Below are positions 1-64,000 of a stretch of DNA of 64,000 nt, piece by piece; the first letter of the stretch is position 1, and each line of letters opens with the position of its first letter. Origin of the DNA: a virus. The translations under genes were made by a program, and so were the position numbers. The stretch is from IMG/VR virus record IMGVR_UViG_3300025581_000001, positions 1-64,000 of that record. One strand, given 5' to 3'. The notes beneath the pieces were generated by a model that worked only from the letters and a program-made list of their open reading frames with translations, made no database searches and had not been told where the DNA came from.

Positions 1-284
1 CTGGCGGCGCGATAAGGGAAGAGCCGGGGATGGTGATATGGGTCTGTATCTACGTCCCACGCTCTACGATTGACCTGATTGGGCTGATGGACGAGCGTTT
101 TACTGGCTACGGCTTTGACGATGATGATTATTGTCTTCGGATTCGCAAGGCCGGACTGAAGATAGGCATCGATGATTCCTGCTTTGTCGACCATCTTGCG
201 CTGCCTTCGTTCTGGCGTAAGCGGGACGTATCGGCGGACATGGAATCGAACCGTGTCATCTTCGAAGAGAAGTGGAGAACATGA
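1..284 (+). CDS. Glycosyltransferase family 2, C-terminal part (cut by window edge)
   Basis: The frame is open from the left edge (first whole codon at base 3) and stops at 284, leaving about 93 codons. The visible part contains GYGFDDDDYCLRIRKAG, which matches the acidic segment followed by Arg and a Lys/Arg-Ala-Gly turn near the end of GT2-fold glycosyltransferases. The nucleotide-sugar binding half lies outside the window. Its TGA overlaps the ATG of the next transferase (ATGA), so the two are probably co-translated. Donor and acceptor sugars cannot be read from this piece. Confidence 0.7.
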   Translation, partial: GGAIREEPGMVIWVCIYVPRSTIDLIGLMDERFTGYGFDDDDYCLRIRKAGLKIGIDDSCFVDHLALPSFWRKRDVSADMESNRVIFEEKWRT

Positions 285-958
285 TTCCGGTCTATATCCC
301 GACGTTCAACAACCCGACGTATGTGCGCAGCATGCTGCGCCAGCTGCGCGGACTGGGCTTCGATAGCATCACACTTGTCGATAGTGCTTCGACGTATGGG
401 CCGATGCTGGCGCTGCTCGACGGTGCGCGCAGCGACGGTTGCTTAATTATCCGGCAAGCCGTGAATTGCGGTCCGCATTTATACTGTGGCGACTCGTTGT
501 TCAACTCGTTTCCCGAGTTGTTCGTGCTGACCGACCCGGACTTGGAGTTCAATGCAAAGCTCCCGGCCGATTTTATCGAGTGCCTTGTTGACTTGACCGA
601 GCGATTTACGATTGGCAAGGCAGGGTTCGCGCTCGACATTTCAGACCCCGGCAGCATGCGGCAAGAAGACTTTGTTCTGCCACGCGGGCGTGAGAAAATC
701 TGGACGTGGGAGTCGCAGTTCTGGAAGTCGCAGGTTGGTGATGTGAACGGCAATCCGGTGTACCGCGCTGTGATTGACACGACGTTCGCTGTCTACAACA
801 AGAAGTTCTTTACGCTGTTGAATCACGAGGATGCGCTGCGCGTCGGCGGCGAGTACACGTGCAGGCACTTGCCGTGGTACCAAGAGAGCATCGTGCCTGC
901 CGAGGAGATGGATTTCTACCGAGAGCACGCGACGGTTTCGTACTACGGACTGTCATGA
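281..958 (+). CDS. Glycosyltransferase, GT2-like (GT-A fold)
   Basis: This 225-residue protein opens with MIPVYIPTFNNPTYVRSML, the first strand and helix expected of a GT-A fold. DPDLEF at residues 85-90 fits the DxD metal and nucleotide-sugar site. I chose ATG 281 because it overlaps the previous stop as ATGA; the frame also allows GTG 272. It probably transfers one sugar to a phage- or host-made glycan in the cytoplasm. It is one of about seven transferases scattered over the first 39 kb. Confidence 0.7.
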   Translation: MIPVYIPTFNNPTYVRSMLRQLRGLGFDSITLVDSASTYGPMLALLDGARSDGCLIIRQAVNCGPHLYCGDSLFNSFPELFVLTDPDLEFNAKLPADFIECLVDLTERFTIGKAGFALDISDPGSMRQEDFVLPRGREKIWTWESQFWKSQVGDVNGNPVYRAVIDTTFAVYNKKFFTLLNHEDALRVGGEYTCRHLPWYQESIVPAEEMDFYREHATVSYYGLS

Positions 959-977
959 CAAAACAAGGAGAATCGCA

Positions 978-1193
978 ATGGCGAACATCGAACTGATTGC
1001 GGAACTACAAGCTGTACACGATGCCGGGGCTGCTGCTTGGAAGGGCTTGTCTTCGGTGTCGCCCAAGGTGCGCATCATGCTACGTAAGGCGGAGTACATC
1101 AGCTATCCGTCGGTGCCGAGACTGGGCATTGATAATAACATCGTGGCCCTGTCGCAGACCGCCATCAACCAGCTGACTGCGAACAACTGGTGA
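978..1193 (+). CDS. Small protein of unknown function
   Basis: A 71-residue protein starting at ATG 978 behind AAGGAG (965-970). It is mildly amphipathic, with a predicted helix in its first third (IELIAELQAVHDAGAAAWKG), and has no cysteine, membrane segment or motif I recognise. A longer reading from 831 would overlap the glycosyltransferase and lacks a ribosome binding site there, so I rejected it. Confidence 0.7.
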   Translation: MANIELIAELQAVHDAGAAAWKGLSSVSPKVRIMLRKAEYISYPSVPRLGIDNNIVALSQTAINQLTANNW

Positions 1194-1203
1194 CAAAGGA
1201 AAT

Positions 1204-1227
1204 GCCACCGATATTACCGTCGGTGGC
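1204..1227 (+). terminator. Hairpin between genes (possible terminator or mRNA end structure)
   Basis: GCCACCGA (1204-1211) and TCGGTGGC (1220-1227) form a perfect 8-bp stem with an 8-nt loop. No U-run follows, so a classical intrinsic terminator is not supported; RNA stabilisation is equally possible. The rest of 1194-1321 holds no gene I can support. Confidence 0.4.
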
Positions 1228-1321
1228 CAGCGGAACCCTTGGCAGGTCAATTTCGCTTATAGCACAAAGGCACTATTAGATGCAAGCAAAAAGGTAAGAC
1301 TCTTCGATTAGGAGCAACGCG

Positions 1322-2710
1322 ATGGACTTGACTGCGACCATGCAACTGAACACCCGCGAGCCGCTGCAGACGCCCGCGATAAAGCAAACCACGGCGACGG
1401 CGCGCACCCTGCTGCGCCATTTGCCGGACGACAAGCGGCTGCGCGAGGGCTTCGCATCGCGTGACTTCACTCTGTGCGAGGTCGCCATCGGCAGGCTGGC
1501 GGTGGTGGAGAAGCGCGACTTGCTGGCATCTACCGAGCGGGCGACAGCGCCCATCGTGGTCGACGTCAACAAGCGGCGCGTGGGCCGCGCTCCCACTGGC
1601 TTTGTGCCCAAGGTGGTCGTTATCGAGGGTACGTCGCGGCTGGCGGCAGCACGCAAGAGTGGGGCACTGACTGTGCTGGCGTGGGTAGGCGCGTCGGCAT
1701 TGCTGGAACTGGGCAAGCACGCGAAGGTGGTGCGGCAGAAGGCAGAGGTGTCACCACCGAGCAAGCGGGGTGGCGAACTGGAGAGCGCGATGCTCTACTC
1801 GGCTGGAGGCGGCATGGGCTCGACCGGGACTGGTGGGCTGGGCAGCGCGTCGTTGCAGTACGGTGGCACGATGGACAAGATGGGCATGAAGGCGGCGGTG
1901 AAGCGACCGGCGGGGCTGCCGAAGAATCCGGCGGATGATCTTAAGTCTGCTGGAACGAGTGAAGGTGCGAAGAAAGCGTGGGATACGCGAGGTCGTGGCA
2001 GGACGAGTCAGACCGGTCATCCGGCGATTGAAAACTACAATCGTGTTCGGCAGTCGGAATCTGAAGAGCATCTGAAGACGCCGCAGGGAAATGCTGAGCG
2101 GTTGCAGCGAAATGCTGATCGTATTGACCCTCGTGTTGACCCTCGTGGGAAAGATTACGGTTACAAGGAAACGCATCCTTCGTGGGGAGGGCCAGGCAAA
2201 GATCCGCAGTATGGTAAGAAGATTGGAATGAAGGCAGGCATCAAGGTGCCGAAGAACCCCGCCGACGATCTGAAGGCACTGGGTGGCTTCGGGCTGCCAC
2301 CGGGAGTCAAGAACGTGAAGCGGGTGCCCAAGTTCGGTAACCCGATGAACACGCCGAAGATTCCAGCGAGGGTAAGCGCACCGGGAGCAGGCGGGATGCG
2401 GGCTGCGATGCCGAACGCGATTCCGAATCCGTCAGTGGGCTCGGGCGCAGGCCCTCGAGTGCTGGACGCCGAGGCCAAGCGGGTGGCCAGGATAGTCACC
2501 AAGTACAAGCGCGACCTGAAGGCGGGCAAGGTCTGCACCCTGAGCGACGACATGATGGGCTCCGCGCCTCCGGGCATGGAGCACACGGTCATGGGACTCA
2601 AGAAGCACTTTCCAAGCGGGAGCAGTTCGCCGTTCGCGCTTGCGTGGCACATTCACAACCAGCAGAAAGGCATGAAGGCGTGCAGCCAGACTGACGCGGT
2701 GGTGAAGTAA
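1322..2710 (+). CDS. GTSEG-tagged protein with ParB-like N-terminal domain
   Basis: 462 residues. Residues ~76-123 look like a ParB/sulfiredoxin-type fold: a strand (APIVVDV), then VIEGTSRLAAARKSG (100-114), the usual G-x-x-R-xxAA segment, then LTVLAWVG. The recurring tag GTSEGAKKAWDTRGRGR sits at residues 211-227. Two similar stretches containing PKNPADDLK, each preceded by a GMKA segment, flank the tagged region, which suggests internal duplication. The last ~80 residues (from AKRVARIVTKYKRDL) form a separate unassigned domain. The stop overlaps the next start by one base. Function is unknown; virion cargo or head accessory is an inference from the MuF context. Confidence 0.6.
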   Translation: MDLTATMQLNTREPLQTPAIKQTTATARTLLRHLPDDKRLREGFASRDFTLCEVAIGRLAVVEKRDLLASTERATAPIVVDVNKRRVGRAPTGFVPKVVVIEGTSRLAAARKSGALTVLAWVGASALLELGKHAKVVRQKAEVSPPSKRGGELESAMLYSAGGGMGSTGTGGLGSASLQYGGTMDKMGMKAAVKRPAGLPKNPADDLKSAGTSEGAKKAWDTRGRGRTSQTGHPAIENYNRVRQSESEEHLKTPQGNAERLQRNADRIDPRVDPRGKDYGYKETHPSWGGPGKDPQYGKKIGMKAGIKVPKNPADDLKALGGFGLPPGVKNVKRVPKFGNPMNTPKIPARVSAPGAGGMRAAMPNAIPNPSVGSGAGPRVLDAEAKRVARIVTKYKRDLKAGKVCTLSDDMMGSAPPGMEHTVMGLKKHFPSGSSSPFALAWHIHNQQKGMKACSQTDAVVK

Positions 2711-3222
2711 TGCCGTACTCGAAGCCGGGAATCCAGAGGACGAGGCTGCCCAAGCCGGTGAAGCACGTCAAGTCGGCGCTGGAGCATGTGCATGCGCGTG
2801 CGCTGCAAGAGAACACGCCGGTACCGCAGGGACGTCCAGCGGTAACCGAGCGCTTCCGCAGCATTATGGGCAGTGGAATCCAGACCGAGGTGCAGCACGC
2901 CAAGGGCACGACGTTGGTAAGAACTTACGAAGATCGGACGTCAGAGGTGTTTGCATACGGCACCAGCGAGGGCGTGAAGAAAGAGTGGGACGAGCGAGGT
3001 CGTGGTGAGCACAGTGAGCCACCGAAGTATAAGCCTCCGAAGGGGCCGAGAATGACTCGACCAGGAGCCAATCGAGATTACAAGAGTCACGGCAACAAGG
3101 TGACCTACAACCTCAAGTGGCATTTTGACCGGATGACGCAGCTTATGAAAGAGGGACTGACGAAGGACGAAGCATCTTCACAAGCGATGCGCGAAATGAA
3201 AATAACACCTCGTACACTATGA
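2710..3222 (+). CDS. GTSEG-tagged protein, short
   Basis: 170 residues, basic. The tag GTSEGVKKEWDERGRG occupies residues ~84-99, followed by a proline/lysine-rich linker (PPKYKPPKGPRMTRPG) and a C-terminal helical part (FDRMTQLMKEGLTKDEASSQAM). The first 80 residues show no domain I recognise. It shares the tag with five other genes in the first 16 kb. Its ATG overlaps the previous TAA by one base, so the two genes are probably translationally coupled. Confidence 0.6.
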   Translation: MPYSKPGIQRTRLPKPVKHVKSALEHVHARALQENTPVPQGRPAVTERFRSIMGSGIQTEVQHAKGTTLVRTYEDRTSEVFAYGTSEGVKKEWDERGRGEHSEPPKYKPPKGPRMTRPGANRDYKSHGNKVTYNLKWHFDRMTQLMKEGLTKDEASSQAMREMKITPRTL

Positions 3223-3243
3223 AGAAGAAAGTCTAGTAGCAAA

Positions 3244-3259
3244 ATTTGTATCATGTATT
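3244..3259 (+). promoter_or_regulatory. TTTGTATCATGTA motif, copy 1 (putative promoter or operator)
   Basis: ATTTGTATCATGTAT lies 14 bp upstream of the start of the 3273 gene. Near-identical TTTTGTATCATG copies occur at 16037 and 16172, again in non-coding DNA. TATCAT resembles a -10 element, but no -35 hexamer is visible at 16-18 bp, so it may instead be a binding site for a phage regulator. Confidence 0.4.
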
Positions 3260-3272
3260 GAGAGGGCAAACT

Positions 3273-4433
3273 ATGGCCACGCTACGCGGTTACATCGACG
3301 GAACAGGAATCATCGCTGCGACTTCCAAGGACGAGCGGGACGACAAGGACGACAGCGTGGTTCATCACCTCAAGAAAGCTGCGGTCGCTAAGGTCAAGTA
3401 CGACGTGGCCAAGGCCAACTTGGCGTCGAAGATGGCTCCCATGCAGCACATGACTCAGTTGGTGCAGCAGATGCACGGGCCGAACCCGCAAGACCCCAAC
3501 GACCCGTTCCAGAACCCGTACCAGCAGCAGGGTGAAGATGGGCCGGGTGGAGTAGGGCAGGGCATGGAGAACCAGGACGACCTGTCGCGCACCGGCGCGA
3601 TGAAGAAGCCAATGCCGGGAGGCGTCGACAACTACATGAAGAAGGGGCCGATGGGCAACCAGCCGGGCAAGCCGCAGGATGACGGCAACAAGCGGCTGCA
3701 GACGCCTGACAGCCGCATGGCGCAGGGCAAGCCGCAGCAGCGCTCGACGTCGGGCAACAAGCCGCCAGGCAAGCAGACGCAGCCGACCGAGGGCAAGCCT
3801 GTGAAGAAAGCTAAGAAAATCAAGCTGGAGATTTCCGACGACAAGATGTCGGCTGAGGCAATCAAGAACGGGATGAAGCGGTGCAAGACCTGCAAGAACT
3901 TCTTCAACCCAGTGCATCCCAAGGCTGGCAAGAGGCACTGCCCGGATTGCAAGCAGGGTTCAATGCAAGCCTATGGCACGAGTGATAGCGTGAAGAAGGC
4001 GTGGGATACTCGTGGACGTCGTGGGCCATCGCCTCGACCCGCGCAAGGGTCTCGTGAAGTAGAGCGCGCATATGGCAAGACTCCTGTGGGCCGCAACAGG
4101 CCAATGGACGAACTGCGGCGACTTTCAACAACCGTGACTGATAAAGGTGCGATGGGATTTCTGAAGCGGAACCAGAAGGCGTTTGAATCATCGCGACCTT
4201 ATCAGCGTGATGCTGACCCAGTGGGTTTGATTAAGCGTGGGGTGAAAGCATTGGCAGAGACCACTCGACGCGGTAAGAAGGTTAAGACCACCGGCGACTA
4301 CCACGACAACGCCGGAGTCTCGATGCCGACCGTGGGCATCGGGCTGTCGGCCACTCGAAAGAAGATGAAGGCGTTCGGCAGGAATGAGCACCAGGAGATT
4401 GGCAAGCGGAACTTCCCGCCGCGAGGGTTCTGA
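3273..4433 (+). CDS. GTSEG-tagged protein with zinc ribbon
   Basis: 386 residues from ATG 3273 with AGAGGG just upstream. Residues ~60-180 are low-complexity, rich in Gln, Pro, Gly and Lys. A four-cysteine zinc ribbon (CKTC at 204-207, CPDC at 223-226) follows, then the tag in a diverged form, GTSDSVKKAWDTRGRRG, at ~235-251. The C-terminal 135 residues are basic and unassigned. The order disordered stretch, zinc ribbon, tag, variable domain is that of an adaptor rather than an enzyme. TGATG links it to the next gene. Confidence 0.6.
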   Translation: MATLRGYIDGTGIIAATSKDERDDKDDSVVHHLKKAAVAKVKYDVAKANLASKMAPMQHMTQLVQQMHGPNPQDPNDPFQNPYQQQGEDGPGGVGQGMENQDDLSRTGAMKKPMPGGVDNYMKKGPMGNQPGKPQDDGNKRLQTPDSRMAQGKPQQRSTSGNKPPGKQTQPTEGKPVKKAKKIKLEISDDKMSAEAIKNGMKRCKTCKNFFNPVHPKAGKRHCPDCKQGSMQAYGTSDSVKKAWDTRGRRGPSPRPAQGSREVERAYGKTPVGRNRPMDELRRLSTTVTDKGAMGFLKRNQKAFESSRPYQRDADPVGLIKRGVKALAETTRRGKKVKTTGDYHDNAGVSMPTVGIGLSATRKKMKAFGRNEHQEIGKRNFPPRGF

Positions 4434-5248
4434 TGAAGGTGCTGTGCACATTCAGCGGGCGCTATGGTGACATACTCTGGTCATTGCCAGCAGTGCGCGA
4501 GATAGCCAAGCGCGAGGGCGGCCCGGTCGACTTCGCCATGATGCCGCAGTATGCCAGTCTCGTTCCACTGCTGGAAGCACAGAGCTACATCGCTAGGGCG
4601 TTCCCCATTGCTGAGTGGAAGTTGGAAGGTGAATCATTTGGGTGCCAGCCGTGGAAGAGCCCGGATTTCGAGGGGCGGGGCAAGTACGACAAGGTGATCG
4701 ACTTGACGTACCGGCAGCACCCGCACGGCAGGCACCTTGCACAGTGGATAGCCCGCGACGCCGGGGTCAGGCTGCCCGAGCGTCCGTCGCCGTTTATCGA
4801 GATAGTGAATGCCAACTTCGTGCCGTCGGAGCATTGTCGAGCCATCGCGTGGGGATTCAATCCTTACGAGCACGAGCGGAAGATGAAGTTTCTCACTGAA
4901 CTTGTAGGAGCATTGGATGGCTTCCTCTTTATAGAGACCACGAACATAGCGTGGTCGTCGGCAGCCGAAATCATCAAGCGGTCAGTGTGCTTCGTAGGCT
5001 GCCGCAGCAGTAACTATGCGCTGGCACATGGCATCGGCCAGAAGGTCGTCACGTTTGAGCCACACCCGGCGCGGACGGGCTGGACATTTGCATGGCCCTA
5101 CGGAACTGAGTTTGACGCGACCACAGCGTCGCCGGAAGATTCAGCTGAGCTTGCAGCGGGGATGATTAACGTATGGCAGGAAGGACAGGGAAAATGGGAC
5201 TCTTATCACCAGCGCCGGGAGAATGCTACGACCGGCTTGCAATTGTAA
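4433..5248 (+). CDS. GT9-like glycosyltransferase (heptosyltransferase fold)
   Basis: 271 residues. The N-terminus (FSGRYGDILWSLPAVREI) matches the glycine loop of ADP-heptose:LPS heptosyltransferase-type GT-B proteins, which read G-D-x-L-x-xxP. Near the C-terminus, VCFVGCRSSNYALAHGIGQKVVTFEP matches the sugar-nucleotide binding turn of that family. At 271 residues it is shorter than cellular heptosyltransferases (about 320-350). Donor and acceptor are unknown. It lies between tagged proteins and a DUF6165-like gene. Confidence 0.65.
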   Translation: MKVLCTFSGRYGDILWSLPAVREIAKREGGPVDFAMMPQYASLVPLLEAQSYIARAFPIAEWKLEGESFGCQPWKSPDFEGRGKYDKVIDLTYRQHPHGRHLAQWIARDAGVRLPERPSPFIEIVNANFVPSEHCRAIAWGFNPYEHERKMKFLTELVGALDGFLFIETTNIAWSSAAEIIKRSVCFVGCRSSNYALAHGIGQKVVTFEPHPARTGWTFAWPYGTEFDATTASPEDSAELAAGMINVWQEGQGKWDSYHQRRENATTGLQL

Positions 5249-5790
5249 GGTTGAAGATTGCATTTTGCACCGAGAAGAAAGAGTTCAAGTTGCAGTTGCA
5301 GTTCGAAGCCGAGATGCTGGAGTTGCTCGACTGCCTGAACCGCAGGTGGCAAGCACTCGACTTCGAAGCTGCACCTTTGCTGACTGCTTCGAAGCTGAAC
5401 AAACAGTTTGTGCAGTTCGCAGCGCTGGAGAAAATCCACAAGCAGCTTTGGGACTTGGAGTCGGAGCGGCGGAAGCTGATGCGGATTCCGACCGAGGGTG
5501 GCGCAAAAGATTGGTATTATCAGATGATCGGACGCAACGCCGAGAAGACGACGCTGCTCAACGACGAGCGGCAGAGGCTCATCACCGAAGTGAACGCAGC
5601 CTTTGGCGTTAACGGTACCGAGAAGCTTTATGCGCTGGAGTGCGATGGGCAGTTGTGCGCAGGCTGTGGCAAGCGGACGGGGTGGATATGTCCCTTCTGC
5701 ACGCTTAAGAAAGTTTGGCTGTGCGAGAGCGAGGAGTGCCGCGAGAAGCACGAGGCTGAAGGTTGCGCCCGCAAAAGTGTGAATGTATGA
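5194..5790 (+). CDS. DUF6165-like protein with C-terminal zinc ribbon
   Basis: 198 residues from ATG 5194, preceded by AGGACAGGG; ATG 5173 in the same frame is possible. SPAPGECYDRLAIVRLKI at the N-terminus matches the P-G-E-L-x-D-K/R-L-xI-L-x-x-K start of DUF6165 proteins, and LWDLESERRKL further on also fits. That family is found next to glycosyltransferases, as here. The C-terminus adds CAGCGKR...CPFC and further cysteines, a zinc site not typical of the family. It overlaps the upstream transferase by 55 bp. Confidence 0.55.
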   Translation: MGLLSPAPGECYDRLAIVRLKIAFCTEKKEFKLQLQFEAEMLELLDCLNRRWQALDFEAAPLLTASKLNKQFVQFAALEKIHKQLWDLESERRKLMRIPTEGGAKDWYYQMIGRNAEKTTLLNDERQRLITEVNAAFGVNGTEKLYALECDGQLCAGCGKRTGWICPFCTLKKVWLCESEECREKHEAEGCARKSVNV

Positions 5791-6323
5791 GAGAGGAGGA
5801 ACACCATATCGCAATTCCGGTAATCGATGTCAGGGAAGGTAATGTGCTGCTGCAGATTCTCGCCGAGTTGCGAAAGCAGACGGTCGAGATGAATGAGCAG
5901 ACGAAAATTTTTCAGCGCATTTGGGGTCAGATAGACCTTAAGTTGGCTGGTTTCAAATTCACAATTACACCGATTGACAAGGAGACAAGCATGGCAAATC
6001 TTCAGATTATCCGTGGCGGCAAGGGAGTAAAAGTTGTAGCTTCCCCCGTCAATCCCGAGGGTGGAATAATCCCTCTTCCGGCAGGCGAGACATTGGCCTG
6101 GACTTCGAGCGACACAGCCAATTCCCCCATCACCCAGGACTTGACCAACGACCCGACCGGTTTGACCGGAATCGGTGAAGCAGTCGGTGACGCGGTTGGA
6201 GTCGTGTTCACGTTGACTGGCACCGGAACTGATGGCTCGGTCATCAGCGACCCGGCCCCGCCGATTGACATCATCGAGGACACCAAGCTCGGTGGTTTCA
6301 AGTTCGACGAGACCTCGCTGTAG
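5787..6323 (+). CDS. Ig-like (BIG-type) protein with in-frame nested start at 5991
   Basis: 178 residues from ATG 5787 (ATGA with the previous stop). Residues ~69-178 form a beta-rich Ig-like domain with Thr/Gly/Asp-rich loops (ETLAWTSSDTANSPITQD). ATG 5991 lies in frame behind an ideal AAGGAG (979-984 of that kb, spacing 6) and would give a 110-residue product equal to the Ig-like domain alone. The first 68 residues (VREGNVLLQILAELRKQTVEM) look like a separate helical protein. Two products or a stop-loss fusion are both plausible. Such domains often decorate phage particles. Confidence 0.65.
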   Translation: MREEEHHIAIPVIDVREGNVLLQILAELRKQTVEMNEQTKIFQRIWGQIDLKLAGFKFTITPIDKETSMANLQIIRGGKGVKVVASPVNPEGGIIPLPAGETLAWTSSDTANSPITQDLTNDPTGLTGIGEAVGDAVGVVFTLTGTGTDGSVISDPAPPIDIIEDTKLGGFKFDETSL

Positions 6324-6349
6324 GGCCAGTAAGAAGATGTCGAAAATCT

Positions 6350-6377
6350 AAAGGCTGGGGATGGCTCCAGCCTTTTT
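6350..6377 (+). terminator. Intrinsic terminator
   Basis: AAAGGCTGG and CCAGCCTTT form a 9-bp stem around GGATGGCT, followed by a T-run. It closes the block ending with the Ig-like protein. Confidence 0.8.
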
Positions 6378-6394
6378 CAAACAAAGGAGTGTGT

Positions 6395-6613
6395 ATGACA
6401 TTAGCAGCGCTGATTACGTTTGTCATCGGGCTGTTCTTGTTTGCGATTGTCGCGTTCGTTCTGTGGTGGATTATCTTCTCTTTGGCTGCGCCGCTGTGGG
6501 CGAAGTTGCCAGCGAACGCAATCGTGGCTGCCAAGGTGATTTTTGCCTTGGTTCTACTGCTGATTTTTGTGATGTGGGTTTATGGTGGTATGCAGTTACC
6601 ATTCCATCGATAA
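6395..6613 (+). CDS. Small membrane protein (two transmembrane segments)
   Basis: 72 residues from ATG 6395 behind AAAGGAG. Two hydrophobic helices are clear: LAALITFVIGLFLFAIVAF, running into a tryptophan pair, and AAKVIFALVLLLIFVMWVY. The hairpin topology and size would fit a small holin, but no endolysin or spanin lies nearby, so the role is open. It sits just after a terminator, so a new transcript probably starts upstream, although no promoter is evident. Confidence 0.65.
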   Translation: MTLAALITFVIGLFLFAIVAFVLWWIIFSLAAPLWAKLPANAIVAAKVIFALVLLLIFVMWVYGGMQLPFHR

Positions 6614-6628
6614 CTTAAGGAGGCTAGA

Positions 6629-6967
6629 GTGAAAGCCAAGAAGAAGAAAAAGTCTGTACGCAAAGCCAAGATCACGACGACTGCTGCCGATATGGTCAAG
6701 AAGGCAAACGTCATCGTGCTCAAGAAGAAGCCTGCAGCGGGGGAGGTGCCTCCGCAAGTTGAGAAGATCGTCGAAATTTTGGAGCAGAGGGGTGGGGAGT
6801 TGCCGGAACACGAGTTGCTTCCGTTGTTGGGGGAGGAACTTCCCTCCAGCGACATTCCATACTCACACACTGCTCGCAGCGAGCCGACGCTGTGGGAGTA
6901 CTGGCGTGGCAAGTTGGAGGACATGGGAATCTTGTCGGTCAAGACAAATGAACGAACGGATGAATGA
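6629..6967 (+). CDS. Basic small protein of unknown function (GTG start)
   Basis: 112 residues from GTG 6629 with AAGGAGG 7 bases upstream. The N-terminal 35 residues are lysine-rich (KAKKKKKSVRKAK), suggesting nucleic acid contact. The rest looks like a small winged-helix-style fold (VEKIVEILEQRGGELPEHEL...WEYWRGKLEDMGILSVK), but this is only a visual impression. It overlaps the next small gene by 20 bp. Confidence 0.6.
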   Translation: MKAKKKKKSVRKAKITTTAADMVKKANVIVLKKKPAAGEVPPQVEKIVEILEQRGGELPEHELLPLLGEELPSSDIPYSHTARSEPTLWEYWRGKLEDMGILSVKTNERTDE

Positions 6968-7103
6968 GATCGACCGCTGTATGGCGGAGCTTGAGTGGAT
7001 ACGCGTGAATCGGCACGCGTATCCCGAGGAGCAGCCGGGGCTGCAGATAGGTGAGTGCGACTGGCTGGCCGAGTTGCACAGTTTGCTCTACGAGGATGCA
7101 TGA
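6948..7103 (+). CDS. 51-residue acidic protein
   Basis: ATG 6948 to TGA 7103 (MNERMNEIDRCMAELEWIRV...); ATG 6960 is an alternative. It overlaps the preceding gene and ends four bases into the next glycosyltransferase (ATGA), so it fits the chain of coupled genes. No motif is recognised. Confidence 0.5.
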   Translation: MNERMNEIDRCMAELEWIRVNRHAYPEEQPGLQIGECDWLAELHSLLYEDA

Positions 7104-8053
7104 GAATCTGCCTTCTAACTTCGAGCGACGAGCGTTGCGGTGTGGCTGTCTACGGGCAGCATCTGATGGTCGCTCTGCCCGAAGTCAAGTGGACGGTGAT
7201 TGGGCACCGCGAATGGCTGGGCGTGCTGCTTGATGAGTTTGATTTGGTGGTTGTCAATTATGAGCCGGGGTTGTTCCCAGCGCTCATGCCAAGGCGGGCT
7301 TTCGTAAAAGGCCAGAAAACAATCCTCATCATGCACACTTCACATGCCGGTGACAATCATAACTGGTTGACCCATCAGTTCAACCGGGTGGTGGTGCATG
7401 AGCCGACGACCGAGGGTTTTGACTTCATTCCGATGGCGACGCCTGCGCCGTTGACCAATGATGAGCTTGTGGAGACAGCCGATATGCGGCGTATCGGATT
7501 CAGCTTTAAGCTGGGCACAGTCGGCTTCCCATTTCCGTGGAAGGGCTTCGATGAAGTTGCAGACGCCGCGAAGATGATGGGTGGGCATGCGTTGGTCATC
7601 GCGCCGAAGTCGGAGCACAAGGGCGCAGACTGGCTGGGCAACGCCGAGCGGCTGCGGGCCAAGGGTGCGTTCGTAGCGACTAAGTGGATGGATGAGCGTT
7701 ATGTGCTGAAGATGCTGAATTGCTGCGACTGCATCGTGTTTGCTTACCACGGGTGCAACCCTGGCATCAGCGGCGCGGTTAGGTTGGGGCTGGCGTGCGG
7801 CAGGCCGGTGGTGGTAACCAAGTGCCGGATGTTCCGCGACCTCGAAGCCTACGCTGACGAGATCGGGGTTGCAGAGTCACCATCAGCACAAGATATCTAC
7901 AATGCAGTTGAGAAGATGGTGACAGAAGAGTGGAAGCTGCCCAAGCGGGTGCTGGCCGAGACGAACTGGGAAGTAGTTGGAAGGAAGTATCTGGAGTTGT
8001 TCAATGGATGCATACAAGGAGATTCACGAATGCCGAGTCTGCCGGTCGCGTGA
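7100..8053 (+). CDS. GT-B glycosyltransferase (GT4-like)
   Basis: 317 residues from ATG 7100 (CGAGGA just upstream). The N-terminus MRICLLTSSDERCGVAVY matches the GT-B glycine-rich start (here CGVAVYG, compare GGIA..). The C-terminal half has the phosphate-binding E/GIS pattern NPGISGAVRLGLACGRPVVV seen in GT4 enzymes, with N and G in place of the usual second acidic residue. A frame extension to 7055 would overlap the upstream gene and lacks a ribosome binding site. It overlaps the methyltransferase by 50 bp. Confidence 0.7.
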   Translation: MRICLLTSSDERCGVAVYGQHLMVALPEVKWTVIGHREWLGVLLDEFDLVVVNYEPGLFPALMPRRAFVKGQKTILIMHTSHAGDNHNWLTHQFNRVVVHEPTTEGFDFIPMATPAPLTNDELVETADMRRIGFSFKLGTVGFPFPWKGFDEVADAAKMMGGHALVIAPKSEHKGADWLGNAERLRAKGAFVATKWMDERYVLKMLNCCDCIVFAYHGCNPGISGAVRLGLACGRPVVVTKCRMFRDLEAYADEIGVAESPSAQDIYNAVEKMVTEEWKLPKRVLAETNWEVVGRKYLELFNGCIQGDSRMPSLPVA

Positions 8054-9314
8054 CCTGCAGTCGGTGCTGTCGCTCGGCTTGCAGAAGGTCGCCGACTTCG
8101 TGCTGAACCCCGGCGACCCCAAGAAGCCGAGTGCACCGCTGGAGCTTGTGCTTTGCCCGCAGTGCCGCCTGCTGCAACTGCGCCATACCGTAGACGCCGG
8201 GACGCTGTTTACTCAGAACTGGCATCGCTGCATATCTGACACCCACAAAGCAGCGCTGCAAGGCGTCGTCGATGCGGTTGGACAGCACGTCGATGTGCTG
8301 CCGGGAGATGCAGTGCTGGACGTGGGCACTAGCGATGCTACTCTGCTTGGTCTGTACCACAAGCACATTATTACCTGTGGCATTGACCCATCGCAGCAGA
8401 TCATGTCTGAGGCTGCGCTGAAACATGCTAGCTATGCTGCTCGTTCTTTCTACAGTCGTCAGGTTATCGAAGGATTGGTCAAGCGAGCAGGCAAGCCGTT
8501 CAAGGCCATCACCGTGGTCGACGCCTTCGACTGCCTCGAAGACCCCATCGCCTTTCTGCAGGACATGAAGGCGATGCTACCCGACGACGGCGTGTTGCTC
8601 ATCCAGGTCAACTACCTCGCGACTATGCTAAAGAACAACGCCGCCGATGCTATTTACCACGAGCGGCTGGCCTACTACTCGTTCAAGTCGCTGGAGTGGG
8701 CATTGAGCCGGGTAGGTTTTGCAGTGGTGGATGCTGAGGTCGACCCGACGTGGTTGCGACTGGTGGTGAAGAAGGCCCCGGCGCAGCGCGACGATTACCT
8801 TGATGGCGCGGTCGAGCGTATCCGCGAGGTGTTGGAGGTCGAGCAGAAGCTGCTGCTGGAGAACGTGGCGACCTATTTGCAGTTCGGGCGGCGGGTGAAG
8901 CAACTGCTGGAGAAGGTGTCCATCTATGTGGTGCAGCAGACATTGAAAGGCAAGAAGTGCTATACGCTGGGGGCATCGAGTCGTGGTGGTACGCTGCTGC
9001 AGTCGGTGCCTATTCCGTTATCGGGCATTGCCGAGCGTGACGATGCCAAGGTTGACCATTGGTTCACGGCGACGTGGTTGCGAGTGCATGATGAGGAGTA
9101 CGTGCGCGGGCGGGCCGACATCATGCTGGCGCTGCCTTGGTACCTGCGCGACGAGATTGTGGCCCGCGAGCATGAGTGGCTGGCGAAGGGAGGCACACTG
9201 CTGTTCCCACTGCCGAAGCCAGTGCTGGTGGACAAGGACGGCGAGCACGAGGTGGTGAACGAACCTTTGAAGATGCTGCGCAAGCAGAGCCTGGTGGCGG
9301 TGAGGCACGCATGA
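8004..9314 (+). CDS. C-methyltransferase of the sugar type (zinc-binding N-terminus)
   Basis: 436 residues. Four cysteines (C10, C13, C51, C54) form the zinc site of the Methyltransf_13 N-terminal domain. VLDVGTSDATLLG (104-116) is the SAM-binding loop with an unusual T for the second Gly. The C-terminal ~170 residues (LGASSRGGTLLQ...) match the Methyltransf_14 domain of NDP-hexose C-methyltransferases. Length and domain order agree with that family. It likely modifies a nucleotide-linked deoxysugar used by the neighbouring transferases. ATG 8004 was chosen over 7977 because MDAYKEIHEC begins the family pattern. Confidence 0.75.
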   Translation: MDAYKEIHECRVCRSRDLQSVLSLGLQKVADFVLNPGDPKKPSAPLELVLCPQCRLLQLRHTVDAGTLFTQNWHRCISDTHKAALQGVVDAVGQHVDVLPGDAVLDVGTSDATLLGLYHKHIITCGIDPSQQIMSEAALKHASYAARSFYSRQVIEGLVKRAGKPFKAITVVDAFDCLEDPIAFLQDMKAMLPDDGVLLIQVNYLATMLKNNAADAIYHERLAYYSFKSLEWALSRVGFAVVDAEVDPTWLRLVVKKAPAQRDDYLDGAVERIREVLEVEQKLLLENVATYLQFGRRVKQLLEKVSIYVVQQTLKGKKCYTLGASSRGGTLLQSVPIPLSGIAERDDAKVDHWFTATWLRVHDEEYVRGRADIMLALPWYLRDEIVAREHEWLAKGGTLLFPLPKPVLVDKDGEHEVVNEPLKMLRKQSLVAVRHA

Positions 9315-9328
9315 AGGAGAGAAAGATT

Positions 9329-9700
9329 ATGAAACGTCAGAAGGATTTCACATACAACCGGCATCCGCCGAGCCCGACAGAGAGGCTGCAGAGGACGGTG
9401 GTCGACTTTTCCAAGCTGCTTTACAGCGACGAGATTGGGAATGACAAGCCTGCCCTTATCGGCGAACACGTGGTGATGGGGCTGTACGAAGCGAGCATAG
9501 GGCTGCACGAGCTTCGCAAGGTGCTGATTCACTTTGAGGAGACGTATGTGAAGCAGAGCAAGGATGCATCTCAGCAGCAGAGAGAGATGTTTCAGGTGTT
9601 AACTGCTGCTCTTAAGCCACCAGTGCCGATGCCGAAAGTTGGGTTGTGGGGCCGTATCAAGTGTTGGTATTTGCGGAGAAGGAAGCTGGTGCGTGTCTGA
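9329..9700 (+). CDS. Small protein of unknown function
   Basis: 123 residues from ATG 9329 behind AAGGAG; ATG 9311 overlaps the methyltransferase stop and is an alternative. The centre is a long amphipathic helix (VVMGLYEASIGLHELRKVLIHFEETYVK), then a Gln-rich stretch and a basic tail. No motif is recognised. Stop 9700 is followed directly by another ATG. Confidence 0.65.
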   Translation: MKRQKDFTYNRHPPSPTERLQRTVVDFSKLLYSDEIGNDKPALIGEHVVMGLYEASIGLHELRKVLIHFEETYVKQSKDASQQQREMFQVLTAALKPPVPMPKVGLWGRIKCWYLRRRKLVRV

Positions 9701-9784
9701 ATGCTGCGTAGAATGGCCGAATTTCGCGCCACGTTTAGCTACAAACGCTTTTCGGGTCGTAAACGCGCTATGGTGCAACCATGA
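9701..9784 (+). CDS. Very short arginine-rich reading frame
   Basis: 27 codons, ATG 9701 to TGA 9784, encoding MLRRMAEFRATFSYKRFSGR and a short tail. It is chained by a zero-base gap to the previous stop and by ATGA to the 9781 start. It may be a leader peptide or spurious; the chaining is the only support. Confidence 0.25.
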   Translation: MLRRMAEFRATFSYKRFSGRKRAMVQP

Positions 9785-9846
9785 ATATTCAATCGCTTAC
9801 AGCGCAAAGGAAGCTCCATGAAGCAGGACTCGAAGAAATTCAGTAA
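9781..9846 (+). pseudogene. Stranded 5' end of the 10606 gene, in front of the homing endonuclease
   Basis: ATG 9781 opens MNIQSLTAQRKLHEAGLEEIQ and stops at 9846. The first 13 residues match the start of the full gene at 10606 (MNLQSLTANRKLH) with different codons at many positions. The endonuclease starts inside it at 9818. The simplest reading is that the endonuclease entered the 5' end of this gene and an intact 5' end now follows the insert. It could still be translated as a 21-residue peptide. Confidence 0.6.
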
Positions 9847-10609
9847 GCATATGTCATCAGTGGTAAGAAATGGCTGGCAAGACCCTGCAGTACGTGCTCG
9901 TCGTATCGCTGGGATAAAGAAAAGCTGGGCTTCTGGGAAACGGAACGCTTCACGAAAGTCGGTTGAGAAAAAGATTGCTGCATATTGGACGGAAGCGCAG
10001 CGAGCCAAGCATTCCGAACGGGCGAAGAAGGTTTTGGCATCTTCAGAGGTTAGACGTAATATGCGGCGCGGTCAGCAGCAGCGTTGGTTACGTGAGTCGG
10101 AGCATACTAAGTATCGCAAGAACATGAAGGTCGTCATGTCAGACCCGAAGCTTCGAAGACGCATTTCATTGACAGAGCGCAAGCAGTTTGCTGCTGGAGA
10201 ACGTAAAGTGCCTGTTATGACAGGAGCACGTTTTCATTCGGGCTGGATGAAGAGCAAGAAGGGTGGAGTATTCTTCGCAAGGTCAGGGTGGGAAAAGATC
10301 TTTACTATGCTTCTGGACTCCAGTCGTCTTGTTGAATGCTTCAAGTATGAACCGTTTGTTGTTCAGTACAGGTACGACGGTGTAATGCGTTCGTACTTTC
10401 CCGATTTCTGGGTGCGCTTCCGTAATGGTAAGGAGTTTGTATTCGAACTGAAAGGCTACGAGTGGGGCGGAAGAAGAGAGCAGTGCAAGGCAAAGGCGTG
10501 TGAGAGGTATTGCGGCACTAACGGGATGGAGTTCGTGCGTTTGGCTGGAGAAGACTGCAATAAACTTTTGCGTCGAGGGTCGTTGGCGCTTACGGAGTTG
10601 GTGCAATGA
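9818..10609 (+). CDS. Homing endonuclease, PD-(D/E)xK type with helical DNA-binding repeats
   Basis: 263 residues. The N-terminal 130 are basic and hold repeated short motifs (VRARRIAGIKKSWASG, AQRAKHSERAKKVLAS, VRRNMRRGQQQRW) like NUMOD-type DNA-contact helices of phage homing enzymes. The C-terminus has a nuclease core: E159, D196 in YFPDFWV, then FVFELKG with E210-x-K212, the PD-(D/E)xK signature. The gene starts inside a copy of the 5' end of the next gene and its stop overlaps that gene's ATG (10606), the layout expected of a free-standing homing endonuclease at its target. Confidence 0.75.
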   Translation: MKQDSKKFSKHMSSVVRNGWQDPAVRARRIAGIKKSWASGKRNASRKSVEKKIAAYWTEAQRAKHSERAKKVLASSEVRRNMRRGQQQRWLRESEHTKYRKNMKVVMSDPKLRRRISLTERKQFAAGERKVPVMTGARFHSGWMKSKKGGVFFARSGWEKIFTMLLDSSRLVECFKYEPFVVQYRYDGVMRSYFPDFWVRFRNGKEFVFELKGYEWGGRREQCKAKACERYCGTNGMEFVRLAGEDCNKLLRRGSLALTELVQ

Positions 10610-11685
10610 ATCTCCAATCATTGACGGCTAATCGGAAGCTACATGGCAAAACCAATTTTCGTGGTCTTCCAATCAGCATCGAAAATCGTAAAGGCTCTTT
10701 GCGTCAGGGTACTGCTAAGAATGGTAAGCGTTGGCAAACTTTTATCAGAAGTCCGTACGGTTATTTGCGTGGTACGGAAGGGGTGGATGGGGACGCTGTT
10801 GATGTTTTTGTTGGCCCCAACTTGGATGCACCAAATGTTTATATTGTGCATACGCAGGAACCAACTACTGGGATTTACTCAGAGGACAAGTGCATGCTGG
10901 GATTCATGACCGCGCCGGAAGCCAAGCTGGAGTTCCTGCGCAACTACGACTCACCCGGCCATTTCCAGTCAATGGACACCATCCCGTTCGAGGAGTTCCG
11001 CGAGCGCGTGCTGGACGGCGAGATGAAGCGGAAGAAGATCGAGGCGTTCGGAACCAGTGAAGGCGTGAAGAAAGAATGGGACACTCGTGGTCGGGGTCGC
11101 AAGACGTGGGATGAAAAACTTTTGCCACCGAAGATTAACTGGAAGGTGCCTGCCAAGACGCAGAAGGTGTTTGATAAGTACGGAGTCAAGGTTCAGCAAG
11201 TGGATGTTCATAAACTTGTCCCATCCGAATACAGGAAATGGGGAGACGTATACTACGGTAGGGCGGACAAGAAGTACATCAATACGATTCGTCAGGCCAT
11301 GCGTCAAGGAAAAGAAATCTATCCTGTTGAGGTGCAGCCAAGTAAGCGCGGTGGTGGGTTGTTCGATGTCGGGGATGGGCACCATCGAGTGTTAGCCGCG
11401 ATGCTTAATGGCAATAAGTCAGTTACAGTCATGATTCCTCCTAAGAAGTTTTCGGATGCGGCGTTTGAAGAGATGTTAGTGGCGACTCCGAAGAGCAAGT
11501 ACAAGTTCATTAAGGCAGCGGCAGGTATCTCCATCGGCGACGAAGTAGTCGTGAACGGCATCAACTACCGCTGGGTGGTGAAGGGCTTCCGGGGCAAATT
11601 GCTGGTGCTGGAGAAGAAGGGCCAGTTCAACGAGCAGCAGCCAAGGACTATTTTGCGGACAGCGCGACAACTGACGAAAATATAA
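10606..11685 (+). CDS. GTSEG-tagged protein: pyrophosphatase-like domain, tag, ParB-like domain
   Basis: 359 residues. Residues ~20-135 match the inorganic-pyrophosphatase-like domain of phage MuF-associated polymorphic proteins: SIENRKGS, then YGYLRGTEGVDGDAVDVF with acidic D61, D63 and D66. The tag GTSEGVKKEWDTRGRGR is at 149-165. Residues ~195-280 look ParB-like, with FDVGDGHHRVLAAML (GDGHHR at 256-261) as the conserved turn. A small beta-rich end (ISIGDEVVVNGINYRWVV) resembles an SH3/KOW-like barrel. It starts at the endonuclease stop. Whether the acidic residues hydrolyse pyrophosphate is untested. Confidence 0.7.
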   Translation: MNLQSLTANRKLHGKTNFRGLPISIENRKGSLRQGTAKNGKRWQTFIRSPYGYLRGTEGVDGDAVDVFVGPNLDAPNVYIVHTQEPTTGIYSEDKCMLGFMTAPEAKLEFLRNYDSPGHFQSMDTIPFEEFRERVLDGEMKRKKIEAFGTSEGVKKEWDTRGRGRKTWDEKLLPPKINWKVPAKTQKVFDKYGVKVQQVDVHKLVPSEYRKWGDVYYGRADKKYINTIRQAMRQGKEIYPVEVQPSKRGGGLFDVGDGHHRVLAAMLNGNKSVTVMIPPKKFSDAAFEEMLVATPKSKYKFIKAAAGISIGDEVVVNGINYRWVVKGFRGKLLVLEKKGQFNEQQPRTILRTARQLTKI

Positions 11686-11697
11686 GAAGGAGGCACT

Positions 11698-11859
11698 ATG
11701 GTAAGCGTTCGATTCAGCCGGGGAAATATGGCAGATGAGGTTTTGGTTACTTGGAGAAAGGTACGATGGAGCATTCGGAGGATACGATGCTTCTGGCCTT
11801 ATTTTCAACTTGTTAACTGGAACAAAAGGCAGAGAGGAGAATTACTATGCAGCTCCTGA
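11698..11859 (+). CDS. 53-residue basic protein (paralogue of the 20598 gene)
   Basis: ATG 11698 behind AAGGAGG to TGA 11859. It contains WSIRRIRCFWPYFQLVNW, close to WSIRRIHGWPPHFQLLNW in the 20598 gene. In both places a 23-residue membrane peptide follows. Function is unknown; the conserved aromatic block is the main feature. Confidence 0.6.
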   Translation: MVSVRFSRGNMADEVLVTWRKVRWSIRRIRCFWPYFQLVNWNKRQRGELLCSS

Positions 11860-11918
11860 TTCTGGTTTTGATTCTTCTGCAGAGATTCGGCCTGCACATC
11901 AAGCCGATTGTTGGTTAA
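11847..11918 (+). CDS. 23-residue membrane peptide
   Basis: MQLLILVLILLQRFGLHIKP and three more residues; one hydrophobic segment then a basic tail. AGAGGAG lies just upstream, and it overlaps the previous gene by 13 bp. A similar peptide (20736) follows the paralogous upstream gene, which argues it is real. Confidence 0.5.
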   Translation: MQLLILVLILLQRFGLHIKPIVG

Positions 11919-11928
11919 GTTGAATCGT

Positions 11929-11958
11929 GGGCGACGATTTACGCGTCGCCCCATTCTT
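11929..11958 (+). terminator. Intrinsic terminator
   Basis: GGGCGACG (11929-11936) pairs with CGTCGCCC (11944-11951), 8 bp, 7-nt loop, followed by CATTCTT. It separates the tagged 10606 operon from the MuF operon. Confidence 0.65.
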
Positions 11959-11982
11959 AGCTTGAACTTTTAGGGAGACTCC

Positions 11983-12168
11983 ATGAAGATGCACCACCTT
12001 GTAGCTGTGGACTGGGTGCGTGAGCCGTCGCGCAACCACGGGCGACGGCCGAAGGCGAGCCCGCCGATGCCAGAGCCGGGCTTCATAAGCGCGAAGTGTG
12101 GTCGCAACAAGTGCTGCGAGTGCTACGCGCTGAAGTGCTCGCATGAGTGCCATAAGAGGGGAGGATGA
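11983..12168 (+). CDS. Cysteine-rich small protein
   Basis: 61 residues from ATG 11983. The C-terminal half carries six cysteines and a histidine (CGRNKCCECYALKCSHECH), suggesting zinc or metal binding. GGGAG lies 8 bases upstream of the start. It is coupled by ATGA to the MuF-like gene. Function is unknown. Confidence 0.6.
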   Translation: MKMHHLVAVDWVREPSRNHGRRPKASPPMPEPGFISAKCGRNKCCECYALKCSHECHKRGG

Positions 12169-12950
12169 AACGAGTACTGACAATCCGTGCCGACTTCGCG
12201 GTGGTGCCTCCGGTGGGCAGCGCACATATGGATGTCGTGCCAATTTTCCATCCACCAAGCCTGCGCAATCCGATACCAGTGCCTGTAGACGACCCGAGAG
12301 AAACGTGCGACCGTTTCTTCGACGTGTTCCAGCGCACCAGCCTGCGCACCTGGCGCTACCGCATGGAGCTGCTGCGGCATGCACAGCCGAGCGAGCCTCC
12401 GTGGGCGGTCAAGACGTTGGTCGAGCATCCGATGAGCTACATGAATTTGTGGGGCAGCGCGGACGGTATTGCCAAGGCGGTGCACCGGGTCTACGTGAAG
12501 CGCACCGGCAAGCAGCGAGGGCTGTTCAGTATCGAGCAGGACTTGCGCGAGGCAGTGGAGTCGAGATTCTTGCGGTATGGGGACTGGAGTAAGGAGGTGG
12601 GTGAGCGCATCGACGACTACATCGACGAGCGCATGGGCTACATTGGTAAGAGTTTCAAGGGGCTGAACAGTCCGATGTTCGACGGATCCGATGAGCGTGC
12701 TGAGTCTATCGGCGACTATGAAGATCGTTCAGCACGTAACTTCGGGAGTGCCTTGGGCTGGGAGTTCAGCGATCAGCAGGTTAGCAAGATATGGGTTGCC
12801 GAAGAGGATGCATGCGACGATTGTTTGGACAATGCAGACGAGGGGCCGATACCCGTAGGTGAGGATTTTCCTTCTGGTGATTATGCTCCTCCAGCACATC
12901 CCAACTGCCGATGTACTGTCGAGTATGTCGATGATGAGGAAGAGGAATGA
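12165..12950 (+). CDS. MuF-like minor head protein (phage head morphogenesis)
   Basis: 261 residues. The C-terminus has the MuF/SPP1 gp7 pattern: WVAEEDACDDC (C217, C220), then a ~20-residue loop and PPAHPNCRC (242-250), which ends these domains. The middle is helical and rich in acidic residues (EVGERIDDYIDERMGYIGKSF). MuF proteins sit inside or at the portal vertex of the capsid, in few copies, and are often fused or linked to effector domains. Here the effectors are separate tagged genes directly downstream. Its portal partner is 32 kb away, which is unusual because the two normally adjoin. Confidence 0.75.
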   Translation: MKRVLTIRADFAVVPPVGSAHMDVVPIFHPPSLRNPIPVPVDDPRETCDRFFDVFQRTSLRTWRYRMELLRHAQPSEPPWAVKTLVEHPMSYMNLWGSADGIAKAVHRVYVKRTGKQRGLFSIEQDLREAVESRFLRYGDWSKEVGERIDDYIDERMGYIGKSFKGLNSPMFDGSDERAESIGDYEDRSARNFGSALGWEFSDQQVSKIWVAEEDACDDCLDNADEGPIPVGEDFPSGDYAPPAHPNCRCTVEYVDDEEEE

Positions 12951-14872
12951 AGCCACAACGAGTTGCTAACATCACACTGAACGCGAGCATCGCGGTGCTG
13001 TCCAAAGACCCGCTGGCGGTGCTGCGCAGCTTCGTGCAGGCACATGGAACATCAGAAGGTGTTCGCAAAGCTTGGGATACTCGTGGGCGTGGCAGGAAGC
13101 AGGAGCCCAAGGTCTACGCAACCCACAAAGACATTCGCCAGAGCAGCAACTGGGGCGAGATACAGCACCAGTGGCTTGGCAAAGCCGGGCAGGGCGAGGG
13201 CTCGCTGGTCAAGGGCATCCCCATGACCAAGGAGGAAGTGGTCGCCAAGTATCCGACGCTCTACCACGTGACTACTCATGGTGCGGAAATTCAGGATTCG
13301 GGTTTGCTGCTGGCCGGTTCCGCCGACAACAAGGGGGGACTGGGTAGTTCGAATCAGGCGCGAGCCGTCAGTTTTACCACGAGCCTTGCGGATGCGCACG
13401 ATATCCAGAGTGACATTACGCAGATGATCGAGCTGGCCAAGAATCCCGAGTTTTCTACTCTTGAGAAGCTGGCGCATGATGATGAGAAGCGTAGCGGGCT
13501 GAAAGATGGGGCTCTGGATGCAGCGGTTGCGCAGGCGAGGCGGAACTTTGAAGTGAACTGGGAACAAACAGTAAACAATGGGAAGGCGTCGCCAGAGCGC
13601 AAGGAGTCAGGCCTGAAGGATGCGTACAACATGTACCTGTGGGGCCGTGATAGTGCAGGCGGAGGACAGAACACAATCATCTTCGGCGACCTGAAGGACT
13701 TCAGGAACCTGGATGCTGGTAAGGTGTCGGTGCTCGCGGTGCCGTCGAAGAACATTCCCGACGGTGCGCTGTGCCGCGACGAGGTGAGCAATAAGTTTCT
13801 GCACGAGTTGCAGGTTGATGCTGATGTGCCAGTGGATGGTGTGAAGATACAAGCCTACGGTACCAGTGAGGGAGTTAAGAAAGCTTGGGACACCCGAGGA
13901 CGAAGTACCTATCCGAAGGCATCGGATACAGTAGATGGCCTGCATGTTGGAAAGGACATTCCAAACACGGATTCAATTGCTGCGACTCTTAGTGATAACC
14001 ATGAGATTCAACAGGGCATCCGTGAAGTGCCGATGTCGGAGTTTAACTCGAAGCCGACAGAGATGTTCTACGCGGCAGACGACATACAGCGGACGAAAGA
14101 CTTGGCCGAGCGTATCAAGCAGTCCGGCGAGATAAATCCGCTGATTGTGGTTGTGGACAAGGATGGCCCTTATATCTTGGAAGGGGGTCATCGACTTGGG
14201 GCGTTGAATATACTCAGCAAGCAGAAGTTTCCTGCGCTGGTTGTGCACGACACGTCATCGGACATGGGCATTCAAGCCTACGGGACATCCGAAGGCGTCA
14301 AGAAGGCGTGGGACACCCGTGGCCGGGGCAGACACGAGCAGGCAGCGACCCCGCAGCTGCACGGCCTGGGCAAGATCGGCGACGTGAAGTCGCCGCAGGA
14401 AATCTACAAGGCGTACGGGCAGTGGCGCTCGTACTGGAGCAAGACCGACAACGAGCACGTGCAGGCGACGCACGCCGTGGGCATCATGCGCGACATCGCC
14501 AGCTCCTACGAGAACATGGAGAAGAAGGGCGACAACGACGGCGGCTTCGTGAAGAGCGAGGCCATGCGCGACCAGAAGGGCAACATCGTCGCCGCCGTCG
14601 CGCTGTCCGCCATCGGCAAGGACAACCTGATGCTGGACTACCTGACGGTGCACCCGGCGGTGCTGATGGGCAAGGTCGACGCCAAGGGCGTGGGCACCCG
14701 CATGATGGTCGAGGCTGCGAAGTACGCGCAGTCCGTGGGCAAGGGCATCAAGCTGTTCGCGCTGGAGGGGGCGGAGGGCTTCTACCGCAAGTGCGGCATG
14801 AAGGAGGACGGCGGGGTGTACTCGTTCGATAAGCAGCAGGTGAAGGACTTCGTGGAGAGGGTGGGCAAATGA
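12947..14872 (+). CDS. Three-tag polyprotein: ART-like, ParB-like and GNAT domains
   Basis: 641 residues built from three tag-plus-domain blocks. Tag 1 (34-50) precedes a domain opening LYHVTTHGAEIQDSG with AVSFTTSLADAHDI, resembling phage ADP-ribosyltransferase-like folds. Tag 2 (~305-319) precedes a ParB-like domain (EINPLIVVVDKDGPYILEGG then HRLGALN). Tag 3 (~446-462) precedes a GNAT acetyltransferase: LMLDYLTVHPAVLMGKVDAKGVGTRMM has the acetyl-CoA loop (here KGVGTR), and GAEGFYRKCGM is the usual end. The three tags are near-identical in protein but differ at many synonymous sites. Start ATG 12947 overlaps the MuF stop. Confidence 0.7.
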   Translation: MKPQRVANITLNASIAVLSKDPLAVLRSFVQAHGTSEGVRKAWDTRGRGRKQEPKVYATHKDIRQSSNWGEIQHQWLGKAGQGEGSLVKGIPMTKEEVVAKYPTLYHVTTHGAEIQDSGLLLAGSADNKGGLGSSNQARAVSFTTSLADAHDIQSDITQMIELAKNPEFSTLEKLAHDDEKRSGLKDGALDAAVAQARRNFEVNWEQTVNNGKASPERKESGLKDAYNMYLWGRDSAGGGQNTIIFGDLKDFRNLDAGKVSVLAVPSKNIPDGALCRDEVSNKFLHELQVDADVPVDGVKIQAYGTSEGVKKAWDTRGRSTYPKASDTVDGLHVGKDIPNTDSIAATLSDNHEIQQGIREVPMSEFNSKPTEMFYAADDIQRTKDLAERIKQSGEINPLIVVVDKDGPYILEGGHRLGALNILSKQKFPALVVHDTSSDMGIQAYGTSEGVKKAWDTRGRGRHEQAATPQLHGLGKIGDVKSPQEIYKAYGQWRSYWSKTDNEHVQATHAVGIMRDIASSYENMEKKGDNDGGFVKSEAMRDQKGNIVAAVALSAIGKDNLMLDYLTVHPAVLMGKVDAKGVGTRMMVEAAKYAQSVGKGIKLFALEGAEGFYRKCGMKEDGGVYSFDKQQVKDFVERVGK

Positions 14873-16020
14873 GCTTTCTGGACGAACTCGAAGCTGAGGA
14901 ATTGGAGTCGCCACCGCTGGCGCGCAGGCCGAAGGATATTGAAGCCTACGGTACCTCTGAGGGCGTGAAGAAGGAGTGGGACGAAAGAGGGCGTGGACGA
15001 CATGACATGGAATTGATTAAGACCATTACGATTCCTGCTACTTCCAAGAAGGTCAAGCTTTTTCGGGTTGCGCATGGTGGGAACATTGATACTCATAAGT
15101 TTAGTGAGGCCACACGCGACGACTTTTTAACTGTTGCATTTTTGCCGGACAGTAATGAAATGGTGTTTCCTAATTTAGGCCGGAGCTATGGTGTTGCACA
15201 TGCAGACTTTATACCGGAGGTTCTGCCAAACCTTGACAATCCTTATTTGAATGTGGTGCGTGGAATTATCAGTCCATCGTCGCATGAAGCTACGTGGTAC
15301 GATGAGCGCAGTCAGGTTGACGCTATCTCGGGGGGCGACCCCATTCGCGAGCGAACCACCAGCAATACAATGGAGCGCAATCTTGACTTAGCACAAGCCT
15401 TTAAGTTTACGATTGACGGTAAGAAGCCGAAGATAGATGTCAAGGATATCGAAGAGGGGCAGATGGCAGCCGCTGCCGAGCTTCCCGACATCGTTGGCTT
15501 CGACAAGGACGAGGCGCAGGAGATACGCGAGTATCTAATCAAATTTCCCCGCAAGCTGCTGCACCACACCGAGCGGGTGGAGGCCAACCCTGACCTTGGC
15601 GCGTTGCATGGCAAGTGTCTGCCCGACATAAAGACGGTGCAGATCAACCCCGCCAACTTCACGTCGAAGATGAAGTTCGGTACCCACGACCCCGCCGATA
15701 TCGATGAGCATGTACTTGCTCATGAGTTATGTCATGCTCTCTACACGTCGTTATCGGGAGATGAGCAGAAGCGGTGGATGGCGCTGAGTGGCTGGATGAA
15801 GGGGACGAAGAAGGGGCAGGCGCTGCCCTATGTCGAGATACGCCCTGGCTGGCCACACGAGGTGTCGTCGTGGACGCATTCCCCGGATGCCAAGTTCGCA
15901 CGACGTTACCAGAAGAAGAGTCCTAGCGAGGACTTCGCAGATAGTTGTGCATACTACTGCACCGGGAACGGCGACGACTTGCCCAAGGAGAAGAAAGATT
16001 TTATTGCCACGCTGCTGTGA
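14869..16020 (+). CDS. GTSEG-tagged zincin metallopeptidase
   Basis: 383 residues. The tag GTSEGVKKEWDERGRGR sits at 28-44, right after a short acidic N-terminus. Residues 46-190 are an unassigned domain. AHELCHALY gives the zinc motif H285-E286-x-x-H289, and SEDFADSCAYY places E354 about 65 residues later as the probable third ligand, the gluzincin pattern. The enzyme could process capsid proteins or degrade a host target after entry; nothing in the sequence decides. It overlaps the polyprotein by 4 bp and ends the tagged series. Confidence 0.7.
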   Translation: MSFLDELEAEELESPPLARRPKDIEAYGTSEGVKKEWDERGRGRHDMELIKTITIPATSKKVKLFRVAHGGNIDTHKFSEATRDDFLTVAFLPDSNEMVFPNLGRSYGVAHADFIPEVLPNLDNPYLNVVRGIISPSSHEATWYDERSQVDAISGGDPIRERTTSNTMERNLDLAQAFKFTIDGKKPKIDVKDIEEGQMAAAAELPDIVGFDKDEAQEIREYLIKFPRKLLHHTERVEANPDLGALHGKCLPDIKTVQINPANFTSKMKFGTHDPADIDEHVLAHELCHALYTSLSGDEQKRWMALSGWMKGTKKGQALPYVEIRPGWPHEVSSWTHSPDAKFARRYQKKSPSEDFADSCAYYCTGNGDDLPKEKKDFIATLL

Positions 16021-16036
16021 AAATGGCGGCGCGGGT

Positions 16037-16050
16037 TTTGTATCATGTAG
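16037..16050 (+). promoter_or_regulatory. TTTTGTATCATGTA motif, copy 2
   Basis: GTTTTGTATCATGTAG just after the metallopeptidase stop. It shares 12 bases with the copies at 3244 and 16172. It lies at the left end of a 202-bp intergenic stretch, 135 bp from copy 3. Confidence 0.4.
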
Positions 16051-16171
16051 TAGGCTGAGGTATATAGCTCAACCCTAGAGCTTATCTTCTAGCGATGATC
16101 TTTGCATTTGAATTCGGGTTCTATGCTAGGCGTGATGCCGATGTAAATGCAGAGTGTGCCTCAGCCCTTAA
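16051..16171 (+). other. Intergenic stretch with a small inverted repeat
   Basis: No gene is supported here. CTAGA (about 16075) and TCTAG (about 16088) form a short inverted repeat. The sequence is more AT-rich than its surroundings and is framed by copies 2 and 3 of the TTTTGTATCATG motif, so it is probably a control region for the Ig-like gene. Confidence 0.35.
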
Positions 16172-16187
16172 GTTTTGTATCATGATA
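16172..16187 (+). promoter_or_regulatory. TTTTGTATCATGATA motif, copy 3 (palindromic core)
   Basis: GTTTTGTATCATGATAG ends about 35 bp before the Ig-like gene start. Here the core TATCATGATA is a perfect 10-bp palindrome, which favours an operator bound by a dimer; TATCAT could also be a -10 element. Confidence 0.4.
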
Positions 16188-16222
16188 GTGAGAGAGTAAA
16201 TCATCAACCAAGAGGAGATAAA

Positions 16223-17149
16223 ATGCAGATTACCATCAGCCCAACAACCGCCAACGTCAAGTTCGGTGGCAAGCAGAAGTTCACAGCGTCCGAGCCGGGA
16301 GTGTTTTCCATTCAGACTGAGATCGGGTCGACCATCGACCAGAACGGCAACTACGTCGCAGGTCAGCCGCAACCAGTGGATGCATCTGGTCAACGAGTGA
16401 ATGACGCCGGGCAAGCACTGAACACTGCCGGTCAACCGGTAAATGCTGCTGGTCAGCCAGTGGATGCTGCTGGTCAACCAATAGTTGGACGAGTGAATGC
16501 TGCCGGTCAACAAGTGGATGCAGCTGGCCAACCAATCGCTGGTCAATCAGTAGCTGGTCAACCAGTACCTGCTGGTCAACGAGTGGATGCAGCTGGTAAA
16601 CCAGTACCTGCTGGTCAACCAGTGAAAACCGGCGACCCGAATTACAACTCGAATCGCAACCCGAATCGCAATCCGAACGACCCGAATTACAACCAGAACA
16701 ATCCGAAACCTGGCGACCCGAACAATCCGAATCGCAACCCGAATCCGACAATGACGTCAGCGAGTGATACCGTGACCGTTACCAGCAGCAAGGAAGGCGG
16801 GATCACGAAGGCGAGTGCTGGCATTAACGTAAGTAACTTACAGCCAAACCAGCAACCCAACCAGCAACCCAACCAGCAACCCAACCAGCAATCCAAGGGG
16901 GCAAGAATGATTACCATCAATCCGACAAGTGCCAACCTCAAGTTCGGTGGCACCCAGAAGTTCACGGCGTCCGAAGGTGCGGTTTTCTCAGTCCAGTCGC
17001 AGAACCGCTCGACCATTGATCTGGACGGCAACTACACTGCAGGCCAGCCGTCGAATGCGACGCAGACGTCGGCGACCGATACGGTGGTTGCCACGAGCAA
17101 GGCGAATGCGAGCGAGAAGGTGAACGCCACCGTTAGCCTCAGCAAGTAA
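16223..17149 (+). CDS. Two Ig-like domains with a repeat-expanded loop (nested start 16907)
   Basis: 308 residues from ATG 16223 behind AGAGGAG. Domain 1 starts ITISPTTANVKFGGKQKFTA; domain 2, from residue 229, starts ITINPTSANLKFGGTQKFTA, so the two are duplicates. Domain 1 is split after NYVAGQPQ (residue 50) by ~125 residues of low-complexity repeats: AAGQPVD-like heptads, then Asn/Pro-rich stretches. Domain 2 keeps the same loop short (NYTAGQPSNATQ). Four PNQQ units link the domains. ATG 16907 is in frame behind AAGGGGG and could give domain 2 alone. A capsid or tail decoration role is likely. Confidence 0.7.
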   Translation: MQITISPTTANVKFGGKQKFTASEPGVFSIQTEIGSTIDQNGNYVAGQPQPVDASGQRVNDAGQALNTAGQPVNAAGQPVDAAGQPIVGRVNAAGQQVDAAGQPIAGQSVAGQPVPAGQRVDAAGKPVPAGQPVKTGDPNYNSNRNPNRNPNDPNYNQNNPKPGDPNNPNRNPNPTMTSASDTVTVTSSKEGGITKASAGINVSNLQPNQQPNQQPNQQPNQQSKGARMITINPTSANLKFGGTQKFTASEGAVFSVQSQNRSTIDLDGNYTAGQPSNATQTSATDTVVATSKANASEKVNATVSLSK

Positions 17150-17156
17150 CGACAAT

Positions 17157-17183
17157 CGGAGGGGTGGTGACCCCCTCCGCTTT
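17157..17183 (+). terminator. Intrinsic terminator candidate
   Basis: CGGAGGGG pairs with CCCCTCCG (8 bp, loop TGGTGAC), followed by GCTTTG. The T-run is short. Its right arm touches the start of the structured RNA candidate at 17179. Confidence 0.6.
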
Positions 17184-17270
17184 GTAGACCGCTCTGCTCG
17201 TTCACATGGCCTACTGATGCCGATACGAGGGTAATCCCACGCCGTCCGAATTAAGAGTGGTCTACAAAGC
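17179..17270 (+). ncRNA. Structured RNA candidate with 17-bp closing stem
   Basis: GCTTTGTAGACCGCTCT (17179-17195) pairs with AGAGTGGTCTACAAAGC (17254-17270): 17 contiguous pairs with one G-U. Inside, CTCGT (17197-17201) pairs with ACGAG (17225-17229), and GGG/CCC (17229-17238) can form a short hairpin. The 92-nt element is not a tRNA by my reading: no TTCGA T-loop, no 7-bp acceptor with CCA. It stands between a terminator hairpin and a membrane protein gene. It could be a free RNA, a leader element or a processing signal. Confidence 0.45.
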
Positions 17271-17290
17271 GAATCCGAAGGAGAGCAAGA

Positions 17291-17467
17291 ATGGTTATGA
17301 TTGTTGCAATTGTTGCCATCGCAGCAATGTTTATCGTCTCGTGGGTAATCCAACATAATGAGCAAATGCGGGAGTACGACTTGCTCGAAAAAGGTATAAC
17401 ACCAGCGCAAATACGTGGCACGTGGCCGTCCGCCGCGAAGCTTGCTAAACTTGGAGATTTCAAATGA
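17291..17467 (+). CDS. 58-residue membrane-anchored protein
   Basis: ATG 17291 behind AAGGAGAG. The N-terminal VMIVAIVAIAAMFIVSWVI is one membrane helix; the rest is soluble (REYDLLEKGITPAQIRGTWP). It is coupled by ATGA to dCTP deaminase. Function unknown. Confidence 0.6.
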   Translation: MVMIVAIVAIAAMFIVSWVIQHNEQMREYDLLEKGITPAQIRGTWPSAAKLAKLGDFK

Positions 17468-17898
17468 TTCTGACCGGAGCGGACATACGGCAGTACATCA
17501 AGCACGGTGGCCTGCGCTTCGAGCCCGAGCTGGACGACGAGCAGTTCCAGCAGAACGGCGTCGACCTGGTGCTGGCCGCTGCGGACATACTGAGGCTCGG
17601 ACACGGGCGTTTCACCTTGGGCGTTACCCGCGAGCGCGTCGAGGTGCCGAACGACCTGATGGCGTTCGTGCAGCTGCGCTCGACCTGGGCGCGGCACGGC
17701 ATCATGCTGCCACCGACCATCGTGGACGCGGGATTTCAAGGCACCCTGACATTGGAGATAGCGTCGTTTGCCGACCCAGCGGAGATGCTGCCCATCGGCG
17801 AGCGTTTCGTGCACTTGATATTCGCTAAGTTGTGTACGCCGACCGCACCTTACGCAGGCAAGTACCAAGGGCAGAGTGGCATCACGGGAGCGAGGTAA
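17464..17898 (+). CDS. dcd: dCTP deaminase
   Basis: 144 residues, shorter than cellular Dcd (about 190). MILTGADIRQYI starts like the family. LRSTWARHG (71-79) is the conserved R-S-S-xxR nucleotide and phosphate segment, GFQGTLTLEI (90-99) carries the catalytic Glu (E98), and GKYQGQSG (132-139) is the C-terminal binding loop. The enzyme deaminates dCTP to dUTP in the thymidine nucleotide route; a bifunctional dCTP deaminase/dUTPase cannot be excluded. It would adjust the phage dNTP pool. No other nucleotide metabolism genes are in the window. Confidence 0.85.
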   Translation: MILTGADIRQYIKHGGLRFEPELDDEQFQQNGVDLVLAAADILRLGHGRFTLGVTRERVEVPNDLMAFVQLRSTWARHGIMLPPTIVDAGFQGTLTLEIASFADPAEMLPIGERFVHLIFAKLCTPTAPYAGKYQGQSGITGAR

Positions 17899-17901
17899 GT
17901 T

Positions 17902-18066
17902 ATGGATGAATCAAGAAGGCTATTAGAAAAGGGATTCAATGTCGTTCAGCGGGCTGCAGTAATGCTGCCAGGTGACGCAGGCGTGGGGGATGTTTTTCAT
18001 GCAGTCATGGACTGGTTGAAAGAAACTGAAGACTACTTGAAAATGCCGGTGCCTAGTGGCAGCTGA
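17902..18066 (+). CDS. 54-residue helical protein
   Basis: ATG 17902 to TGA 18066, reading MDESRRLLEKGFNVVQRAAV and ending KMPVPSGS. It looks like two amphipathic helices. It overlaps the next glycosyltransferase by 11 bp. No motif recognised. Confidence 0.5.
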   Translation: MDESRRLLEKGFNVVQRAAVMLPGDAGVGDVFHAVMDWLKETEDYLKMPVPSGS

Positions 18067-18757
18067 ACTCGTCTACATTGTTATTCCCGTTCATTCGCGT
18101 GCTCCATTTGACACTCGTGAGCATCTGCGGCGCTGCGTCGGGACGCTGTGCAACAACACCGACAACTTTCGCGTTGTGTTTGTGGATGATTATTGTGACT
18201 GCGAAGGCAGCGAGTGTATTGCTGAGTTGGCGACACAGTTTCGAGAAAGCTATGTGGTGCGCACCATGAAGCAGCGGTGGTTTACGAGGGCTGTCAACCT
18301 TGGGTTGCGACTGGTGCGCACTCCGTGGGCGGTCGAGGCCAACAGCGACGTGGTGTTCCACCCCGGCTGGCTGGAAGAGTTGTTTGCAGTGCGCGACGAT
18401 GCTGTGGCGCAGGGCAAGAAGGTCGGGTTGGTGGGCAGCGTGTACTCGGCTGACGAGCAGCGGCGCTGGGCAGAGATGCACAAGCCAGATTTTGTCACTG
18501 GACATACGTGGCTGCTGAACATGCAAGCGTTGGAAGAGTGTGCAGCTAAAAGGGGAACGAGTGGCTGGTACCTCGACGAAGTGTCGCCACGCTCGATTCA
18601 CATTTTTTCCGACAATTTCATTTGCTACGAAATGAACGACTTGGGCTGGTCGCCGATTGCATCATTCAAGTCGGCAGTAGGTCACGATGCGGCAGGGGCT
18701 TCTTGGGGGCACCAGCTTGGAGCAATACCATTGCGTCTTACGGATGTGAACGACTAG
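18056..18757 (+). CDS. Glycosyltransferase family 2
   Basis: 233 residues from GTG 18056, the only start before the conserved first strand (LVYIVIPVHSRAP). VVFVDDYCD gives the acidic nucleotide-binding turn; AVEANSDVVF matches the DxD-bearing strand with NSD in place of DxD; VSPRSIHIFSDNFICYEM fits the later acceptor region. Substrates are unknown. A GTG start overlapping the upstream gene is in keeping with the coupled arrangement here. Confidence 0.7.
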   Translation: MAAELVYIVIPVHSRAPFDTREHLRRCVGTLCNNTDNFRVVFVDDYCDCEGSECIAELATQFRESYVVRTMKQRWFTRAVNLGLRLVRTPWAVEANSDVVFHPGWLEELFAVRDDAVAQGKKVGLVGSVYSADEQRRWAEMHKPDFVTGHTWLLNMQALEECAAKRGTSGWYLDEVSPRSIHIFSDNFICYEMNDLGWSPIASFKSAVGHDAAGASWGHQLGAIPLRLTDVND

Positions 18758-18766
18758 GAGGAAAGT

Positions 18767-18970
18767 ATGTCGTTGGGTAATGTGATATCGCTGGTAAGCA
18801 AGCCGGAACCATACTTCAAGACGATGTACCGCTGCCTGACTTGCGGGTCGATACGGCAGTACGGTAACGCGCCGGTGCCGGACAAGGAGTATAAGCCACT
18901 GATTAAGTGCGCAGGCTCTTGTGAGAATGCAGAGCGCCATGAGTTCGTCGAGCTGGAGAAGGTGAACTGA
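18767..18970 (+). CDS. Zinc-ribbon microprotein
   Basis: 67 residues from ATG 18767 behind AGGAGG. CLTCG and CAGSC, 23 residues apart, form a four-cysteine zinc site. It is one of several zinc-ribbon microproteins between 18.7 and 24.6 kb. Role unknown. Confidence 0.65.
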   Translation: MSLGNVISLVSKPEPYFKTMYRCLTCGSIRQYGNAPVPDKEYKPLIKCAGSCENAERHEFVELEKVN

Positions 18971-19473
18971 TGGCGAACAAGAACTTACCGTGGCAGGGCG
19001 GTGCAGCAGGCTTCGCCAAGGAAGACCCCAATCATAAGCCGGTCGAGTCGCAGCCGGTGCGCGAGGGCTCGCTGGCGTCGTACCTCGATGGTGGCAAGCC
19101 ACTGGCGCTGCCACCAGTCAACCCGGAAGATATTGTTGCGGTCAATGAAGATGAGAAGGAGGCTTTGAAAGAAGCCATACCAGCGGAAGTGATGGAGCGG
19201 GCACTGGCTAAGCGAGAGCGGCGGGAGAAGGTGCCTCGCATGTCCGATATCCAACGTGCCGTCGACAAGGTGAAGCTGCTGCCTCCCAAGGAGCCGAAGC
19301 GACGCATCGTGCGCGGCGACGTGCTGCTGCACGTGCCCACCAAGCGGCAGGTGACCGTGGTCAAGCCCGACGTGGGGGTGAGCAGCAAGGGCGAGATCAA
19401 GCACCGGGTGATGACTCGTGGGCTGGCACGCAAGTTCGAAGTGCCGGAGTCGGCGTTGGAGGAACTGCCATGA
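18970..19473 (+). CDS. Hypothetical protein with SH3-like C-terminus
   Basis: 167 residues. The first half is charged and likely disordered (NPEDIVAVNEDEKEALKEAI). The second half (RRIVRGDVLLHVPTKRQVTVV) has alternating strands and basic residues like a small barrel. Coupled by TGATGG and ATGA to its neighbours. No family recognised. Confidence 0.6.
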   Translation: MANKNLPWQGGAAGFAKEDPNHKPVESQPVREGSLASYLDGGKPLALPPVNPEDIVAVNEDEKEALKEAIPAEVMERALAKRERREKVPRMSDIQRAVDKVKLLPPKEPKRRIVRGDVLLHVPTKRQVTVVKPDVGVSSKGEIKHRVMTRGLARKFEVPESALEELP

Positions 19474-19874
19474 TGCTGTTTGGAAAAGGTGAGCTGTATG
19501 TGAAAGTAAGTAAGTTGGGAGAGTCGTTTCGGAAATTTGGTGACGTGTTGGGTGTAAGTTTGTCAGTCTCTGCTGGAAAAGATGTTGCAATGACCAGCAT
19601 GCCATCAGTCTCTGGTGATCCCGGTTATGGTTACGGTGGGTCAGCGATGCTAATGACCCCTGAAGATAGACTTATTGAGTTGATGAAAGAGTCGCAACGA
19701 ACACAAAATTTTATGTCTATCAATGAGTTGCGTCATCAGGCTGGATTGGAGCCAATACCAGGAGGATACGGTGACGTGACTCCTTTCAGCGTAACAGATA
19801 ATCAGAAATTACCTGAGATTCCAGTAATCAGTAATCGCAAGCGGGCGGTGGCGGTCAGGAAGGTGCTGCCGTGA
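19470..19874 (+). CDS. Hypothetical protein
   Basis: 134 residues, ATG overlapping the previous TGA. A Gly/Tyr-rich linker (GDPGYGYGGSAM) joins an N-terminal segment to a helix with RLIELMKESQRTQNFMSINE, then LRHQAGLEPIPGG. That last phrase resembles portal or head proteins (ELR...GLEPIPGGD), but this is only a loose similarity. The C-terminal RKRAVAVRK recurs as RRAVAIRKK at the end of the 33681 gene. Confidence 0.55.
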   Translation: MMLFGKGELYVKVSKLGESFRKFGDVLGVSLSVSAGKDVAMTSMPSVSGDPGYGYGGSAMLMTPEDRLIELMKESQRTQNFMSINELRHQAGLEPIPGGYGDVTPFSVTDNQKLPEIPVISNRKRAVAVRKVLP

Positions 19875-20152
19875 GTCTGTGCGACGATGAATACGGATGT
19901 CTTGCGATAGGGGGTAGCATGGCTTGGAAAGACAAAGCGCAGCAGCACTTGGAGACCAAGAAGCCGAAGTCGAAGTTGTTGTCAGTTTCGATGCGCGTGC
20001 TTATCGCAGACCTCAAGGACTACGAGACCAAGTGGTCGCAGTGGGAGCAAGGCTTCATTGCCAGCATTGAGGAGCGGCTGGATGATGCGAAGTTCATTAC
20101 TGATGACCAGTGTGACAAATTGCAAGAACTGTGGGAAAGGCACGTGCGATGA
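19871..20152 (+). CDS. Hypothetical protein (GTG start)
   Basis: 93 residues from GTG 19871 (GTGA overlap); ATG 19919 is a second possible start, preceded by GATAGGGGG. The body is helical and charged (KDYETKWSQWEQGFIASIEE) and ends CDKLQELWERHVR. No motif recognised. Confidence 0.55.
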   Translation: MSLCDDEYGCLAIGGSMAWKDKAQQHLETKKPKSKLLSVSMRVLIADLKDYETKWSQWEQGFIASIEERLDDAKFITDDQCDKLQELWERHVR

Positions 20153-20601
20153 GGAAGCACGCCAGTGTGAAGGACGGCAGGCTGTGGCGCACCTACGGAA
20201 TACGCGAGGCTGAGCGTGAGCGGAAAGAGAAGGAGCAGCACGGTAAGTGTGAGGTCTGCGGTAAGTCACTCAATGTCAAAGGTGAGAAGCTGACGTTGTG
20301 CGTCGATCACGATCACAAGGCGCGATACATTAAGTGCGGAACTCGCTATGCATATCCACAGGCTGGGGAGCCAGTGGGCTGGGTCGCTGCCGCTAAGTAT
20401 CGAAGCCATATATTTGTTGGGTATGGCAAGACGAAGTCAGCGGCACTGAAAGACGTGCGGCATCAGTTAAAGCGGCGCTCAGTGCGTGGGCTGATTTGCT
20501 GGCCATGCAACCGGGCGATTCGTGCGTTCAGCGACGACCCAGTGAAGCTGAGGTCAGCGGCGAAGTATTTGGAGAAGCATCTGAGGGAGGCAAGCATATG
20601 A
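20149..20601 (+). CDS. Endonuclease VII-like recombination nuclease with inserted segment
   Basis: 150 residues from ATG 20149 (GGGAAAGG upstream). The Endonuclease_7 pattern is present: CEVCGKSL, then CVDHDHKA, then RGLICWPCNRAIRAFSDDPV and a final AAKYLEKHL. The four cysteines bind zinc; the DHDH is the His-Me catalytic site that cuts branched DNA. About 45 residues separate DHDH from RGLICWPCN, where the usual distance is about 8, so an extra segment (residues ~58-103) has been inserted. Such enzymes resolve branched DNA before packaging. Confidence 0.75.
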   Translation: MRKHASVKDGRLWRTYGIREAERERKEKEQHGKCEVCGKSLNVKGEKLTLCVDHDHKARYIKCGTRYAYPQAGEPVGWVAAAKYRSHIFVGYGKTKSAALKDVRHQLKRRSVRGLICWPCNRAIRAFSDDPVKLRSAAKYLEKHLREASI

Positions 20602-20723
20602 AACTGTTAGCGTTCAAACGTAATTTGATTCTCGACGAACTCTGGATAGCTGGGTTGTGGAGCATCCGGCGAATCCATGGATGGCCACCTCACTTCCAGT
20701 TATTGAATTGGAAGTACAGGTAG
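20598..20723 (+). CDS. 41-residue basic protein (paralogue of the 11698 gene)
   Basis: ATG 20598 behind GGGAGG to TAG 20723. WSIRRIHGWPPHFQLLNW matches the 11698 gene. Overlaps the endonuclease stop (ATGA). Function unknown. Confidence 0.55.
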   Translation: MKLLAFKRNLILDELWIAGLWSIRRIHGWPPHFQLLNWKYR

Positions 20724-20735
20724 AAAGGGGGACGA

Positions 20736-20807
20736 ATGCTGCTTCTCATTCTGCTTTTGGAAGTTGGCATTTACGTGGCAAAGATCATCCACGTTGGAAG
20801 CGGGTAG
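20736..20807 (+). CDS. 23-residue membrane peptide
   Basis: MLLLILLLEVGIYVAKIIHV plus GSG; a single membrane segment. AAAGGGGG lies 6 bases upstream. It corresponds to the 11847 peptide and follows the same partner gene, so the pair is duplicated as a unit. Confidence 0.5.
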   Translation: MLLLILLLEVGIYVAKIIHVGSG

Positions 20808-20876
20808 GAAAATCCGAGTGGTGCATCCGCCTGTGTCAGGTAGGTTCACCACTCGCCAAGCAAGGGAGAAGTGACT

Positions 20877-21359
20877 ATGATGACGGCGCAGGAGTTCTGT
20901 GAAGAATTGCAGGACGTACCAGTCGATGACTGGCTGAATGAACTGCGCTGCTGCTTCGCTCCGAACGCGGTTGTGTTTCTAGGAGGCAAGTTTAGCGTTA
21001 CGATAAAGCAACAGGCGCGTGAGATTCAGAGTGGCTATCGTAACGTGGTGCGTGCATATGTGGTTGGGCGGGATACTGTCGAAGTCAGCGATGGCGAGTT
21101 CAAGCAGTTGTTGGAGTTCTGTGAATGCAACCCCGGCAAGAAAGTGGTTGTGGTCGCCAACAAGCCACACCAGATGGTGGGACTTTACAGTGTGCTAGCG
21201 CGGTGCCTTCCCTATGCAGAGCGCTCGGAGTTTATGCTGAGGTTGGAGAATGGTGTAACAGTGAAGTTTGATTTGCGAGAGAATGGAATCCCGTTTGCGG
21301 GTTGCTGCTTCGATGCAGTCTATTTTTGTGAGGATGACGAATGTCCGGCGCCCGAATAG
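20877..21359 (+). CDS. Hypothetical protein
   Basis: 160 residues from ATG 20877 behind AGGGAG. Mixed alpha/beta with KKVVVVANKPHQM and GCCFDAVYFCEDDE, the latter resembling the strand-plus-acidic end of a Walker B in nucleic-acid motors, but no Walker A is present. The similarity is too weak for a family. It overlaps the next glycosyltransferase by 19 bp. Confidence 0.55.
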   Translation: MMTAQEFCEELQDVPVDDWLNELRCCFAPNAVVFLGGKFSVTIKQQAREIQSGYRNVVRAYVVGRDTVEVSDGEFKQLLEFCECNPGKKVVVVANKPHQMVGLYSVLARCLPYAERSEFMLRLENGVTVKFDLRENGIPFAGCCFDAVYFCEDDECPAPE

Positions 21360-22360
21360 CGTTCCTGCCAGCTAACGCGCATGATGGTTGCGCGATGTGG
21401 AGGCTCTGGATGCCGCATTTGCGGACGTCGGAGTCGCGCTACTTCTCGCAGGCCCCGGTGCCCTTCAAGGCGCTGGCCGGGTGCAACGTGGTGGTGGTGC
21501 AGCGCTTGGCGTCGTATGAGAACTATGCGACCTTGGAGAAGTTCAAGAAGATTGGGTTGGGCATTATCTATGACCTTGATGATGACATGTGGGCGGTCGC
21601 AGCGTCGAATCCTGCAGCTCCCATCATCAAGCGGCTGCGCGGCGAGATGGCGGGCTTCGACGAGTGCTCGAAGTTGGCCGACGTGGTGACCGTCTCGACC
21701 GGACGGCTGGAGTCGTCGGTGAAGACTAACATGAAGCACGGGGTGCCGACGCGGGTGGTGATGAACGCGGTCGAGATGGCACTGTTCCGGCCTTCGGTGT
21801 TGCCCAAGAATCCAGACCGCGTGGTTATAGGTTGGGGTGGTTCAGCTACACACGCTGAAGACTTGCGCGAGATGGGCGACGCCCCGCTGGCGCTGCTGCG
21901 CGTTGAACCGAAGGCGTTCCTGCACTTCGTCGGTATGATTCCCGACAAGCGGTATATTGGCAACCCACGCATCCTGGCCCACGGCTGGGTGCCAGTGCAC
22001 GAGTACGCGGTGCGCCTGAGCACGTGGAACTGGGACGTGTACCTTGCTCCCTTGACTGATAGTCGTTTCAATCGAGCCAAGAGTGGAATCAAGGCATATG
22101 AGGCCGGGGCCATGAAGATACCCTGCCTGATGTCGGACGTGCAGCCGTTCCGCGAGTTCGTTTGCCACGACAAGGAGCTGGAGTGGCTGCTGTGTCGTTC
22201 GCCGAAAGATTGGTTGGATAAGCTGCGCGAGCTGGTGAATGATAAGCAATTGCGCGAGCATCTTGGGGAGCGGTGCTACGAGGTGGTGCGGGAGCACTTC
22301 TCAATGGAGAAGCGGGCTCCGGTGTGGAAGCAAATCTACGATTCAGTGGTGCACTCATGA
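21341..22360 (+). CDS. GT-B glycosyltransferase (GT4-like)
   Basis: 339 residues. GIIYDLDDDMWAV (a conserved acidic N-domain strand), VVMNAVEMALFRP (the N-x-V/I-D-xxxF-P linker), VVIGWGGSATHAEDL (start of the C-domain) and SGIKAYEAGAMKIPCLMS (the phosphate-binding loop) follow in the order expected for GT4. It would use a nucleotide sugar in the cytoplasm; acceptor unknown. It starts inside the previous gene and is linked by ATGA to the next. Confidence 0.75.
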   Translation: MSGARIAFLPANAHDGCAMWRLWMPHLRTSESRYFSQAPVPFKALAGCNVVVVQRLASYENYATLEKFKKIGLGIIYDLDDDMWAVAASNPAAPIIKRLRGEMAGFDECSKLADVVTVSTGRLESSVKTNMKHGVPTRVVMNAVEMALFRPSVLPKNPDRVVIGWGGSATHAEDLREMGDAPLALLRVEPKAFLHFVGMIPDKRYIGNPRILAHGWVPVHEYAVRLSTWNWDVYLAPLTDSRFNRAKSGIKAYEAGAMKIPCLMSDVQPFREFVCHDKELEWLLCRSPKDWLDKLRELVNDKQLREHLGERCYEVVREHFSMEKRAPVWKQIYDSVVHS

Positions 22361-22632
22361 ATGAGATTGTAGCGTTGACCAATGCAAGATTTGTTCTTAT
22401 TGTGTTGTCCGTCGGTGCTTTTTCTATCGCTGCATTGTTGGCTATCTATGTCGCCAGCGTGAAGGTGCAAGCACGGCTGGAGGTCAAGTCGCAGCCACGC
22501 GCTCCCTTCTTCGAATGTGATAAGCATGGGGTCTTTCAGAAGAAGCATCTTATCCACCACCTTGGCCAGTCCATATGTCCTTACTGCTTCAATGAGCGCG
22601 TCAAGACTAAGCTTGATGGGACGATGCGATAA
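22357..22632 (+). CDS. Membrane-anchored zinc-ribbon protein
   Basis: 91 residues from ATG 22357 (ATGA). One membrane helix (FVLIVLSVGAFSIAALLAIY), then a soluble zinc site: CDKHGVFQKKH, followed later by CPYCFNE. N-terminus outside, C-terminus in the cytoplasm is expected from the positive charges after the helix. Function unknown. Confidence 0.65.
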   Translation: MNEIVALTNARFVLIVLSVGAFSIAALLAIYVASVKVQARLEVKSQPRAPFFECDKHGVFQKKHLIHHLGQSICPYCFNERVKTKLDGTMR

Positions 22633-22643
22633 GGAGAGAGAGA

Positions 22644-22814
22644 ATGCTTGGTAAGCTACTTTGTGTACTTGGAATTCACGACTTGATGCCTATGCGAGAT
22701 GCACATCCTGAAAAGGCGACGAACTCTAGAGTCGATGAGTGCCGTGCTTGCAAGAGATGTGATGCATGGTTTTGGTTTGCAGGATCGTCATTCAGCAGGA
22801 TAAAGATTAATTAA
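22644..22814 (+). CDS. 56-residue cysteine-containing protein
   Basis: ATG 22644 behind AAGGAGAG to TAA 22814. CRACKRCDAWFWF supplies three cysteines; with C7 and two histidines it could bind zinc. Ends directly before the next ATG. Confidence 0.6.
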   Translation: MLGKLLCVLGIHDLMPMRDAHPEKATNSRVDECRACKRCDAWFWFAGSSFSRIKIN

Positions 22815-23648
22815 ATGAACCCTCAGTTCCAGCGCCTGTTGTTCGTGATGCCCGACGATGAGGAGACCTACATCGCAGCGATGGCTGCCGTCTCTGCCTA
22901 CGTGGGCAAGCTGAACGCTGCCGGGGTGCGCACCGAGGTGAGCCTGGTGGGGCACGAGACTTGGCTGAGCGGCTTGCTTGTGCCTCCTGCCTTCAGGATG
23001 TTCGAGACGGTGGACGCGGCGGGCGGCGGTTATGACTTGGCAGTTGAGCTTACGCAGGAGCGAGCTGCGCAGCTGGCGAACGCGACCAGCCAGTCGTGCG
23101 CGACCGGGTTCGGTACGCTGCTGGGCTTCGAGGGCGTCAGCGAGTTGGTGCGCATCAATTCGCTGCCCGAGCCGCAGTACGACATCGGCGTGGTGTGGTG
23201 GAATAATGGTGGTACTTGCGCGAAGTTTTCTGAGGCGCTCAGTCGCATGGATGGCAACATTAAAATGCGTGCTGTGGCTGAAGCGTCGCTTGAGTTGAAG
23301 CCGAGAAGTGACGGTATATCTACATTGTGCGAAGCGATACGAAGAGAAGGTGAGTACAAGGTGGCACTCGACTGTTCATTGCTTATCGGGATGCGCTCGC
23401 CTTTGACCTACCTTGCGGCGTGCGCTGGGCGAGCGGTTATCGAGTTGTACCCGGTCGACGAGTACGAGAAGTCGTTCTTCGCCAAGTGGTCGTCGAACAA
23501 CTACTGGATGATGCTGCTGGATAATCGGCAGGCGATAGAGCAGAACTACGGAACGCTGTGGCGCTCATTCGAGCGGATATGGGGGCAACTTGACAGAGCG
23601 CGACGAAGAAGAGTTCTTCAACCAGCCGCTGCTGACGCGACGCCGTAG
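22815..23648 (+). CDS. GT9-like glycosyltransferase, diverged
   Basis: 277 residues. The C-terminal half has LDCSLLIGMRSPLTYLAACA, where heptosyltransferases have IS-D-T/S-GxxHLA, followed by GRAVIELYPVDEYEKSFFAK, the sugar-nucleotide strand. The N-terminus (FQRLLFVMPDDEETYIAAMA) lacks the usual glycine loop. Two more GT9-like proteins (4433, 37675) are in the window. Substrate unknown, and it may not be an active enzyme. Confidence 0.55.
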   Translation: MNPQFQRLLFVMPDDEETYIAAMAAVSAYVGKLNAAGVRTEVSLVGHETWLSGLLVPPAFRMFETVDAAGGGYDLAVELTQERAAQLANATSQSCATGFGTLLGFEGVSELVRINSLPEPQYDIGVVWWNNGGTCAKFSEALSRMDGNIKMRAVAEASLELKPRSDGISTLCEAIRREGEYKVALDCSLLIGMRSPLTYLAACAGRAVIELYPVDEYEKSFFAKWSSNNYWMMLLDNRQAIEQNYGTLWRSFERIWGQLDRARRRRVLQPAAADATP

Positions 23649-24081
23649 GACGAACCCCGACGGCTCGAACAACATCGCCTGCAGGAAGTGCGGGCGCATC
23701 ATCGCCAGTGGAGCACGGGAGCGCATGGTGACCGCCACCTGCCACGAGTGCTACACCGGCGGGGTCGAGCCCAAGCAGGTGCCGGTGGTGCAGGGCGTGC
23801 CGAGGCCCGACTTGGTGGTCGAGTCGCAGGACGAGCTGCTGGAGGCTATCTGGAAGGGCGAGCATGGGGCGGAGGTGGGCACCATTGAGCGTCAGACGCG
23901 ACGCCGCTGGTCGCCGCTCGACCTGGTGGCCGGAGGCTTCAAGGCGCTGGGCTTCTCACAGCACAAGAAGGCGGAGCCACCGAAGGATGTGGTGTACGAC
24001 ACGATGGATCAGGAGACCTCGAAGCAGGTGGCCAAGAGAAAACAGAGAATCCCCATATTCAAGAAGGAGGAAGGGCAATGA
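23590..24081 (+). CDS. Zinc-ribbon protein (TTG start)
   Basis: 163 residues from TTG 23590, preceded by GGGGGC. CRKCG and CHEC, 22 residues apart, form a zinc site in the first third; the rest is polar with a helical centre (SQDELLEAIWKGEHGAEVG) and a basic tail. The 59-bp overlap with the transferase is long, but the cysteine motif begins after it and no better start exists. Confidence 0.55.
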   Translation: MTERDEEEFFNQPLLTRRRRTNPDGSNNIACRKCGRIIASGARERMVTATCHECYTGGVEPKQVPVVQGVPRPDLVVESQDELLEAIWKGEHGAEVGTIERQTRRRWSPLDLVAGGFKALGFSQHKKAEPPKDVVYDTMDQETSKQVAKRKQRIPIFKKEEGQ

Positions 24082-24407
24082 GTGACATAGCGACGCCAGC
24101 CGAGCGTCCGACAGTGAAGCCAGGCGACGTGTTCGAGATGCCGTGTGCCAACCCGCAGTGCGCCAAGCAGATGCAGTTGGACATACCACGCATTGAGGTG
24201 GTCAACCAGCGCAGCTACTCGGCGTACCACTTCGGGCACGAGAACCTGCAGACCTGCGAGCATTGTGGTCTGTCCTACGTGTTCTGCCTGCTGCCGTGGG
24301 GTTCAGGCTTCACCTTCCGCCCGGTGCAGGTGGAGAAGGAGAGTCGTATCATCGCGGCGCAGGGCAACGCGTGGACTGACCGTGAACTGAAGAAGAAGGA
24401 AAACTGA
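24078..24407 (+). CDS. Zinc-ribbon protein
   Basis: 109 residues, ATGA start behind AAGGAGGAAGG. CANPQC and CEHCG make a zinc site; the region between (YHFGHENLQT) keeps histidines that could also ligate. No enzyme motif. Confidence 0.65.
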   Translation: MSDIATPAERPTVKPGDVFEMPCANPQCAKQMQLDIPRIEVVNQRSYSAYHFGHENLQTCEHCGLSYVFCLLPWGSGFTFRPVQVEKESRIIAAQGNAWTDRELKKKEN

Positions 24408-24408
24408 A

Positions 24409-24585
24409 ATGCCGCCTTTGGATGGTGAGTTGCGTCCATGCAAGATGCTGGTGCGTAAGGATGCTGATGGTCACATTATAGAAGTAACTACAGCATTAAA
24501 TCCTGATGGTTCACCTGCAGATGCACCTCCCGGATTTGAGTGGATAGATGCTACTTCTGAAAGCTGGGAATGGAGACGAGAATGA
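24409..24585 (+). CDS. 58-residue small protein
   Basis: ATG 24409 to TGA 24585, one base after the previous stop. Short strands (CKMLVRKDADGHIIEVTTAL) and a Pro-rich turn (ADAPPGFEWIDA). Overlaps the GroES-like gene as ATGA. Unknown function. Confidence 0.55.
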   Translation: MPPLDGELRPCKMLVRKDADGHIIEVTTALNPDGSPADAPPGFEWIDATSESWEWRRE

Positions 24586-25118
24586 AGGCAAGCAAACAAG
24601 TAGTTCCTGATTACCGCGAGAAGCTCCGCAAACTGGCGCAGCAGTATTTCGAGTCGTTCTGCCCGCGAGTCAAGCCGCTGTTCCCGTGGGTGCTGCTTTA
24701 CGTGTTGCCCAAGGAGCAAAAGACCGATGGAGGCTTGTGGATGCCCGACCTTGACGGTCAGAAGAAGCAGCACAAAGCAACGCTGGAAGGCATCGTGCTG
24801 CGTACTTGGGACGATGGTGGTTTTGTGCGACACCTTCTTAATGCCGATGGTAAGAGTAAATCCTTTGTTATTGCAACGGAATTTAGTCCTGGCGACGTGG
24901 TCGCTTTCCCGCACTGGGCAGGCTGGCCTCCTGACCCCGAGCACAGTCGAGACTTTCGTATGGTGAAGGAGTATGAGACTGAGACCTCGAAGCAGTTCCC
25001 CGGAGGCGACACCATCTTCGGCATCATGGAGCACGATGCCAAGTCGTCGTACCGGCAGATCGAGGAAGCAGTCGCGCCCATCCTGCGCGAGTGGCAGATG
25101 TTGGCAGTGAAAGAATGA
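24582..25118 (+). CDS. GroES-like co-chaperonin
   Basis: 178 residues from ATG 24582. After a helical N-terminal arm, VKPLFPWVLLYVLPKEQKTD then GGLWMPD matches the chaperonin-10 start (P-x-x-D-R-V-L-V...E-E-K-T-x-G-G-I-x-L-P-D); the mobile-loop position is filled by KEQKTDGG. TLEGIVLRTW and FSPGDVVAFPHWAGW match the later strands and G-D-x-V-x-F motif. At 178 residues it is larger than bacterial GroES (97), like the phage co-chaperonins of T4 (gp31). It would assist folding of the phage capsid protein with host GroEL. It lies just upstream of the terminase. Confidence 0.6.
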   Translation: MKASKQVVPDYREKLRKLAQQYFESFCPRVKPLFPWVLLYVLPKEQKTDGGLWMPDLDGQKKQHKATLEGIVLRTWDDGGFVRHLLNADGKSKSFVIATEFSPGDVVAFPHWAGWPPDPEHSRDFRMVKEYETETSKQFPGGDTIFGIMEHDAKSSYRQIEEAVAPILREWQMLAVKE

Positions 25119-25161
25119 ATGCTGGCCGGTATGACCACTTCAGAAGTTCAGGTCGTTATGA

Positions 25162-27852
25162 ATGCCGATAACTCTACTGCAGGGCCGGAAAGTTTATAAC
25201 CAGCCAGACACCGGCCTCGTCCGCGACCAACTGCAATGGCTGCAGGATACATTCAACAAGTATGGAGCCGCCTACTGGGTACGCTCCATGCTGTGGATTC
25301 TGAAGAAGAATCCTGAGCCTGATACTAAGCAATTCGTCCCATCAGCACAGTGGATGCGTCGCCTTGTTCCCTTCCGCTACAACCGCATCCAGCACGATCT
25401 AGAGCGCACTATGGGGAAGCGCAATATCTGCTGCAAGCCTCGGCAGGCCGGGTATTGCGTGGATGGCGACGTCGAGGTTGTGCTGCCTAATGGCCGCATT
25501 ATTAAGTACCGCAAGCTGACCAAGAGTAGTCATGTGCTCGACGAGTTTGGGAAGCCTATACCCATCAAGAATACTTACATCATCCCTGACTTCGCTCATG
25601 AATACAAAGGCGCAGCTACTACGGTGTTCAGCACTGCGCAGGCCAACGGCGTCACCGTGGCTCCTAATCATCCGTGGCTGACCCAGCGTGGTATGGTCGA
25701 GGCGCAACATCTGACTACCAGCGACTATCTGGCGCAGCCCATGTGCAAGCTGGAAGCCAGCACCATGCTGAAGCCTCGCGAGACTGGAGTGGTGGCTGGG
25801 CTGAAGTTCGGCGGAGTGAGTATCAAAGATTGCAGCATCACAGTGCGTAAGTCGTCGCCGGAGAAGCGCAGCTACGTCGAGGTGCACACCTTGCCACGAG
25901 TGCGAGCGGTGCTGCATGGGCAGCCGCTGCAAGGAAGCGCAATGATCAAGTGGGTCAAGACCGCATTGGGCGAGAAGCGCATGACTGACGCGGTGTTTAA
26001 GTATGGTCGTGAGTTTCTAGTCGGATTGCTTGAAGGCTGGTTGGTGGGGCGTGGGCATTGGCTGCGGCGGTCGATTACAGTAACGACATCGCGGGTGGTG
26101 GAGATGAACCTTATCCGGCAGGTATGCTTGGCGCTGGGTGTTGGCCTGCCCTACTTAGACGGTGAGACCCTGCGATTCCAAGGTGACTGCTACGACCGGC
26201 TGCATGACCTGCTGTACGGTGGCAAGCGACTGGACGACGGTAAGCGGCGCGATCAGTATGTTGATGGGGATTACACTTATGTTCGGGTACGCAAGACAGC
26301 CAAGACGAAGTGTGCTGAGTTTTTCGACATCGAGGTAGACAGCGACTCCCACTTGTACTGGCTGCCCATCGGCCTGACCCACAACACTACATTCTTTATC
26401 AACCGTCGCCTGTTCCTGCCCGCTATCCTGGAGCCGGGCTCTGGCGGTTTGCTCATCTCGCAGACCCACGGCTATGCGGCGCAGCACTTTCGCATCCTGC
26501 AGCGCGCCTACCGTTATGTCGGGGTGGTTGACCCTATCGACTATGAGAAGAATCTGCTGAGCCGCCAGCTTAAAGAAAACCTGTTGCATCTGCGGTACTC
26601 GAACCGCAAGGAACTGATCTTCGATCAGATTGATTCGTCGATTCTGGTGGAATCGGCGGAGGTGGAGGAAGCCGGTCAGGGCATTACCCTGTCGCATCTT
26701 CACGGTACCGAGGTCAGCCGCTGGCCGGGCAACCCCGAGGAGACGCTGGCTAACCTGAAGGAGGCGGTATCGGCTGGCGGAACTGTTGACCTTGAGGCGA
26801 CCCCGAACGGGCAAGGCGGATACTTCTTCGAGGAGTATAACCGGGCCAAGCGCGGCGGCAAGGATGTGGAGTTTGTCGCCCACTTCCATGAGTGGTTCTG
26901 GCACGATGAGTACCGGCTGGAACCTGCTATGGAAGAAGGCGAGTTGGATGAGGAAGAGCGGCGCAAGAAGATGCTCTTCGACTTGGACATGGAGCAGATG
27001 ACGTGGCGGCGCAAGAAGATCGTGCAGCTGCGGCACAACTTCAAGGAGAAGTACCCAGAGAACGATGTCGATTGTTTCTTGAGCAACTCTCGCATGTTCT
27101 TCGACTCGGAGATTGCGTCTGCCCGCACCGACGAGCTATCGGTGTACAAGCCACTCAGTGTGGAGCGCAACGGTGAGGTCGTCTTCTTCCAGAAGCCGAT
27201 TCGGGGGAGGAAGTACGTGCTGGGTGGTGACCCGGCTGAGGGCAAGCAGATCAACAATGAGGAGTCGGACTGGAGCGCGGCCAAGGTTATCGACGAGGAG
27301 ACCGGCGAGGACTGCTGCGCGTTGCGGGTCAAGGAGCCGCCGGAGGACTTCGGTGCAGACTGTGTGGAGCTGGGTGAGTACTACAACAATGCAATGGCGG
27401 TGATCGAGAGGAACAACCACGGCGGCACCGTCATCCTGGCGATGCGCGAGCTCGGTTATGGAAATATCTATAAGCACCGCGAATGGACGAAGCGCGACCG
27501 CAGGCGCATGGGCAAGAACCAGAACCAGGGCGATGCCAAGCAGTGGCAGGAGTTCGAGGGCTGGCCGGAGAACGTTAAGACCCGTAAGCTGCTGCTGAAC
27601 AAGGCAGCGGAGTTCATGCGGCATTATCCTGAGTACGTGTGGGACTACGACATGATGTCGGAGATCAAGACCTTCATCTACGACGAGAAGGGCGTGCCCA
27701 AGGCGATGGAGAACTACCACGATGATCGAGTGTTCGCTTGGGCGCTGGCGCACATCGGTCGGCTGGTGAACTTAGGTTATATAGACCCTCTGACTTGGAA
27801 AACACGCCGTTACGGGGAGACAGAAGATGAGACGGAATCAGAGGCTGCTTGA
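25162..27852 (+). CDS. terL: Large terminase subunit (ATPase-nuclease) with intein in Walker A
   Basis: 896 residues, of which 310 are an intein (99-408). The joined extein is 586 residues, a usual TerL length. Splicing would rebuild CKPRQAGYTTFFINRRLFL, the TerL Walker A (R-Q-x-G-x-T-T). GTEVSRWPG fits the post-Walker B region; GGDPAEGKQ supplies the first nuclease Asp; AVIERNNHGG and YHDDRVFAWALAHI match the later nuclease motifs. TerL pumps DNA into the prohead through the portal and cuts it. Without splicing the ATPase would be dead. No small subunit is evident beside it. Confidence 0.9.
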   Translation: MPITLLQGRKVYNQPDTGLVRDQLQWLQDTFNKYGAAYWVRSMLWILKKNPEPDTKQFVPSAQWMRRLVPFRYNRIQHDLERTMGKRNICCKPRQAGYCVDGDVEVVLPNGRIIKYRKLTKSSHVLDEFGKPIPIKNTYIIPDFAHEYKGAATTVFSTAQANGVTVAPNHPWLTQRGMVEAQHLTTSDYLAQPMCKLEASTMLKPRETGVVAGLKFGGVSIKDCSITVRKSSPEKRSYVEVHTLPRVRAVLHGQPLQGSAMIKWVKTALGEKRMTDAVFKYGREFLVGLLEGWLVGRGHWLRRSITVTTSRVVEMNLIRQVCLALGVGLPYLDGETLRFQGDCYDRLHDLLYGGKRLDDGKRRDQYVDGDYTYVRVRKTAKTKCAEFFDIEVDSDSHLYWLPIGLTHNTTFFINRRLFLPAILEPGSGGLLISQTHGYAAQHFRILQRAYRYVGVVDPIDYEKNLLSRQLKENLLHLRYSNRKELIFDQIDSSILVESAEVEEAGQGITLSHLHGTEVSRWPGNPEETLANLKEAVSAGGTVDLEATPNGQGGYFFEEYNRAKRGGKDVEFVAHFHEWFWHDEYRLEPAMEEGELDEEERRKKMLFDLDMEQMTWRRKKIVQLRHNFKEKYPENDVDCFLSNSRMFFDSEIASARTDELSVYKPLSVERNGEVVFFQKPIRGRKYVLGGDPAEGKQINNEESDWSAAKVIDEETGEDCCALRVKEPPEDFGADCVELGEYYNNAMAVIERNNHGGTVILAMRELGYGNIYKHREWTKRDRRRMGKNQNQGDAKQWQEFEGWPENVKTRKLLLNKAAEFMRHYPEYVWDYDMMSEIKTFIYDEKGVPKAMENYHDDRVFAWALAHIGRLVNLGYIDPLTWKTRRYGETEDETESEAA
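25456..26385 (+). mobile_element. Intein in terL with degenerate LAGLIDADG domain
   Basis: The intein starts at Cys99 (CVDGDVEVVLPNG, block A) and ends HLYWLPIGLTHN before Thr (+1), with the penultimate His and terminal Asn needed for splicing. GVTVAPNHPWLT is block B. FLVGLLEGWLVGRGHW looks like one LAGLIDADG helix, with G in place of the catalytic acid and no clear second helix, so the homing function is probably lost while splicing residues are intact. The insertion point is exactly the P-loop, a favoured intein site. Confidence 0.9.
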
Positions 27853-27890
27853 TGAACAAAAAGGCGCATGAACACTAACTAGAATAGTTC

Positions 27891-27918
27891 TTGACACCTT
27901 CTCCAGTTCATTTATAAT
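27891..27918 (+). promoter_or_regulatory. Sigma70-type promoter P1
   Basis: TTGACA (27891-27896), 16-bp spacer, TATAAT (27913-27918): both hexamers are perfect. It stands in the 133-bp gap after terL. The downstream ATAGCGACGCCGAAGAAGCG is shared with promoter P2 at 38634. Such a promoter would use host RNA polymerase, fitting early or middle genes. Confidence 0.85.
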
Positions 27919-27941
27919 AATAGCGACGCCGAAGAAGCGCC

Positions 27942-27971
27942 AAGGCCACTATCCGGTGGCCTTAATCTTTT
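27942..27971 (+). terminator. Terminator-like hairpin in the P1 leader (possible attenuator)
   Basis: AAGGCCAC (27942-27949) pairs with GTGGCCTT (27956-27963), followed by AATCTTTT. It starts only about 20 nt after the expected transcription start, so it cannot end the upstream terL transcript alone; it may attenuate P1 transcripts or protect their 5' end. P2 has no such hairpin. Confidence 0.6.
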
Positions 27972-27985
27972 GAAGGAGCAAGACA

Positions 27986-28228
27986 ATGTTTACTGGCTAC
28001 CAGAGGTTAATCAGCGACGCAACGGGCGTCGTCGACACAGTGACGCTTGAGCAGATTGAAAGCATTATGCGCCACGACATTTTCCATTCAACATTGGATT
28101 GGCAGACGGCTGTGCAGTTACTCAAGGCCGCGAAGCAAGCGTATGAAATGTTTAAGGTCATGCGCGATGCAGCGGCTGACCTTGACCCATTGGTGAACGA
28201 GCCCGGATACCGCGAGTGGACTCGTTAG
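27986..28228 (+). CDS. 80-residue protein, first gene after P1
   Basis: ATG 27986 behind AAGGAG. Mainly helical (LEQIESIMRHDIFHSTLDWQ, AVQLLKAAKQAYEMFKVMRD). No motif recognised. Being first after a strong promoter, it is probably made early and in quantity. Confidence 0.65.
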   Translation: MFTGYQRLISDATGVVDTVTLEQIESIMRHDIFHSTLDWQTAVQLLKAAKQAYEMFKVMRDAAADLDPLVNEPGYREWTR

Positions 28229-28267
28229 TTCAACCATCAACCTTAACCTTTTTGATGGAGAAGAAAA

Positions 28268-28558
28268 ATGTTAGCTGGCAAATGTACCATTTGCAGTAAG
28301 CCTGCGAAGTTCGAGGCTTGCACCACTTGCTCGAACCGCGCCGAGGACTTGGCCTTCGAGAAAGCCATCACCATCGCCGCCGCGCTCGACTTCCTTGCGC
28401 GTGACCGCAGCCAACAAATCCAACGCTCCATGAACAGCGACCTGCGCGACATGAAGTACGTGGCGCGCCACAGCCACCCCATCGTCAGCCGCGAGCTGGT
28501 GTTCGCCCCCAACAAGACCGTATCCGACTGGCAACTGAGACTGAGGGGGGTGCAATGA
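28268..28558 (+). CDS. Zinc-ribbon protein with helical body
   Basis: 96 residues. CTICSKPAKFEACTTC gives a CxxC-x10-CxxC zinc knuckle at the N-terminus; the remaining 75 residues are helical. Behind TGGAGAAG. Role unknown; coupled by ATGA to the next gene. Confidence 0.65.
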   Translation: MLAGKCTICSKPAKFEACTTCSNRAEDLAFEKAITIAAALDFLARDRSQQIQRSMNSDLRDMKYVARHSHPIVSRELVFAPNKTVSDWQLRLRGVQ

Positions 28559-28746
28559 AAAAGTTCGCTGTGTACTACAAAGCTTATGGGTTGAATGTAG
28601 AAACTTACATTCACGTTTTTGCTCGCGATGCAGATGATGCAAAATCATTTGTCAATCTTGACGGAGTGGGTTTTGAAGGTTCTAAGGTTGTATATCCCGA
28701 TGAAATTACTCACGTCGAAGAGGTAAAACCCCTACTTAGGAGTTAG
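28555..28746 (+). CDS. 63-residue protein
   Basis: ATGA overlap with the previous gene. KKFAVYYKAYGLNVETYIHV, then a helix (ARDADDAKSFVN) and two strands suggest a small ferredoxin-like fold. AT-rich relative to its neighbours. A paralogue-like size and N-terminus occur at 40548 (MKRKVWKLSLQVLVE), but the relation is unproven. Confidence 0.6.
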   Translation: MKKFAVYYKAYGLNVETYIHVFARDADDAKSFVNLDGVGFEGSKVVYPDEITHVEEVKPLLRS

Positions 28747-28769
28747 CTCGCGTTGAAGAGGAGAAGCAA

Positions 28770-28988
28770 ATGGACAACATTAAGGTCGCGGCGATGCGGG
28801 CGACTATTGACGGCGCTGATCGCATTATTTTGCAGGCCGTCACGGTGTACGGGAGGCAATGGGTGCGTGCTCGTGAGGATATCTTGCAGGAAACGGCGCA
28901 GCGCATACACAACTCCAACGTCATTTGGCTGGGTTGGTTCGACGAAGTCGACCGTCCCAGCAAAACCCTTAACGTAAAGCCCAATTGA
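28770..28988 (+). CDS. 72-residue protein
   Basis: ATG 28770 behind GAGGAG. One helix (IKVAAMRATIDGADRIILQA) and a Trp-containing middle (NVIWLGWFDEV). No motif recognised. Confidence 0.6.
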   Translation: MDNIKVAAMRATIDGADRIILQAVTVYGRQWVRAREDILQETAQRIHNSNVIWLGWFDEVDRPSKTLNVKPN

Positions 28989-28999
28989 AGGAGCAAGCC

Positions 29000-29251
29000 A
29001 TGAAGAACGACGACAAGCCCGGATTCCAACGGGCGCAGCGGTTCGTGAAGCGCGACGCGCACCAGTTCAACGCGCAGCGCGAGCACCAGAAGCGGCTGAA
29101 GGCGAAGCGGCTGGATAATGCGCTTTTGGTTATCAGCAGATTTTTGCTGGCTGCTGACTGTGATATTTCCATAACTAACAAAACGTTTGCTGCTGTAGAG
29201 TATGCACGCAGTTTTGGATTCAACATATTGAAGGAGAAAGACAATGGCTAA
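29000..29251 (+). CDS. Basic helical protein upstream of the AAA+ gene
   Basis: 83 residues from ATG 29000 behind AAGGAG; the TTG at 28985 is less likely because it falls in the ribosome binding site. The first half is strongly basic (RFVKRDAHQFNAQREHQKRL), the second hydrophobic. Base use changes sharply at about 29125, from GC-rich to AT-rich, as if two sources were joined. Overlaps the AAA+ gene by 8 bp. Confidence 0.6.
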   Translation: MKNDDKPGFQRAQRFVKRDAHQFNAQREHQKRLKAKRLDNALLVISRFLLAADCDISITNKTFAAVEYARSFGFNILKEKDNG

Positions 29252-30800
29252 GACAAAGATGCTGGAGCAGTTCGAAGCGGCGCGCTACGCGTCGACCCCT
29301 CTCATCGCTGTGCTCAGCGCCGACCCGCAGGCCACCATCGACTCGATTTGCGGGCTGCCCAAGCTCGAAGTCGATGAGCTGAAGAACCTCAGTGAGACCC
29401 CCATTGTGCAGTGGGACAGGATGCGTGGCGTCAGCGCATTGACCACCGAGGGCAGCAGGGGAATTGCGGCTGCTGGAATCAAGCCCAACGATGCCAAGCA
29501 GATCGTGAACCCTGCCGATGCCCTGATATTGGCAGCGCAGATGCCAGCCGGTACCATCTTCTTCATGCACGCCATGCACCTGTTCATCAAGGAGCCGGAC
29601 GTGCAGCAGGGTTTGTGGAATCTGCGTGACCAGTGCAAGGGAGACTTTCGCTCTATCGTGTCGCTGGCCCCCTCGCTCGACCTGCCCGAATTGCTGCGTT
29701 CGGATATGACCGTGTTCAACGAGCCGCTGCCGACCAGCGACGACCTGCGCACTCTGGTGAATGGCATCTCCCACGCCGCCCACGACCGTGACAAGTCGAT
29801 CAAGCTGCCGACGCCGCAGGAGATGGAGCGTGCGCTGGAGGCGCTGTGCGGACTGGCCGCGTTTCCCGCCGAGCAGGTCACCACCATGTGCATGACCGAC
29901 AAAGGGCTCGACTTCGAGATGATGTGGGAGCGCAAGCGGCAGGCTATCAACGCGACCCACGGCCTGAGCGTGTGGAAGGGCGACAAGGTCAATATCGGTG
30001 GGCTGGTGAACTCGCGGTCGTTTCTGTCGTCTATCATTGGTAACTTCTCCTGCATTGTGCTGCTCGACGAGTTGGAGAAGCTGACCGCAGGCGCGGGCAC
30101 CGACACCAGTGGCAGCACCACCAAGCAGGTTGGCTCGTTCCTGACCTGGTCGTCCGACCGCAAGATGAGCGGAGTGATGGCGATGGGCGTGCGCGGCGCT
30201 GGCAAGACCATCCTCGCCAAGTGGCTGGCCTCGCAGACCGGCAAGATGCTCATCGTCATGAATATCGCGGCGATGGAGGGCTCGCTGGTCGGTGAGTCGG
30301 TTGCCAATCTGGAGGCGTCGTTCAAGGTTATCGACGCGGTGGCAATGGTGAAGCCTCCGCTGTTCATCGGCACCACCAACAACGTGGAGGCGCTGTCGCC
30401 GGAGCTGCGCCGCCGCTTCAACCTGTGTACCTTCTTCTTCGACCTGCCGGATGGCGATGAGCGCAAGGAAATCTGGCCCATCCACCTGAAGGCTTATGAT
30501 GTGGCTGACCGGGCGCTGCCGGAAGACCACGGTTGGACGGGTGCGGAGATCGAGTCCTGCTGCCAGCTGGCGAAGCTGACTGGCAAGCCGCTGAAGCACG
30601 CGGCGCAGTTCATCGTGCCGGTGCTGCGCAGCTCGCCGGAGAGCGTGGACTACATGCGTTCGATGGCGCATCAGCGCTATGTGTCGGCGTCGCACGAGGG
30701 GCTGTACGAGTACAGCAGGATGAAGGAAGAGGAGACCCAGATAGCCAAGAAGCTGGTGCGTGCGATTGCTACCATGCCCAGCAAGCCAGCGGAGGCATGA
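29244..30800 (+). CDS. Ycf46-like AAA+ ATPase with Walker B block placed before Walker A
   Basis: 518 residues. Residues ~90-200 match the degenerate N-terminal domain of Ycf46-type proteins (a strand, then HLFIKEPDVQQGLWNLRDQC, LDLPELLRSDM, EPLPTSDDL). Then IGG..., LLDELEKL (273-280, Walker B, D275-E276), GSTTKQVGSFLTW, Walker A GVRGAGKT (315-322), VGES, IGTTNN (sensor 1, 375-380), RRRF (389-392) and DLPDGDER. In ordinary Ycf46 the DEIEK...FLTW block follows VGES; here it precedes Walker A. All catalytic pieces remain, so a permuted but active ATPase is likely. It heads a block with SWIM, DUF1257 and DUF2997 proteins. Confidence 0.75.
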   Translation: MAKTKMLEQFEAARYASTPLIAVLSADPQATIDSICGLPKLEVDELKNLSETPIVQWDRMRGVSALTTEGSRGIAAAGIKPNDAKQIVNPADALILAAQMPAGTIFFMHAMHLFIKEPDVQQGLWNLRDQCKGDFRSIVSLAPSLDLPELLRSDMTVFNEPLPTSDDLRTLVNGISHAAHDRDKSIKLPTPQEMERALEALCGLAAFPAEQVTTMCMTDKGLDFEMMWERKRQAINATHGLSVWKGDKVNIGGLVNSRSFLSSIIGNFSCIVLLDELEKLTAGAGTDTSGSTTKQVGSFLTWSSDRKMSGVMAMGVRGAGKTILAKWLASQTGKMLIVMNIAAMEGSLVGESVANLEASFKVIDAVAMVKPPLFIGTTNNVEALSPELRRRFNLCTFFFDLPDGDERKEIWPIHLKAYDVADRALPEDHGWTGAEIESCCQLAKLTGKPLKHAAQFIVPVLRSSPESVDYMRSMAHQRYVSASHEGLYEYSRMKEEETQIAKKLVRAIATMPSKPAEA

Positions 30801-30801
30801 G

Positions 30802-31386
30802 ATGGCAACCTATAAGTACTGGTCGAGAGACTGGACTGATGATGAGGATGATGGCCCTGATTCTGATAACGACGCCGAGTGGACGGTGTGCGTCAGAGAT
30901 GACCTCAGGAGTGAACGGTATACAGTCGCAATCAATGAGTGGGATGACGACCTGCGTGGTCCCGGTTGGGGTTGGACGTGCTCCTGTCCCGCTTGGCGTC
31001 GAGCGAATCGCTTGGTGCGAAGCAAGATTGTAGATTGTAAACACATCCGCATGATAAAGCGGACTGAAGATGAGGTGCACGTTAACGCTATGCTGGCACA
31101 TACCGAGTCTCTGGCCGAGGGTGCTGCAATTGCTATGGAAAATGCTGGATTCTTCGTATGCGATGACTGCACTACGATACTGACACGAATGGGTGCGGCA
31201 CATCCCTGCATGAATTTCTCAGGTGATTCTGTGAATATTCCAGCACAGAGCATCAAGTTCCGGTTGGTTTCACGCAAGAAGAAAGGAGAAGTGAAAGCGG
31301 TGCCGGTAGTCGAGCATGTGCTGCTGGTGCAGCCGGTCAAGCGGGTGTTTGCTCTCCGGCCCAGAAGCGGGGTGCCACATGGCTGA
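30802..31386 (+). CDS. SWIM zinc-finger protein 1
   Basis: 194 residues from ATG 30802 (GGAGG upstream). WTCSCPAWRR (C60-x-C62) and VDCKHIRMI (C79-x-H81) give the CxC...CxH SWIM zinc finger, which binds DNA or protein. A second cysteine pair, VCDDC, lies at about residue 129, followed by a lone C near 144. A second SWIM protein follows, so the pair arose by duplication or works together. The gene starts one base after the AAA+ stop. Confidence 0.7.
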   Translation: MATYKYWSRDWTDDEDDGPDSDNDAEWTVCVRDDLRSERYTVAINEWDDDLRGPGWGWTCSCPAWRRANRLVRSKIVDCKHIRMIKRTEDEVHVNAMLAHTESLAEGAAIAMENAGFFVCDDCTTILTRMGAAHPCMNFSGDSVNIPAQSIKFRLVSRKKKGEVKAVPVVEHVLLVQPVKRVFALRPRSGVPHG

Positions 31387-32293
31387 CCGAGTGTTTGCTG
31401 ACATTCAGCCTGATAGCTGGTGCAGACAATCGCATCCCGAGAAGCAACCGGACGAGGAGTGGGAGAGCAACACAATTCTTCCATCGAATTACTCAGAACC
31501 AAAGTACCGGATAGGAGTACAAGCCTACGATATCGCAGGTAGACCATGTTCTGGCGTACCAGTGTTCCGAAAGAAGGTAGAGATGGCTACTAAGAACAAC
31601 GAGTACAGCTACGTGCGCTTGAGCGGCCAGAAGGAGTGGGTGTTGCGCTGGCAGGTGACCAAGTTGGTCACTGACAAGCTGAGGCGGTACGTGGTAGCGA
31701 TGAAGGCGGACGGGACATGGGGCTGTGCCTGCCCAGCGTGGACGATGGCCAGCAAGCAGTTCAAGTTCGCGACTAACGGAGTGCGTCCCGATTGCAAGCA
31801 CATTAAGATGATTCAAGGGTCGGAGTCACAGTCGTACATCAACGACAGGATAACAGCAGTGTGGAAGCTGAAGGGTCAGATGTTCGGCAGTTCGAGTTCA
31901 ATTGCCAGTCGGTGGGCAGCCGACCCGAACGAAATGAAGGCGGAACTGAATCAGGCTATCGGCAAGGGCTTTTCACCAGGGAGTAAGACGATTCATAATT
32001 CATTTTTCAATCAAGAAAAACTGCAAAGGGCGCAGCAAGAGGTGAAAGCGGAGCAGCAGCGAGAGTACGGAACCTGCCCCGATTGCGGTAAGCGATTTCC
32101 GAAGCATTTACTGCTGGAAACATTGAGTGCTGGGCGTTGCTTCTCCTGCTATGACATGGAGATGCGGCGCATCAACGAAATGAATGCTCTGGCCGATAAG
32201 GTGAAGGCGCAGCAGCGGACGGAGCAGGCCGAACTCGACTCGATGATCGTGCAGACGAAGAAGCGGGTCGTTCACATACGAAAGAGAGGGTAA
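31379..32293 (+). CDS. SWIM zinc-finger protein 2 with C-terminal zinc ribbon
   Basis: 304 residues from ATG 31379. WGCACPAW (C116-x-C118) and PDCKHIKMI (C139-x-H141) form the SWIM finger; the C-terminus adds CPDCGKRF and CFSC, a zinc ribbon. An in-frame ATG 31583 behind GAAGG would start MATKNNEYSYVRLSG, closely aligned with the start of SWIM protein 1 (MATYKY...), so the first 68 residues may be a fused separate segment. A coiled coil precedes and follows the ribbon. Confidence 0.7.
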   Translation: MADRVFADIQPDSWCRQSHPEKQPDEEWESNTILPSNYSEPKYRIGVQAYDIAGRPCSGVPVFRKKVEMATKNNEYSYVRLSGQKEWVLRWQVTKLVTDKLRRYVVAMKADGTWGCACPAWTMASKQFKFATNGVRPDCKHIKMIQGSESQSYINDRITAVWKLKGQMFGSSSSIASRWAADPNEMKAELNQAIGKGFSPGSKTIHNSFFNQEKLQRAQQEVKAEQQREYGTCPDCGKRFPKHLLLETLSAGRCFSCYDMEMRRINEMNALADKVKAQQRTEQAELDSMIVQTKKRVVHIRKRG

Positions 32294-32297
32294 CTAT

Positions 32298-32738
32298 ACG
32301 TCACATGTAGCCAGTATCGAATTGGAGATCAAGGACTTGGACGCGCTGGAGGAAGCCTGCGAGACGCTGGGCTTGCAGTTGGTGCGCGGCCAGAAGACGT
32401 ACAAATGGTGGGGCCACAGCGTTGGCGACTACCCTTTACCACATGGCTTCAAAGCCAGCGACTTGGGCAATAGTGAGCATGCCATCCGCATACCCGGCGA
32501 CAAGAACGCCTACGAGATTGGCGTGGTGCCTCGGCGCGACGGCAAGCCGGGCTATACCCTACTGTGGGACTTCTACGCCGGGGGCTACGGCATGGAAGCG
32601 AAGGTCGGCAAGGACGCGTGCAAGCTGAAGCAGGCGTACAGCGCAGCCGTTGCCACCCGCCACTACCGCAAGCTGGGCTACCGCGTTAGCGTCGAGAAGA
32701 AGGAAGGAGAAAGGCTGGTGGTCAAATGCCGCAAGTAA
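32298..32738 (+). CDS. DUF1257 (Ycf35-like) protein, apparent ACG start
   Basis: 146 residues if started at ACG 32298. The frame reads (M/T)SHVASIELEIKDLDALEEA, matching the MSHFxxIxxxIKDxxxLxxA start of DUF1257. GAGAGGG (32284-32290) ends 7 bases before the ACG, an ideal spacing, and no ATG, GTG or TTG lies before TTG 32322, which would remove the conserved SH. YEIGVVPR...YTLLWDFYAGGYG fits the central strands. The true start could also be a sequencing or mutational change of ATG. Role unknown; ycf35 accompanies ycf46-type genes in other genomes from memory. Confidence 0.65.
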   Translation, partial: TSHVASIELEIKDLDALEEACETLGLQLVRGQKTYKWWGHSVGDYPLPHGFKASDLGNSEHAIRIPGDKNAYEIGVVPRRDGKPGYTLLWDFYAGGYGMEAKVGKDACKLKQAYSAAVATRHYRKLGYRVSVEKKEGERLVVKCRK

Positions 32739-32908
32739 ATCAAATCACAACGACGGAATTGTGGAAGCGTCAGTTGTTATGTATTGCTGATGACCATCGC
32801 AAGAAGTGCGACGGGGCAACCTGCAATATTATGCTGTCGACGCTGTTGTTTGTGGGTCTGGCTGCTGGTTTGCAGTTTACCGATGAAGAAAGATTGAGGT
32901 TTTCGTAA
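32726..32908 (+). CDS. 60-residue protein
   Basis: ATG 32726 inside the end of the DUF1257 gene; GGTGG is the nearest ribosome-binding signal. Contains CIADDHRKKCDGATC (four residues that could bind metal) and a hydrophobic stretch (IMLSTLLFVGLAAGL). Linked by TAATGG to DUF2997. Confidence 0.55.
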   Translation: MPQVNQITTTELWKRQLLCIADDHRKKCDGATCNIMLSTLLFVGLAAGLQFTDEERLRFS

Positions 32909-33099
32909 TGGCACAAGAAATCACCATCGACATTCCATTGCACGGCGAGATCAGCGTGAGCGTCGCCGGAGTCAAGGGCAAATCTTGCAAGGACGTTACC
33001 AAGGCGCTGGAAGCTGCGCTGGGCACCACAACCAAGGACGAATTGACGAGGGAGGCATATGAACAGCCCGAGCGAGTTCTCAATAGCAATCGACGTTGA
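32908..33099 (+). CDS. DUF2997 protein
   Basis: 63 residues. EITIDIPLHGEISVSVAGVK, then GKSCKDVTKALEAALG matches DUF2997 (short strands, G-V-K-G-x-x-C-x-D-x-T-K-x-L-E). From memory, DUF2997 and DUF1257 genes are commonly neighbours, and here they are separated by one small gene. Function of the family is unknown. Confidence 0.7.
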   Translation: MAQEITIDIPLHGEISVSVAGVKGKSCKDVTKALEAALGTTTKDELTREAYEQPERVLNSNRR

Positions 33100-33313
33100 T
33101 GGTGTTGCGTCGATGATCTACTCGGATGAGCACGCTGAGTTCCTGCGCACGGGTACGACGACCGTGCGCCGCGCTTCTCACGTTGAGCCTGCGCCGCAGG
33201 GTGGCTGGACGGCGGATATGTCGCCAGTCGGAGGTCCACTACTTGGGCCGTTCGATTTGCGGCAGCAAGCGCTCGACGCCGAAGTCGAGTACCTCAAACA
33301 ACTGTTGTTCTAA
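33059..33313 (+). CDS. 84-residue protein
   Basis: ATG 33059 behind GAGGGAGG, overlapping DUF2997 by 41 bp. Starts SEFSIAIDVDGVASMIYSDE, two strands; ends in a helix (LRQQALDAEVEYLKQLLF). No family recognised. Confidence 0.6.
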   Translation: MNSPSEFSIAIDVDGVASMIYSDEHAEFLRTGTTTVRRASHVEPAPQGGWTADMSPVGGPLLGPFDLRQQALDAEVEYLKQLLF

Positions 33314-33331
33314 CCGATGAAGGAGAGCAAG

Positions 33332-33658
33332 ATGGCGAAAAAGAAAAGCAGGCTAATCTCCAAGGTGACAGGCGAGGAGATATCAGTCAAATCGGTAACC
33401 GCAAATCTCGCTTCCAGTGGTTTGTTCGATAAGCGAGTGATGAATGCACAGATTGCAAACAACAAGCATCTTCGCAGTATCGTTCCTACGGCGACGATGC
33501 TGAATGTGGATACAGAGGAGCAAAGCTTTTTGCTTAAATGCGAGCTTGGTTCCTACATTATTGAACTCATCAGCCAGTATCACGAAAAGGCGAAGATGAC
33601 CGGCCCAGCAGTAGCGAAATGCTTGTTGGATTGCATTATCACCGTGTTGGAGAAGTAA
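33332..33658 (+). CDS. 108-residue helical protein
   Basis: ATG 33332 behind AAGGAG. Basic N-terminus (AKKKSRLISKVTG), then mixed sequence and a C-terminal helix rich in hydrophobics (VAKCLLDCIITVLEK). No motif recognised. Confidence 0.65.
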   Translation: MAKKKSRLISKVTGEEISVKSVTANLASSGLFDKRVMNAQIANNKHLRSIVPTATMLNVDTEEQSFLLKCELGSYIIELISQYHEKAKMTGPAVAKCLLDCIITVLEK

Positions 33659-33680
33659 TCACGCATTGAAGGAGATCAAG

Positions 33681-34619
33681 ATGGCAAGCGCAAAAGAAAA
33701 CGTGGTAACCATGCCGACCAAGGCCAGCAACATCTTCGAGGAAGCGGTCGCGATGGTTGTTGACCTGGGCAAGCTGGGCCGCACCCGCAAGCTGAAGGGC
33801 GGGGCCTACGAGGTCGAGGGCACCGACAAGGAGCGCACCCAGGCCAGCAAGAAGCTGCTGCAGTGCGACGAGTTCGAGGACATCGTGCGCTTCGACAACC
33901 GCACCCGCTTCAAGATGGCAACCTTGAGCGTCAGCGCCAGCGAGTTCCGCGAGGGCGTATGGATGGTCAAGCTGTGCAATTACAACAAGGTCGTTAAGAT
34001 GCTCAAGGAGCGCCGCGCCGAGCGGTTGGAGCTGGTGGACGCACTGATGAAGAAGTACAAGCAGGCGCAGCAGGACGACGCGGAAGCGCTGGGGCCGAAC
34101 TTCAATCCCGCCGACTACCCGTCGGAGGACGAGGCCCGTGCCCGCTTCCGCATGGACTGGTACAGCATCCAGTTTTCGACGCCCAGTTCGGTGAAGAGCA
34201 TCTCGCGGCAGGCGTGGGAGGAGGAGAGCAACAGCATGAAGGAGATGGTGCGCGACATGACCACCGACTTCCAGAAGACGCTGTGCGTCGAGATGCAGGC
34301 GGTGGTTGACCACATGCTGGAGTGCGTGCAGGGCAACCTGAACGGCAAGAAGCGGAAGTTCAACTCCGACTTGGTGGACAAGGCGGTCGAGTTCTTCGAC
34401 AACCTGCCTGGCCGGAACATCACCAACGTCGCCGAGCTGGATAAGCTGGCCAAGCAAGCCGCGAGCATCCTGGTGGGCGTGGAGTCGCAGGACATCCGTG
34501 ACCGCAGTGCGGTGCGCAAGGAAGTGGCGGCGGGCTTTACCGAGATCAAGGCGACGCTGGAGACGCTGGTGGTCGACAAGCCGAGGCGGGCCGTGGCCAT
34601 CAGGAAGAAGGAGGCATGA
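33681..34619 (+). CDS. Helical phage protein of unknown function
   Basis: 312 residues from ATG 33681 behind AAGGAG. Several long helices and coiled-coil stretches (VVKMLKERRAERLELVDALM). Around residue 145 it reads YPSEDEARARFRMDWYSIQF, a phrase recalling DUF3150-type phage proteins, but I am not sure. C-terminal RRAVAIRKKEA resembles the end of the 19470 gene product. Strong GC-rich codon use. A large antisense frame here (33639-34946) is a shadow. Confidence 0.65.
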   Translation: MASAKENVVTMPTKASNIFEEAVAMVVDLGKLGRTRKLKGGAYEVEGTDKERTQASKKLLQCDEFEDIVRFDNRTRFKMATLSVSASEFREGVWMVKLCNYNKVVKMLKERRAERLELVDALMKKYKQAQQDDAEALGPNFNPADYPSEDEARARFRMDWYSIQFSTPSSVKSISRQAWEEESNSMKEMVRDMTTDFQKTLCVEMQAVVDHMLECVQGNLNGKKRKFNSDLVDKAVEFFDNLPGRNITNVAELDKLAKQAASILVGVESQDIRDRSAVRKEVAAGFTEIKATLETLVVDKPRRAVAIRKKEA

Positions 34620-34795
34620 TGACACTTTTAGATAGGTGTTGGATTGGGATACTTCTTTTGTTGTTACTAGAGCCAAGAATAAAAGACATGAGCTGGTTTG
34701 ATGCTGTAGTTTTTTTCTTGGCCATGTTGTTTTGCTTGTGGTCAACTTGGGAAAGTAGAAAAAAGGAGTATAGCGATGGCAAGGAAAAGCGTTAA
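34619..34795 (+). CDS. 58-residue membrane protein
   Basis: ATG 34619 (one base into the previous stop) to TAA 34795. Two hydrophobic segments (WIGILLLLLLE; FDAVVFFLAMLFCLWSTW) and a basic end. Very AT-rich compared with both neighbours, which suggests a different origin. Possibly holin-like, with no lysis genes nearby to support it. Confidence 0.55.
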   Translation: MTLLDRCWIGILLLLLLEPRIKDMSWFDAVVFFLAMLFCLWSTWESRKKEYSDGKEKR

Positions 34796-34940
34796 TCCGA
34801 ACGACCGTAAGAAGTCGCAGTGCGTAGAGGCAAAACAAATGCGTCGTGCGGTCATTGAGATCCCCGAGCGTCGCGAGCATCGGCAGGTGCTGCGCGAGCA
34901 GACTGGCATCGAGTCGCGCAAGCCGAGAAAGGAATCGTAA
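34776..34940 (+). CDS. 54-residue basic protein
   Basis: ATG 34776 behind AAAAGGAG, overlapping the membrane protein by 20 bp. Arg/Lys-rich throughout (RRAVIEIPERREHRQVLREQ), as in small nucleic-acid-binding proteins. No fold recognised. Confidence 0.6.
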   Translation: MARKSVNPNDRKKSQCVEAKQMRRAVIEIPERREHRQVLREQTGIESRKPRKES

Positions 34941-35260
34941 TGCCAAAACTGAAAGAAAGTAAGTTCAAGTTGAACCTCAAACGGAAGTTGCCAAAACGGT
35001 GTCCGTCGAAGTGCCCATTCTGCGGTATGCAATGCTTGGGTGCGATGGCTCACATTGGAACCGTAGAGCACCAGTGCAACGAACACTTCTGGATTGTTGG
35101 CTCGCTCAAGGCCTTGTTCGTTCGGAATGTCTACCGGGCGATTCTGGAGCTTGCGCATCAGGTTGATGATATAACGAAGAACGACCAACTCGTTGCGGAA
35201 AAGACAGGCTTCGAGTCCGGCTACGAAGCAGGCTTCAAAGATGGAAGGAGAGTGAGATGA
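34940..35260 (+). CDS. Zinc-finger protein
   Basis: 106 residues (TAATG junction). CPSKCPFCGMQC with later HIGTVEHQCNEH provides several zinc ligands near the N-terminus; a helix (LFVRNVYRAILELAHQVDDI) follows, then an ESGYEAGFKDG tail like those in small phage proteins. Role unknown. Confidence 0.6.
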   Translation: MPKLKESKFKLNLKRKLPKRCPSKCPFCGMQCLGAMAHIGTVEHQCNEHFWIVGSLKALFVRNVYRAILELAHQVDDITKNDQLVAEKTGFESGYEAGFKDGRRVR

Positions 35261-35550
35261 GAGGTTTCGAAGCGGTGCGCTTGCAGGTGCAGGAGTATCA
35301 GCAGGCGCACTCTAAGCCCCCGGATGCGAGGGATGCTCGCAAGCTGGCGAAGCAGTTCACCAGTAACTTGCGGGGTCGCTCTGACGAGAACTACTGGTTC
35401 GTGTGGGCCGCTTGTGCGCTGCTAAACCATGAGCCGTTCTGCCGCTATTGGAGACGGCCCAAGGCGACGGCGGAAGACCAGCGCAAGCGCATGGCAGCGC
35501 GGGCTAAGGCGGTGGTGTCTGCAATGGAGGCCAAACGTGGGCTACCATAG
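35257..35550 (+). CDS. 97-residue protein
   Basis: ATGA overlap. Helical and basic; DARDARKLAKQFTSNL and AACALLNHEPFCRYW are the clearest segments. The C-terminal helix (RKRMAARAKAVVSAMEAKRG) is strongly basic. No family recognised. Confidence 0.6.
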   Translation: MRGFEAVRLQVQEYQQAHSKPPDARDARKLAKQFTSNLRGRSDENYWFVWAACALLNHEPFCRYWRRPKATAEDQRKRMAARAKAVVSAMEAKRGLP

Positions 35551-35794
35551 CGCCATAAAACGGCAACTGTTGCGTCCACGTTGCGCCGTGGCGCATCGAA
35601 CCATGCGGTATGGCAGTGGTAGGCTGGCATTCCGCCGGGGCGACGCCGTGGCGATTGTGACCCCCGACTTGGGGCCGTTCTACGTGTTCAAGGCGGGCGC
35701 GACGGCGGATGACTTCGAGCACGGCAAAGGGTTGCTCTACACTTACGATTCTCAACAAGAGTTAAGACGGTACGTGGTGGAGGAGGAAGCATGA
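35537..35794 (+). CDS. 85-residue protein (GTG start)
   Basis: GTG 35537 behind GGAGG (35526-35530), overlapping the previous gene by 14 bp. Beta-rich: AVAIVTPDLGPFYVFKAG, then a turn and RRYVVEEEA. The N-terminus is basic. No match known. Confidence 0.6.
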   Translation: MGYHSAIKRQLLRPRCAVAHRTMRYGSGRLAFRRGDAVAIVTPDLGPFYVFKAGATADDFEHGKGLLYTYDSQQELRRYVVEEEA

Positions 35795-35988
35795 AGAGTT
35801 TAGTAGGGAAAGTATGTGTCGATGACCAGATGGTCGATGTAAATGCACCGATTGAAGTCGAGGTCGCGATTAGTGTAAACGGTAAAACGCTGTGGGTAAA
35901 CGTCGACGGTATTTGTCGCTTGCGATGCTGCCAGATGAAGCCGAAGGTAATTCGGTTTGACGACAGACGAAAGAGAGGCAAGCTGTGA
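35791..35988 (+). CDS. 65-residue protein
   Basis: ATGA overlap behind GGAGGAGG. Beta-strand pattern (IEVEVAISVNGKTLWVNV) with three cysteines in CRLRCC. No family recognised. Confidence 0.6.
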   Translation: MKSLVGKVCVDDQMVDVNAPIEVEVAISVNGKTLWVNVDGICRLRCCQMKPKVIRFDDRRKRGKL

Positions 35989-36854
35989 AGCTGAAACACA
36001 CGAGTACGACTTTCCGGCACTCGCGCAAGCCGGTGCCGCAAGAAGACCCGACGGTGCAGAGTCCCGACCGTCGCAAGCTGAAGGGCATCTACCGCAGCAT
36101 CACCAGCGCGACCGACGAGGTGCGCGCCGAGGGGTTGGCCAAGGCGCTGCACTGGTACGACGGCGCGTGGGCGTGGTTGCAGCAGGACAAGAAGAAAAAG
36201 CCGCTGCTGACGATGGAGTCTCTTAAGCTGGTCAACGACGCCAACAAGCACCGCCAGCACGCGCATGAGCATTACGACGACTTGGGCATCCGCGAGCAGT
36301 CATTGCGCCATGCCATCGCCTGCTACGAGTTAGCAGTTCGCAAGCCACTGCCTACCAAGAAGGTGGCCGACCTGTACGACATGCTGGACAAGCGCAAGGT
36401 GCGGTTAGACAAGCGCGAGGAGAGGCTGTCGCACATCTACAAGAAGGTGCTCGATGAGCTGTTCGACGCGTTCAAGCCCAAGAACGGGCGCGGCGAGGCG
36501 ATAAAGTACCGGGTTTGTGATGATCCGAGGGGTGATGGTAATCCCGAGAGACGACCACGGTGGACAACGCAGGCCATTCGCATAATGAACTACACGCATG
36601 AGCACGCTAAGTGGATGACCCGCACGGTGCGCAGCGAGGGCTGGCTCGGCGTGCTGAACGAGGAGGTGCAGTGGCTGGCCCACTTGTCGCTGGCCAAGTG
36701 GGACATGGATAAGGGGAAGCTGAAGGTGGTCAACCCCGACTTGGGCAACGCCATCAAGAAGCTGATGGAGAACGTGCGCCGGTACGCCGTCGCCAACCCG
36801 AAGTTCGCGCTGCGGCTGGTCAAGGGGCGGCGCAGAAAGAAGGTGGTTGTATGA
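35985..36854 (+). CDS. Basic helical protein (GTG start)
   Basis: 289 residues from GTG 35985 (GTGA overlap; AGAGAGG upstream). Long charged helices dominate: GLAKALHWYDGAWAWLQQDK, VRLDKREERLSHIYKKVLDE. The C-terminus is very basic (VKGRRRKKVVV). No enzyme motif. Probably nucleic-acid associated, by charge only. Confidence 0.6.
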   Translation: MKLKHTSTTFRHSRKPVPQEDPTVQSPDRRKLKGIYRSITSATDEVRAEGLAKALHWYDGAWAWLQQDKKKKPLLTMESLKLVNDANKHRQHAHEHYDDLGIREQSLRHAIACYELAVRKPLPTKKVADLYDMLDKRKVRLDKREERLSHIYKKVLDELFDAFKPKNGRGEAIKYRVCDDPRGDGNPERRPRWTTQAIRIMNYTHEHAKWMTRTVRSEGWLGVLNEEVQWLAHLSLAKWDMDKGKLKVVNPDLGNAIKKLMENVRRYAVANPKFALRLVKGRRRKKVVV

Positions 36855-37165
36855 GTGAAAGCGTGAAGCAAAATGATGTGGGTACGAAAAATCATCTGGA
36901 TGCTTTGCATGCGTGGATGGAGTTGCAGGATACCGAGGCCTTCATGGTACTGGGAGCGGCACGGCAGATCGATGGGTTTAACGTCGAGCATGTGAAGTCG
37001 CTGAGCAAGCAATTGCTACAGACTCCAGAAGAAGGGAAATTTACCACAGTGGAGGTTGCGCTTGCATTTCAGTATGCGTTATCTTTTCTGTGCAATCAGA
37101 TGATCAGGAAGACGGATTATCTGCTCGAATTGCTACACCAGAAGGGTGGAAAGGTGGACGCATGA
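36851..37165 (+). CDS. 104-residue helical protein
   Basis: ATGA overlap with the previous gene. Helical (LDALHAWMELQDTEAFMVLG, VEVALAFQYALSFLCNQMIR). No motif recognised. Confidence 0.6.
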   Translation: MSESVKQNDVGTKNHLDALHAWMELQDTEAFMVLGAARQIDGFNVEHVKSLSKQLLQTPEEGKFTTVEVALAFQYALSFLCNQMIRKTDYLLELLHQKGGKVDA

Positions 37166-37245
37166 TGTGCGTAATTGCTGTGCTTAGTGCAATTGCTGCT
37201 GCTGCGATTGTGTATTTTCTAAGAAATGAAGGGGGTGATTTCTGA
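37162..37245 (+). CDS. 27-residue membrane peptide
   Basis: MMCVIAVLSAIAAAAIVYFL then RNEGGDF. A single membrane segment with a charged C-terminus. It overlaps its neighbours at both ends by 1-4 bp, consistent with translation in the chain. Confidence 0.45.
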   Translation: MMCVIAVLSAIAAAAIVYFLRNEGGDF

Positions 37246-37493
37246 TGTGGCTGACCATCGTGCTCCTGCTGCTGTTCTGCTGGTTGGTATACCGCAGGCA
37301 GCGGCGCATCGAGCGGCGACGGGCGAAGCAGTGGCAGCAAGAAGATGACTGGCTGAAGTTGTCGCAACCTGACCGTGAGGCGCTGGCTCGCATTGAGAAG
37401 CGGCTCGACGAGTTGCTCAGGCAGCAGGAAGAGGACTGGGTGAAGCTGTCGGCAGCCGCTGCGATGGACAAGAAAACAGATGCACCTAACTGA
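37245..37493 (+). CDS. Membrane-anchored coiled-coil protein
   Basis: 82 residues. N-terminal membrane helix (MWLTIVLLLLFCWLVY), then a basic patch and a charged coiled coil (ALARIEKRLDELLRQQEEDW). The topology is like an inner-membrane spanin, but no nested outer partner is visible and no lysis genes adjoin. Two WxKL repeats (DDWLKLS, EDWVKLS) are notable. Confidence 0.6.
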   Translation: MWLTIVLLLLFCWLVYRRQRRIERRRAKQWQQEDDWLKLSQPDREALARIEKRLDELLRQQEEDWVKLSAAAAMDKKTDAPN

Positions 37494-37507
37494 GACTGGA
37501 GCAGAAC

Positions 37508-37675
37508 ATGCAGAACATGACAGAGGTTGAGGCGCTGCGCAAGTACTTAGCATTAACTGGCGATTGGACTATTGCGGTGTCTGATGGCCACCCACAACCG
37601 TGTTCCTGCCCAATTTGTGAAGCAAGCATTATTGTAGTTGGTCTGGGGCATAAAGCGGTAAAAAAGGAGAAGTGA
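37508..37675 (+). CDS. 55-residue protein with cysteine cluster
   Basis: ATG 37508 (GGAG upstream) to TGA 37675. PCSCPICEA gives three closely spaced cysteines. Coupled to the GT9-like gene by a one-base overlap. Confidence 0.55.
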   Translation: MQNMTEVEALRKYLALTGDWTIAVSDGHPQPCSCPICEASIIVVGLGHKAVKKEK

Positions 37676-38637
37676 TGAAAGCACTGGTGGTATCACAAAA
37701 CTTATGCGGGGACTCGCTCTACATTCAGCCTGCGGTCAAGAAGTGGCAGGCCGAACACCCCGACTGGCAGCTCGACCTGCTGACCCACAAGAACTACATT
37801 GCAGTGCTGTATTGCGGCATGGGCATCGACTGGCACTACGTGTTCTTCGATGACTGCGATGCTACCGACGCGTCGCAGTACGACTCGAAGTTTCTGCTGG
37901 GCGCAGGCGACGCGGGCAAGCTTGCGGAGCAGCGCAAGTGCCATATCGCCGAGGCGTATGCCGAGATGATGGGGGTGAAGCTGGACGAGCCGATCATCGA
38001 GACGCCGTTCGGGAAGTTCCGCGCCATCAGGCCGCACTTTGACCCGATTGAGGCTCGCTCAGGAACGAGCTTGGAAGTTTTGACTCGAGCAATGGAACGA
38101 CAGCGATTGCATAACGATTGTGTGCTGTGGTCGCCGTTCAGCGCCAGCTGCACCTCGCAGGAGAAAGACAGGGATGGCAGGCTACTGGGCAAGCCACCGA
38201 ACAAGATGTTGACGACGAAGTCGTGGATGGATGCTATCCGCTACATGCGCTCGCTGGGGCCGTTGCGATTGCTGGGTGGGCTGGACGAGGAGGTGCCTGC
38301 GACGTGGCAACTGACGCTGGAAGAGATGGAGACGCTGGGCCTTCCATTGGCCGAGACCGCTCTGCTGATGCGGCAGTCGCGTCTGGTGGTGACCGTGGAC
38401 AATGGCATGGGCCATCTCGCGGCGTCGCAGGATGCGAATTGCGTCGTGTTTTATCCCATGGTGCTCAGCCTCGGTTTTATATTTCCTTGGGGCTGTCCGT
38501 ATTCGGTGCCAATCCACATGCGTCCGCAGGACATCACCAGCGCGTCGGCGCTGTACTATGTCGAGCGGTCGGTCAAGTGGCTCGACAAGCAGCGGGGCCT
38601 GCGCAGCCGCGCCAGTAGCGGGCAAAGTAGTACTTGA
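37675..38637 (+). CDS. GT9-like glycosyltransferase
   Basis: 320 residues from ATG 37675 behind AAGGAGAAG. N-terminus MKALVVSQNLCGDSLYIQPA has the glycine/Asp loop; the C-domain has SRLVVTVDNGMGHLAASQDA, a good match to the heptosyltransferase I-S-x-D-x-G-xxH-L-A motif, then NCVVFYPM. Length is near normal for GT9. Its last codons carry the -35 element of promoter P2. Confidence 0.7.
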   Translation: MKALVVSQNLCGDSLYIQPAVKKWQAEHPDWQLDLLTHKNYIAVLYCGMGIDWHYVFFDDCDATDASQYDSKFLLGAGDAGKLAEQRKCHIAEAYAEMMGVKLDEPIIETPFGKFRAIRPHFDPIEARSGTSLEVLTRAMERQRLHNDCVLWSPFSASCTSQEKDRDGRLLGKPPNKMLTTKSWMDAIRYMRSLGPLRLLGGLDEEVPATWQLTLEEMETLGLPLAETALLMRQSRLVVTVDNGMGHLAASQDANCVVFYPMVLSLGFIFPWGCPYSVPIHMRPQDITSASALYYVERSVKWLDKQRGLRSRASSGQSST

Positions 38638-38661
38638 CCTTTGAGTCGTTTCATTTATAAT
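38634..38661 (+). promoter_or_regulatory. Sigma70-type promoter P2
   Basis: TTGACC (38634-38639), 16-bp spacer, TATAAT (38656-38661). From TTTATAATAATAG to GACGCCGAAGAAGCG it is nearly identical to P1 at 27891. It drives the genes from 38695 on. Confidence 0.85.
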
Positions 38662-38694
38662 AATAGAGACGCCGAAGAAGCGTTTGGAGGTTGT

Positions 38695-38886
38695 ATGGCG
38701 AAGTCAAAGTTTACCAAATTTGCTGCCAAGGTCGCTGCTGCCGAGCTTGTTGCTAAACGGCAAACTGAAAACAAAAAGTTGAACAAGGTACGTGGCTGCA
38801 AGGACTGCGGTGTGGTGCGTGCCTACGATCAGAAGAAGTGCGGATGTGGTTCTAAGCGCAGTCGCGTGTTCGACGACAACGAGTGA
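38695..38886 (+). CDS. Zinc-ribbon protein, first gene after P2
   Basis: 63 residues from ATG 38695 behind TGGAGG. Basic helix at the N-terminus, then CKDCGVVRAYDQKKCGCG with four cysteines. Probably an early or middle protein contacting nucleic acid. Confidence 0.65.
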   Translation: MAKSKFTKFAAKVAAAELVAKRQTENKKLNKVRGCKDCGVVRAYDQKKCGCGSKRSRVFDDNE

Positions 38887-38897
38887 AGGAGAGAAAC

Positions 38898-39332
38898 ATG
38901 GCAAGTGAGAACGGCAACAACTACGACGCGATGCTGGAGAAGGTGAAGCGCGGGCACCGCGTCACGACCGAGGTCATCAACTTTTTCTGCGGGCTGTACG
39001 CGCAGGCGAAGGAGCTGGCCAAGCAGCAGTCCGAGCTGGGCATCGAGATCAAGGTCGCCCTGCTGCGCGACAAGGAGATGGTCGCGGCCCCGCCCGACTG
39101 CCCCTACATGCTGAAGCTGACGGTCACCGACCCCAAGCCGTTTATTTCGACCACGGTGAACTGGAAAGGCATTGCTCGCGAGCTGGCTACAGCTACGTTC
39201 GGCAAGAACTACGAGCAGAAGCCATCGTGGAAGCATGCGGTGAAGCAGGGGACGACGACCACGACCACGACGGCGGAGTCGCAGGTGCGGCTGAACCCGC
39301 CTATGCTGAACCCCGAGTACAAGAAGCTCTAA
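38898..39332 (+). CDS. 144-residue protein
   Basis: ATG 38898 behind AAGGAG. Helix-rich first half (VINFFCGLYAQAKELAKQQS), then beta segments (YMLKLTVTDPKPFISTTV) and a poly-Thr stretch (GTTTTTTTAE) before a Pro-rich end. No family recognised. Confidence 0.65.
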   Translation: MASENGNNYDAMLEKVKRGHRVTTEVINFFCGLYAQAKELAKQQSELGIEIKVALLRDKEMVAAPPDCPYMLKLTVTDPKPFISTTVNWKGIARELATATFGKNYEQKPSWKHAVKQGTTTTTTTAESQVRLNPPMLNPEYKKL

Positions 39333-39342
39333 GGAGGGCAAG

Positions 39343-39564
39343 ATGGCACAGCGAGAGATTTCGTTCTTGCGGGCATCCAGCAACTTGTCGTGCGCGGTCT
39401 ACGACGAGGAGACGCAGGAACTGAATGTTGTATTCCTGAACGGCAGCCAGTACCGCTACAAAAAGGTGCCCAAGGACGTCGCCGATGGCTTCAGCACCGC
39501 GAAGTCGGCTGGCGGGTACCTGAACGCGTGCATCAAGGGGAAGTACGAGTTCGAACGGCTGTAA
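39343..39564 (+). CDS. KTSC-domain protein
   Basis: 73 residues from ATG 39343 behind AAGGAGG. LRASSNLSCAVYDEETQELN then VVFLNGSQYRYKKVPKDV, ending SAGGYLNACIKGKYEFERL follows the KTSC pattern (SS-x-I...Y-x-x-x-L-x-V-x-F-x-x-G-x-x-Y-x-Y-x-x-V-P...S-x-G-x-Y-xN). KTSC domains are small and of unclear, possibly nucleic-acid-related, function. Confidence 0.75.
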   Translation: MAQREISFLRASSNLSCAVYDEETQELNVVFLNGSQYRYKKVPKDVADGFSTAKSAGGYLNACIKGKYEFERL

Positions 39565-39586
39565 CTACCGATGAAAGCAGGCGGCT

Positions 39587-40453
39587 ATGAAGAAGACATG
39601 GGCGGAGCAGAACAGCGGTCGCATCGAAGCAGCGCTGCAGTCTATCGGGGGTAAGGTGCCCCGCGAGCGCTGCCCCAAGGGGGTCACCACCGACGAGTTC
39701 GCGCTGCCGGAGAAGCGGCTCGACAAGTGCTCGGGGGGAGACCGCTTCCTGACGTTCTTCCAGATGGACGGCAAGACGCACTGCCTGTTCCGGGGTACGG
39801 TGCTGCGCCCTGGCTCGTGCTCGGTGACCGTCATGGTCGACGGCGACGGCAAGCGCCGCCAGATGACGGTGCATCGCGGTGGGAAGGACGAGCAGCTTGT
39901 CGAGTTCGATGGTTCAGCACGCCCGATTCATTGGGCGGGAGAAGTGCCGGTGCGGGTGATTGGCAAGGTCGCGCTGAGCGATTACTGGCGCAGCATGAAC
40001 AATCTGCCACCCCTGAACGGCGAGGCAAAAACGAAGTCTAAACCGAAAGTACAACAAGGAGATGAGGATATGCCTGATTACATGAAGCGTGCGAAGAAGC
40101 TTGCGGAAGAGATGGAAGGCGACGAGCCCGAGACCGACGAAGTCGAGACCGCTGATAAGACTGCCAGCAAGAAGAAGGTTAAGGCGGTCGCCAAGACCGG
40201 AAAGAAGTCTGCGGCTACCAAGGCCGGTCACGATGCTCCCAAGCGGAAGTCGAGCGGCCATGCGACCCCCAAGGTTGGTGCGACCTTCGAGGCGAATGCC
40301 AAGGGCAAGACCTACACCATGAAGGTGGTTAAGGGCAAGGACGGCGAGGTCGGCTTCCAGGTCGGTAAGACCGTCTACACCAGCGTGTCCTCGGCGGGCA
40401 GCGCGGTGACCAAGGGAGCCTGCAACGGCTGGAAGTTTTGGAAGATCGACTAA
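39587..40453 (+). CDS. Protein with C-terminal RAMA-like domain (nested start 40070)
   Basis: 288 residues. The N-terminal ~140 are beta-rich with no family match. A lysine/alanine-rich linker (170-230) leads to a domain ending GATFEANAKGKTYTMKVV...GFQVGKTVYTSVSSAG...NGWKFWKI, like the RAMA domain tied to restriction enzymes and DNA methylases. ATG 40070 is in frame behind an ideal AAGGAG and would give the linker plus RAMA-like part alone. A role in reading modified DNA is speculative. Confidence 0.55.
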   Translation: MKKTWAEQNSGRIEAALQSIGGKVPRERCPKGVTTDEFALPEKRLDKCSGGDRFLTFFQMDGKTHCLFRGTVLRPGSCSVTVMVDGDGKRRQMTVHRGGKDEQLVEFDGSARPIHWAGEVPVRVIGKVALSDYWRSMNNLPPLNGEAKTKSKPKVQQGDEDMPDYMKRAKKLAEEMEGDEPETDEVETADKTASKKKVKAVAKTGKKSAATKAGHDAPKRKSSGHATPKVGATFEANAKGKTYTMKVVKGKDGEVGFQVGKTVYTSVSSAGSAVTKGACNGWKFWKID

Positions 40454-40489
40454 TTCCAGAAGGCCAGCATTTCGAAGCAGTGAATACGG

Positions 40490-40526
40490 AGGGCTGGCGG
40501 CAGAGATGCTGACCAGCCCTTGTTTT
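40490..40526 (+). terminator. Intrinsic terminator
   Basis: AGGGCTGG (40490-40497) pairs with CCAGCCCT (40513-40520), 15-nt loop, followed by TGTTTTG. Ends the RAMA-like gene's transcript. Confidence 0.7.
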
Positions 40527-40547
40527 GCTTGCGAAAGGAAGTGGTGA

Positions 40548-40718
40548 ATGAAAAGGAAAGTCTGGAAGTTGTCATTGCAGGTGCTCGTCGAGTGTGAAAC
40601 ACAGCAAGAAGCGGATGCACATTTGGTGGAAGCTGTTGATGCCATGAAGTCAGAAGGCTTCGGCGAACTGGAAAGTTCGGCTGAGTTTTGGGGAACTGTA
40701 GTTAAGAAGGGATACTGA
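40548..40718 (+). CDS. 56-residue protein
   Basis: ATG 40548 to TGA 40718. Strand-helix-strand pattern (WKLSLQVLVECETQQEADAH, then LVEAVDAMKS) like a small ferredoxin-like fold. Unknown function. Confidence 0.6.
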   Translation: MKRKVWKLSLQVLVECETQQEADAHLVEAVDAMKSEGFGELESSAEFWGTVVKKGY

Positions 40719-40719
40719 C

Positions 40720-41607
40720 ATGGCTAATCTGGCATTCTTCGAATTGTCGAAGGCCGACCAAGCGTACGCGCTGGACAAGGCACTGAAGCTAACTACCGGC
40801 AAGAAGGCGGTGGCGTTCGTGACCAATGAAGTAATGCAAGTTGAAAAGCCCAGCTACTGGTCGTATAAGGTGCTTGATAAGCTGGGCGATTGCATCGTAG
40901 TGCATTATCGGGGAGTCCCCATTCGGTTGCTCTACAAGCGACTGGTGGCTGAGTTTTGCATTGACGAGCTGGCCCCGGTGCCTGACATGCCGAGGGCCGA
41001 CCCCGACGATGCATGGGTGTACCTCGACCTGACCGGCAACTCGGCCCGCCAGCAGCACGCACCGACGCTGGCCCGCATCAAGGAGCTGGAGCAGCAGGTG
41101 GTGTCGCTGAAGAAGCGCATCGCGGCGCAGGACGACGTGCTCATCGAGAGCGAGCGCAGCGCCTACGCCAAGGCGGTGGCCGAGATGCGTAAGGAGGACG
41201 ATGCGGTCGCGGCGCTGCTGGCCAAGGTGGAGGAGAAGCAGGCCAAGATTCCCAAGTGGGTTATCTCATTGATGAAGCGGATGGAGAGGGGGACGACCGT
41301 GCAAGAGAATCCATCGCTGTACGGCGTGGCCATGCGGGTCTGCCACGAAGTTGGAATTGACTGGACTGATCCGCGAACTGGCAAGACTTACAAACCGCCT
41401 GCGCCGGAGAAGGTAGTGGTCACTCCGGTCGATGCCGAGGGCATGCCACTGGGCAAGAGTACCGAAGTCGTGGTCTCGCAGGGCAAGCAGCACAGGCTGA
41501 AAGGAGAAAACCATGAAGGCAACGGTAAAGCGCGGAAGGGGAAGGCCAAGGGCAGCGCCCGGAACCGTAAGGATACTGGCCAACGGGGTCGCAAGGCTGT
41601 CGCCTGA
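40720..41607 (+). CDS. Coiled-coil protein with basic tail
   Basis: 295 residues from ATG 40720. Residues ~110-175 are a coiled coil (ARIKELEQQVVSLKKRIAAQ). The C-terminal ~40 residues are extremely Lys/Arg/Gly-rich (GNGKARKGKAKGSARNRKDT), and this tail is read from the same DNA as the start of the next gene in another frame. No catalytic motif. Confidence 0.6.
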   Translation: MANLAFFELSKADQAYALDKALKLTTGKKAVAFVTNEVMQVEKPSYWSYKVLDKLGDCIVVHYRGVPIRLLYKRLVAEFCIDELAPVPDMPRADPDDAWVYLDLTGNSARQQHAPTLARIKELEQQVVSLKKRIAAQDDVLIESERSAYAKAVAEMRKEDDAVAALLAKVEEKQAKIPKWVISLMKRMERGTTVQENPSLYGVAMRVCHEVGIDWTDPRTGKTYKPPAPEKVVVTPVDAEGMPLGKSTEVVVSQGKQHRLKGENHEGNGKARKGKAKGSARNRKDTGQRGRKAVA

Positions 41608-41887
41608 TCTTGCACAGGTGGGTAACAGTTTTGTTGCTGAGTGGGATAATGTTGACCGAGTTCTGACGTTATATGATGCTGATGCGTTTCCTGATGAAAA
41701 GCCTGTCTTGCGAACGTGGAATTCAGGTGCAAAGGGAACGAGCATCTATGTATCACTACTTGGCACATTGCATCGCATAGGGCCGAAGAAGCTTCCTCGA
41801 TTTGCTGGAGTATACCGGGCGAGGAATCGTAGTAAGAATCCCAGAGTTCCCTGGATTGCAATTTATCTGAAGGAGAAAGTGGGGTAA
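41513..41887 (+). CDS. AT-hook-bearing protein
   Basis: 124 residues from ATG 41513 behind AAAGGAG. N-terminal VKRGRGRPRAAPG is an AT-hook-like GRP core for minor-groove binding; the rest is beta-rich (VLTLYDADAFP). It overlaps the previous gene by 95 bp, where both frames encode basic residues. Confidence 0.6.
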   Translation: MKATVKRGRGRPRAAPGTVRILANGVARLSPDLAQVGNSFVAEWDNVDRVLTLYDADAFPDEKPVLRTWNSGAKGTSIYVSLLGTLHRIGPKKLPRFAGVYRARNRSKNPRVPWIAIYLKEKVG

Positions 41888-41892
41888 GAGAA

Positions 41893-42045
41893 ATGGTCAG
41901 TCCGAATCGAATGTCACCACTGCAGGAGACCATCAACGACATCTTCCAAGGACTGGGGCTTGTGTTCTTGGTCGCAGTATTTGCACTTGCGCTGTGGCTG
42001 CTGAGCAGTGACCAGTTCACTGTGCTGACCCTGCCGTTCAAGTAG
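41893..42045 (+). CDS. 50-residue single-span membrane protein
   Basis: ATG 41893 to TAG 42045. Soluble start (SPNRMSPLQETINDIF), then one helix (LGLVFLVAVFALALWLL). Could be a small holin or anchor; nothing else supports lysis. Confidence 0.55.
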   Translation: MVSPNRMSPLQETINDIFQGLGLVFLVAVFALALWLLSSDQFTVLTLPFK

Positions 42046-42091
42046 ACTAAACCTTAACCCGAAAGAGAGAAGTCTGGAAAGGAAGTGAAGA

Positions 42092-43084
42092 ATGGAAAAT
42101 CTAATCATGGAGCCGGTGACCCGGCTCACGAAAGACCTCGCTGTGGCAGCGGCTACGTTGAGCGTGCGTGAAGCGCGCTACCTTGTCGATGCCTACTACA
42201 CGATTCAGGACTACCGCATAGCGTCGGACGCGCAAATCAGGGAGATGACCAAGTCCGGTGAGCCTCATGACGTCCTGAAGTGGGCGGCGAAGCAGTACAT
42301 CACTCTTGAATCGCAATTGAAGCGGTCGCTGGACAAGTGGACGGACAACCAGTACATGGGCCGTTGGGCGAAAGCGATTTGTGGTATCGGCCCGGTTATC
42401 TCCGCCGGTCTGCTGGCGCACATCGACATCGAGAAGGCCCCGACAGTTGGCCACATCTGGCGCTTCGCTGGGCTCGACCCGACTAATAAGTGGCTGGGCC
42501 GTGAGAAGTCCAAAGCTCTGGTCATGTCGGTTTGCGGTTCCGCCAATGTTGTTACCGAAGAGCAAATTACACAGATTGCCACTCTTGCCTTTTACCGAAC
42601 GGAGCAGCTTCACACAATGGTTGGGGAAGGTTCGGTTACGCGTAAGAAGTTGGTGACTGCATTGACCAAGCGGCCCTACAACGCCGACTTGAAGACGCTG
42701 TGCGCTTTCAAGCTGGGCGAGAGCTTCGTGATGGTGCAGAACAACAAGAACGATATCTACGGCAAGGTCTTCGCCGCGCGCAAGCGCGAGGAGGAGGCGA
42801 AGAACGATGTGCTGGCATTCAAGGCGCAGGCCGAGCAGATACTCGTCACCAAGAACTTCGACAAGACGACAGACGCGTACAAGGCGCTGATTCAGGGGCG
42901 TTTGCCGCAAGCGCAAATCCACGCAAGGGCACGGCGCTATGCGGTGAAGCTGTTTTTATCGCACTACCACGCTGAGGCATACCGGCAGCGCTTTGGTAAG
43001 GAGCCACCGTTGCCGTATCCGATTGCGTTCCTTGGGCATGCACACATGATTGATGGGCCGAAGATAACCAGTATAACCGAGTGA
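42092..43084 (+). CDS. IS110-like helix-hairpin-helix protein (transposase C-terminal type)
   Basis: 330 residues. AKAICGIGPVISAGLLAH (93-110), then HIWRFAGLDP (121-130) matches the C-terminal domain of IS110/IS116 transposases (I-x-G-I-G-P-x-x-A-x-x-L-L-A...F-A-G-L-D-P). Later helices also fit (PYNADLKTLCAFKLGESFVM; ARARRYAVKLFLSHYH). The N-terminus lacks the DEDD nuclease residues of true IS110 enzymes as far as I can see, so it is a stand-alone HhH protein, probably binding branched or structured nucleic acid. Its stop codon lies inside the first unit of the A/B array. Confidence 0.7.
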   Translation: MENLIMEPVTRLTKDLAVAAATLSVREARYLVDAYYTIQDYRIASDAQIREMTKSGEPHDVLKWAAKQYITLESQLKRSLDKWTDNQYMGRWAKAICGIGPVISAGLLAHIDIEKAPTVGHIWRFAGLDPTNKWLGREKSKALVMSVCGSANVVTEEQITQIATLAFYRTEQLHTMVGEGSVTRKKLVTALTKRPYNADLKTLCAFKLGESFVMVQNNKNDIYGKVFAARKREEEAKNDVLAFKAQAEQILVTKNFDKTTDAYKALIQGRLPQAQIHARARRYAVKLFLSHYHAEAYRQRFGKEPPLPYPIAFLGHAHMIDGPKITSITE

Positions 43085-44250
43085 ACCGTTGTGTATGAGT
43101 GAGCCAACTGCGAAGAAATAGAACCATGAGTAGTGAGCGAGTCAACTAGTAAGAGAGAACCATTGAAAGCGAACGAGTCAGGGAAGTCGAATAGTACCAG
43201 TGTCTTCGAGCGAGTCAGCATGAGCGAGAGTACCAAATGTATCGAACGAGTCGTAACAGTAGAGGGAACCGGGTCTAGTGAACGAGTCGTGTTGGACGAG
43301 AGCACCATGATTCAAGAACGAGTCACGTGAAATGAGAGAGCCTGAGTACGCGAACGAGTCAAGCACCGCGTGAGAACCAGAATTTACGAACGAGTCATTG
43401 GTCTCGAGAGTACCACGAAACCAGAACGAGTCACGAGAAACGAGGGTACCAAACGAAGCGAGCGAGTCAGATTGCAAGAGAGCACCATGTGAGAGGAACG
43501 ATCCATTGAACCCGATAGTACCAACACTTGTGAGTGAGCCGTGGATTCTGATAGAACCATCCTGCTGGAAGCGAGTCATGTTGTCTGAGAGTACCAAAAA
43601 GAGAGAACGAGCCTTGGGCATTGAGAGTACCATGCGCCCCGAGAGCGAGTCAGCGATCCGAGAGAGCACCATACGAAAGGAACGAATCATCAGATTAGAG
43701 GGAACCACTAGATGTGAATGAGTCAGGGCCTTCGAGGGAACCACAAAACACGAGCGAGTCGAATCGAATGAGAGCACCGGATCAAGCGAACGAGTCAGTT
43801 GAGTCAGGTACAATGAGAGAACCATCTAGACCGAACGAGCTATCACCTCGAAGAGTACCAGTAGATAGGAGCGAGTCATGCGACGCGAGGGCACCAGTTG
43901 ACTTGAGCGAGTCACTAGTTTTGAGAGAACCATCAAAGGAGAACGAACCAATACATACGAGAGCACCAGTACGTATGAGTGGGGCCATAGCATTTGAGAG
44001 CACCAGATGTGCGGAGCGAGTCGTCGGCTTTGAGAGAACCGTTGATGTAGGTTGATGTAGAACGAGTCACCGCAAAAGAGCGAACCACTGAAGAAGAACG
44101 AGTCAACGGATAGGAGAGTACCAGGTTCCTGGAACGAGTCATCAGCTTAGAGAGAACCGGTGATGTGGAACGAGTCACAACGCCTGAGAGAGCCAGCGGA
44201 AGGGGAACGAGTCAATGTCATAGAGGGCACCAATATCGGAGAACGAATCC
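43079..44250 (+). repeat. 32-unit array of two alternating 10-bp motifs (A/B array)
   Basis: Each ~36-bp unit is motif B (consensus GAGAGYACCA), 8 variable bases, motif A (GAACGAGTCA), 8 variable bases. Motif A copies start at 43097, 43135, 43171, 43208, 43244, 43280 and so on to 44241: 32 copies, 20 of the 31 intervals exactly 36 bp, the others 37, 38, 45 or 46. Variable octamers do not repeat. Indels are not multiples of three, so no frame stays open on either strand. The strand is purine-rich. It begins at the HhH stop and ends at a strong terminator, so it is probably transcribed as a long RNA. Confidence 0.95.
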
Positions 44251-44252
44251 TA

Positions 44253-44289
44253 ATGCAGGCGCTAACTCAACAGCGCCTGCATCCTTTCT
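44253..44289 (+). terminator. Strong intrinsic terminator closing the A/B array
   Basis: ATGCAGGCGCT (44253-44263) pairs with AGCGCCTGCAT (44272-44282): 11 perfect pairs, 8-nt loop, then CCTTTCT. It starts 3 bp after the last motif A. The stretch from 44290 to 44388 before the portal shows no feature I can support. Confidence 0.85.
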
Positions 44290-44388
44290 AGCCAGACGCC
44301 AGTTTGGTAGGTTGTGCCAACCCCGCAAGAAATCTGCCAGTAGCTTGTAGACACTCATGCCACGATTTACTACGATTCCAAACAGAAC

Positions 44389-46458
44389 ATGCGAATCGTT
44401 CCCAAGTTCGTCGCCACCATTTTTGCGTCCATCTTTTCCTCCGTCCACCGACTCCACCAAGAGTACCTGGCCAGCGAGATCAAGAAGCAGCGCATGGGCG
44501 AGATCGTGCGAGTCATGAAGGTGGCGCACGCGCAGGAACTGACCGAGCTGGACGTCGCGCAGTGGCCGATGAAGGTGCAGGAACAGAAAGAGCGTATCGC
44601 TGCGGTCGCAGCGGGCAACCTCGACGCTATGATTGTCGACCGTCGCTCCTGGTCATATCCGTACTTGCCAGAGTCGCTGCACCGCCTGAACCAACCCATT
44701 CTGAAAAATACGCCATCCAATTTGCGGCGATTCAGCGAGACGCCCATTCCCCGTCGAGCCATCAATCTCATCAGGAATCAGATTCTGGCCAAGCGCTGGG
44801 AAGTCCGCGTTGCCGGAGAGCAGGGCAGCAGCGAGCCTACGCCGAAGCAGAAGAAGCGCATCGACATTGCTACCGCCTGCCTGCAGCAGCCCAATGACGA
44901 GGGTGGCGGATGGCGGGCCTTCGCCGAGGCGGTGCTGGAGGACGACATTATTGGAGGCTACGGTTGCATTGAGCCTCGCGTTACTCCCAACTACAAAAGG
45001 CCCCTCAAGCTGTGGCCGGTGGATGGTTCGACCGTCCGCATATTCGCCGACTGGACGGAGTCGACTCCCGACCGCCCGCGCTATGCGCAGATGACTGGAC
45101 TCAAGGGTGAGCGTGGCATTGTGGCCTTCCGCGACGACGAGCTGATCTACATCAAGTCGAACAACCGTAGCAACACTCCCTTCGGACTGGGCAAGCTGGA
45201 AGTGGCATTCAATTCTGTCAACTCTTTCCTCGGCATCCAGGATATGTCGGGTAAGGCTGGCTCCGATCAGGTGCACAAGACGATGCTGTGGTGGCAGGCG
45301 TCGCAGCTTTCCGCTAACCTTTCCAATGTGCGTCGCTACTTGACCAACGAGCTGGAGCAGCAGTCGAAAATCTCGCTCATTAGTGGCATGCCGCAGCCGC
45401 AGGTTATCGATATCAAGGCGACCACCCCGGAAGACCTGCTGCTTGACTGGCAAAAGTTTCTTATCATCATAATCGCCGATGCATTCGACTTGTCGCCTCC
45501 AGCTTTCGGAATTACTGACAACGTGAATAAGGCGGTTGGGCAGGTGCTCAGCGATCAGGACTTCTTCGGTGCGGTGGTGCCGTTAGCAGCGTCATTCGAA
45601 GGTGAGATGACGTTGCGGGTCATCCATCAGCATTTCGGCTGGCGTGACCTGGAGTTTCACATCATCGGACTCGAAGACCCTGATCCACTCACCAAGAAGA
45701 CCCTCCAGCAGCGTGACTACATGATGAACGCCATCACCCCCGACGAGATTCGCAAGGATGGAGGCAAGCCTCCGTTGCCCGGAGGCTGGGGCCGATTGAC
45801 GCAGGGGCAGTGGCAGATCATCATCGCGCAGGCTATGGCGCAGTCGCGCACTGCTGGTGCTGGTGGCGGCGGAGGTTACGGTGGCGGCATGGGCAGCGGC
45901 GGAGGCTTCGGTAGCGGTGCTGGGATGCCATCAGCTACCTCGGGAACAACCATGGGCCTGCCCAGCAGCGGTGGCATGGGGCGCGGCAGTATCGGCGCAG
46001 GCGCGTTCTCGGCTGACGACGTCGCTCAGATGACACCGGAAGACATTCAGTACTTACAGGAGTCGGGGCTGCTCCCAACCGATAATTCGGAGCTTGGCAA
46101 CCAGATGGAGCAGGAGCAGCCCGGCATTTTACAGACGCTGACCGAACAGTTGCGCTCGTTCTTCGAGATTGAAGATCAGTACAAGCACGACAATCAAGTC
46201 GAGCCAGAGGAGATCACCTCGGAAGACCAGAAGGAGCAGAAGAAGCGCTTTGCGCAAGACCAGCACGTGCAGACTTGGCGTGAGTCAGTAGTGAATGACC
46301 GTGGGCTGGCGCGGGTGCCTCCACGTCCCAACCTCGACCAGACGCAGCCCGACTATCCGCTGATGCGCAATGCGGTTAGTCAGAAGGTTAAGGACAGCAT
46401 CGCCAAGCGGAAGGGAAAGTATCCACGCAGCGGTGGTGAGCGGAGTGATTACCGATGA
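44389..46458 (+). CDS. Portal protein
   Basis: 689 residues. The core shows the usual portal order: PIPRRAINLIRNQILAKRWE (N-terminal helix-strand), EDDIIGGYGCIEPRV (wing strands), LWPVDGSTVRIF, DDELIYIKSN, GLGKLEVAFNSVNSFLG (helix before the crown), LISGMPQP, FDLSPPAFGITDNVNKAVGQ (the stem-clip turn). A Gly/Ser-rich linker (~485-545) and a long charged tail follow, longer than usual. The portal ring is the DNA channel and the dock for terminase and connectors. No small terminase or terL is adjacent; terL is 17 kb upstream. It overlaps the protease gene by 4 bp. Confidence 0.85.
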   Translation: MRIVPKFVATIFASIFSSVHRLHQEYLASEIKKQRMGEIVRVMKVAHAQELTELDVAQWPMKVQEQKERIAAVAAGNLDAMIVDRRSWSYPYLPESLHRLNQPILKNTPSNLRRFSETPIPRRAINLIRNQILAKRWEVRVAGEQGSSEPTPKQKKRIDIATACLQQPNDEGGGWRAFAEAVLEDDIIGGYGCIEPRVTPNYKRPLKLWPVDGSTVRIFADWTESTPDRPRYAQMTGLKGERGIVAFRDDELIYIKSNNRSNTPFGLGKLEVAFNSVNSFLGIQDMSGKAGSDQVHKTMLWWQASQLSANLSNVRRYLTNELEQQSKISLISGMPQPQVIDIKATTPEDLLLDWQKFLIIIIADAFDLSPPAFGITDNVNKAVGQVLSDQDFFGAVVPLAASFEGEMTLRVIHQHFGWRDLEFHIIGLEDPDPLTKKTLQQRDYMMNAITPDEIRKDGGKPPLPGGWGRLTQGQWQIIIAQAMAQSRTAGAGGGGGYGGGMGSGGGFGSGAGMPSATSGTTMGLPSSGGMGRGSIGAGAFSADDVAQMTPEDIQYLQESGLLPTDNSELGNQMEQEQPGILQTLTEQLRSFFEIEDQYKHDNQVEPEEITSEDQKEQKKRFAQDQHVQTWRESVVNDRGLARVPPRPNLDQTQPDYPLMRNAVSQKVKDSIAKRKGKYPRSGGERSDYR

Positions 46459-47936
46459 ACCTGACCCTTAGCTCGATGCAGATGCAGTCCGAGGAGTGTG
46501 GGCACTTCTGCGACATGGATGCCGAGGAGCAGCACCCTAACGCTTCACCATTCAAGGGCGTGCTCCTGATGGTCGATGAGGCATCGACCCGCCCGCCGAA
46601 CGGGGCCGAGGGGCACCGCATCATGGTGCCTAAGAAGGTCGCCAAGAGCCGCCTCGCGTCGCTCATCGGCATGGGGCTGAATCATTCCAGTGGGCTCGAC
46701 CGGCACAATCCGACGCAGAAGGTTGGGGTCATCGAGCGGGCCTGGATTAAGGGTAAGGAGGTCTGGTGCTCAGGCGTGATCTGGGCCAAGGACTTTCCCA
46801 ATGCGGTAGGCCGCTTGCGTACTGGTGGCATGGGTATGTCGATGGAGTTGGCCGACGTGCTTGTCGAGGACAAGGATTCGGACGTATGGAAGCTGATTGA
46901 TTTTGATTTCACCGGGGCGACCGCGCTGAAGAAGCACGCCGCCGCGTACGAACGTACGACCCTCGCAGCGTCAGCTTGCGAGAAAACCACAAAAGGAGAA
47001 GTAGCCGCTATGTCAGTTAAGAAACCGAGCAAGTCCAGCGGCAACGGCGATCTTGCAAAGCTGATTGCTAATGCCGTAACGACCGGGGTGGTATTGGCTA
47101 TGAAGCCGATGTCGGTTGCCCTTGGGGAAGTTAACGCAAGTTTACTGACGCAGAATGAAACCATCGGAGCGCTAGCCGCAGCCACCCTGAATGCTGCAAA
47201 GGACTCCGACGACGCCGCTGCAGCCAAAGACAGCGATGACGCTGCTGCAGCCAAAGACAGCGATGATGCTGCTGCTGCAAAGGACTCGGATGATGCTTCC
47301 GCTGCTGCCGCTAAGGGCAAGGATGCTGCCGACAGTTCCAGCACCACCAGCGAAGATCAAGAAGACGACACCGACGACGAGGACGAGTTGAAGGCGGAGC
47401 TGGCCAAGCTGGGCAAGAGCACGAAGAACTCATTGGCCACCGACGAGTCTGGCGATTCCGACCCCGAGTTCGGAAGGCTGAACGACAACGTGAAAGAGGG
47501 TGTCTTGCACTATCCGAAGGGTCACAAGACAACGGTCAGCGCTGCCGCCCAGCGCAACAGCGGACGTTTGTTCCAGCTGGCGGCTTCCGCCATCCAGACG
47601 GCGGAGAAGGTGCGCAAGGGTCAGCAGAAGATCGTCAAAGCGCTGCGAGCCGAGAAGGACAAGCGGCATGAGTTGGAGGAGCAGGTCGAGGACATGCAGG
47701 CGCAGGCCGACGAGTTTGCGTCCAGCATCCACCGCAAGACTCTACCCGGCAACTACTACATGCTGCTGGAGAAGTCCGGCTACACGGTCGGCGACATCAG
47801 TGCGTCGGGCCAGAAGTTGACCATTGAGCAGCAGGATTCCATCGTCCGCACCGCCCGCGAGTCGGGAGTGCAGATGAGCATCCTGGACGCCATGACCTTC
47901 AAGACCAAGTTGGTCGAGGCCGGGCTGGCGGAGTAG
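46455..47936 (+). CDS. Prohead protease fused to scaffold (nested scaffold start 47010)
   Basis: 493 residues. The N-terminal ~165 residues look like a phage prohead protease: IMVPKK..., GLNHSSGLDRHNP (H77 and H84 as candidate catalytic His), then GMGMSMELADV (S129 as candidate nucleophile). The rest is scaffold-like: acidic, Ala-rich, with four KDSDD repeats and a long coiled coil (RAEKDKRHELEEQVEDMQAQ). ATG 47010 is in frame behind AAAAGGAG and would yield the scaffold alone, as lambda C/Nu3 does. The protease would trim scaffold during capsid maturation. Confidence 0.75.
   Translation: MNLTLSSMQMQSEECGHFCDMDAEEQHPNASPFKGVLLMVDEASTRPPNGAEGHRIMVPKKVAKSRLASLIGMGLNHSSGLDRHNPTQKVGVIERAWIKGKEVWCSGVIWAKDFPNAVGRLRTGGMGMSMELADVLVEDKDSDVWKLIDFDFTGATALKKHAAAYERTTLAASACEKTTKGEVAAMSVKKPSKSSGNGDLAKLIANAVTTGVVLAMKPMSVALGEVNASLLTQNETIGALAAATLNAAKDSDDAAAAKDSDDAAAAKDSDDAAAAKDSDDASAAAAKGKDAADSSSTTSEDQEDDTDDEDELKAELAKLGKSTKNSLATDESGDSDPEFGRLNDNVKEGVLHYPKGHKTTVSAAAQRNSGRLFQLAASAIQTAEKVRKGQQKIVKALRAEKDKRHELEEQVEDMQAQADEFASSIHRKTLPGNYYMLLEKSGYTVGDISASGQKLTIEQQDSIVRTARESGVQMSILDAMTFKTKLVEAGLAE
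47193..47300 (+). repeat. 27-bp coding repeats (AAAAKDSDD x4)
   Basis: Four in-frame copies of a 9-residue Ala/Lys/Asp unit inside the scaffold part. The DNA copies differ mostly at third positions, so they are not a very recent expansion. Alanine/acidic repeats make a flexible or helical spacer. Confidence 0.85.
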
Positions 47937-48008
47937 TTGCGCCATCAAGATTATCAAGACTGAGCGATTTCCGGTACGACCATAAACTTTTCGAGGAGAA
48001 ACAAGACA

Positions 48009-49004
48009 ATGGCAAAAAGGGCAGTGATGACAGGAGCCCGTACCGGAGACATTTCCGCTGCCGCCGACTTTATGGGCCCTGGAGCAATCGAGGTCAACCG
48101 TTATCAGACCGAGATCTTCGACTTGGTGCGCCGTCGTTTCGTATTTGGCCAGCGCATCACAACCGTTCCCGCAACCGGCCAGCCTTCTCGTTACTTCGAG
48201 CAGCTGGCTATTCCGACCGCAGGTATGGTGAATCCCCGGACGCTCGCTACCGGCACCAACGCCTCGGAACCGATCCGCGTGGAGCGCCCGGTCTATCTGA
48301 AGGCGATCACCGGGCAGATCAACTACTCTATCTTCGACGTGGAGGTCACCCAGCAGCAAGGTCAGTTCGCTTACCTTGAAGCCAAGGACTTGACCGACAC
48401 CGTCGATGCGGTACTGAAGCTGCACGATCAGCAGCTGTGGACTGGAGCCGACACCGACTTGGTCTACGCCAGCAGCACCGACTACGTCGGAGTGTCGTCG
48501 CAGATCGTCAATGCTGCCGATCTGGGTGGCTTCTACCACGGCAGCGTGGTGGCCGCATCTGGGTCGCTGGTGAACGCAGTCAAGACGCAAGTGGCGCAAA
48601 TGGCCAGCCGCACCGACTTCGAAGTGAAGCCAAGCGCGCTGTACATGAACCCCATGTTCGGTGACCTGTTCGATCAGGAAGCCAAGAGTGTGCAGCTGTA
48701 CTTCAACGAGGTCGAGGTCATCCCCGGCGTCATCGTGAAGGCATTGCCCACGCAGATCGGCCTGCTGCCCCTGATTCCCGACCCGGCGATAGTGAACCTG
48801 CCGAGCGGTGGGCTGACCCAGTACACCGGATTCATCATCTCGGAGGAGTTCGTCGAGTATCACTACCTGACGAGCCCGGTGCCGAGGGTGTTCCAGCTGG
48901 GGCTGGTCGGCAACTTGGCTGCGCAGTTCGTCGTGCTGAAGTTTGGTGCGCCGGTCGCGAAGGGTGCTGGATACGCGCACGGCTACATTCGCACGATTCG
49001 GTAG
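48009..49004 (+). CDS. Major capsid protein (HK97 fold)
   Basis: 331 residues from ATG 48009 behind GAGGAG. Features in order: N-arm; YFEQLAIPTAGMVNPRTLAT; E-loop-like strands; EAKDLTDTVDAVLKLHDQQL (the spine helix); ALYMNPMFGDLF (P-domain strand and turn); YNE-type strands; ending with A-domain strands RVFQLGLVGNLAAQFVVLKF. Position after protease-scaffold and before connectors is standard. A leader of 72 bp separates it from the protease gene. Confidence 0.85.
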   Translation: MAKRAVMTGARTGDISAAADFMGPGAIEVNRYQTEIFDLVRRRFVFGQRITTVPATGQPSRYFEQLAIPTAGMVNPRTLATGTNASEPIRVERPVYLKAITGQINYSIFDVEVTQQQGQFAYLEAKDLTDTVDAVLKLHDQQLWTGADTDLVYASSTDYVGVSSQIVNAADLGGFYHGSVVAASGSLVNAVKTQVAQMASRTDFEVKPSALYMNPMFGDLFDQEAKSVQLYFNEVEVIPGVIVKALPTQIGLLPLIPDPAIVNLPSGGLTQYTGFIISEEFVEYHYLTSPVPRVFQLGLVGNLAAQFVVLKFGAPVAKGAGYAHGYIRTIR

Positions 49005-49041
49005 GTAACGATTGCCTGATGGAGTTGTCCGCCAACGGTCT

Positions 49042-49074
49042 GGAGAGGCTGCGAACCTGTAGCCTCTCCGTTTG
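49042..49074 (+). terminator. Intrinsic terminator after the capsid gene
   Basis: GGAGAGGCT (49042-49050) pairs with AGCCTCTCC (49061-49069), 9 bp, 10-nt loop, then GTTTG. Placement after the capsid gene would raise capsid mRNA over the downstream connector genes. Confidence 0.75.
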
Positions 49075-49096
49075 AACCTTAAGCAACGAGGGATGC

Positions 49097-49909
49097 GTGA
49101 GCAATCCGACTTTTGTTCCCGAGTACGTATTCGAGTACGAGCTGCAAGGCTACGGCTTACCCGCCGTGGCCCAGCTGCCGACCATCATGAACCTGGTGGA
49201 TGCGGCCAGCTCACTTATCGACTCGAACTGCGGGCGCATCGACGGCTTGGGCACCGGCTCGCTCATCTACTCGACCTACGTAGAGCGGCAGCTGCTGCCA
49301 CCGGGCCGCAACCTGTGCCGCTTGTCGAAGCCACCGCTGGTCGCGGTCGACCAAGGCTTCATGGACACCCTGGCCAGCTATAACACGACTGGCTACAACG
49401 GGGTGAGCGGCAACCATTACTGGACAGGCGCGCTGGGCAACGGGGTGGTGCTGGCGAGCGGTGACCTTTCCAGCATCATCAGCGCCAGCGGGCGCTACGG
49501 CTACGGGCGGCGTGATTCCCAGATGACTGCCCCCGACATGAACTACGGGAGCAACATTTTGCAGGTGGCAGCATTCTTCGGTGGGCCACCACAGTGGACG
49601 GCCATCAATCCGTCGATGGTCGAGTACAACGACGAGGTCGGCGAAATCTGGCTGCCCGCCGGTTTGTATATGTCGTCCTACACCGAGGTGCTGCTGAAGT
49701 ACAACGCAGGGTTCAACCCGATTGCGCTGCCCAACAATATCAAGATGGCGTGCGCCGCCTTGGTGAAGAACTTCATTATCCGCGCCGGGGGAGCGACTTC
49801 GCTGACCGGCTACGATGCGGGGCGAATCCATGCGCAGTTCACCCCCGACTTGATTGACACGAATATCGCGCAGTGGCTCAAGTTTTATGCGCATGTTGTG
49901 AGTATGTAG
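49097..49909 (+). CDS. Head-tail connector (adaptor) protein
   Basis: 270 residues from GTG 49097. The start LPTIMNLVDAASSLIDSNCG is the helix-pair expected of gp6/gp15-like adaptors that plug the portal, followed by a beta-rich part and C-terminal helices (IKMACAALVKNFIIRAGG). It is larger than typical adaptors (about 110), with an extended middle. Assigned by fold impression and by its place after the capsid gene. Confidence 0.65.
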   Translation: MSNPTFVPEYVFEYELQGYGLPAVAQLPTIMNLVDAASSLIDSNCGRIDGLGTGSLIYSTYVERQLLPPGRNLCRLSKPPLVAVDQGFMDTLASYNTTGYNGVSGNHYWTGALGNGVVLASGDLSSIISASGRYGYGRRDSQMTAPDMNYGSNILQVAAFFGGPPQWTAINPSMVEYNDEVGEIWLPAGLYMSSYTEVLLKYNAGFNPIALPNNIKMACAALVKNFIIRAGGATSLTGYDAGRIHAQFTPDLIDTNIAQWLKFYAHVVSM

Positions 49910-49910
49910 T

Positions 49911-50426
49911 ATGAGCAGCCCATTTGGACTCGGCTTCGGTGCGCGCTTCATCTTCGACGCCCACCAGAACTGGACGGGTGAAGGGCTGCCGGTCTACTTG
50001 CGGACGCAGAATGCGAATGACGAGGCGCAGGATTTCGCCGACACCGGCTTCGAAGTTACGGTCACCAGCCCGAACCTGTTGAGCGGCGCAGGCACGACCG
50101 ACCATCTGGTGCTGCCACCGCCGCTAGTCGAGCCCTTGAGCTTGGTCGATATCGGCATCATGGGTGGCAAGCTGATGTTCGGGGCGCGCAAGTTCACGCT
50201 GTCACACACTTGGGTGATGGCATGGATGACGGCGAACGGCTACGACAATCCGCTGGCGGTGTTTGAAGACCCGGCCAAGGTGGTCGGGCTGTGGCACGAC
50301 AACCAGTTGTGGGCGATTAAGCAGGTGAATCACATCGACCTCGGTGGAGCAATCATCTACTGGGAGCTGATGTGTGATTCAGCGCAGCAGAACATAAGTA
50401 CGGGAACCGGCCTTGACGGGCCGTAG
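49911..50426 (+). CDS. Head-tail connector / stopper candidate
   Basis: 171 residues from ATG 49911. Beta-rich with short loops (FEVTVTSPNLLSGA, LWAIKQVNHIDLGGAIIYWE). The position between adaptor and tail terminator genes suggests a stopper; no motif proves it. Confidence 0.55.
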   Translation: MSSPFGLGFGARFIFDAHQNWTGEGLPVYLRTQNANDEAQDFADTGFEVTVTSPNLLSGAGTTDHLVLPPPLVEPLSLVDIGIMGGKLMFGARKFTLSHTWVMAWMTANGYDNPLAVFEDPAKVVGLWHDNQLWAIKQVNHIDLGGAIIYWELMCDSAQQNISTGTGLDGP

Positions 50427-50436
50427 AGGAGGCAAC

Positions 50437-50757
50437 ATGAAGGCTGGCGACCAAGTAACGATTAAGGAAGTGCGGCGCAATGCTATGGGCGGCGCGTCCG
50501 TCAAGGTGTTGCGCTTCGGCAACATCCTCAAGATCGAGGGCGAGAAGGGCCAGGAGAAGGCGGACGTGGTGTTCGCCTCGGCCAATCCCGCCGTGAGCCG
50601 ATTGGGCGGCTTCGGAGGCTCGCTGCATGATGTGCAGCAGACCCGCAAGTGGGTGCCACTCACCGAACTGGAACTGGTTTCTACCCGCTACGGCGGGCGG
50701 AACGTAGTGCAAGTCGACCCGAACCGTCGCGGTATCGGTCAACTCTTGAACAAGTAA
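50437..50757 (+). CDS. Hypothetical protein in the connector block
   Basis: 106 residues from ATG 50437 behind GAGGAGG. KAGDQVTIKEVRRNAMGG and KVLRFGNILKIEG form an SH3-like barrel pattern. Probably structural or an assembly factor, by location. Confidence 0.6.
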   Translation: MKAGDQVTIKEVRRNAMGGASVKVLRFGNILKIEGEKGQEKADVVFASANPAVSRLGGFGGSLHDVQQTRKWVPLTELELVSTRYGGRNVVQVDPNRRGIGQLLNK

Positions 50758-50771
50758 GGAGAACATGAATC

Positions 50772-51002
50772 ATGAGTATGCTAGCAGATGCAACTTCAGC
50801 GGTCGCGGATACACCGACGGCGACCTCCCTTGCCAACTCAGTCAACCCAGCGAATGCGCTAGTGGACATTCCGGGCATGCTGAACAACTACCTGATCTCT
50901 CTCAAGGAGATGAAGGTGAAGCTGACGCTTTTGAGGACGGTGGTGGACAGCGGCGACCCGATTTACACGCTACTCGGCAACGGCCTTACGGCCATCGGTT
51001 AG
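50772..51002 (+). CDS. 76-residue protein in the connector block
   Basis: ATG 50772 behind AAGGAG. Ala/Thr-rich N-terminus, then one helix (LNNYLISLKEMKVKLTLLRT). No family recognised. Confidence 0.55.
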   Translation: MSMLADATSAVADTPTATSLANSVNPANALVDIPGMLNNYLISLKEMKVKLTLLRTVVDSGDPIYTLLGNGLTAIG

Positions 51003-51020
51003 TCCTGGGAGTGTGCGCAG

Positions 51021-51515
51021 ATGGACGTGTCCTTCCTTACGCCTTCTATAAGGCTGGAGATGGCGGTAGAGATACCGCCTGACTTCACCGAATGGATGGA
51101 GAAAGCCGCCCGCGTAGTAGAAGTGGGGGTGGCACTGGAAGGCGCTCCGTCTGCGTACGGTCTCGTTTGGGAATATGGAAATCGCAGGCAGCAGTATCCG
51201 GGGCCGAAGACGGTGCTCAGCGAGAACCCGCTGGGCGAGATGGAGTACTTGACGACGCAGGCTCCGCATGGCTGGATTGCGGTCAATGAGGCCGAGATGC
51301 GCGATGCCATCAACAAGCGGCTGGCTGTCGCCGACTTGGACGATATCGAGGATGCTATGGCTGAGGCCAGCATGGACATCTACAACATCCTGCAGCAGAC
51401 GGTGCCTATGGACAGCGGTGCGTTGAGCAACGCTTTGGTCATCGTGCCACCGAACGATGACCTGCTGGATGACGCCGAAGCTGAAGGCACGATGCTGAAT
51501 GAATGGAGTGAATGA
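51021..51515 (+). CDS. HK97 gp10-like neck / tail-completion protein
   Basis: 164 residues. VPMDSGALSNALVIVPP near the C-terminus matches the a-P-v-D-T-G-xL-r-x-S/A motif of HK97 gp10-like proteins, preceded by the family's long helix (EASMDIYNILQQ). EYGNRRQQYPGPK also fits that family. These proteins finish the head-tail joint. Confidence 0.7.
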   Translation: MDVSFLTPSIRLEMAVEIPPDFTEWMEKAARVVEVGVALEGAPSAYGLVWEYGNRRQQYPGPKTVLSENPLGEMEYLTTQAPHGWIAVNEAEMRDAINKRLAVADLDDIEDAMAEASMDIYNILQQTVPMDSGALSNALVIVPPNDDLLDDAEAEGTMLNEWSE

Positions 51516-52060
51516 TGGCAGATGCGATTGCGGTACCACTGAAGCAGTACATAATCCTGACGCCTGACATCGCGGTGCTGGAGCTTCCCCCGAAGGTGAC
51601 GGCGGAGGAGGCCCGCGCATCGCGCAACAAGAAGTACCCCAAGGGCACCGACTTCCGGGGCTTGAAGCTGGTGCACGCCGACTTTCGCGGGGCCACTATT
51701 GTGCAGTGCCTGTTCGACGACGCCGACTGCAAGTACGCCTGCTTTGACTCGGCGAACGCCTGGGGGTCAAGCTTCGTAGGCACCAACATGCACCGGGCGT
51801 CGATAGCCAACGCCTGCTTTGAGAATGCGGACTTCCGGCCACGTGACTGCTTTGGACTGACTTTGAGTTTGCACTGCCGGACATTCCAGGGCTGGAAGGT
51901 CGACCACGACATGATGAAGCTGTGGTTCTTCATGCCAGTGACTTGGCAACTGCCGGAGGTGAAGGGTGCACCGGGCTGGTGGAAGCAGAAGATCGTGCAG
52001 GTCTTGGGGCAGGAGCGGGTGGACAAGCTGAAGATGGTATTTGATGTAAGGCAGGTATGA
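51512..52060 (+). CDS. Pentapeptide-repeat protein
   Basis: 182 residues. TDFRGLKLVHADFRGATIVQ and onward (CLFDDADCKYACFDSANAWG...NACFENADF) follow the A/C-x-F/L-x-x pentapeptide pattern for about 16 units, which folds as a right-handed quadrilateral beta-helix. A C-terminal helical segment follows. Such proteins can mimic DNA (gyrase inhibitors) or be structural. Lying between neck genes, a virion role is more likely than gyrase inhibition, but both stand. Confidence 0.75.
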   Translation: MMADAIAVPLKQYIILTPDIAVLELPPKVTAEEARASRNKKYPKGTDFRGLKLVHADFRGATIVQCLFDDADCKYACFDSANAWGSSFVGTNMHRASIANACFENADFRPRDCFGLTLSLHCRTFQGWKVDHDMMKLWFFMPVTWQLPEVKGAPGWWKQKIVQVLGQERVDKLKMVFDVRQV

Positions 52061-52620
52061 GCACAGTACCGGCAGACATCGGGCAGGTGATCGGGGCGGC
52101 GCAGAGCCACTTCTACTTCGTGAAGAAGCGCATTATCGCGCTCAACTCCCAGCGTACCATTGTCGGCATTAACGACGCGATGGACTGGCCGCCGAAGCAG
52201 TTTCTGCCCAACACGTTCTACATGCTGCCGATGGACACCACGACGCGAACAGGTTTTGGCACTCCAATGTCGTTGGGCTTGGCGAATGTGGTGCAGTGGA
52301 ACTGGATGGCTCCAGGGAACGACTTGGCGGCGAACCAGCGAGGCCGCAACCGCGCCGACCGGTTCCTCATCAACCAGCAGATGGTCTCGGAGATCATGTA
52401 CGGGCTGTACCCGTACTTCTGCGACAAGCAGGTTTATAAGGTGCAGGACGTGAATGGCCAGATCAAGCTGACCGGCAGCACTATCGACCCGCCGGAGCAA
52501 ATCTGGTGGACGTACCCAAGATTCCTGAAGGCGCGGCTGGACGACGAGCAGAAGTCAGGCATCTTGTACAGCATCGCGCAGGTGACCTTGAATCAATTTG
52601 GAGACAGTATCTACTCATAA
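52057..52620 (+). CDS. Head-tail joining / tail terminator candidate
   Basis: 187 residues, ATGA overlap. Mixed alpha/beta with conserved-looking Trp and Pro (VVQWNWMAPGNDL, EQIWWTYPRFLKARL). It precedes the tail tube gene, the usual place of the tail terminator. No motif confirms this. Confidence 0.5.
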   Translation: MSTVPADIGQVIGAAQSHFYFVKKRIIALNSQRTIVGINDAMDWPPKQFLPNTFYMLPMDTTTRTGFGTPMSLGLANVVQWNWMAPGNDLAANQRGRNRADRFLINQQMVSEIMYGLYPYFCDKQVYKVQDVNGQIKLTGSTIDPPEQIWWTYPRFLKARLDDEQKSGILYSIAQVTLNQFGDSIYS

Positions 52621-52715
52621 GTATGCAGGACAGATAAAACCATGCGAGCAGGCCGGTAGGACTCAGGAAGAAATCAGGAAGGTTTCAGGACAAATTCTCT
52701 TAGGAGGCTACTCGC

Positions 52716-53801
52716 ATGGCACTGTCAAAATCCCTCGTACAGCCGTTTCGCAAGTCTGCCCTGATTCTGGGCAGCGGCTGGCGTGGTGCGTTCGCACCCT
52801 TCAACATCGCTTACAACTTCAGCCAGGCAACATCGCAGTACGGCCCGAGCATCCTGGACTTGCAGTACAGTGGGCCATTCAACACCAACAAACTCCCGGC
52901 AGGTTGGACTGACCTGGGATGGATTATGGGCTTCAAGATGACGCCCAGCTCGAAGATCGGTCAGATCACGTCTGGCTATCGCGGCGCGGTACGCCAGCAG
53001 GTGCGTGGCGAAGTGAATGAGCAGTTCGACTTCCAGTTCAAGGAGTTCAGCCGACTGGCCTGGAAGATTTCGACCGGCACGGAAATCTTTAACTTGCTGG
53101 AGACCGGTGCGGCCCAGACGCAAGGCCCGTTGTCCGGCTCAGGTGCACCCACATGGGCGGTGTCCGGCTACAACGCGTCCGACGGCAGCTACGGTGGCTC
53201 GCCCACCTTGGTCTTGTCGGTTGCTCCCGGCGCACTGGCGGTCAATGACCGTATCGTCTGCGACGTGGATTTCGTGGCCAGTGCTTACCCTTACGGTGGA
53301 TTCGCCGGTTCCAACGGCATTCCCATCTACCCCAACAACGCGCCCAGCGATGTCGACTTCATCCGCAAGACCAGCGACTTCGTGTCGCGGGTTGTGCAGA
53401 TCAGCGGCAACACGCTGGTGCTCGACCAGCCGTTCATCGGCGGCGGGTCGTCTTCGACGCTATTGCAGGGGCCGACAAGTCCTCCGGCAGGCTCCAAGGT
53501 GCAGCAGATGATCGGCACCGCGTCGAGGGAGGGTGGCACTTACATCACCGAGTGGTCGGCGATGTTCATCCTCGACTCGCAGAACGGCGATCAGTTCTGC
53601 ATCTACTACCCGCATGTCTCAATTTCGCAGTTCAAGGACATCTCGACGTGGAACATCAACAACATCGGCACTACCGACACCACTGGCTACCAGCTCGACG
53701 CCACCATGCAAGCACTGGCTTTCGACGACCCGCTGGATGGTGAGACGGTGGTTGGATATCGCGCTTGGTATCCAAACCCGCTGGCTAATATCAGCGCTTA
53801 G
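52716..53801 (+). CDS. Major tail (tube) protein
   Basis: 361 residues from ATG 52716 behind TTAGGAGG, the strongest ribosome binding site in the module. Beta-rich; FKMTPSSKIGQITSGYRGAV resembles the tube-protein hairpin, and the C-terminal half has Ig-like strands with polar loops. It is followed by the tail chaperone pair and tape measure, which fixes its identity by order. The 95 bp before it (52621-52715) hold no gene I can support. Confidence 0.7.
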   Translation: MALSKSLVQPFRKSALILGSGWRGAFAPFNIAYNFSQATSQYGPSILDLQYSGPFNTNKLPAGWTDLGWIMGFKMTPSSKIGQITSGYRGAVRQQVRGEVNEQFDFQFKEFSRLAWKISTGTEIFNLLETGAAQTQGPLSGSGAPTWAVSGYNASDGSYGGSPTLVLSVAPGALAVNDRIVCDVDFVASAYPYGGFAGSNGIPIYPNNAPSDVDFIRKTSDFVSRVVQISGNTLVLDQPFIGGGSSSTLLQGPTSPPAGSKVQQMIGTASREGGTYITEWSAMFILDSQNGDQFCIYYPHVSISQFKDISTWNINNIGTTDTTGYQLDATMQALAFDDPLDGETVVGYRAWYPNPLANISA

Positions 53802-53833
53802 TTTAACCCGGACGCGTTGCGTCGTCCTTAACC

Positions 53834-53859
53834 GGGAGGGGGCCTGGAAGCTCCCTCCC
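53834..53859 (+). terminator. GC-rich hairpin after the tube gene
   Basis: GGGAGGGGGC and GCTCCCTCCC pair with one mismatch around CTGGAA. No T-run follows (ACTTAGC), so termination is partial at best; it probably limits downstream expression, as in other tail operons. Confidence 0.6.
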
Positions 53860-53919
53860 ACTTAGCAAGACCCGATGCAGCAAGACTAAACTTTTGATTG
53901 CAAGTTATGGAGGAACCAA

Positions 53920-54633
53920 ATGAGTACCACACCCGCAATAACTCCACCTATTTCCAGCCTCGATGCTTTGTCTCCCGAGGCATTAATTTTACTTACAAGG
54001 CAAGTGCGTCCTGAAGTTGAGGATGCAGTGCGCTCCGAGATGAGGACGACCTTCGAACTTGAGATCGTCAAGTTCAAGGAAGACCTCACCCGGCAGAATG
54101 CCGAGGTTGTCAAGCGCAGTGTCGATAAGTGGGAGGCCGAGGAAGCCAAGAAGCGCGAGCCTCTCAAGCCTGAGCAAATCCAACTCATGCTGGATAAGCA
54201 GTACGCCGTCTTCAAACTGAAGCTGGATAAGGACGGCGAGATGATCAAGTTCACCCTGCGCGAGCTACCGCAGTTCTATGAGAAGAAGTTCTTCAAGCTG
54301 GTCAAGGACACGTTAAAGGACGCGGTCGCCGAGATGGGTGGGGCGCAGTTTAAGCTAGTCGATGGCGACGTGCTCACCCAGATTACATCGCTGATGGAAG
54401 TCTTCGAGCCCGCCCTTGACGTGATGGCGGAAGGCTGCGTGATTTGCCTGAATCCGAAAGGCACGCTTACGTGGCTCGACGTGAAGTGGGTGAAGGACAA
54501 TGTTTCTAGCGAGCGCATCTACAACATCTTGTTGGCACAGGTGGAGCTGAACAAGCTCAGGGATTTTTTCTCACATCTTTTCCAAGGATACCAGACGACC
54601 ACGAGCGTGAGCCAAGCCGCTGTCCAGCAGTAG
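53920..54633 (+). CDS. Tail assembly chaperone (G-type)
   Basis: 237 residues. Acidic and helical (EDAVRSEMRTTFELEIVKFK), without a catalytic motif. It lies immediately before the tape measure, the place of lambda G. Its last 23 codons contain the slippery heptamer T TTT TTC (54564-54570), used to make a longer GT fusion. Chaperones G and GT coat the tape measure while the tube assembles and are absent from the virion. Confidence 0.75.
   Translation: MSTTPAITPPISSLDALSPEALILLTRQVRPEVEDAVRSEMRTTFELEIVKFKEDLTRQNAEVVKRSVDKWEAEEAKKREPLKPEQIQLMLDKQYAVFKLKLDKDGEMIKFTLRELPQFYEKKFFKLVKDTLKDAVAEMGGAQFKLVDGDVLTQITSLMEVFEPALDVMAEGCVICLNPKGTLTWLDVKWVKDNVSSERIYNILLAQVELNKLRDFFSHLFQGYQTTTSVSQAAVQQ
54564..54570 (+). 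promoter_or_regulatory. -1 ribosomal frameshift site T TTT TTC
   Basis: In the G frame the codons are GAT TTT TTC; slipping back one base gives TTT TTT CTC and enters the frame of the 54651 gene, which has no stop between 54570 and 54989. The fusion would be about 355 residues (53920-54989). The heptamer fits X XXY YYZ. I did not identify a pseudoknot downstream. Confidence 0.8.
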
Positions 54634-54650
54634 CTGGAGCGGGTAGCTGG

Positions 54651-54989
54651 ATGCAGGAGTTCAAGATGTCGTGGGACGAGATACAGCGCAAGTTCACGTT
54701 GTCGGAGATGGCGATGATGAACTTCTCCTCCCGCGAGTCAGTGGCTGGTCTTGGAAAAGACAAAACGCGGGCACTGCCCGAGCCGAGCATGGAGCAGTTC
54801 CTTGACGATGAGGTGGGCAACCCAGAAGCGATGCAACCCAGTGACTTCTCGGTGAAGCGTGGGCCAGTTGAGACCTCGCCAGATGAGATGACTGACATGC
54901 GGCAATATACTGGCAAGCAGCTGTGGAAGTACTTCCAGAGTCAAGGATTGATATTTCCTATGATTGAGCGCAAGAAGAAGAGGGACTAA
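54651..54989 (+). CDS. Tail assembly chaperone T-part (expressed by frameshift)
   Basis: From ATG 54651 it would be 112 residues, but no good ribosome binding site precedes it and the frame is open back to the slippery site, so it is best seen as the T domain of the GT fusion. MSWDEIQRKFTLSEMAMM and RQYTGKQLWKYFQSQGLIFP are helical. It ends one base before the tape-measure start. Confidence 0.7.
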   Translation: MQEFKMSWDEIQRKFTLSEMAMMNFSSRESVAGLGKDKTRALPEPSMEQFLDDEVGNPEAMQPSDFSVKRGPVETSPDEMTDMRQYTGKQLWKYFQSQGLIFPMIERKKKRD

Positions 54990-54990
54990 G

Positions 54991-57900
54991 ATGGCCGACA
55001 ACCCCGGACGTCTACTGCTGGTAAAAGCCAAGGTCGACCTGACTGCTTTCAAGGACAGCTTGAAGCAGATGCAGAATATGGTGAAGTCGGTCAACTTGGC
55101 GCTGGCTCCCAAGGCCGCTGCGACCGTCAGCACTGGCCTGAAGGAGACGCTGGACGCCGAGCGGCAGAAGCAGACTGCCAAGCAAGCCACCCTAAAGGTC
55201 GGTGACTCCAGCGTCGTGCAGGAGAAGTCGCTGCGTGCTGAACTGATGCGCACGATGGAGCTGCGGCGACAGGAGACGGTCGAGCTGCAGAAGCAGGTCA
55301 CTGCCCTGCGTGAGAAGGTAGCTGCCGAGAATGCTTTGCTACATGTCCAGCACGAGGGCGTCCGCCAGCAGACGCAGCGCACCATCCAGCAAGAACGGGC
55401 GCTACGGCAGCCCACGTCGTACCAAGGCGTCATACCTACGGTGGTGCGCTCTGCGCCCGCCGTAGCGCAAACCGTGGCCAGCGCTGGCGCTTCTACGGGG
55501 CAATCGGTGGAGACAGCGGCCTACCAAGCCAGTCTTATGCGCCAAATGCGGCTGGCGTCGGTGGGCAAGGCTCCGGGCGGGATGCCACCAGCCAGCGGGC
55601 TTACAGCTTCGCTTACCGGTGGTTTGATGGGAGGCTTGGGCGCTGGTATGCCTGCCTCCGAAGCGGCTCGACTGCAGGATCAGCGGGCACGTGATTTGCG
55701 CTTGCAGCAGACAGTGCAACGTGCTATTGCAGTACAGATTCCAACAGCAGTAACAAAGCCTAGTGAAGTTCGTACTCCGTCGCGGGTAATTACTCCGGTT
55801 GCAATCAAGCAGCCGATTGAGACCAAGCAGTCTGTCGAAGTGTTGCCTCGCTTGTCGATGGTAGAGACTGCGAATCTTGCCCGAGCGCAAGCAGCTAAAG
55901 ACAAAGCACTCCGTGAACTTCGTGAACGGACTGCTGCAGCTCATGTAGTAATACCTCCTCCCCCTCCAGCGTCGCTGGTTGAAAAAGATACGCTGACTGG
56001 ACGGTTCCGGGCTAAGTCACATCCTACTGAAGTGGTTGTTCCTCCAACTCCGATAGTTCCGATTAGGCAGCCGATTGTGGTACCTCCTCTTCCAGTAGCA
56101 GCAGCAAAGCCAAGTGAAGTTTTGATACCTCCGCCTGCGAGATTGGTTGAGAAAGACCCGCTGACTGGACGGTTTCGCGCTAAGGCTCCAGAAGTTATTG
56201 TTCCGCCACCCCCACCGGTGATTCCACCGGTTGTGTTCAGACAGCCAGTTAAGCCAGAGGTTGCCCCTGTCACGGTCAAGCAACCAACGGAAGTCCTACC
56301 GCAAATAACTACTGCACAGATTATGGCGCAGCAGCGTGCCCGCGAATTGCGGATGCAGACTGCGCCTATCTTGCAGGCTCCGATACCGCAAGGTGGCTGG
56401 GTCGAGAAAGACCCGGCGACCGGGCACTTCCGTGCCAAGCAGCAAACTCCAGTGGCACATCCTCCGTCGTCTCCTGAACAAGTTCGGGCGCAGCGGGCGC
56501 AAGAGTCTGCATTCACTCGCATGACGGTGCAAGACGCCGCCGCGCAGGTTAGGCTTACCCAAGTCACCGAGGGCCAGAAGAAAGCGTTGGTACTCGGCTC
56601 CTTAGATGTGCAGCGTGATGCGTTGCGTGCCCAGCTGCGGTCGCAGCAGATCAGCTTCGTCCAGTACATATCGCAAATGAAAGTCTTGGTGGCACAGGAG
56701 AAGGCTACCAAGCTTGCCGCTATCGCCGCCGAGGAGAAGGCGCTGCTGGCTCTGTTGCAGACTAAACTTAAGGTCAATGCTATCACTCCGCAGGCGTTTC
56801 AGACTCAGAGTTCAATTCTCAATGCGCAGATGGGGATGCAGCGCACGGCAGTAGAGAATGCCAGCAGCCGCCAGCTGCTCATGTTCAACAGGCAGCAGCC
56901 TCAACTACGTGGAGGAAAAGGAGAAGAGGGCAGCTTGCTGCGCGGTATGGGCATGGGCATTACCCGCAGCTTGGGTGGTGGACTTGTCGGCTCGATAGCG
57001 ACCGGTCTGATGTTTGGTGGTGGTACCTTGATGGTGTTCGATCAAGCAGCTCGCGGCATCGAGCACATGATGCACTCGATGAAGGAGTTCATCCTGGCGT
57101 CCGGCCCCATGCAGCAGGTGAATGCGCAGTTCCAGACGCTGGCCAAGGGAGCGGGCATTGATGCTCCAGCATTCATGGATAAGCTGCGCGCATCGACCCA
57201 CGGGCTTGTCGACCACATGGATTTGATGCGGGTCGCTACCGGAGCACTGCGCAGCAATCTGAAGCTTTCCGATACAGATATTCTGCGGCTGGTCAAGGAC
57301 ACGACTGAGTTGGCCCGCGTGCAGGGCAAGTCAGTGCCACAGGCCATGCATATGCTTGACACCGCTTTGCAGACTGGGCAGATGCGTGGCGTTGCAAGGT
57401 TTCTTGGTCTCAATCAGCGCGAGTTGATGATGAATGTTGCTCCACGTGGCGCAACGATACAGCAGCGTGAACAGCTGCAGATGACACAGGTGCGAGGAGC
57501 GATGGAGTCACGGCTGGCCAAGACTGGTATCGCACCTGAGACCATGACCGAGAGCTTCCAGAAGTTGAAGCAGGCACAATCTGAATTTTGGGAGGACTTC
57601 GGGCAAGGGATGGCGACGTCTACCGGAGCAAGGGCATTCATAGCGTCACTCAGCAAGATGGCTGACGGTATCGGTGGCCTGAGTGGTATGGCGAAGAAGT
57701 TGGGGGAAACGCTGGGAGAAGCGTTCGCATTTGTAGGACGCGTACTACTCAGTGTTATAGAGGACTTCGGAAGTCTTGCAAAAATCATAGGTTTAGTGGT
57801 TAGTCAGGGAGTTGCCGGAATCACATCTCTTGGCGGAGCAGTTGGAGGATTGCAGGGGCAACTGACTGGCATGAAGTCTGTGTTCAGCTTCATGTTCGAA

Positions 57901-60900
57901 GTTTTTAACCAGATGGAGCTGGGGGCGAAGAAGTTGGGCTCTGTGTTCGTACTGCTTGCCGAAGTACGTAACCCTTGGATTAAATTTGGGGATGCGGTCG
58001 ACCACTACAACGCGTCGGTCGGCAAAGCCGATGAGCACGCGACCAGTCAGACGTTTGAGATGAACAAGGCGTTGGTCGGGCCTCCGACTATTCCACTAGA
58101 GAAAGCAAAAGCTGACCTTACAGCTTATCGGAAATTGCTGGAGACTGCTAATAAGGAAATTGCTGCTACAGGAGGTGTACCGAAGACAGGCCCCATCTCT
58201 ACTGAGATGGCATCGCGGATTCAGAAGCGTGATGAGTATCAGAGGGGCATTACAACCATTCTCTTATCACGTCCAGAATTAACCTCTGCAGACACAAGTG
58301 GAGTGACAACTGGTGGAATTGACCCCGCTACTCGCGCGCAGAATATGCGCGATGCGCAAGCTGCGCTGAAGATTACCGAGCTGGTCGAGGACGAGAAGCT
58401 GAGTGTCGTCAAGCGGGGGCTCGAAGCGCAGCGCGACGCGCAGCAGCAGATGTTAAAGAGTGGTGAGACCGACCTCTTCAGCTACGTCCAGAAAATGAAG
58501 GGATACGTCGAGGCCGAGAAGAACGCGGAGCTTAGTCGTATCGATGCTGTAGAAAAAGCCAACAAAGAGATGCGGCAGGCTGAACTGGCTACGGGGGGTA
58601 TCACTCAGAAAGACTACTTGAATGCAACCGCTGTCGCTGCCAAGGAAGCGGCCAAGCAGAAGTCGGGGGTGGAAGAGGAAGCCGCCAAGAAGACGATGGC
58701 GCTTACTGACCAAGTCAACCAAGATAAGGTTGCTGCGGTAGCGGTTGCTGAGAATCGAGAAATTCAGATTCGCAAGGATGCTCTTGCTCTACAGCAGGAG
58801 ATGATAAAAGACGCCTACGACAAGCAACTGCTGAGTGTCAATACCTACCTTGCCAGTGAACGTGCTGCGATAGAGGAAACCTACAAGATCGAGGAAGATG
58901 CTGCTAGTGAAAAGTACTACCGTACCGAGCAAGGCCAGAAAGACTTGGAGCAGCTGGCTGCTGATTATACTGCTGCGCAGGCTAAGCGCGAGAAAAGTGT
59001 TACTACTCAAGCCAATAGCGAAGTACAGAAACGTGTTGCACGTGCTCAGCAAGACTATGAGACCGTAGCTGGTTTTCTCCAAGCACGTCAGCAGTTGCAG
59101 GTAGCGCAACGTGGTGGGCAGGAGCTGCCGGTAGCGCAGCAGCGCGATGACTTGGCTACGCAGATTGCGGCCCTCAGCAAGGCCATTGCTACTATGGCGG
59201 CTGACATTGCGACTGCTCCGGCGGGACAACGAATGCAGTTGGCTCCGCAGTTGATGGCGAAGCAGCAGGAGCTTATCCCGCTGCAGGTAAAGCAGGCGCA
59301 GCTGAATGAAGGGCCGATTCCTCTTTCCTCGGTGGGTGATTTGGCGTCCGCGCTTGGGCAACTTCCACAAGGCACGACTCGTGCTTTCAAGGGCGTGGGT
59401 GCGATACCGGAACTCATGCAGTGGATGACCAAACAGCAGCAGGCACAGAAGGAAGGTGCTGTGCCAGGGATTATTTCTGGGCCAATGCAGAATCTTGGAC
59501 TGCTGTTCCACGACTTGTTTACCAATGCTCATGGCCTGCCTGACGCCTTCAGGAACCTAGAGCAGTCATTGCTCCCTGCTATTCAGGCCATTGCCAGCTT
59601 TGCTTCTGCCGTACAGCAAGGGCCAGTGGCGGGGGCCATCGCGGGTGCGGGCATGGGCAAGATGCTGTTCAGCGGTGGAGGAATGTTCAGTGGGATTGGT
59701 TCTTTATTGAGTGGGTTGCATGGTAAAAAACAGAGTGATGGGTCTGTACCTGGCCCAGGACAACCTGTTGAGTTTGTAGATAAAGGCGCTCCAACTGGAA
59801 CTTCTGGAGTAGAAGGAGTGCCACCGGGAATGGGTTCTTCTGGGGTTACTTCCGAAGCGACTTCGGGTGCCTCCAGCGCTGTAGGTGGTGCTGTTAGTAG
59901 TATGGTTACAAAATTGGCCAGTAGCGTAGGTAGTTCGTTGCAAGGTCTCGGCGCGATGGCTGGGCCTATTGGTGCGGTTGCCGGTGCCGCTTTTGGTGCC
60001 ATCCTTTCCAGCATTGTTGAGAAGAAGCAGCGGGCAACAGAGAAGTACCTGCTGCAGATGCAGCTGGATTTCCAACGGATAACCTTGTCGCTGCAGACCG
60101 GCCAGATAGGCATGAACGAGGCTATCACCGAGGCCATTGCGCTGCGCAACGACGTGCAGGCGCAGATGAACAACTCCAGCAAGAAGAAGCGCAGCGCCTA
60201 CATGCAGGAGTTGCAGGGGTTCAACCAACAAATCCAGCAGCTGCAGGCACAGCAGGTGCAGCAGGTGCAGCAGATGTACGAGCAGGTGAATACCGTTGGG
60301 GCATCGCCGCTGAACGCATTCACTCAGCAGCTGCAGCAGATCATCCAGCAGTATGCGCAGTTCGCCGGGGCGGCGCGGAACACGCAGGACTTGGCATCAG
60401 CGACCGAGTGGCTGACCAAGTCATTGCAAGGCTATGCGCAGACTCAGTTGACCGCAATGAACCAGGCTGAGACCGGAGCCATTCAAGATGCTATCCAGCT
60501 GAATGACTTGTACACCCAGCGCAACCAGCTGCTGCAGCAGGAAGCCAACACTGAGTACAACATCATGACTCAAGGCATCCTGACCCGGCAGCAGACCACG
60601 GCGCAGAGCAAGATGGAGCAGATTGCCCTGATGAAGCAGCAGGACGCTATCCAGCTGCAGAACCTGAACGAGCAGATCGGTGCCGCGCAATTCCGGGTGG
60701 ATGCAGAGAAGAAAATTTTCAATCTAGCGACCACGCGAGTTGGACTGGAGATGCAGCTGTTGGCCATGCAGAATCAGTCGACCACCTTGCAGATGGCACA
60801 GGTTGCCGCTCTGCAGCAGGTGGTGATGGCGATGCAGAGTGGGAACTTCCAGAACATCCTGACCGGCGGACTGAACGTTAATCAGAACGCTCCGGGATAC

Positions 60901-61032
60901 CAGGCTTTCTGGAACCTGCTCAAGGCGCTAGGCATGCAGCCTTCCGACTTGATGAACCAGTTCCTCAAGCAGTTCAACGACATGAGTGGTTATGGCTTTG
61001 GTGGATTCTCTATCGTATCAGGTGGCGGATAA
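54991..61032 (+). CDS. Tape measure protein
   Basis: 2,013 residues from ATG 54991 (AGAGGG upstream); an earlier TTG at 54964 would overlap the T frame. Order: N-terminal coiled coil; ~200-490 Pro/Val-rich, with three VEKDPLTGRFRAK-like repeats; a Gly-rich hydrophobic stretch (~650-690); long alpha-helical and coiled-coil body; Gly/Ser-rich segment with more hydrophobic helices (~1545-1690); Gln-rich helical end. At about 1.5 angstrom per residue the tail would be ~300 nm (inference). No peptidase motif such as HExxH or NlpC/P60 was seen. Confidence 0.85.
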   Translation: MADNPGRLLLVKAKVDLTAFKDSLKQMQNMVKSVNLALAPKAAATVSTGLKETLDAERQKQTAKQATLKVGDSSVVQEKSLRAELMRTMELRRQETVELQKQVTALREKVAAENALLHVQHEGVRQQTQRTIQQERALRQPTSYQGVIPTVVRSAPAVAQTVASAGASTGQSVETAAYQASLMRQMRLASVGKAPGGMPPASGLTASLTGGLMGGLGAGMPASEAARLQDQRARDLRLQQTVQRAIAVQIPTAVTKPSEVRTPSRVITPVAIKQPIETKQSVEVLPRLSMVETANLARAQAAKDKALRELRERTAAAHVVIPPPPPASLVEKDTLTGRFRAKSHPTEVVVPPTPIVPIRQPIVVPPLPVAAAKPSEVLIPPPARLVEKDPLTGRFRAKAPEVIVPPPPPVIPPVVFRQPVKPEVAPVTVKQPTEVLPQITTAQIMAQQRARELRMQTAPILQAPIPQGGWVEKDPATGHFRAKQQTPVAHPPSSPEQVRAQRAQESAFTRMTVQDAAAQVRLTQVTEGQKKALVLGSLDVQRDALRAQLRSQQISFVQYISQMKVLVAQEKATKLAAIAAEEKALLALLQTKLKVNAITPQAFQTQSSILNAQMGMQRTAVENASSRQLLMFNRQQPQLRGGKGEEGSLLRGMGMGITRSLGGGLVGSIATGLMFGGGTLMVFDQAARGIEHMMHSMKEFILASGPMQQVNAQFQTLAKGAGIDAPAFMDKLRASTHGLVDHMDLMRVATGALRSNLKLSDTDILRLVKDTTELARVQGKSVPQAMHMLDTALQTGQMRGVARFLGLNQRELMMNVAPRGATIQQREQLQMTQVRGAMESRLAKTGIAPETMTESFQKLKQAQSEFWEDFGQGMATSTGARAFIASLSKMADGIGGLSGMAKKLGETLGEAFAFVGRVLLSVIEDFGSLAKIIGLVVSQGVAGITSLGGAVGGLQGQLTGMKSVFSFMFEVFNQMELGAKKLGSVFVLLAEVRNPWIKFGDAVDHYNASVGKADEHATSQTFEMNKALVGPPTIPLEKAKADLTAYRKLLETANKEIAATGGVPKTGPISTEMASRIQKRDEYQRGITTILLSRPELTSADTSGVTTGGIDPATRAQNMRDAQAALKITELVEDEKLSVVKRGLEAQRDAQQQMLKSGETDLFSYVQKMKGYVEAEKNAELSRIDAVEKANKEMRQAELATGGITQKDYLNATAVAAKEAAKQKSGVEEEAAKKTMALTDQVNQDKVAAVAVAENREIQIRKDALALQQEMIKDAYDKQLLSVNTYLASERAAIEETYKIEEDAASEKYYRTEQGQKDLEQLAADYTAAQAKREKSVTTQANSEVQKRVARAQQDYETVAGFLQARQQLQVAQRGGQELPVAQQRDDLATQIAALSKAIATMAADIATAPAGQRMQLAPQLMAKQQELIPLQVKQAQLNEGPIPLSSVGDLASALGQLPQGTTRAFKGVGAIPELMQWMTKQQQAQKEGAVPGIISGPMQNLGLLFHDLFTNAHGLPDAFRNLEQSLLPAIQAIASFASAVQQGPVAGAIAGAGMGKMLFSGGGMFSGIGSLLSGLHGKKQSDGSVPGPGQPVEFVDKGAPTGTSGVEGVPPGMGSSGVTSEATSGASSAVGGAVSSMVTKLASSVGSSLQGLGAMAGPIGAVAGAAFGAILSSIVEKKQRATEKYLLQMQLDFQRITLSLQTGQIGMNEAITEAIALRNDVQAQMNNSSKKKRSAYMQELQGFNQQIQQLQAQQVQQVQQMYEQVNTVGASPLNAFTQQLQQIIQQYAQFAGAARNTQDLASATEWLTKSLQGYAQTQLTAMNQAETGAIQDAIQLNDLYTQRNQLLQQEANTEYNIMTQGILTRQQTTAQSKMEQIALMKQQDAIQLQNLNEQIGAAQFRVDAEKKIFNLATTRVGLEMQLLAMQNQSTTLQMAQVAALQQVVMAMQSGNFQNILTGGLNVNQNAPGYQAFWNLLKALGMQPSDLMNQFLKQFNDMSGYGFGGFSIVSGGG

Positions 61033-64000
61033 TGTTCAGAATCTTAATCGACAACCAAGACGGTAGCCCAGCAGTGGACTACGCACGCTATGTAGCCCCC
61101 AGCTCTATCGTGGTGCAGGACAAGCTTAACCAGCCCAGTACTATCCAGATGGTCTTACGTAACATCGACGATGCCTTTGTGACGCCGGTGCGTGAAGCCT
61201 ACGTGCGTATCTATTCGACCCGCTTTGGAAGGGTGCTGGCCACCGGCTTCGTTGCCCAGATACCGACGCAGACTTTCACCGGGCTGAACCACAATACTCC
61301 ATCGACTGCATGGCAGAGCTTCGATTATGCAATCACTGTGCAGTCCGACGACTACCTGTTGAACGCTAAGGCTAGTGAGTTCTTTCCGGCAGAGGTCGGA
61401 CTGGGTGATGGCCAGATCATGGCAGTGCTGGCTAATCGGCTGGCCCCTGGATTCTTCGACTGCACCTCTGATTCGGTGACCGGCGACTTGATACCATACT
61501 TCGCATACGACCCCAGCAAGAACTGGGGGCAGTACGCCAAGCAGTTCGCCGACGCTGCTCGTTATCGCGTGGGCATCCGCAATAAGCGCATGTTCTTCGC
61601 ACCCTACGGTGACCAGCCGCTGGGCATCGCCTACGACGAGAGTCGACCACAGAAGACATTTAAGACTAGTGGGTTGAACACCGCGCTGATGAATACTCAG
61701 TTGGCCAACGATTGCATCGTGATTGGTGCGGAGGAGCCAGGCAACAATCACGACGACTACTTCTGTGGTGATGGTTTCACTGGCAACTTCGGGCTGCGCC
61801 ACTTACTGTTTGAGGGCACATCGACCGACTTGATTAATGAGCCGTGGACGGGAAGTGCTATCGACTCTAAGCTGTGGGCGGTGGTCGACCCTACCGACGC
61901 GTTCTTCATGGCAGGCACGCTGAACGTGGTCGGCGGGCCGGGGCAGTATGTCAGTGGCAGCGACGTGTGGGGCTCGTCCTACATCTTGTCCAACAGCGCC
62001 ATTGAGCTGGGAGGCAAGCTGGTCATCGAGCACGGAGAAGTTGTTCCTATCGACTCGACGCGGGCGTTGATCGGTGGTCTGTATGAGAAGACCAGCTCGC
62101 GGATGCCAACGGTTAACCTGTTGAATTTTGGGGACAATTTTACCGAAGCGAGCTGGAGTGTTTCTGGTGGCAGCGTTAGTGGAAGCAACATCGTGACGTT
62201 TGATCATGCTAGCAGCGTTGTGGAGCAGGTTGTCGGCCCACTTGCGACCTACGCTGAAACTTTCACCATTTCCTTCTCAGCATCATCGCTGTCGCCACCT
62301 ACACCTGAGTTACAGGTTAGTGTTGTGGACATAGAGACCGGTGCTGAGGTTATTAACAGCGTTGCGGTATTACACAGTGATGTGTCGTTCTTTAGCTTTA
62401 GTGGCCAGTTTCCTTTTGGACTTGGGTCTGCTGTTCCTATACCCGGAGATCATCTGAGGGTTAGATTTTCTAATCGTGGTTCGAGTTCGATCACCGTCGA
62501 TATTCAAAACACGCAGTTGGAATACGGTGGCGAGTCGACTCCATATGTTGACACTCAAGATGAAGCGAATTGGGCAATGACCGATGTTTTCCTCCCTTAC
62601 GAGGGTTGCATTGCGGGGTTCGACTTGCGGGACGGCCCGTCGGGAGTAATTCCGTCGGTGTCCGGTGCAGAAGGCGTGGCCATTCAGCCGGTGTTCAATG
62701 GGGCGCTGGTCGCCGGAGTGCCTGTTCTGGCGATGGATGTTTCACAGGTGCAGGTGTTTAGTGGGACAAACTCGCAAGTCGAGGTGACGCTGGGAGCTAA
62801 CTGCCCGTTCATCGTTGGTCAATGGATTACTTTCGAGGAGCTTGAAGGCTACACCCGATTGAACGGCAGAAGTTACCAGCTGACCTCAACTGACGGCCCT
62901 ACTGGGCCTCACTTTTGGTTCTATTTGGGGTACTCCGCCCCAGCATATGGCCCTACTGTCGATACCGGAAGCGTTAGCGCGTTGGGCGCAAATTTCCCGC
63001 TGCTGACCAAGATCAATCATAACTATACGTTGCGCACGATAGTTAGCTGCTACAACCAGAGCCGTTATGACACCGTCTATCGGACTCTGGCCGGGACTCC
63101 ATATGGTGGCAACAACACGGTGGCGCTGGCCGATATCACCTGGGTGATCGACGACCTCGACCTGACTTACCCGTGGGCTAATCCGGTGGAGTACCGGCTC
63201 ACTATCAAAAAGGTGCCGGTGCCGTCGTTCGTGCGCTACGCACCAATCAACAACTACGACGGCAACATGACTCTCAGCTATACCTCGGCGTATTTCCCGC
63301 CGCAAGGATCAGCGCAGGTGCAGTCGTTCTACAAATTTGTGAATGCAGCATCGCAGGCTCCATTGGCCGGATTCCCGTGGCCACCGTCTTACGACATGGT
63401 CGCGTCGCTGCCGCTGCTCGACTACGAGATGGGTTTCGGAATCTATGGAGCGAAGGCGTCGATTCAGAGCGCACAACAGGGAGCCGATAGCAGTCAGCTG
63501 GCGTTTTACTCCAACAACCTGCCTTCGCTGGGATCACGCATCCGCTTCCAGTCATGGGAGGCGCAGGCGGCTGTAGCTCGTGTGCAGAGTATTGCGTCGA
63601 TCACTGCGCAGGCGGCGATTGTGGGCGATGATGGTGACCGCATGACAGTGTTCACTGACTTCAATCCCCCGCCACGCACCAGCGAGGAGTGTGAGCTGGC
63701 AGGGGCGCAGGCCATCGCCGACCGAGTAGACCCGACCTACCAAGGGTCATACACGCTGGAGCATACTTTCTTCGACTTCCTTAACTACGATTATCCGCGC
63801 TCCGGTAGGCTGCTGAACATCAACGCGCCGGAGCGCGACATTGTTTATCGCGACTTTATCGTGAATGAAGTGCAGTTCACCATCACCGAGTTGTTCGAGG
63901 AGCAGATGATGGTGCAGCTAACCTTCTCGCCGTCGAAGTACCTGCCGACCTTGCTGCAGCAGTTCTTGCCTACTCCGGTCGGTGTGCTGACCGCGACCGA
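61032..64000 (+). CDS. Distal tail / tail hub protein with carbohydrate-binding-like insert (runs off window)
   Basis: The frame is open from ATG 61032 (overlapping the previous TAA) to the window end, 989 codons. The start (FRILIDNQDG, then VDYARYVAPSSIVVQD) looks like the first barrel of hub proteins that follow the tape measure. Residues ~355-510 (62100-62560) form a beta-sandwich insert that begins NLLNFGDNFTEASWSVSGGS and ends NTQLEYGGESTPYVDTQ, the usual opening and closing of CenC-like carbohydrate-binding modules on phage proteins. Later parts return to hub-like sequence. It would help bind and open the host surface. Confidence 0.7.
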   Translation, partial: MFRILIDNQDGSPAVDYARYVAPSSIVVQDKLNQPSTIQMVLRNIDDAFVTPVREAYVRIYSTRFGRVLATGFVAQIPTQTFTGLNHNTPSTAWQSFDYAITVQSDDYLLNAKASEFFPAEVGLGDGQIMAVLANRLAPGFFDCTSDSVTGDLIPYFAYDPSKNWGQYAKQFADAARYRVGIRNKRMFFAPYGDQPLGIAYDESRPQKTFKTSGLNTALMNTQLANDCIVIGAEEPGNNHDDYFCGDGFTGNFGLRHLLFEGTSTDLINEPWTGSAIDSKLWAVVDPTDAFFMAGTLNVVGGPGQYVSGSDVWGSSYILSNSAIELGGKLVIEHGEVVPIDSTRALIGGLYEKTSSRMPTVNLLNFGDNFTEASWSVSGGSVSGSNIVTFDHASSVVEQVVGPLATYAETFTISFSASSLSPPTPELQVSVVDIETGAEVINSVAVLHSDVSFFSFSGQFPFGLGSAVPIPGDHLRVRFSNRGSSSITVDIQNTQLEYGGESTPYVDTQDEANWAMTDVFLPYEGCIAGFDLRDGPSGVIPSVSGAEGVAIQPVFNGALVAGVPVLAMDVSQVQVFSGTNSQVEVTLGANCPFIVGQWITFEELEGYTRLNGRSYQLTSTDGPTGPHFWFYLGYSAPAYGPTVDTGSVSALGANFPLLTKINHNYTLRTIVSCYNQSRYDTVYRTLAGTPYGGNNTVALADITWVIDDLDLTYPWANPVEYRLTIKKVPVPSFVRYAPINNYDGNMTLSYTSAYFPPQGSAQVQSFYKFVNAASQAPLAGFPWPPSYDMVASLPLLDYEMGFGIYGAKASIQSAQQGADSSQLAFYSNNLPSLGSRIRFQSWEAQAAVARVQSIASITAQAAIVGDDGDRMTVFTDFNPPPRTSEECELAGAQAIADRVDPTYQGSYTLEHTFFDFLNYDYPRSGRLLNINAPERDIVYRDFIVNEVQFTITELFEEQMMVQLTFSPSKYLPTLLQQFLPTPVGVLTAT

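What the first reader, a model, noticed from the sequence alone, without database searches (positions are those of the whole stretch)
43079..44250. A 1.17 kb array of 32 alternating A/B motif pairs, unlike any repeat class I know
Two 10-bp motifs, GAACGAGTCA (A) and GAGAGYACCA (B), alternate for 32 copies each, separated by 8-bp octamers that are all different. The motifs are held constant while the spacers are free, and spacing is kept at 18 bp, so something reads the motifs and their phase. It is not CRISPR (repeats too short and two alternating types) and not iterons of one type. Possible roles: an RNA sponge for a host or phage RNA-binding protein, a scaffold for a nucleoprotein fibre, or a DNA docking platform for replication or packaging.
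Basis: partly seen in the sequence, partly recalled or inferred. Interest (0 to 1): 0.95.

Follow-up and report, generated by a model that had tools for sequence, protein, structure and literature searches.

The report
Phage guide-RNA array (TIGR-TasA system)
The strange stretch of two alternating 10-letter motifs is a TIGR array, a store of about 31 paired short guide sequences that a neighbouring phage protein (TasA) should use to find DNA; the system type was described in 2025, but this array belongs to a large family in viral contigs whose guide pairs come and go as whole units.

Summary
The 64 motifs (32 edge, 32 loop repeats, about 18-nt pitch, variable 8-nt spacers) form a dual-repeat TIGR array, the guide array of TIGR-Tas systems (Faure et al., Science 2025, PMC12045711). 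The gene running into it (42092-43084) encodes the matching solo-Nop TasA protein: its family profile hits solved TIGR-TasR (1.8e-23) and TasH (1.5e-13), and its AlphaFold model's best structural matches are TasR and TasH, then IS110. An 11-bp hairpin closes the array. The published prototype, Salicola phage CGphi29, carries nearly the same repeats with 8-nt spacers. The family is large: of 80 Tas loci found by protein alone, 74 carry this array, always on the tas strand. New here: between phages with about 99% identical TasA, only about half the guides are shared, and the two spacers of one predicted 36-nt tigRNA are kept or lost together (147:26) far more than neighbours from different tigRNAs (98:72; p=2e-8). 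No targets stood out in its own 120-kb genome or 2.8 Mb of TIGR-bearing contigs. DNA binding by TasA without cutting is inferred, not shown.

The parts
42092..43084 (+). tasA: 330-aa solo-Nop Tas protein (PHROG 'transposase' family phrog_4285, Pfam Transposase_20); no HNH or RuvC domain found
   Evidence: sequence and fold match TIGR-TasR 9mty and TasH 9w04/21kl, more weakly IS110 transposases
42503..42670 (+). about 55-residue helical insertion in the TasA Nop region (residues 138-193), of similar size in 4 of 51 aligned homologues, absent in 47
43079..44250 (+). TIGR array: 32 edge repeats (A) alternating with 32 loop repeats (B); 31 complete edge-spacerA-loop-spacerB-edge units
43079..43088 (+). 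first, degenerate motif, overlapping the tasA stop codon (43082-43084)
43097..43106 (+). first edge repeat (GAGTGAGCCA)
44241..44250 (+). last edge repeat, degenerate at its 3' end (GAACGAATCC)
44253..44282 (+). 11-bp perfect hairpin just after the array, followed by CCTTTCT: likely intrinsic terminator of the precursor RNA
   Evidence: -22.7 kcal/mol for the stretch, z -3.4; not picked up by the simple terminator scan (T-tract too weak)

Best explanation
The array is a TIGR guide array of a TIGR-TasA system carried by a tailed phage. Transcription through tasA continues into the array and stops at the hairpin at 44253-44282 (inferred). A host RNase, with TasA required, cuts the transcript in the middle of each edge repeat (motif A) into about 31 tigRNAs of 36 nt, of the form half-edge, spacer A, loop repeat, spacer B, half-edge (inferred from the published systems). 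A TasA dimer holds each tigRNA by the box-C/D-like ends of the edge and loop repeats. Spacers A and B pair with opposite strands of one adjacent DNA site of about 16 bp. Having no nuclease domain, TasA would bind and bend the target rather than cut it, for instance to repress a gene or block replication of the host or a competing element. Shown here: the array, its TasA gene, the edge/loop signatures, the terminator-like hairpin, the family-wide gene-array link and the co-inheritance of spacer A with spacer B. Inferred: expression, processing, DNA binding, targets and biological purpose.
For: (1) TasA: phmmer of the window protein hits 9mty (TIGR-TasR, 1.5e-8) and TasH 21kl (3e-4). Profile of 51 array-linked homologues: 9mty 1.8e-23, TasH 1.5e-13, IS621 9e-6. 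AlphaFold model pLDDT 91.2; the 11 best Foldseek PDB hits are all TasR or TasH, then IS110. (2) Array anatomy fits the published definition: two alternating 8-12-nt repeats, short spacers, 36-nt unit. (3) The published prototype, Salicola phage CGphi29, carries AAGCGAGYCA / AAGACAACCA with 8-nt spacers, almost the window's repeats; it is one of only two phages in INPHARED that match this protein family. (4) RNA signatures: edge positions 3 and 8 covary (GAGCGAGCCA, GAACGAGTCA), positions 4 and 7 change with them in GAATGAATCA, and the last base (A or G) matches between edge and loop consensus in each locus. Both are described for TIGR arrays. (5) Gene-array link: of 80 loci found by Tas protein alone, 74 carry the array, all on the tas strand, and 2 of the other 6 show repeats of period 35 or 36. 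Tas was found in 50/50 and 23/38 array contigs, the misses mostly short fragments. (6) Spacers A and B of one predicted tigRNA are retained or lost together, 147:26 against 98:72 for neighbours from different tigRNAs, p=2.4e-8; without one redundant pair p=2.0e-6.
Against: No RNA or binding data. Spacer pairs show no target above chance in the phage's own genome and no excess over shuffled pairs in 2.8 Mb of TIGR-bearing contigs, so the guide function is not confirmed by targets. The terminator's T-tract is weak. The contig sets were partly chosen by presence of array or tas, so the less biased gene-array figure is the one.
Confidence: 0.94

Rival explanations
1. The array is DNA that TasA, or a ParB-like protein, binds directly as a partition, packaging or replication platform; the spacers carry no information.
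For: Many sites in near-constant phase; the portal gene follows the array; ParB-like domains are encoded elsewhere in the window; the paper reports ParB-like genes in operons with some tasA.
Against: Edge positions covary as base pairs and edge/loop last bases match per locus, which are RNA signatures; spacers A and B are inherited as pairs in the tigRNA frame; the array lies on the same strand as tas in 74 of 74 loci, which DNA binding would not need.
Confidence: 0.03
2. The array is an RNA sponge that titrates an RNA-binding protein of the host.
For: Many copies of two short motifs on the coding strand; transcription is likely.
Against: It does not explain the dedicated Nop-domain protein next to the array across the family, the edge/loop alternation or the paired turnover of spacers.
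Confidence: 0.02
3. A degenerate remnant of a protein-coding repeat gene.
For: The 18- and 36-nt periods are multiples of three; some arrays in other loci have long open frames.
Against: Nine irregular spacers in the window array, most of them +1 or +2 nt, and many 17-, 19- and 20-nt steps elsewhere break any frame; spacers are unconstrained; no listed ORF spans the window array.
Confidence: 0.005

Closest known systems
TIGR-TasH of Salicola phage CGphi29 (SpTIGR, PMC12045711)
   Same: Phage-borne; array downstream of tas on the same strand; edge AAGCGAGYCA and loop AAGACAACCA with 8-nt spacers at 18-nt pitch, last edge running into a terminator; homologous Nop domain
   Different: TasH has an N-terminal HNH nuclease, the window protein does not; the Salicola array is shorter (about 10 units by eye); most of its repeats begin AA where the window's begin GA
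TIGR-TasA systems (e.g. Flavonifractor plautii FpTIGR, PMC12045711)
   Same: Solo-Nop effector, dual-repeat array, 36-nt unit
   Different: FpTIGR has 18 nt of spacer per unit, here 16; published arrays most often have 5-15 units, here 31; a 55-aa helical insertion here
IS110/IS621 bridge-RNA transposases
   Same: Homologous Nop-like RNA-binding region; dual guide logic
   Different: No DEDD catalytic domain found here, no single bridge RNA, an array instead
CRISPR arrays
   Same: Repeats interspaced with variable spacers
   Different: Two alternating 10-nt repeats, 8-nt paired spacers, unrelated effector, no Cas1/Cas2 seen among the genes examined

Membership tests
TIGR-Tas | Two distinct alternating 8-12-nt repeats with short (mostly 9, here 8) nt spacers, 36-nt unit | tested here: met
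   10-nt repeats; 18-nt pitch in 4003 of 4611 steps across loci
TIGR-Tas | Adjacent Tas protein with Nop domain | tested here: met
   the gene 42092-43084 ends where the array begins
TIGR-Tas | Edge and loop repeats share box-C/D-like ends that covary between them; covarying pair inside the edge repeat | tested here: met
[quoted passage not shown]
   the T-tract is weak and the simple scan missed it
TIGR-Tas | Typically located in phages, archaeal viruses or other mobile elements | tested here: met
   virus record with portal and terminase genes
TIGR-Tas | Array processed into 36-nt tigRNAs bound by Tas | not testable with these tools
   needs small-RNA sequencing; the predicted unit is the unit of turnover
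TIGR-Tas | Tandem-spacer targeting of the two strands of one DNA site | tested here: inconclusive
   no targets above chance in own genome or in 2.8 Mb of TIGR-bearing contigs; true targets may lie elsewhere
TasH or TasR subtypes | N-terminal HNH or RuvC nuclease | tested here: not met
   no nuclease domain found, all-helical N-terminus; hence TasA
IS110 transposase | DEDD catalytic domain with bridge RNA | tested here: not met
   only the Transposase_20/Nop region matches
CRISPR | Single direct repeat of 25-36 nt, spacers of similar size, Cas proteins | tested here: not met

The most novel reading that the evidence does not exclude
Phage TIGR-TasA arrays are a fast-changing store of paired guides: whole 36-nt units are gained, lost or swapped at many places along the array while TasA stays almost unchanged, without recognised adaptation genes, so the phages update what TasA binds, probably by recombination between arrays or by an unknown acquisition route.
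Probability: 0.45. Interest if true: 0.8.

Novelty: new member of a known kind. Interest (0 to 1): 0.55.

Why it matters
TIGR-Tas was announced in 2025; its natural targets, the role of nuclease-free TasA and the way arrays change were stated as open questions. This window adds a 31-unit example, shows that a dual-repeat TasA clade with one conserved repeat pair is abundant in viral contigs, and gives natural comparisons in which the guide pairs turn over as units. That makes array evolution testable from existing metagenomes, and the paired inheritance supports the two-spacer guide model for the nuclease-free branch.

Tried and rejected
Nucleotide search of the locus and protein searches with the window's own Tas and portal found nothing in INPHARED, and single-sequence scans of viral contigs found nothing; the array pattern and the 51-sequence profile did. 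Rfam: no match. tRNAs: none. Own-genome targets: best matches 14 of 16, as in shuffled pairs. Targets in 2.8 Mb: 11 exact pairs in the geometry I derived from the published cleavage pattern against 4-10 in five shuffles, none in the carrier's own sequence, taken as chance. CRISPR, iterons, coding repeats, RNA sponge and type III toxin-antitoxin RNA (also 36-nt repeats, but no toxin-like gene next door) were considered and dropped. I did not scan for each guide pair in the large collections: a 16-nt site would give tens of chance hits (my estimate). No tree of Tas proteins was built.

Full report
WHAT IS THERE. The window is bases 1-64000 of a 120,726-bp virus record with a terminase gene (25162-27852) and a portal gene (44389-46458). 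Between the gene 42092-43084 and the portal gene lie 64 alternating motifs. Type A is GARYGARYCR, type B GAKRGHACCR; 54 of 63 spacers are 8 nt and spacer columns carry at most 0.22 bit. Shuffled sequence gives no such array.

HOW IT WAS IDENTIFIED. Arrays of up to 92 motifs were found in those loci. Where a Tas gene lies just upstream on the same strand, it most often ends 12-13 bp before the first motif. In the window the upstream gene is the 'transposase' phrog_4285. That combination pointed to TIGR-Tas, recalled from memory and then checked in the paper itself (PMC12045711).

TESTS OF MEMBERSHIP. The protein matches TIGR-TasR and TasH by sequence and fold, IS110 more weakly. It has no recognisable nuclease domain, so it is a TasA. 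Motif A behaves as the edge repeat: positions 3/8 covary, 4/7 follow in some loci, and its last base matches that of motif B in each locus. The array ends in an edge repeat followed by an 11-bp hairpin. The prototype Salicola phage array has nearly the same repeats and the same 8-nt spacers. Searching by protein profile gave at least 510 Tas-coding stretches; of the 80 loci kept, 74 carry this array, all on the tas strand, and two of the remaining six show other repeats of period 35 or 36.

HOW IT SHOULD WORK. By the published rules the array gives 31 tigRNAs, each pairing one spacer with each strand of a target. TasA lacks a nuclease, so binding without cutting is the best guess. None of this was measured for this phage.

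TARGETS. Own genome: nothing above shuffled pairs. In 2.8 Mb of TIGR-bearing contigs, 1522 distinct spacer pairs gave 0 exact self-targets, and totals like those of shuffled pairs. So there is no sign that these phages aim at themselves or at each other, within the power of a 16-nt test; many of the contigs were held only in part.

TURNOVER. Arrays from related phages share guides in order but with many units gained, lost or replaced along the whole array, although their TasA proteins are about 99% identical in the two best pairs and the aligned DNA of those contigs about 88-91%. Within a predicted tigRNA the two spacers share their fate in 147 of 173 cases; for neighbouring spacers of different tigRNAs in 98 of 170 (p=2.4e-8; p=2.0e-6 without a redundant pair). 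The array pairs were picked because they share spacers, and units are not fully independent, so the p-value is a guide only. I found no report of this in the library searched, which holds no preprints and few subscription papers.

VERDICT. A clear new member of a known kind.

Noticed in passing
L092:618-2774 (-): A 718-aa Tas protein carries an intein-like insert (Hint and LAGLIDADG domains; begins with Cys, ends in HN before Cys) inside its Nop domain.
   Followed up: partly
L323 (PP438412.1, Microcystis phage Mvi-JY20): An annotated 'hypothetical protein' (record 21367-22092) is a Tas relative, followed by an array of alternating ATGCGAGCCA / ACGAAACCCA-like repeats and a terminator-like hairpin: apparently an unannotated TIGR system in a named cyanophage.
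   Followed up: partly
window 10606-11685 and 12947-14872: ParB-like domains (phrog_1033, 1.9e-7; phrog_4715, 1.3e-4). ParB-like genes are reported in operons with some tasA, but here they lie about 30 kb away.
   Followed up: no
L030:758-2221 (-), L115:372-1835 (+): 487-aa Tas proteins with a long N-terminal extension without a Pfam match.
   Followed up: no
L063, L095, L098, L092: Arrays in which nearly all motifs score as type B (L063, L095, L098), and one with a B-A-A pattern (L092): possibly diverged edge repeats.
   Followed up: no
L256:4920-5280, L295:3610-3910: Tas loci with other repeats of period 35 and 36, missed by the window-derived motifs.
   Followed up: no
window 16370-16896 and 47192-47305: Short tandem repeats inside predicted genes.
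   Followed up: no
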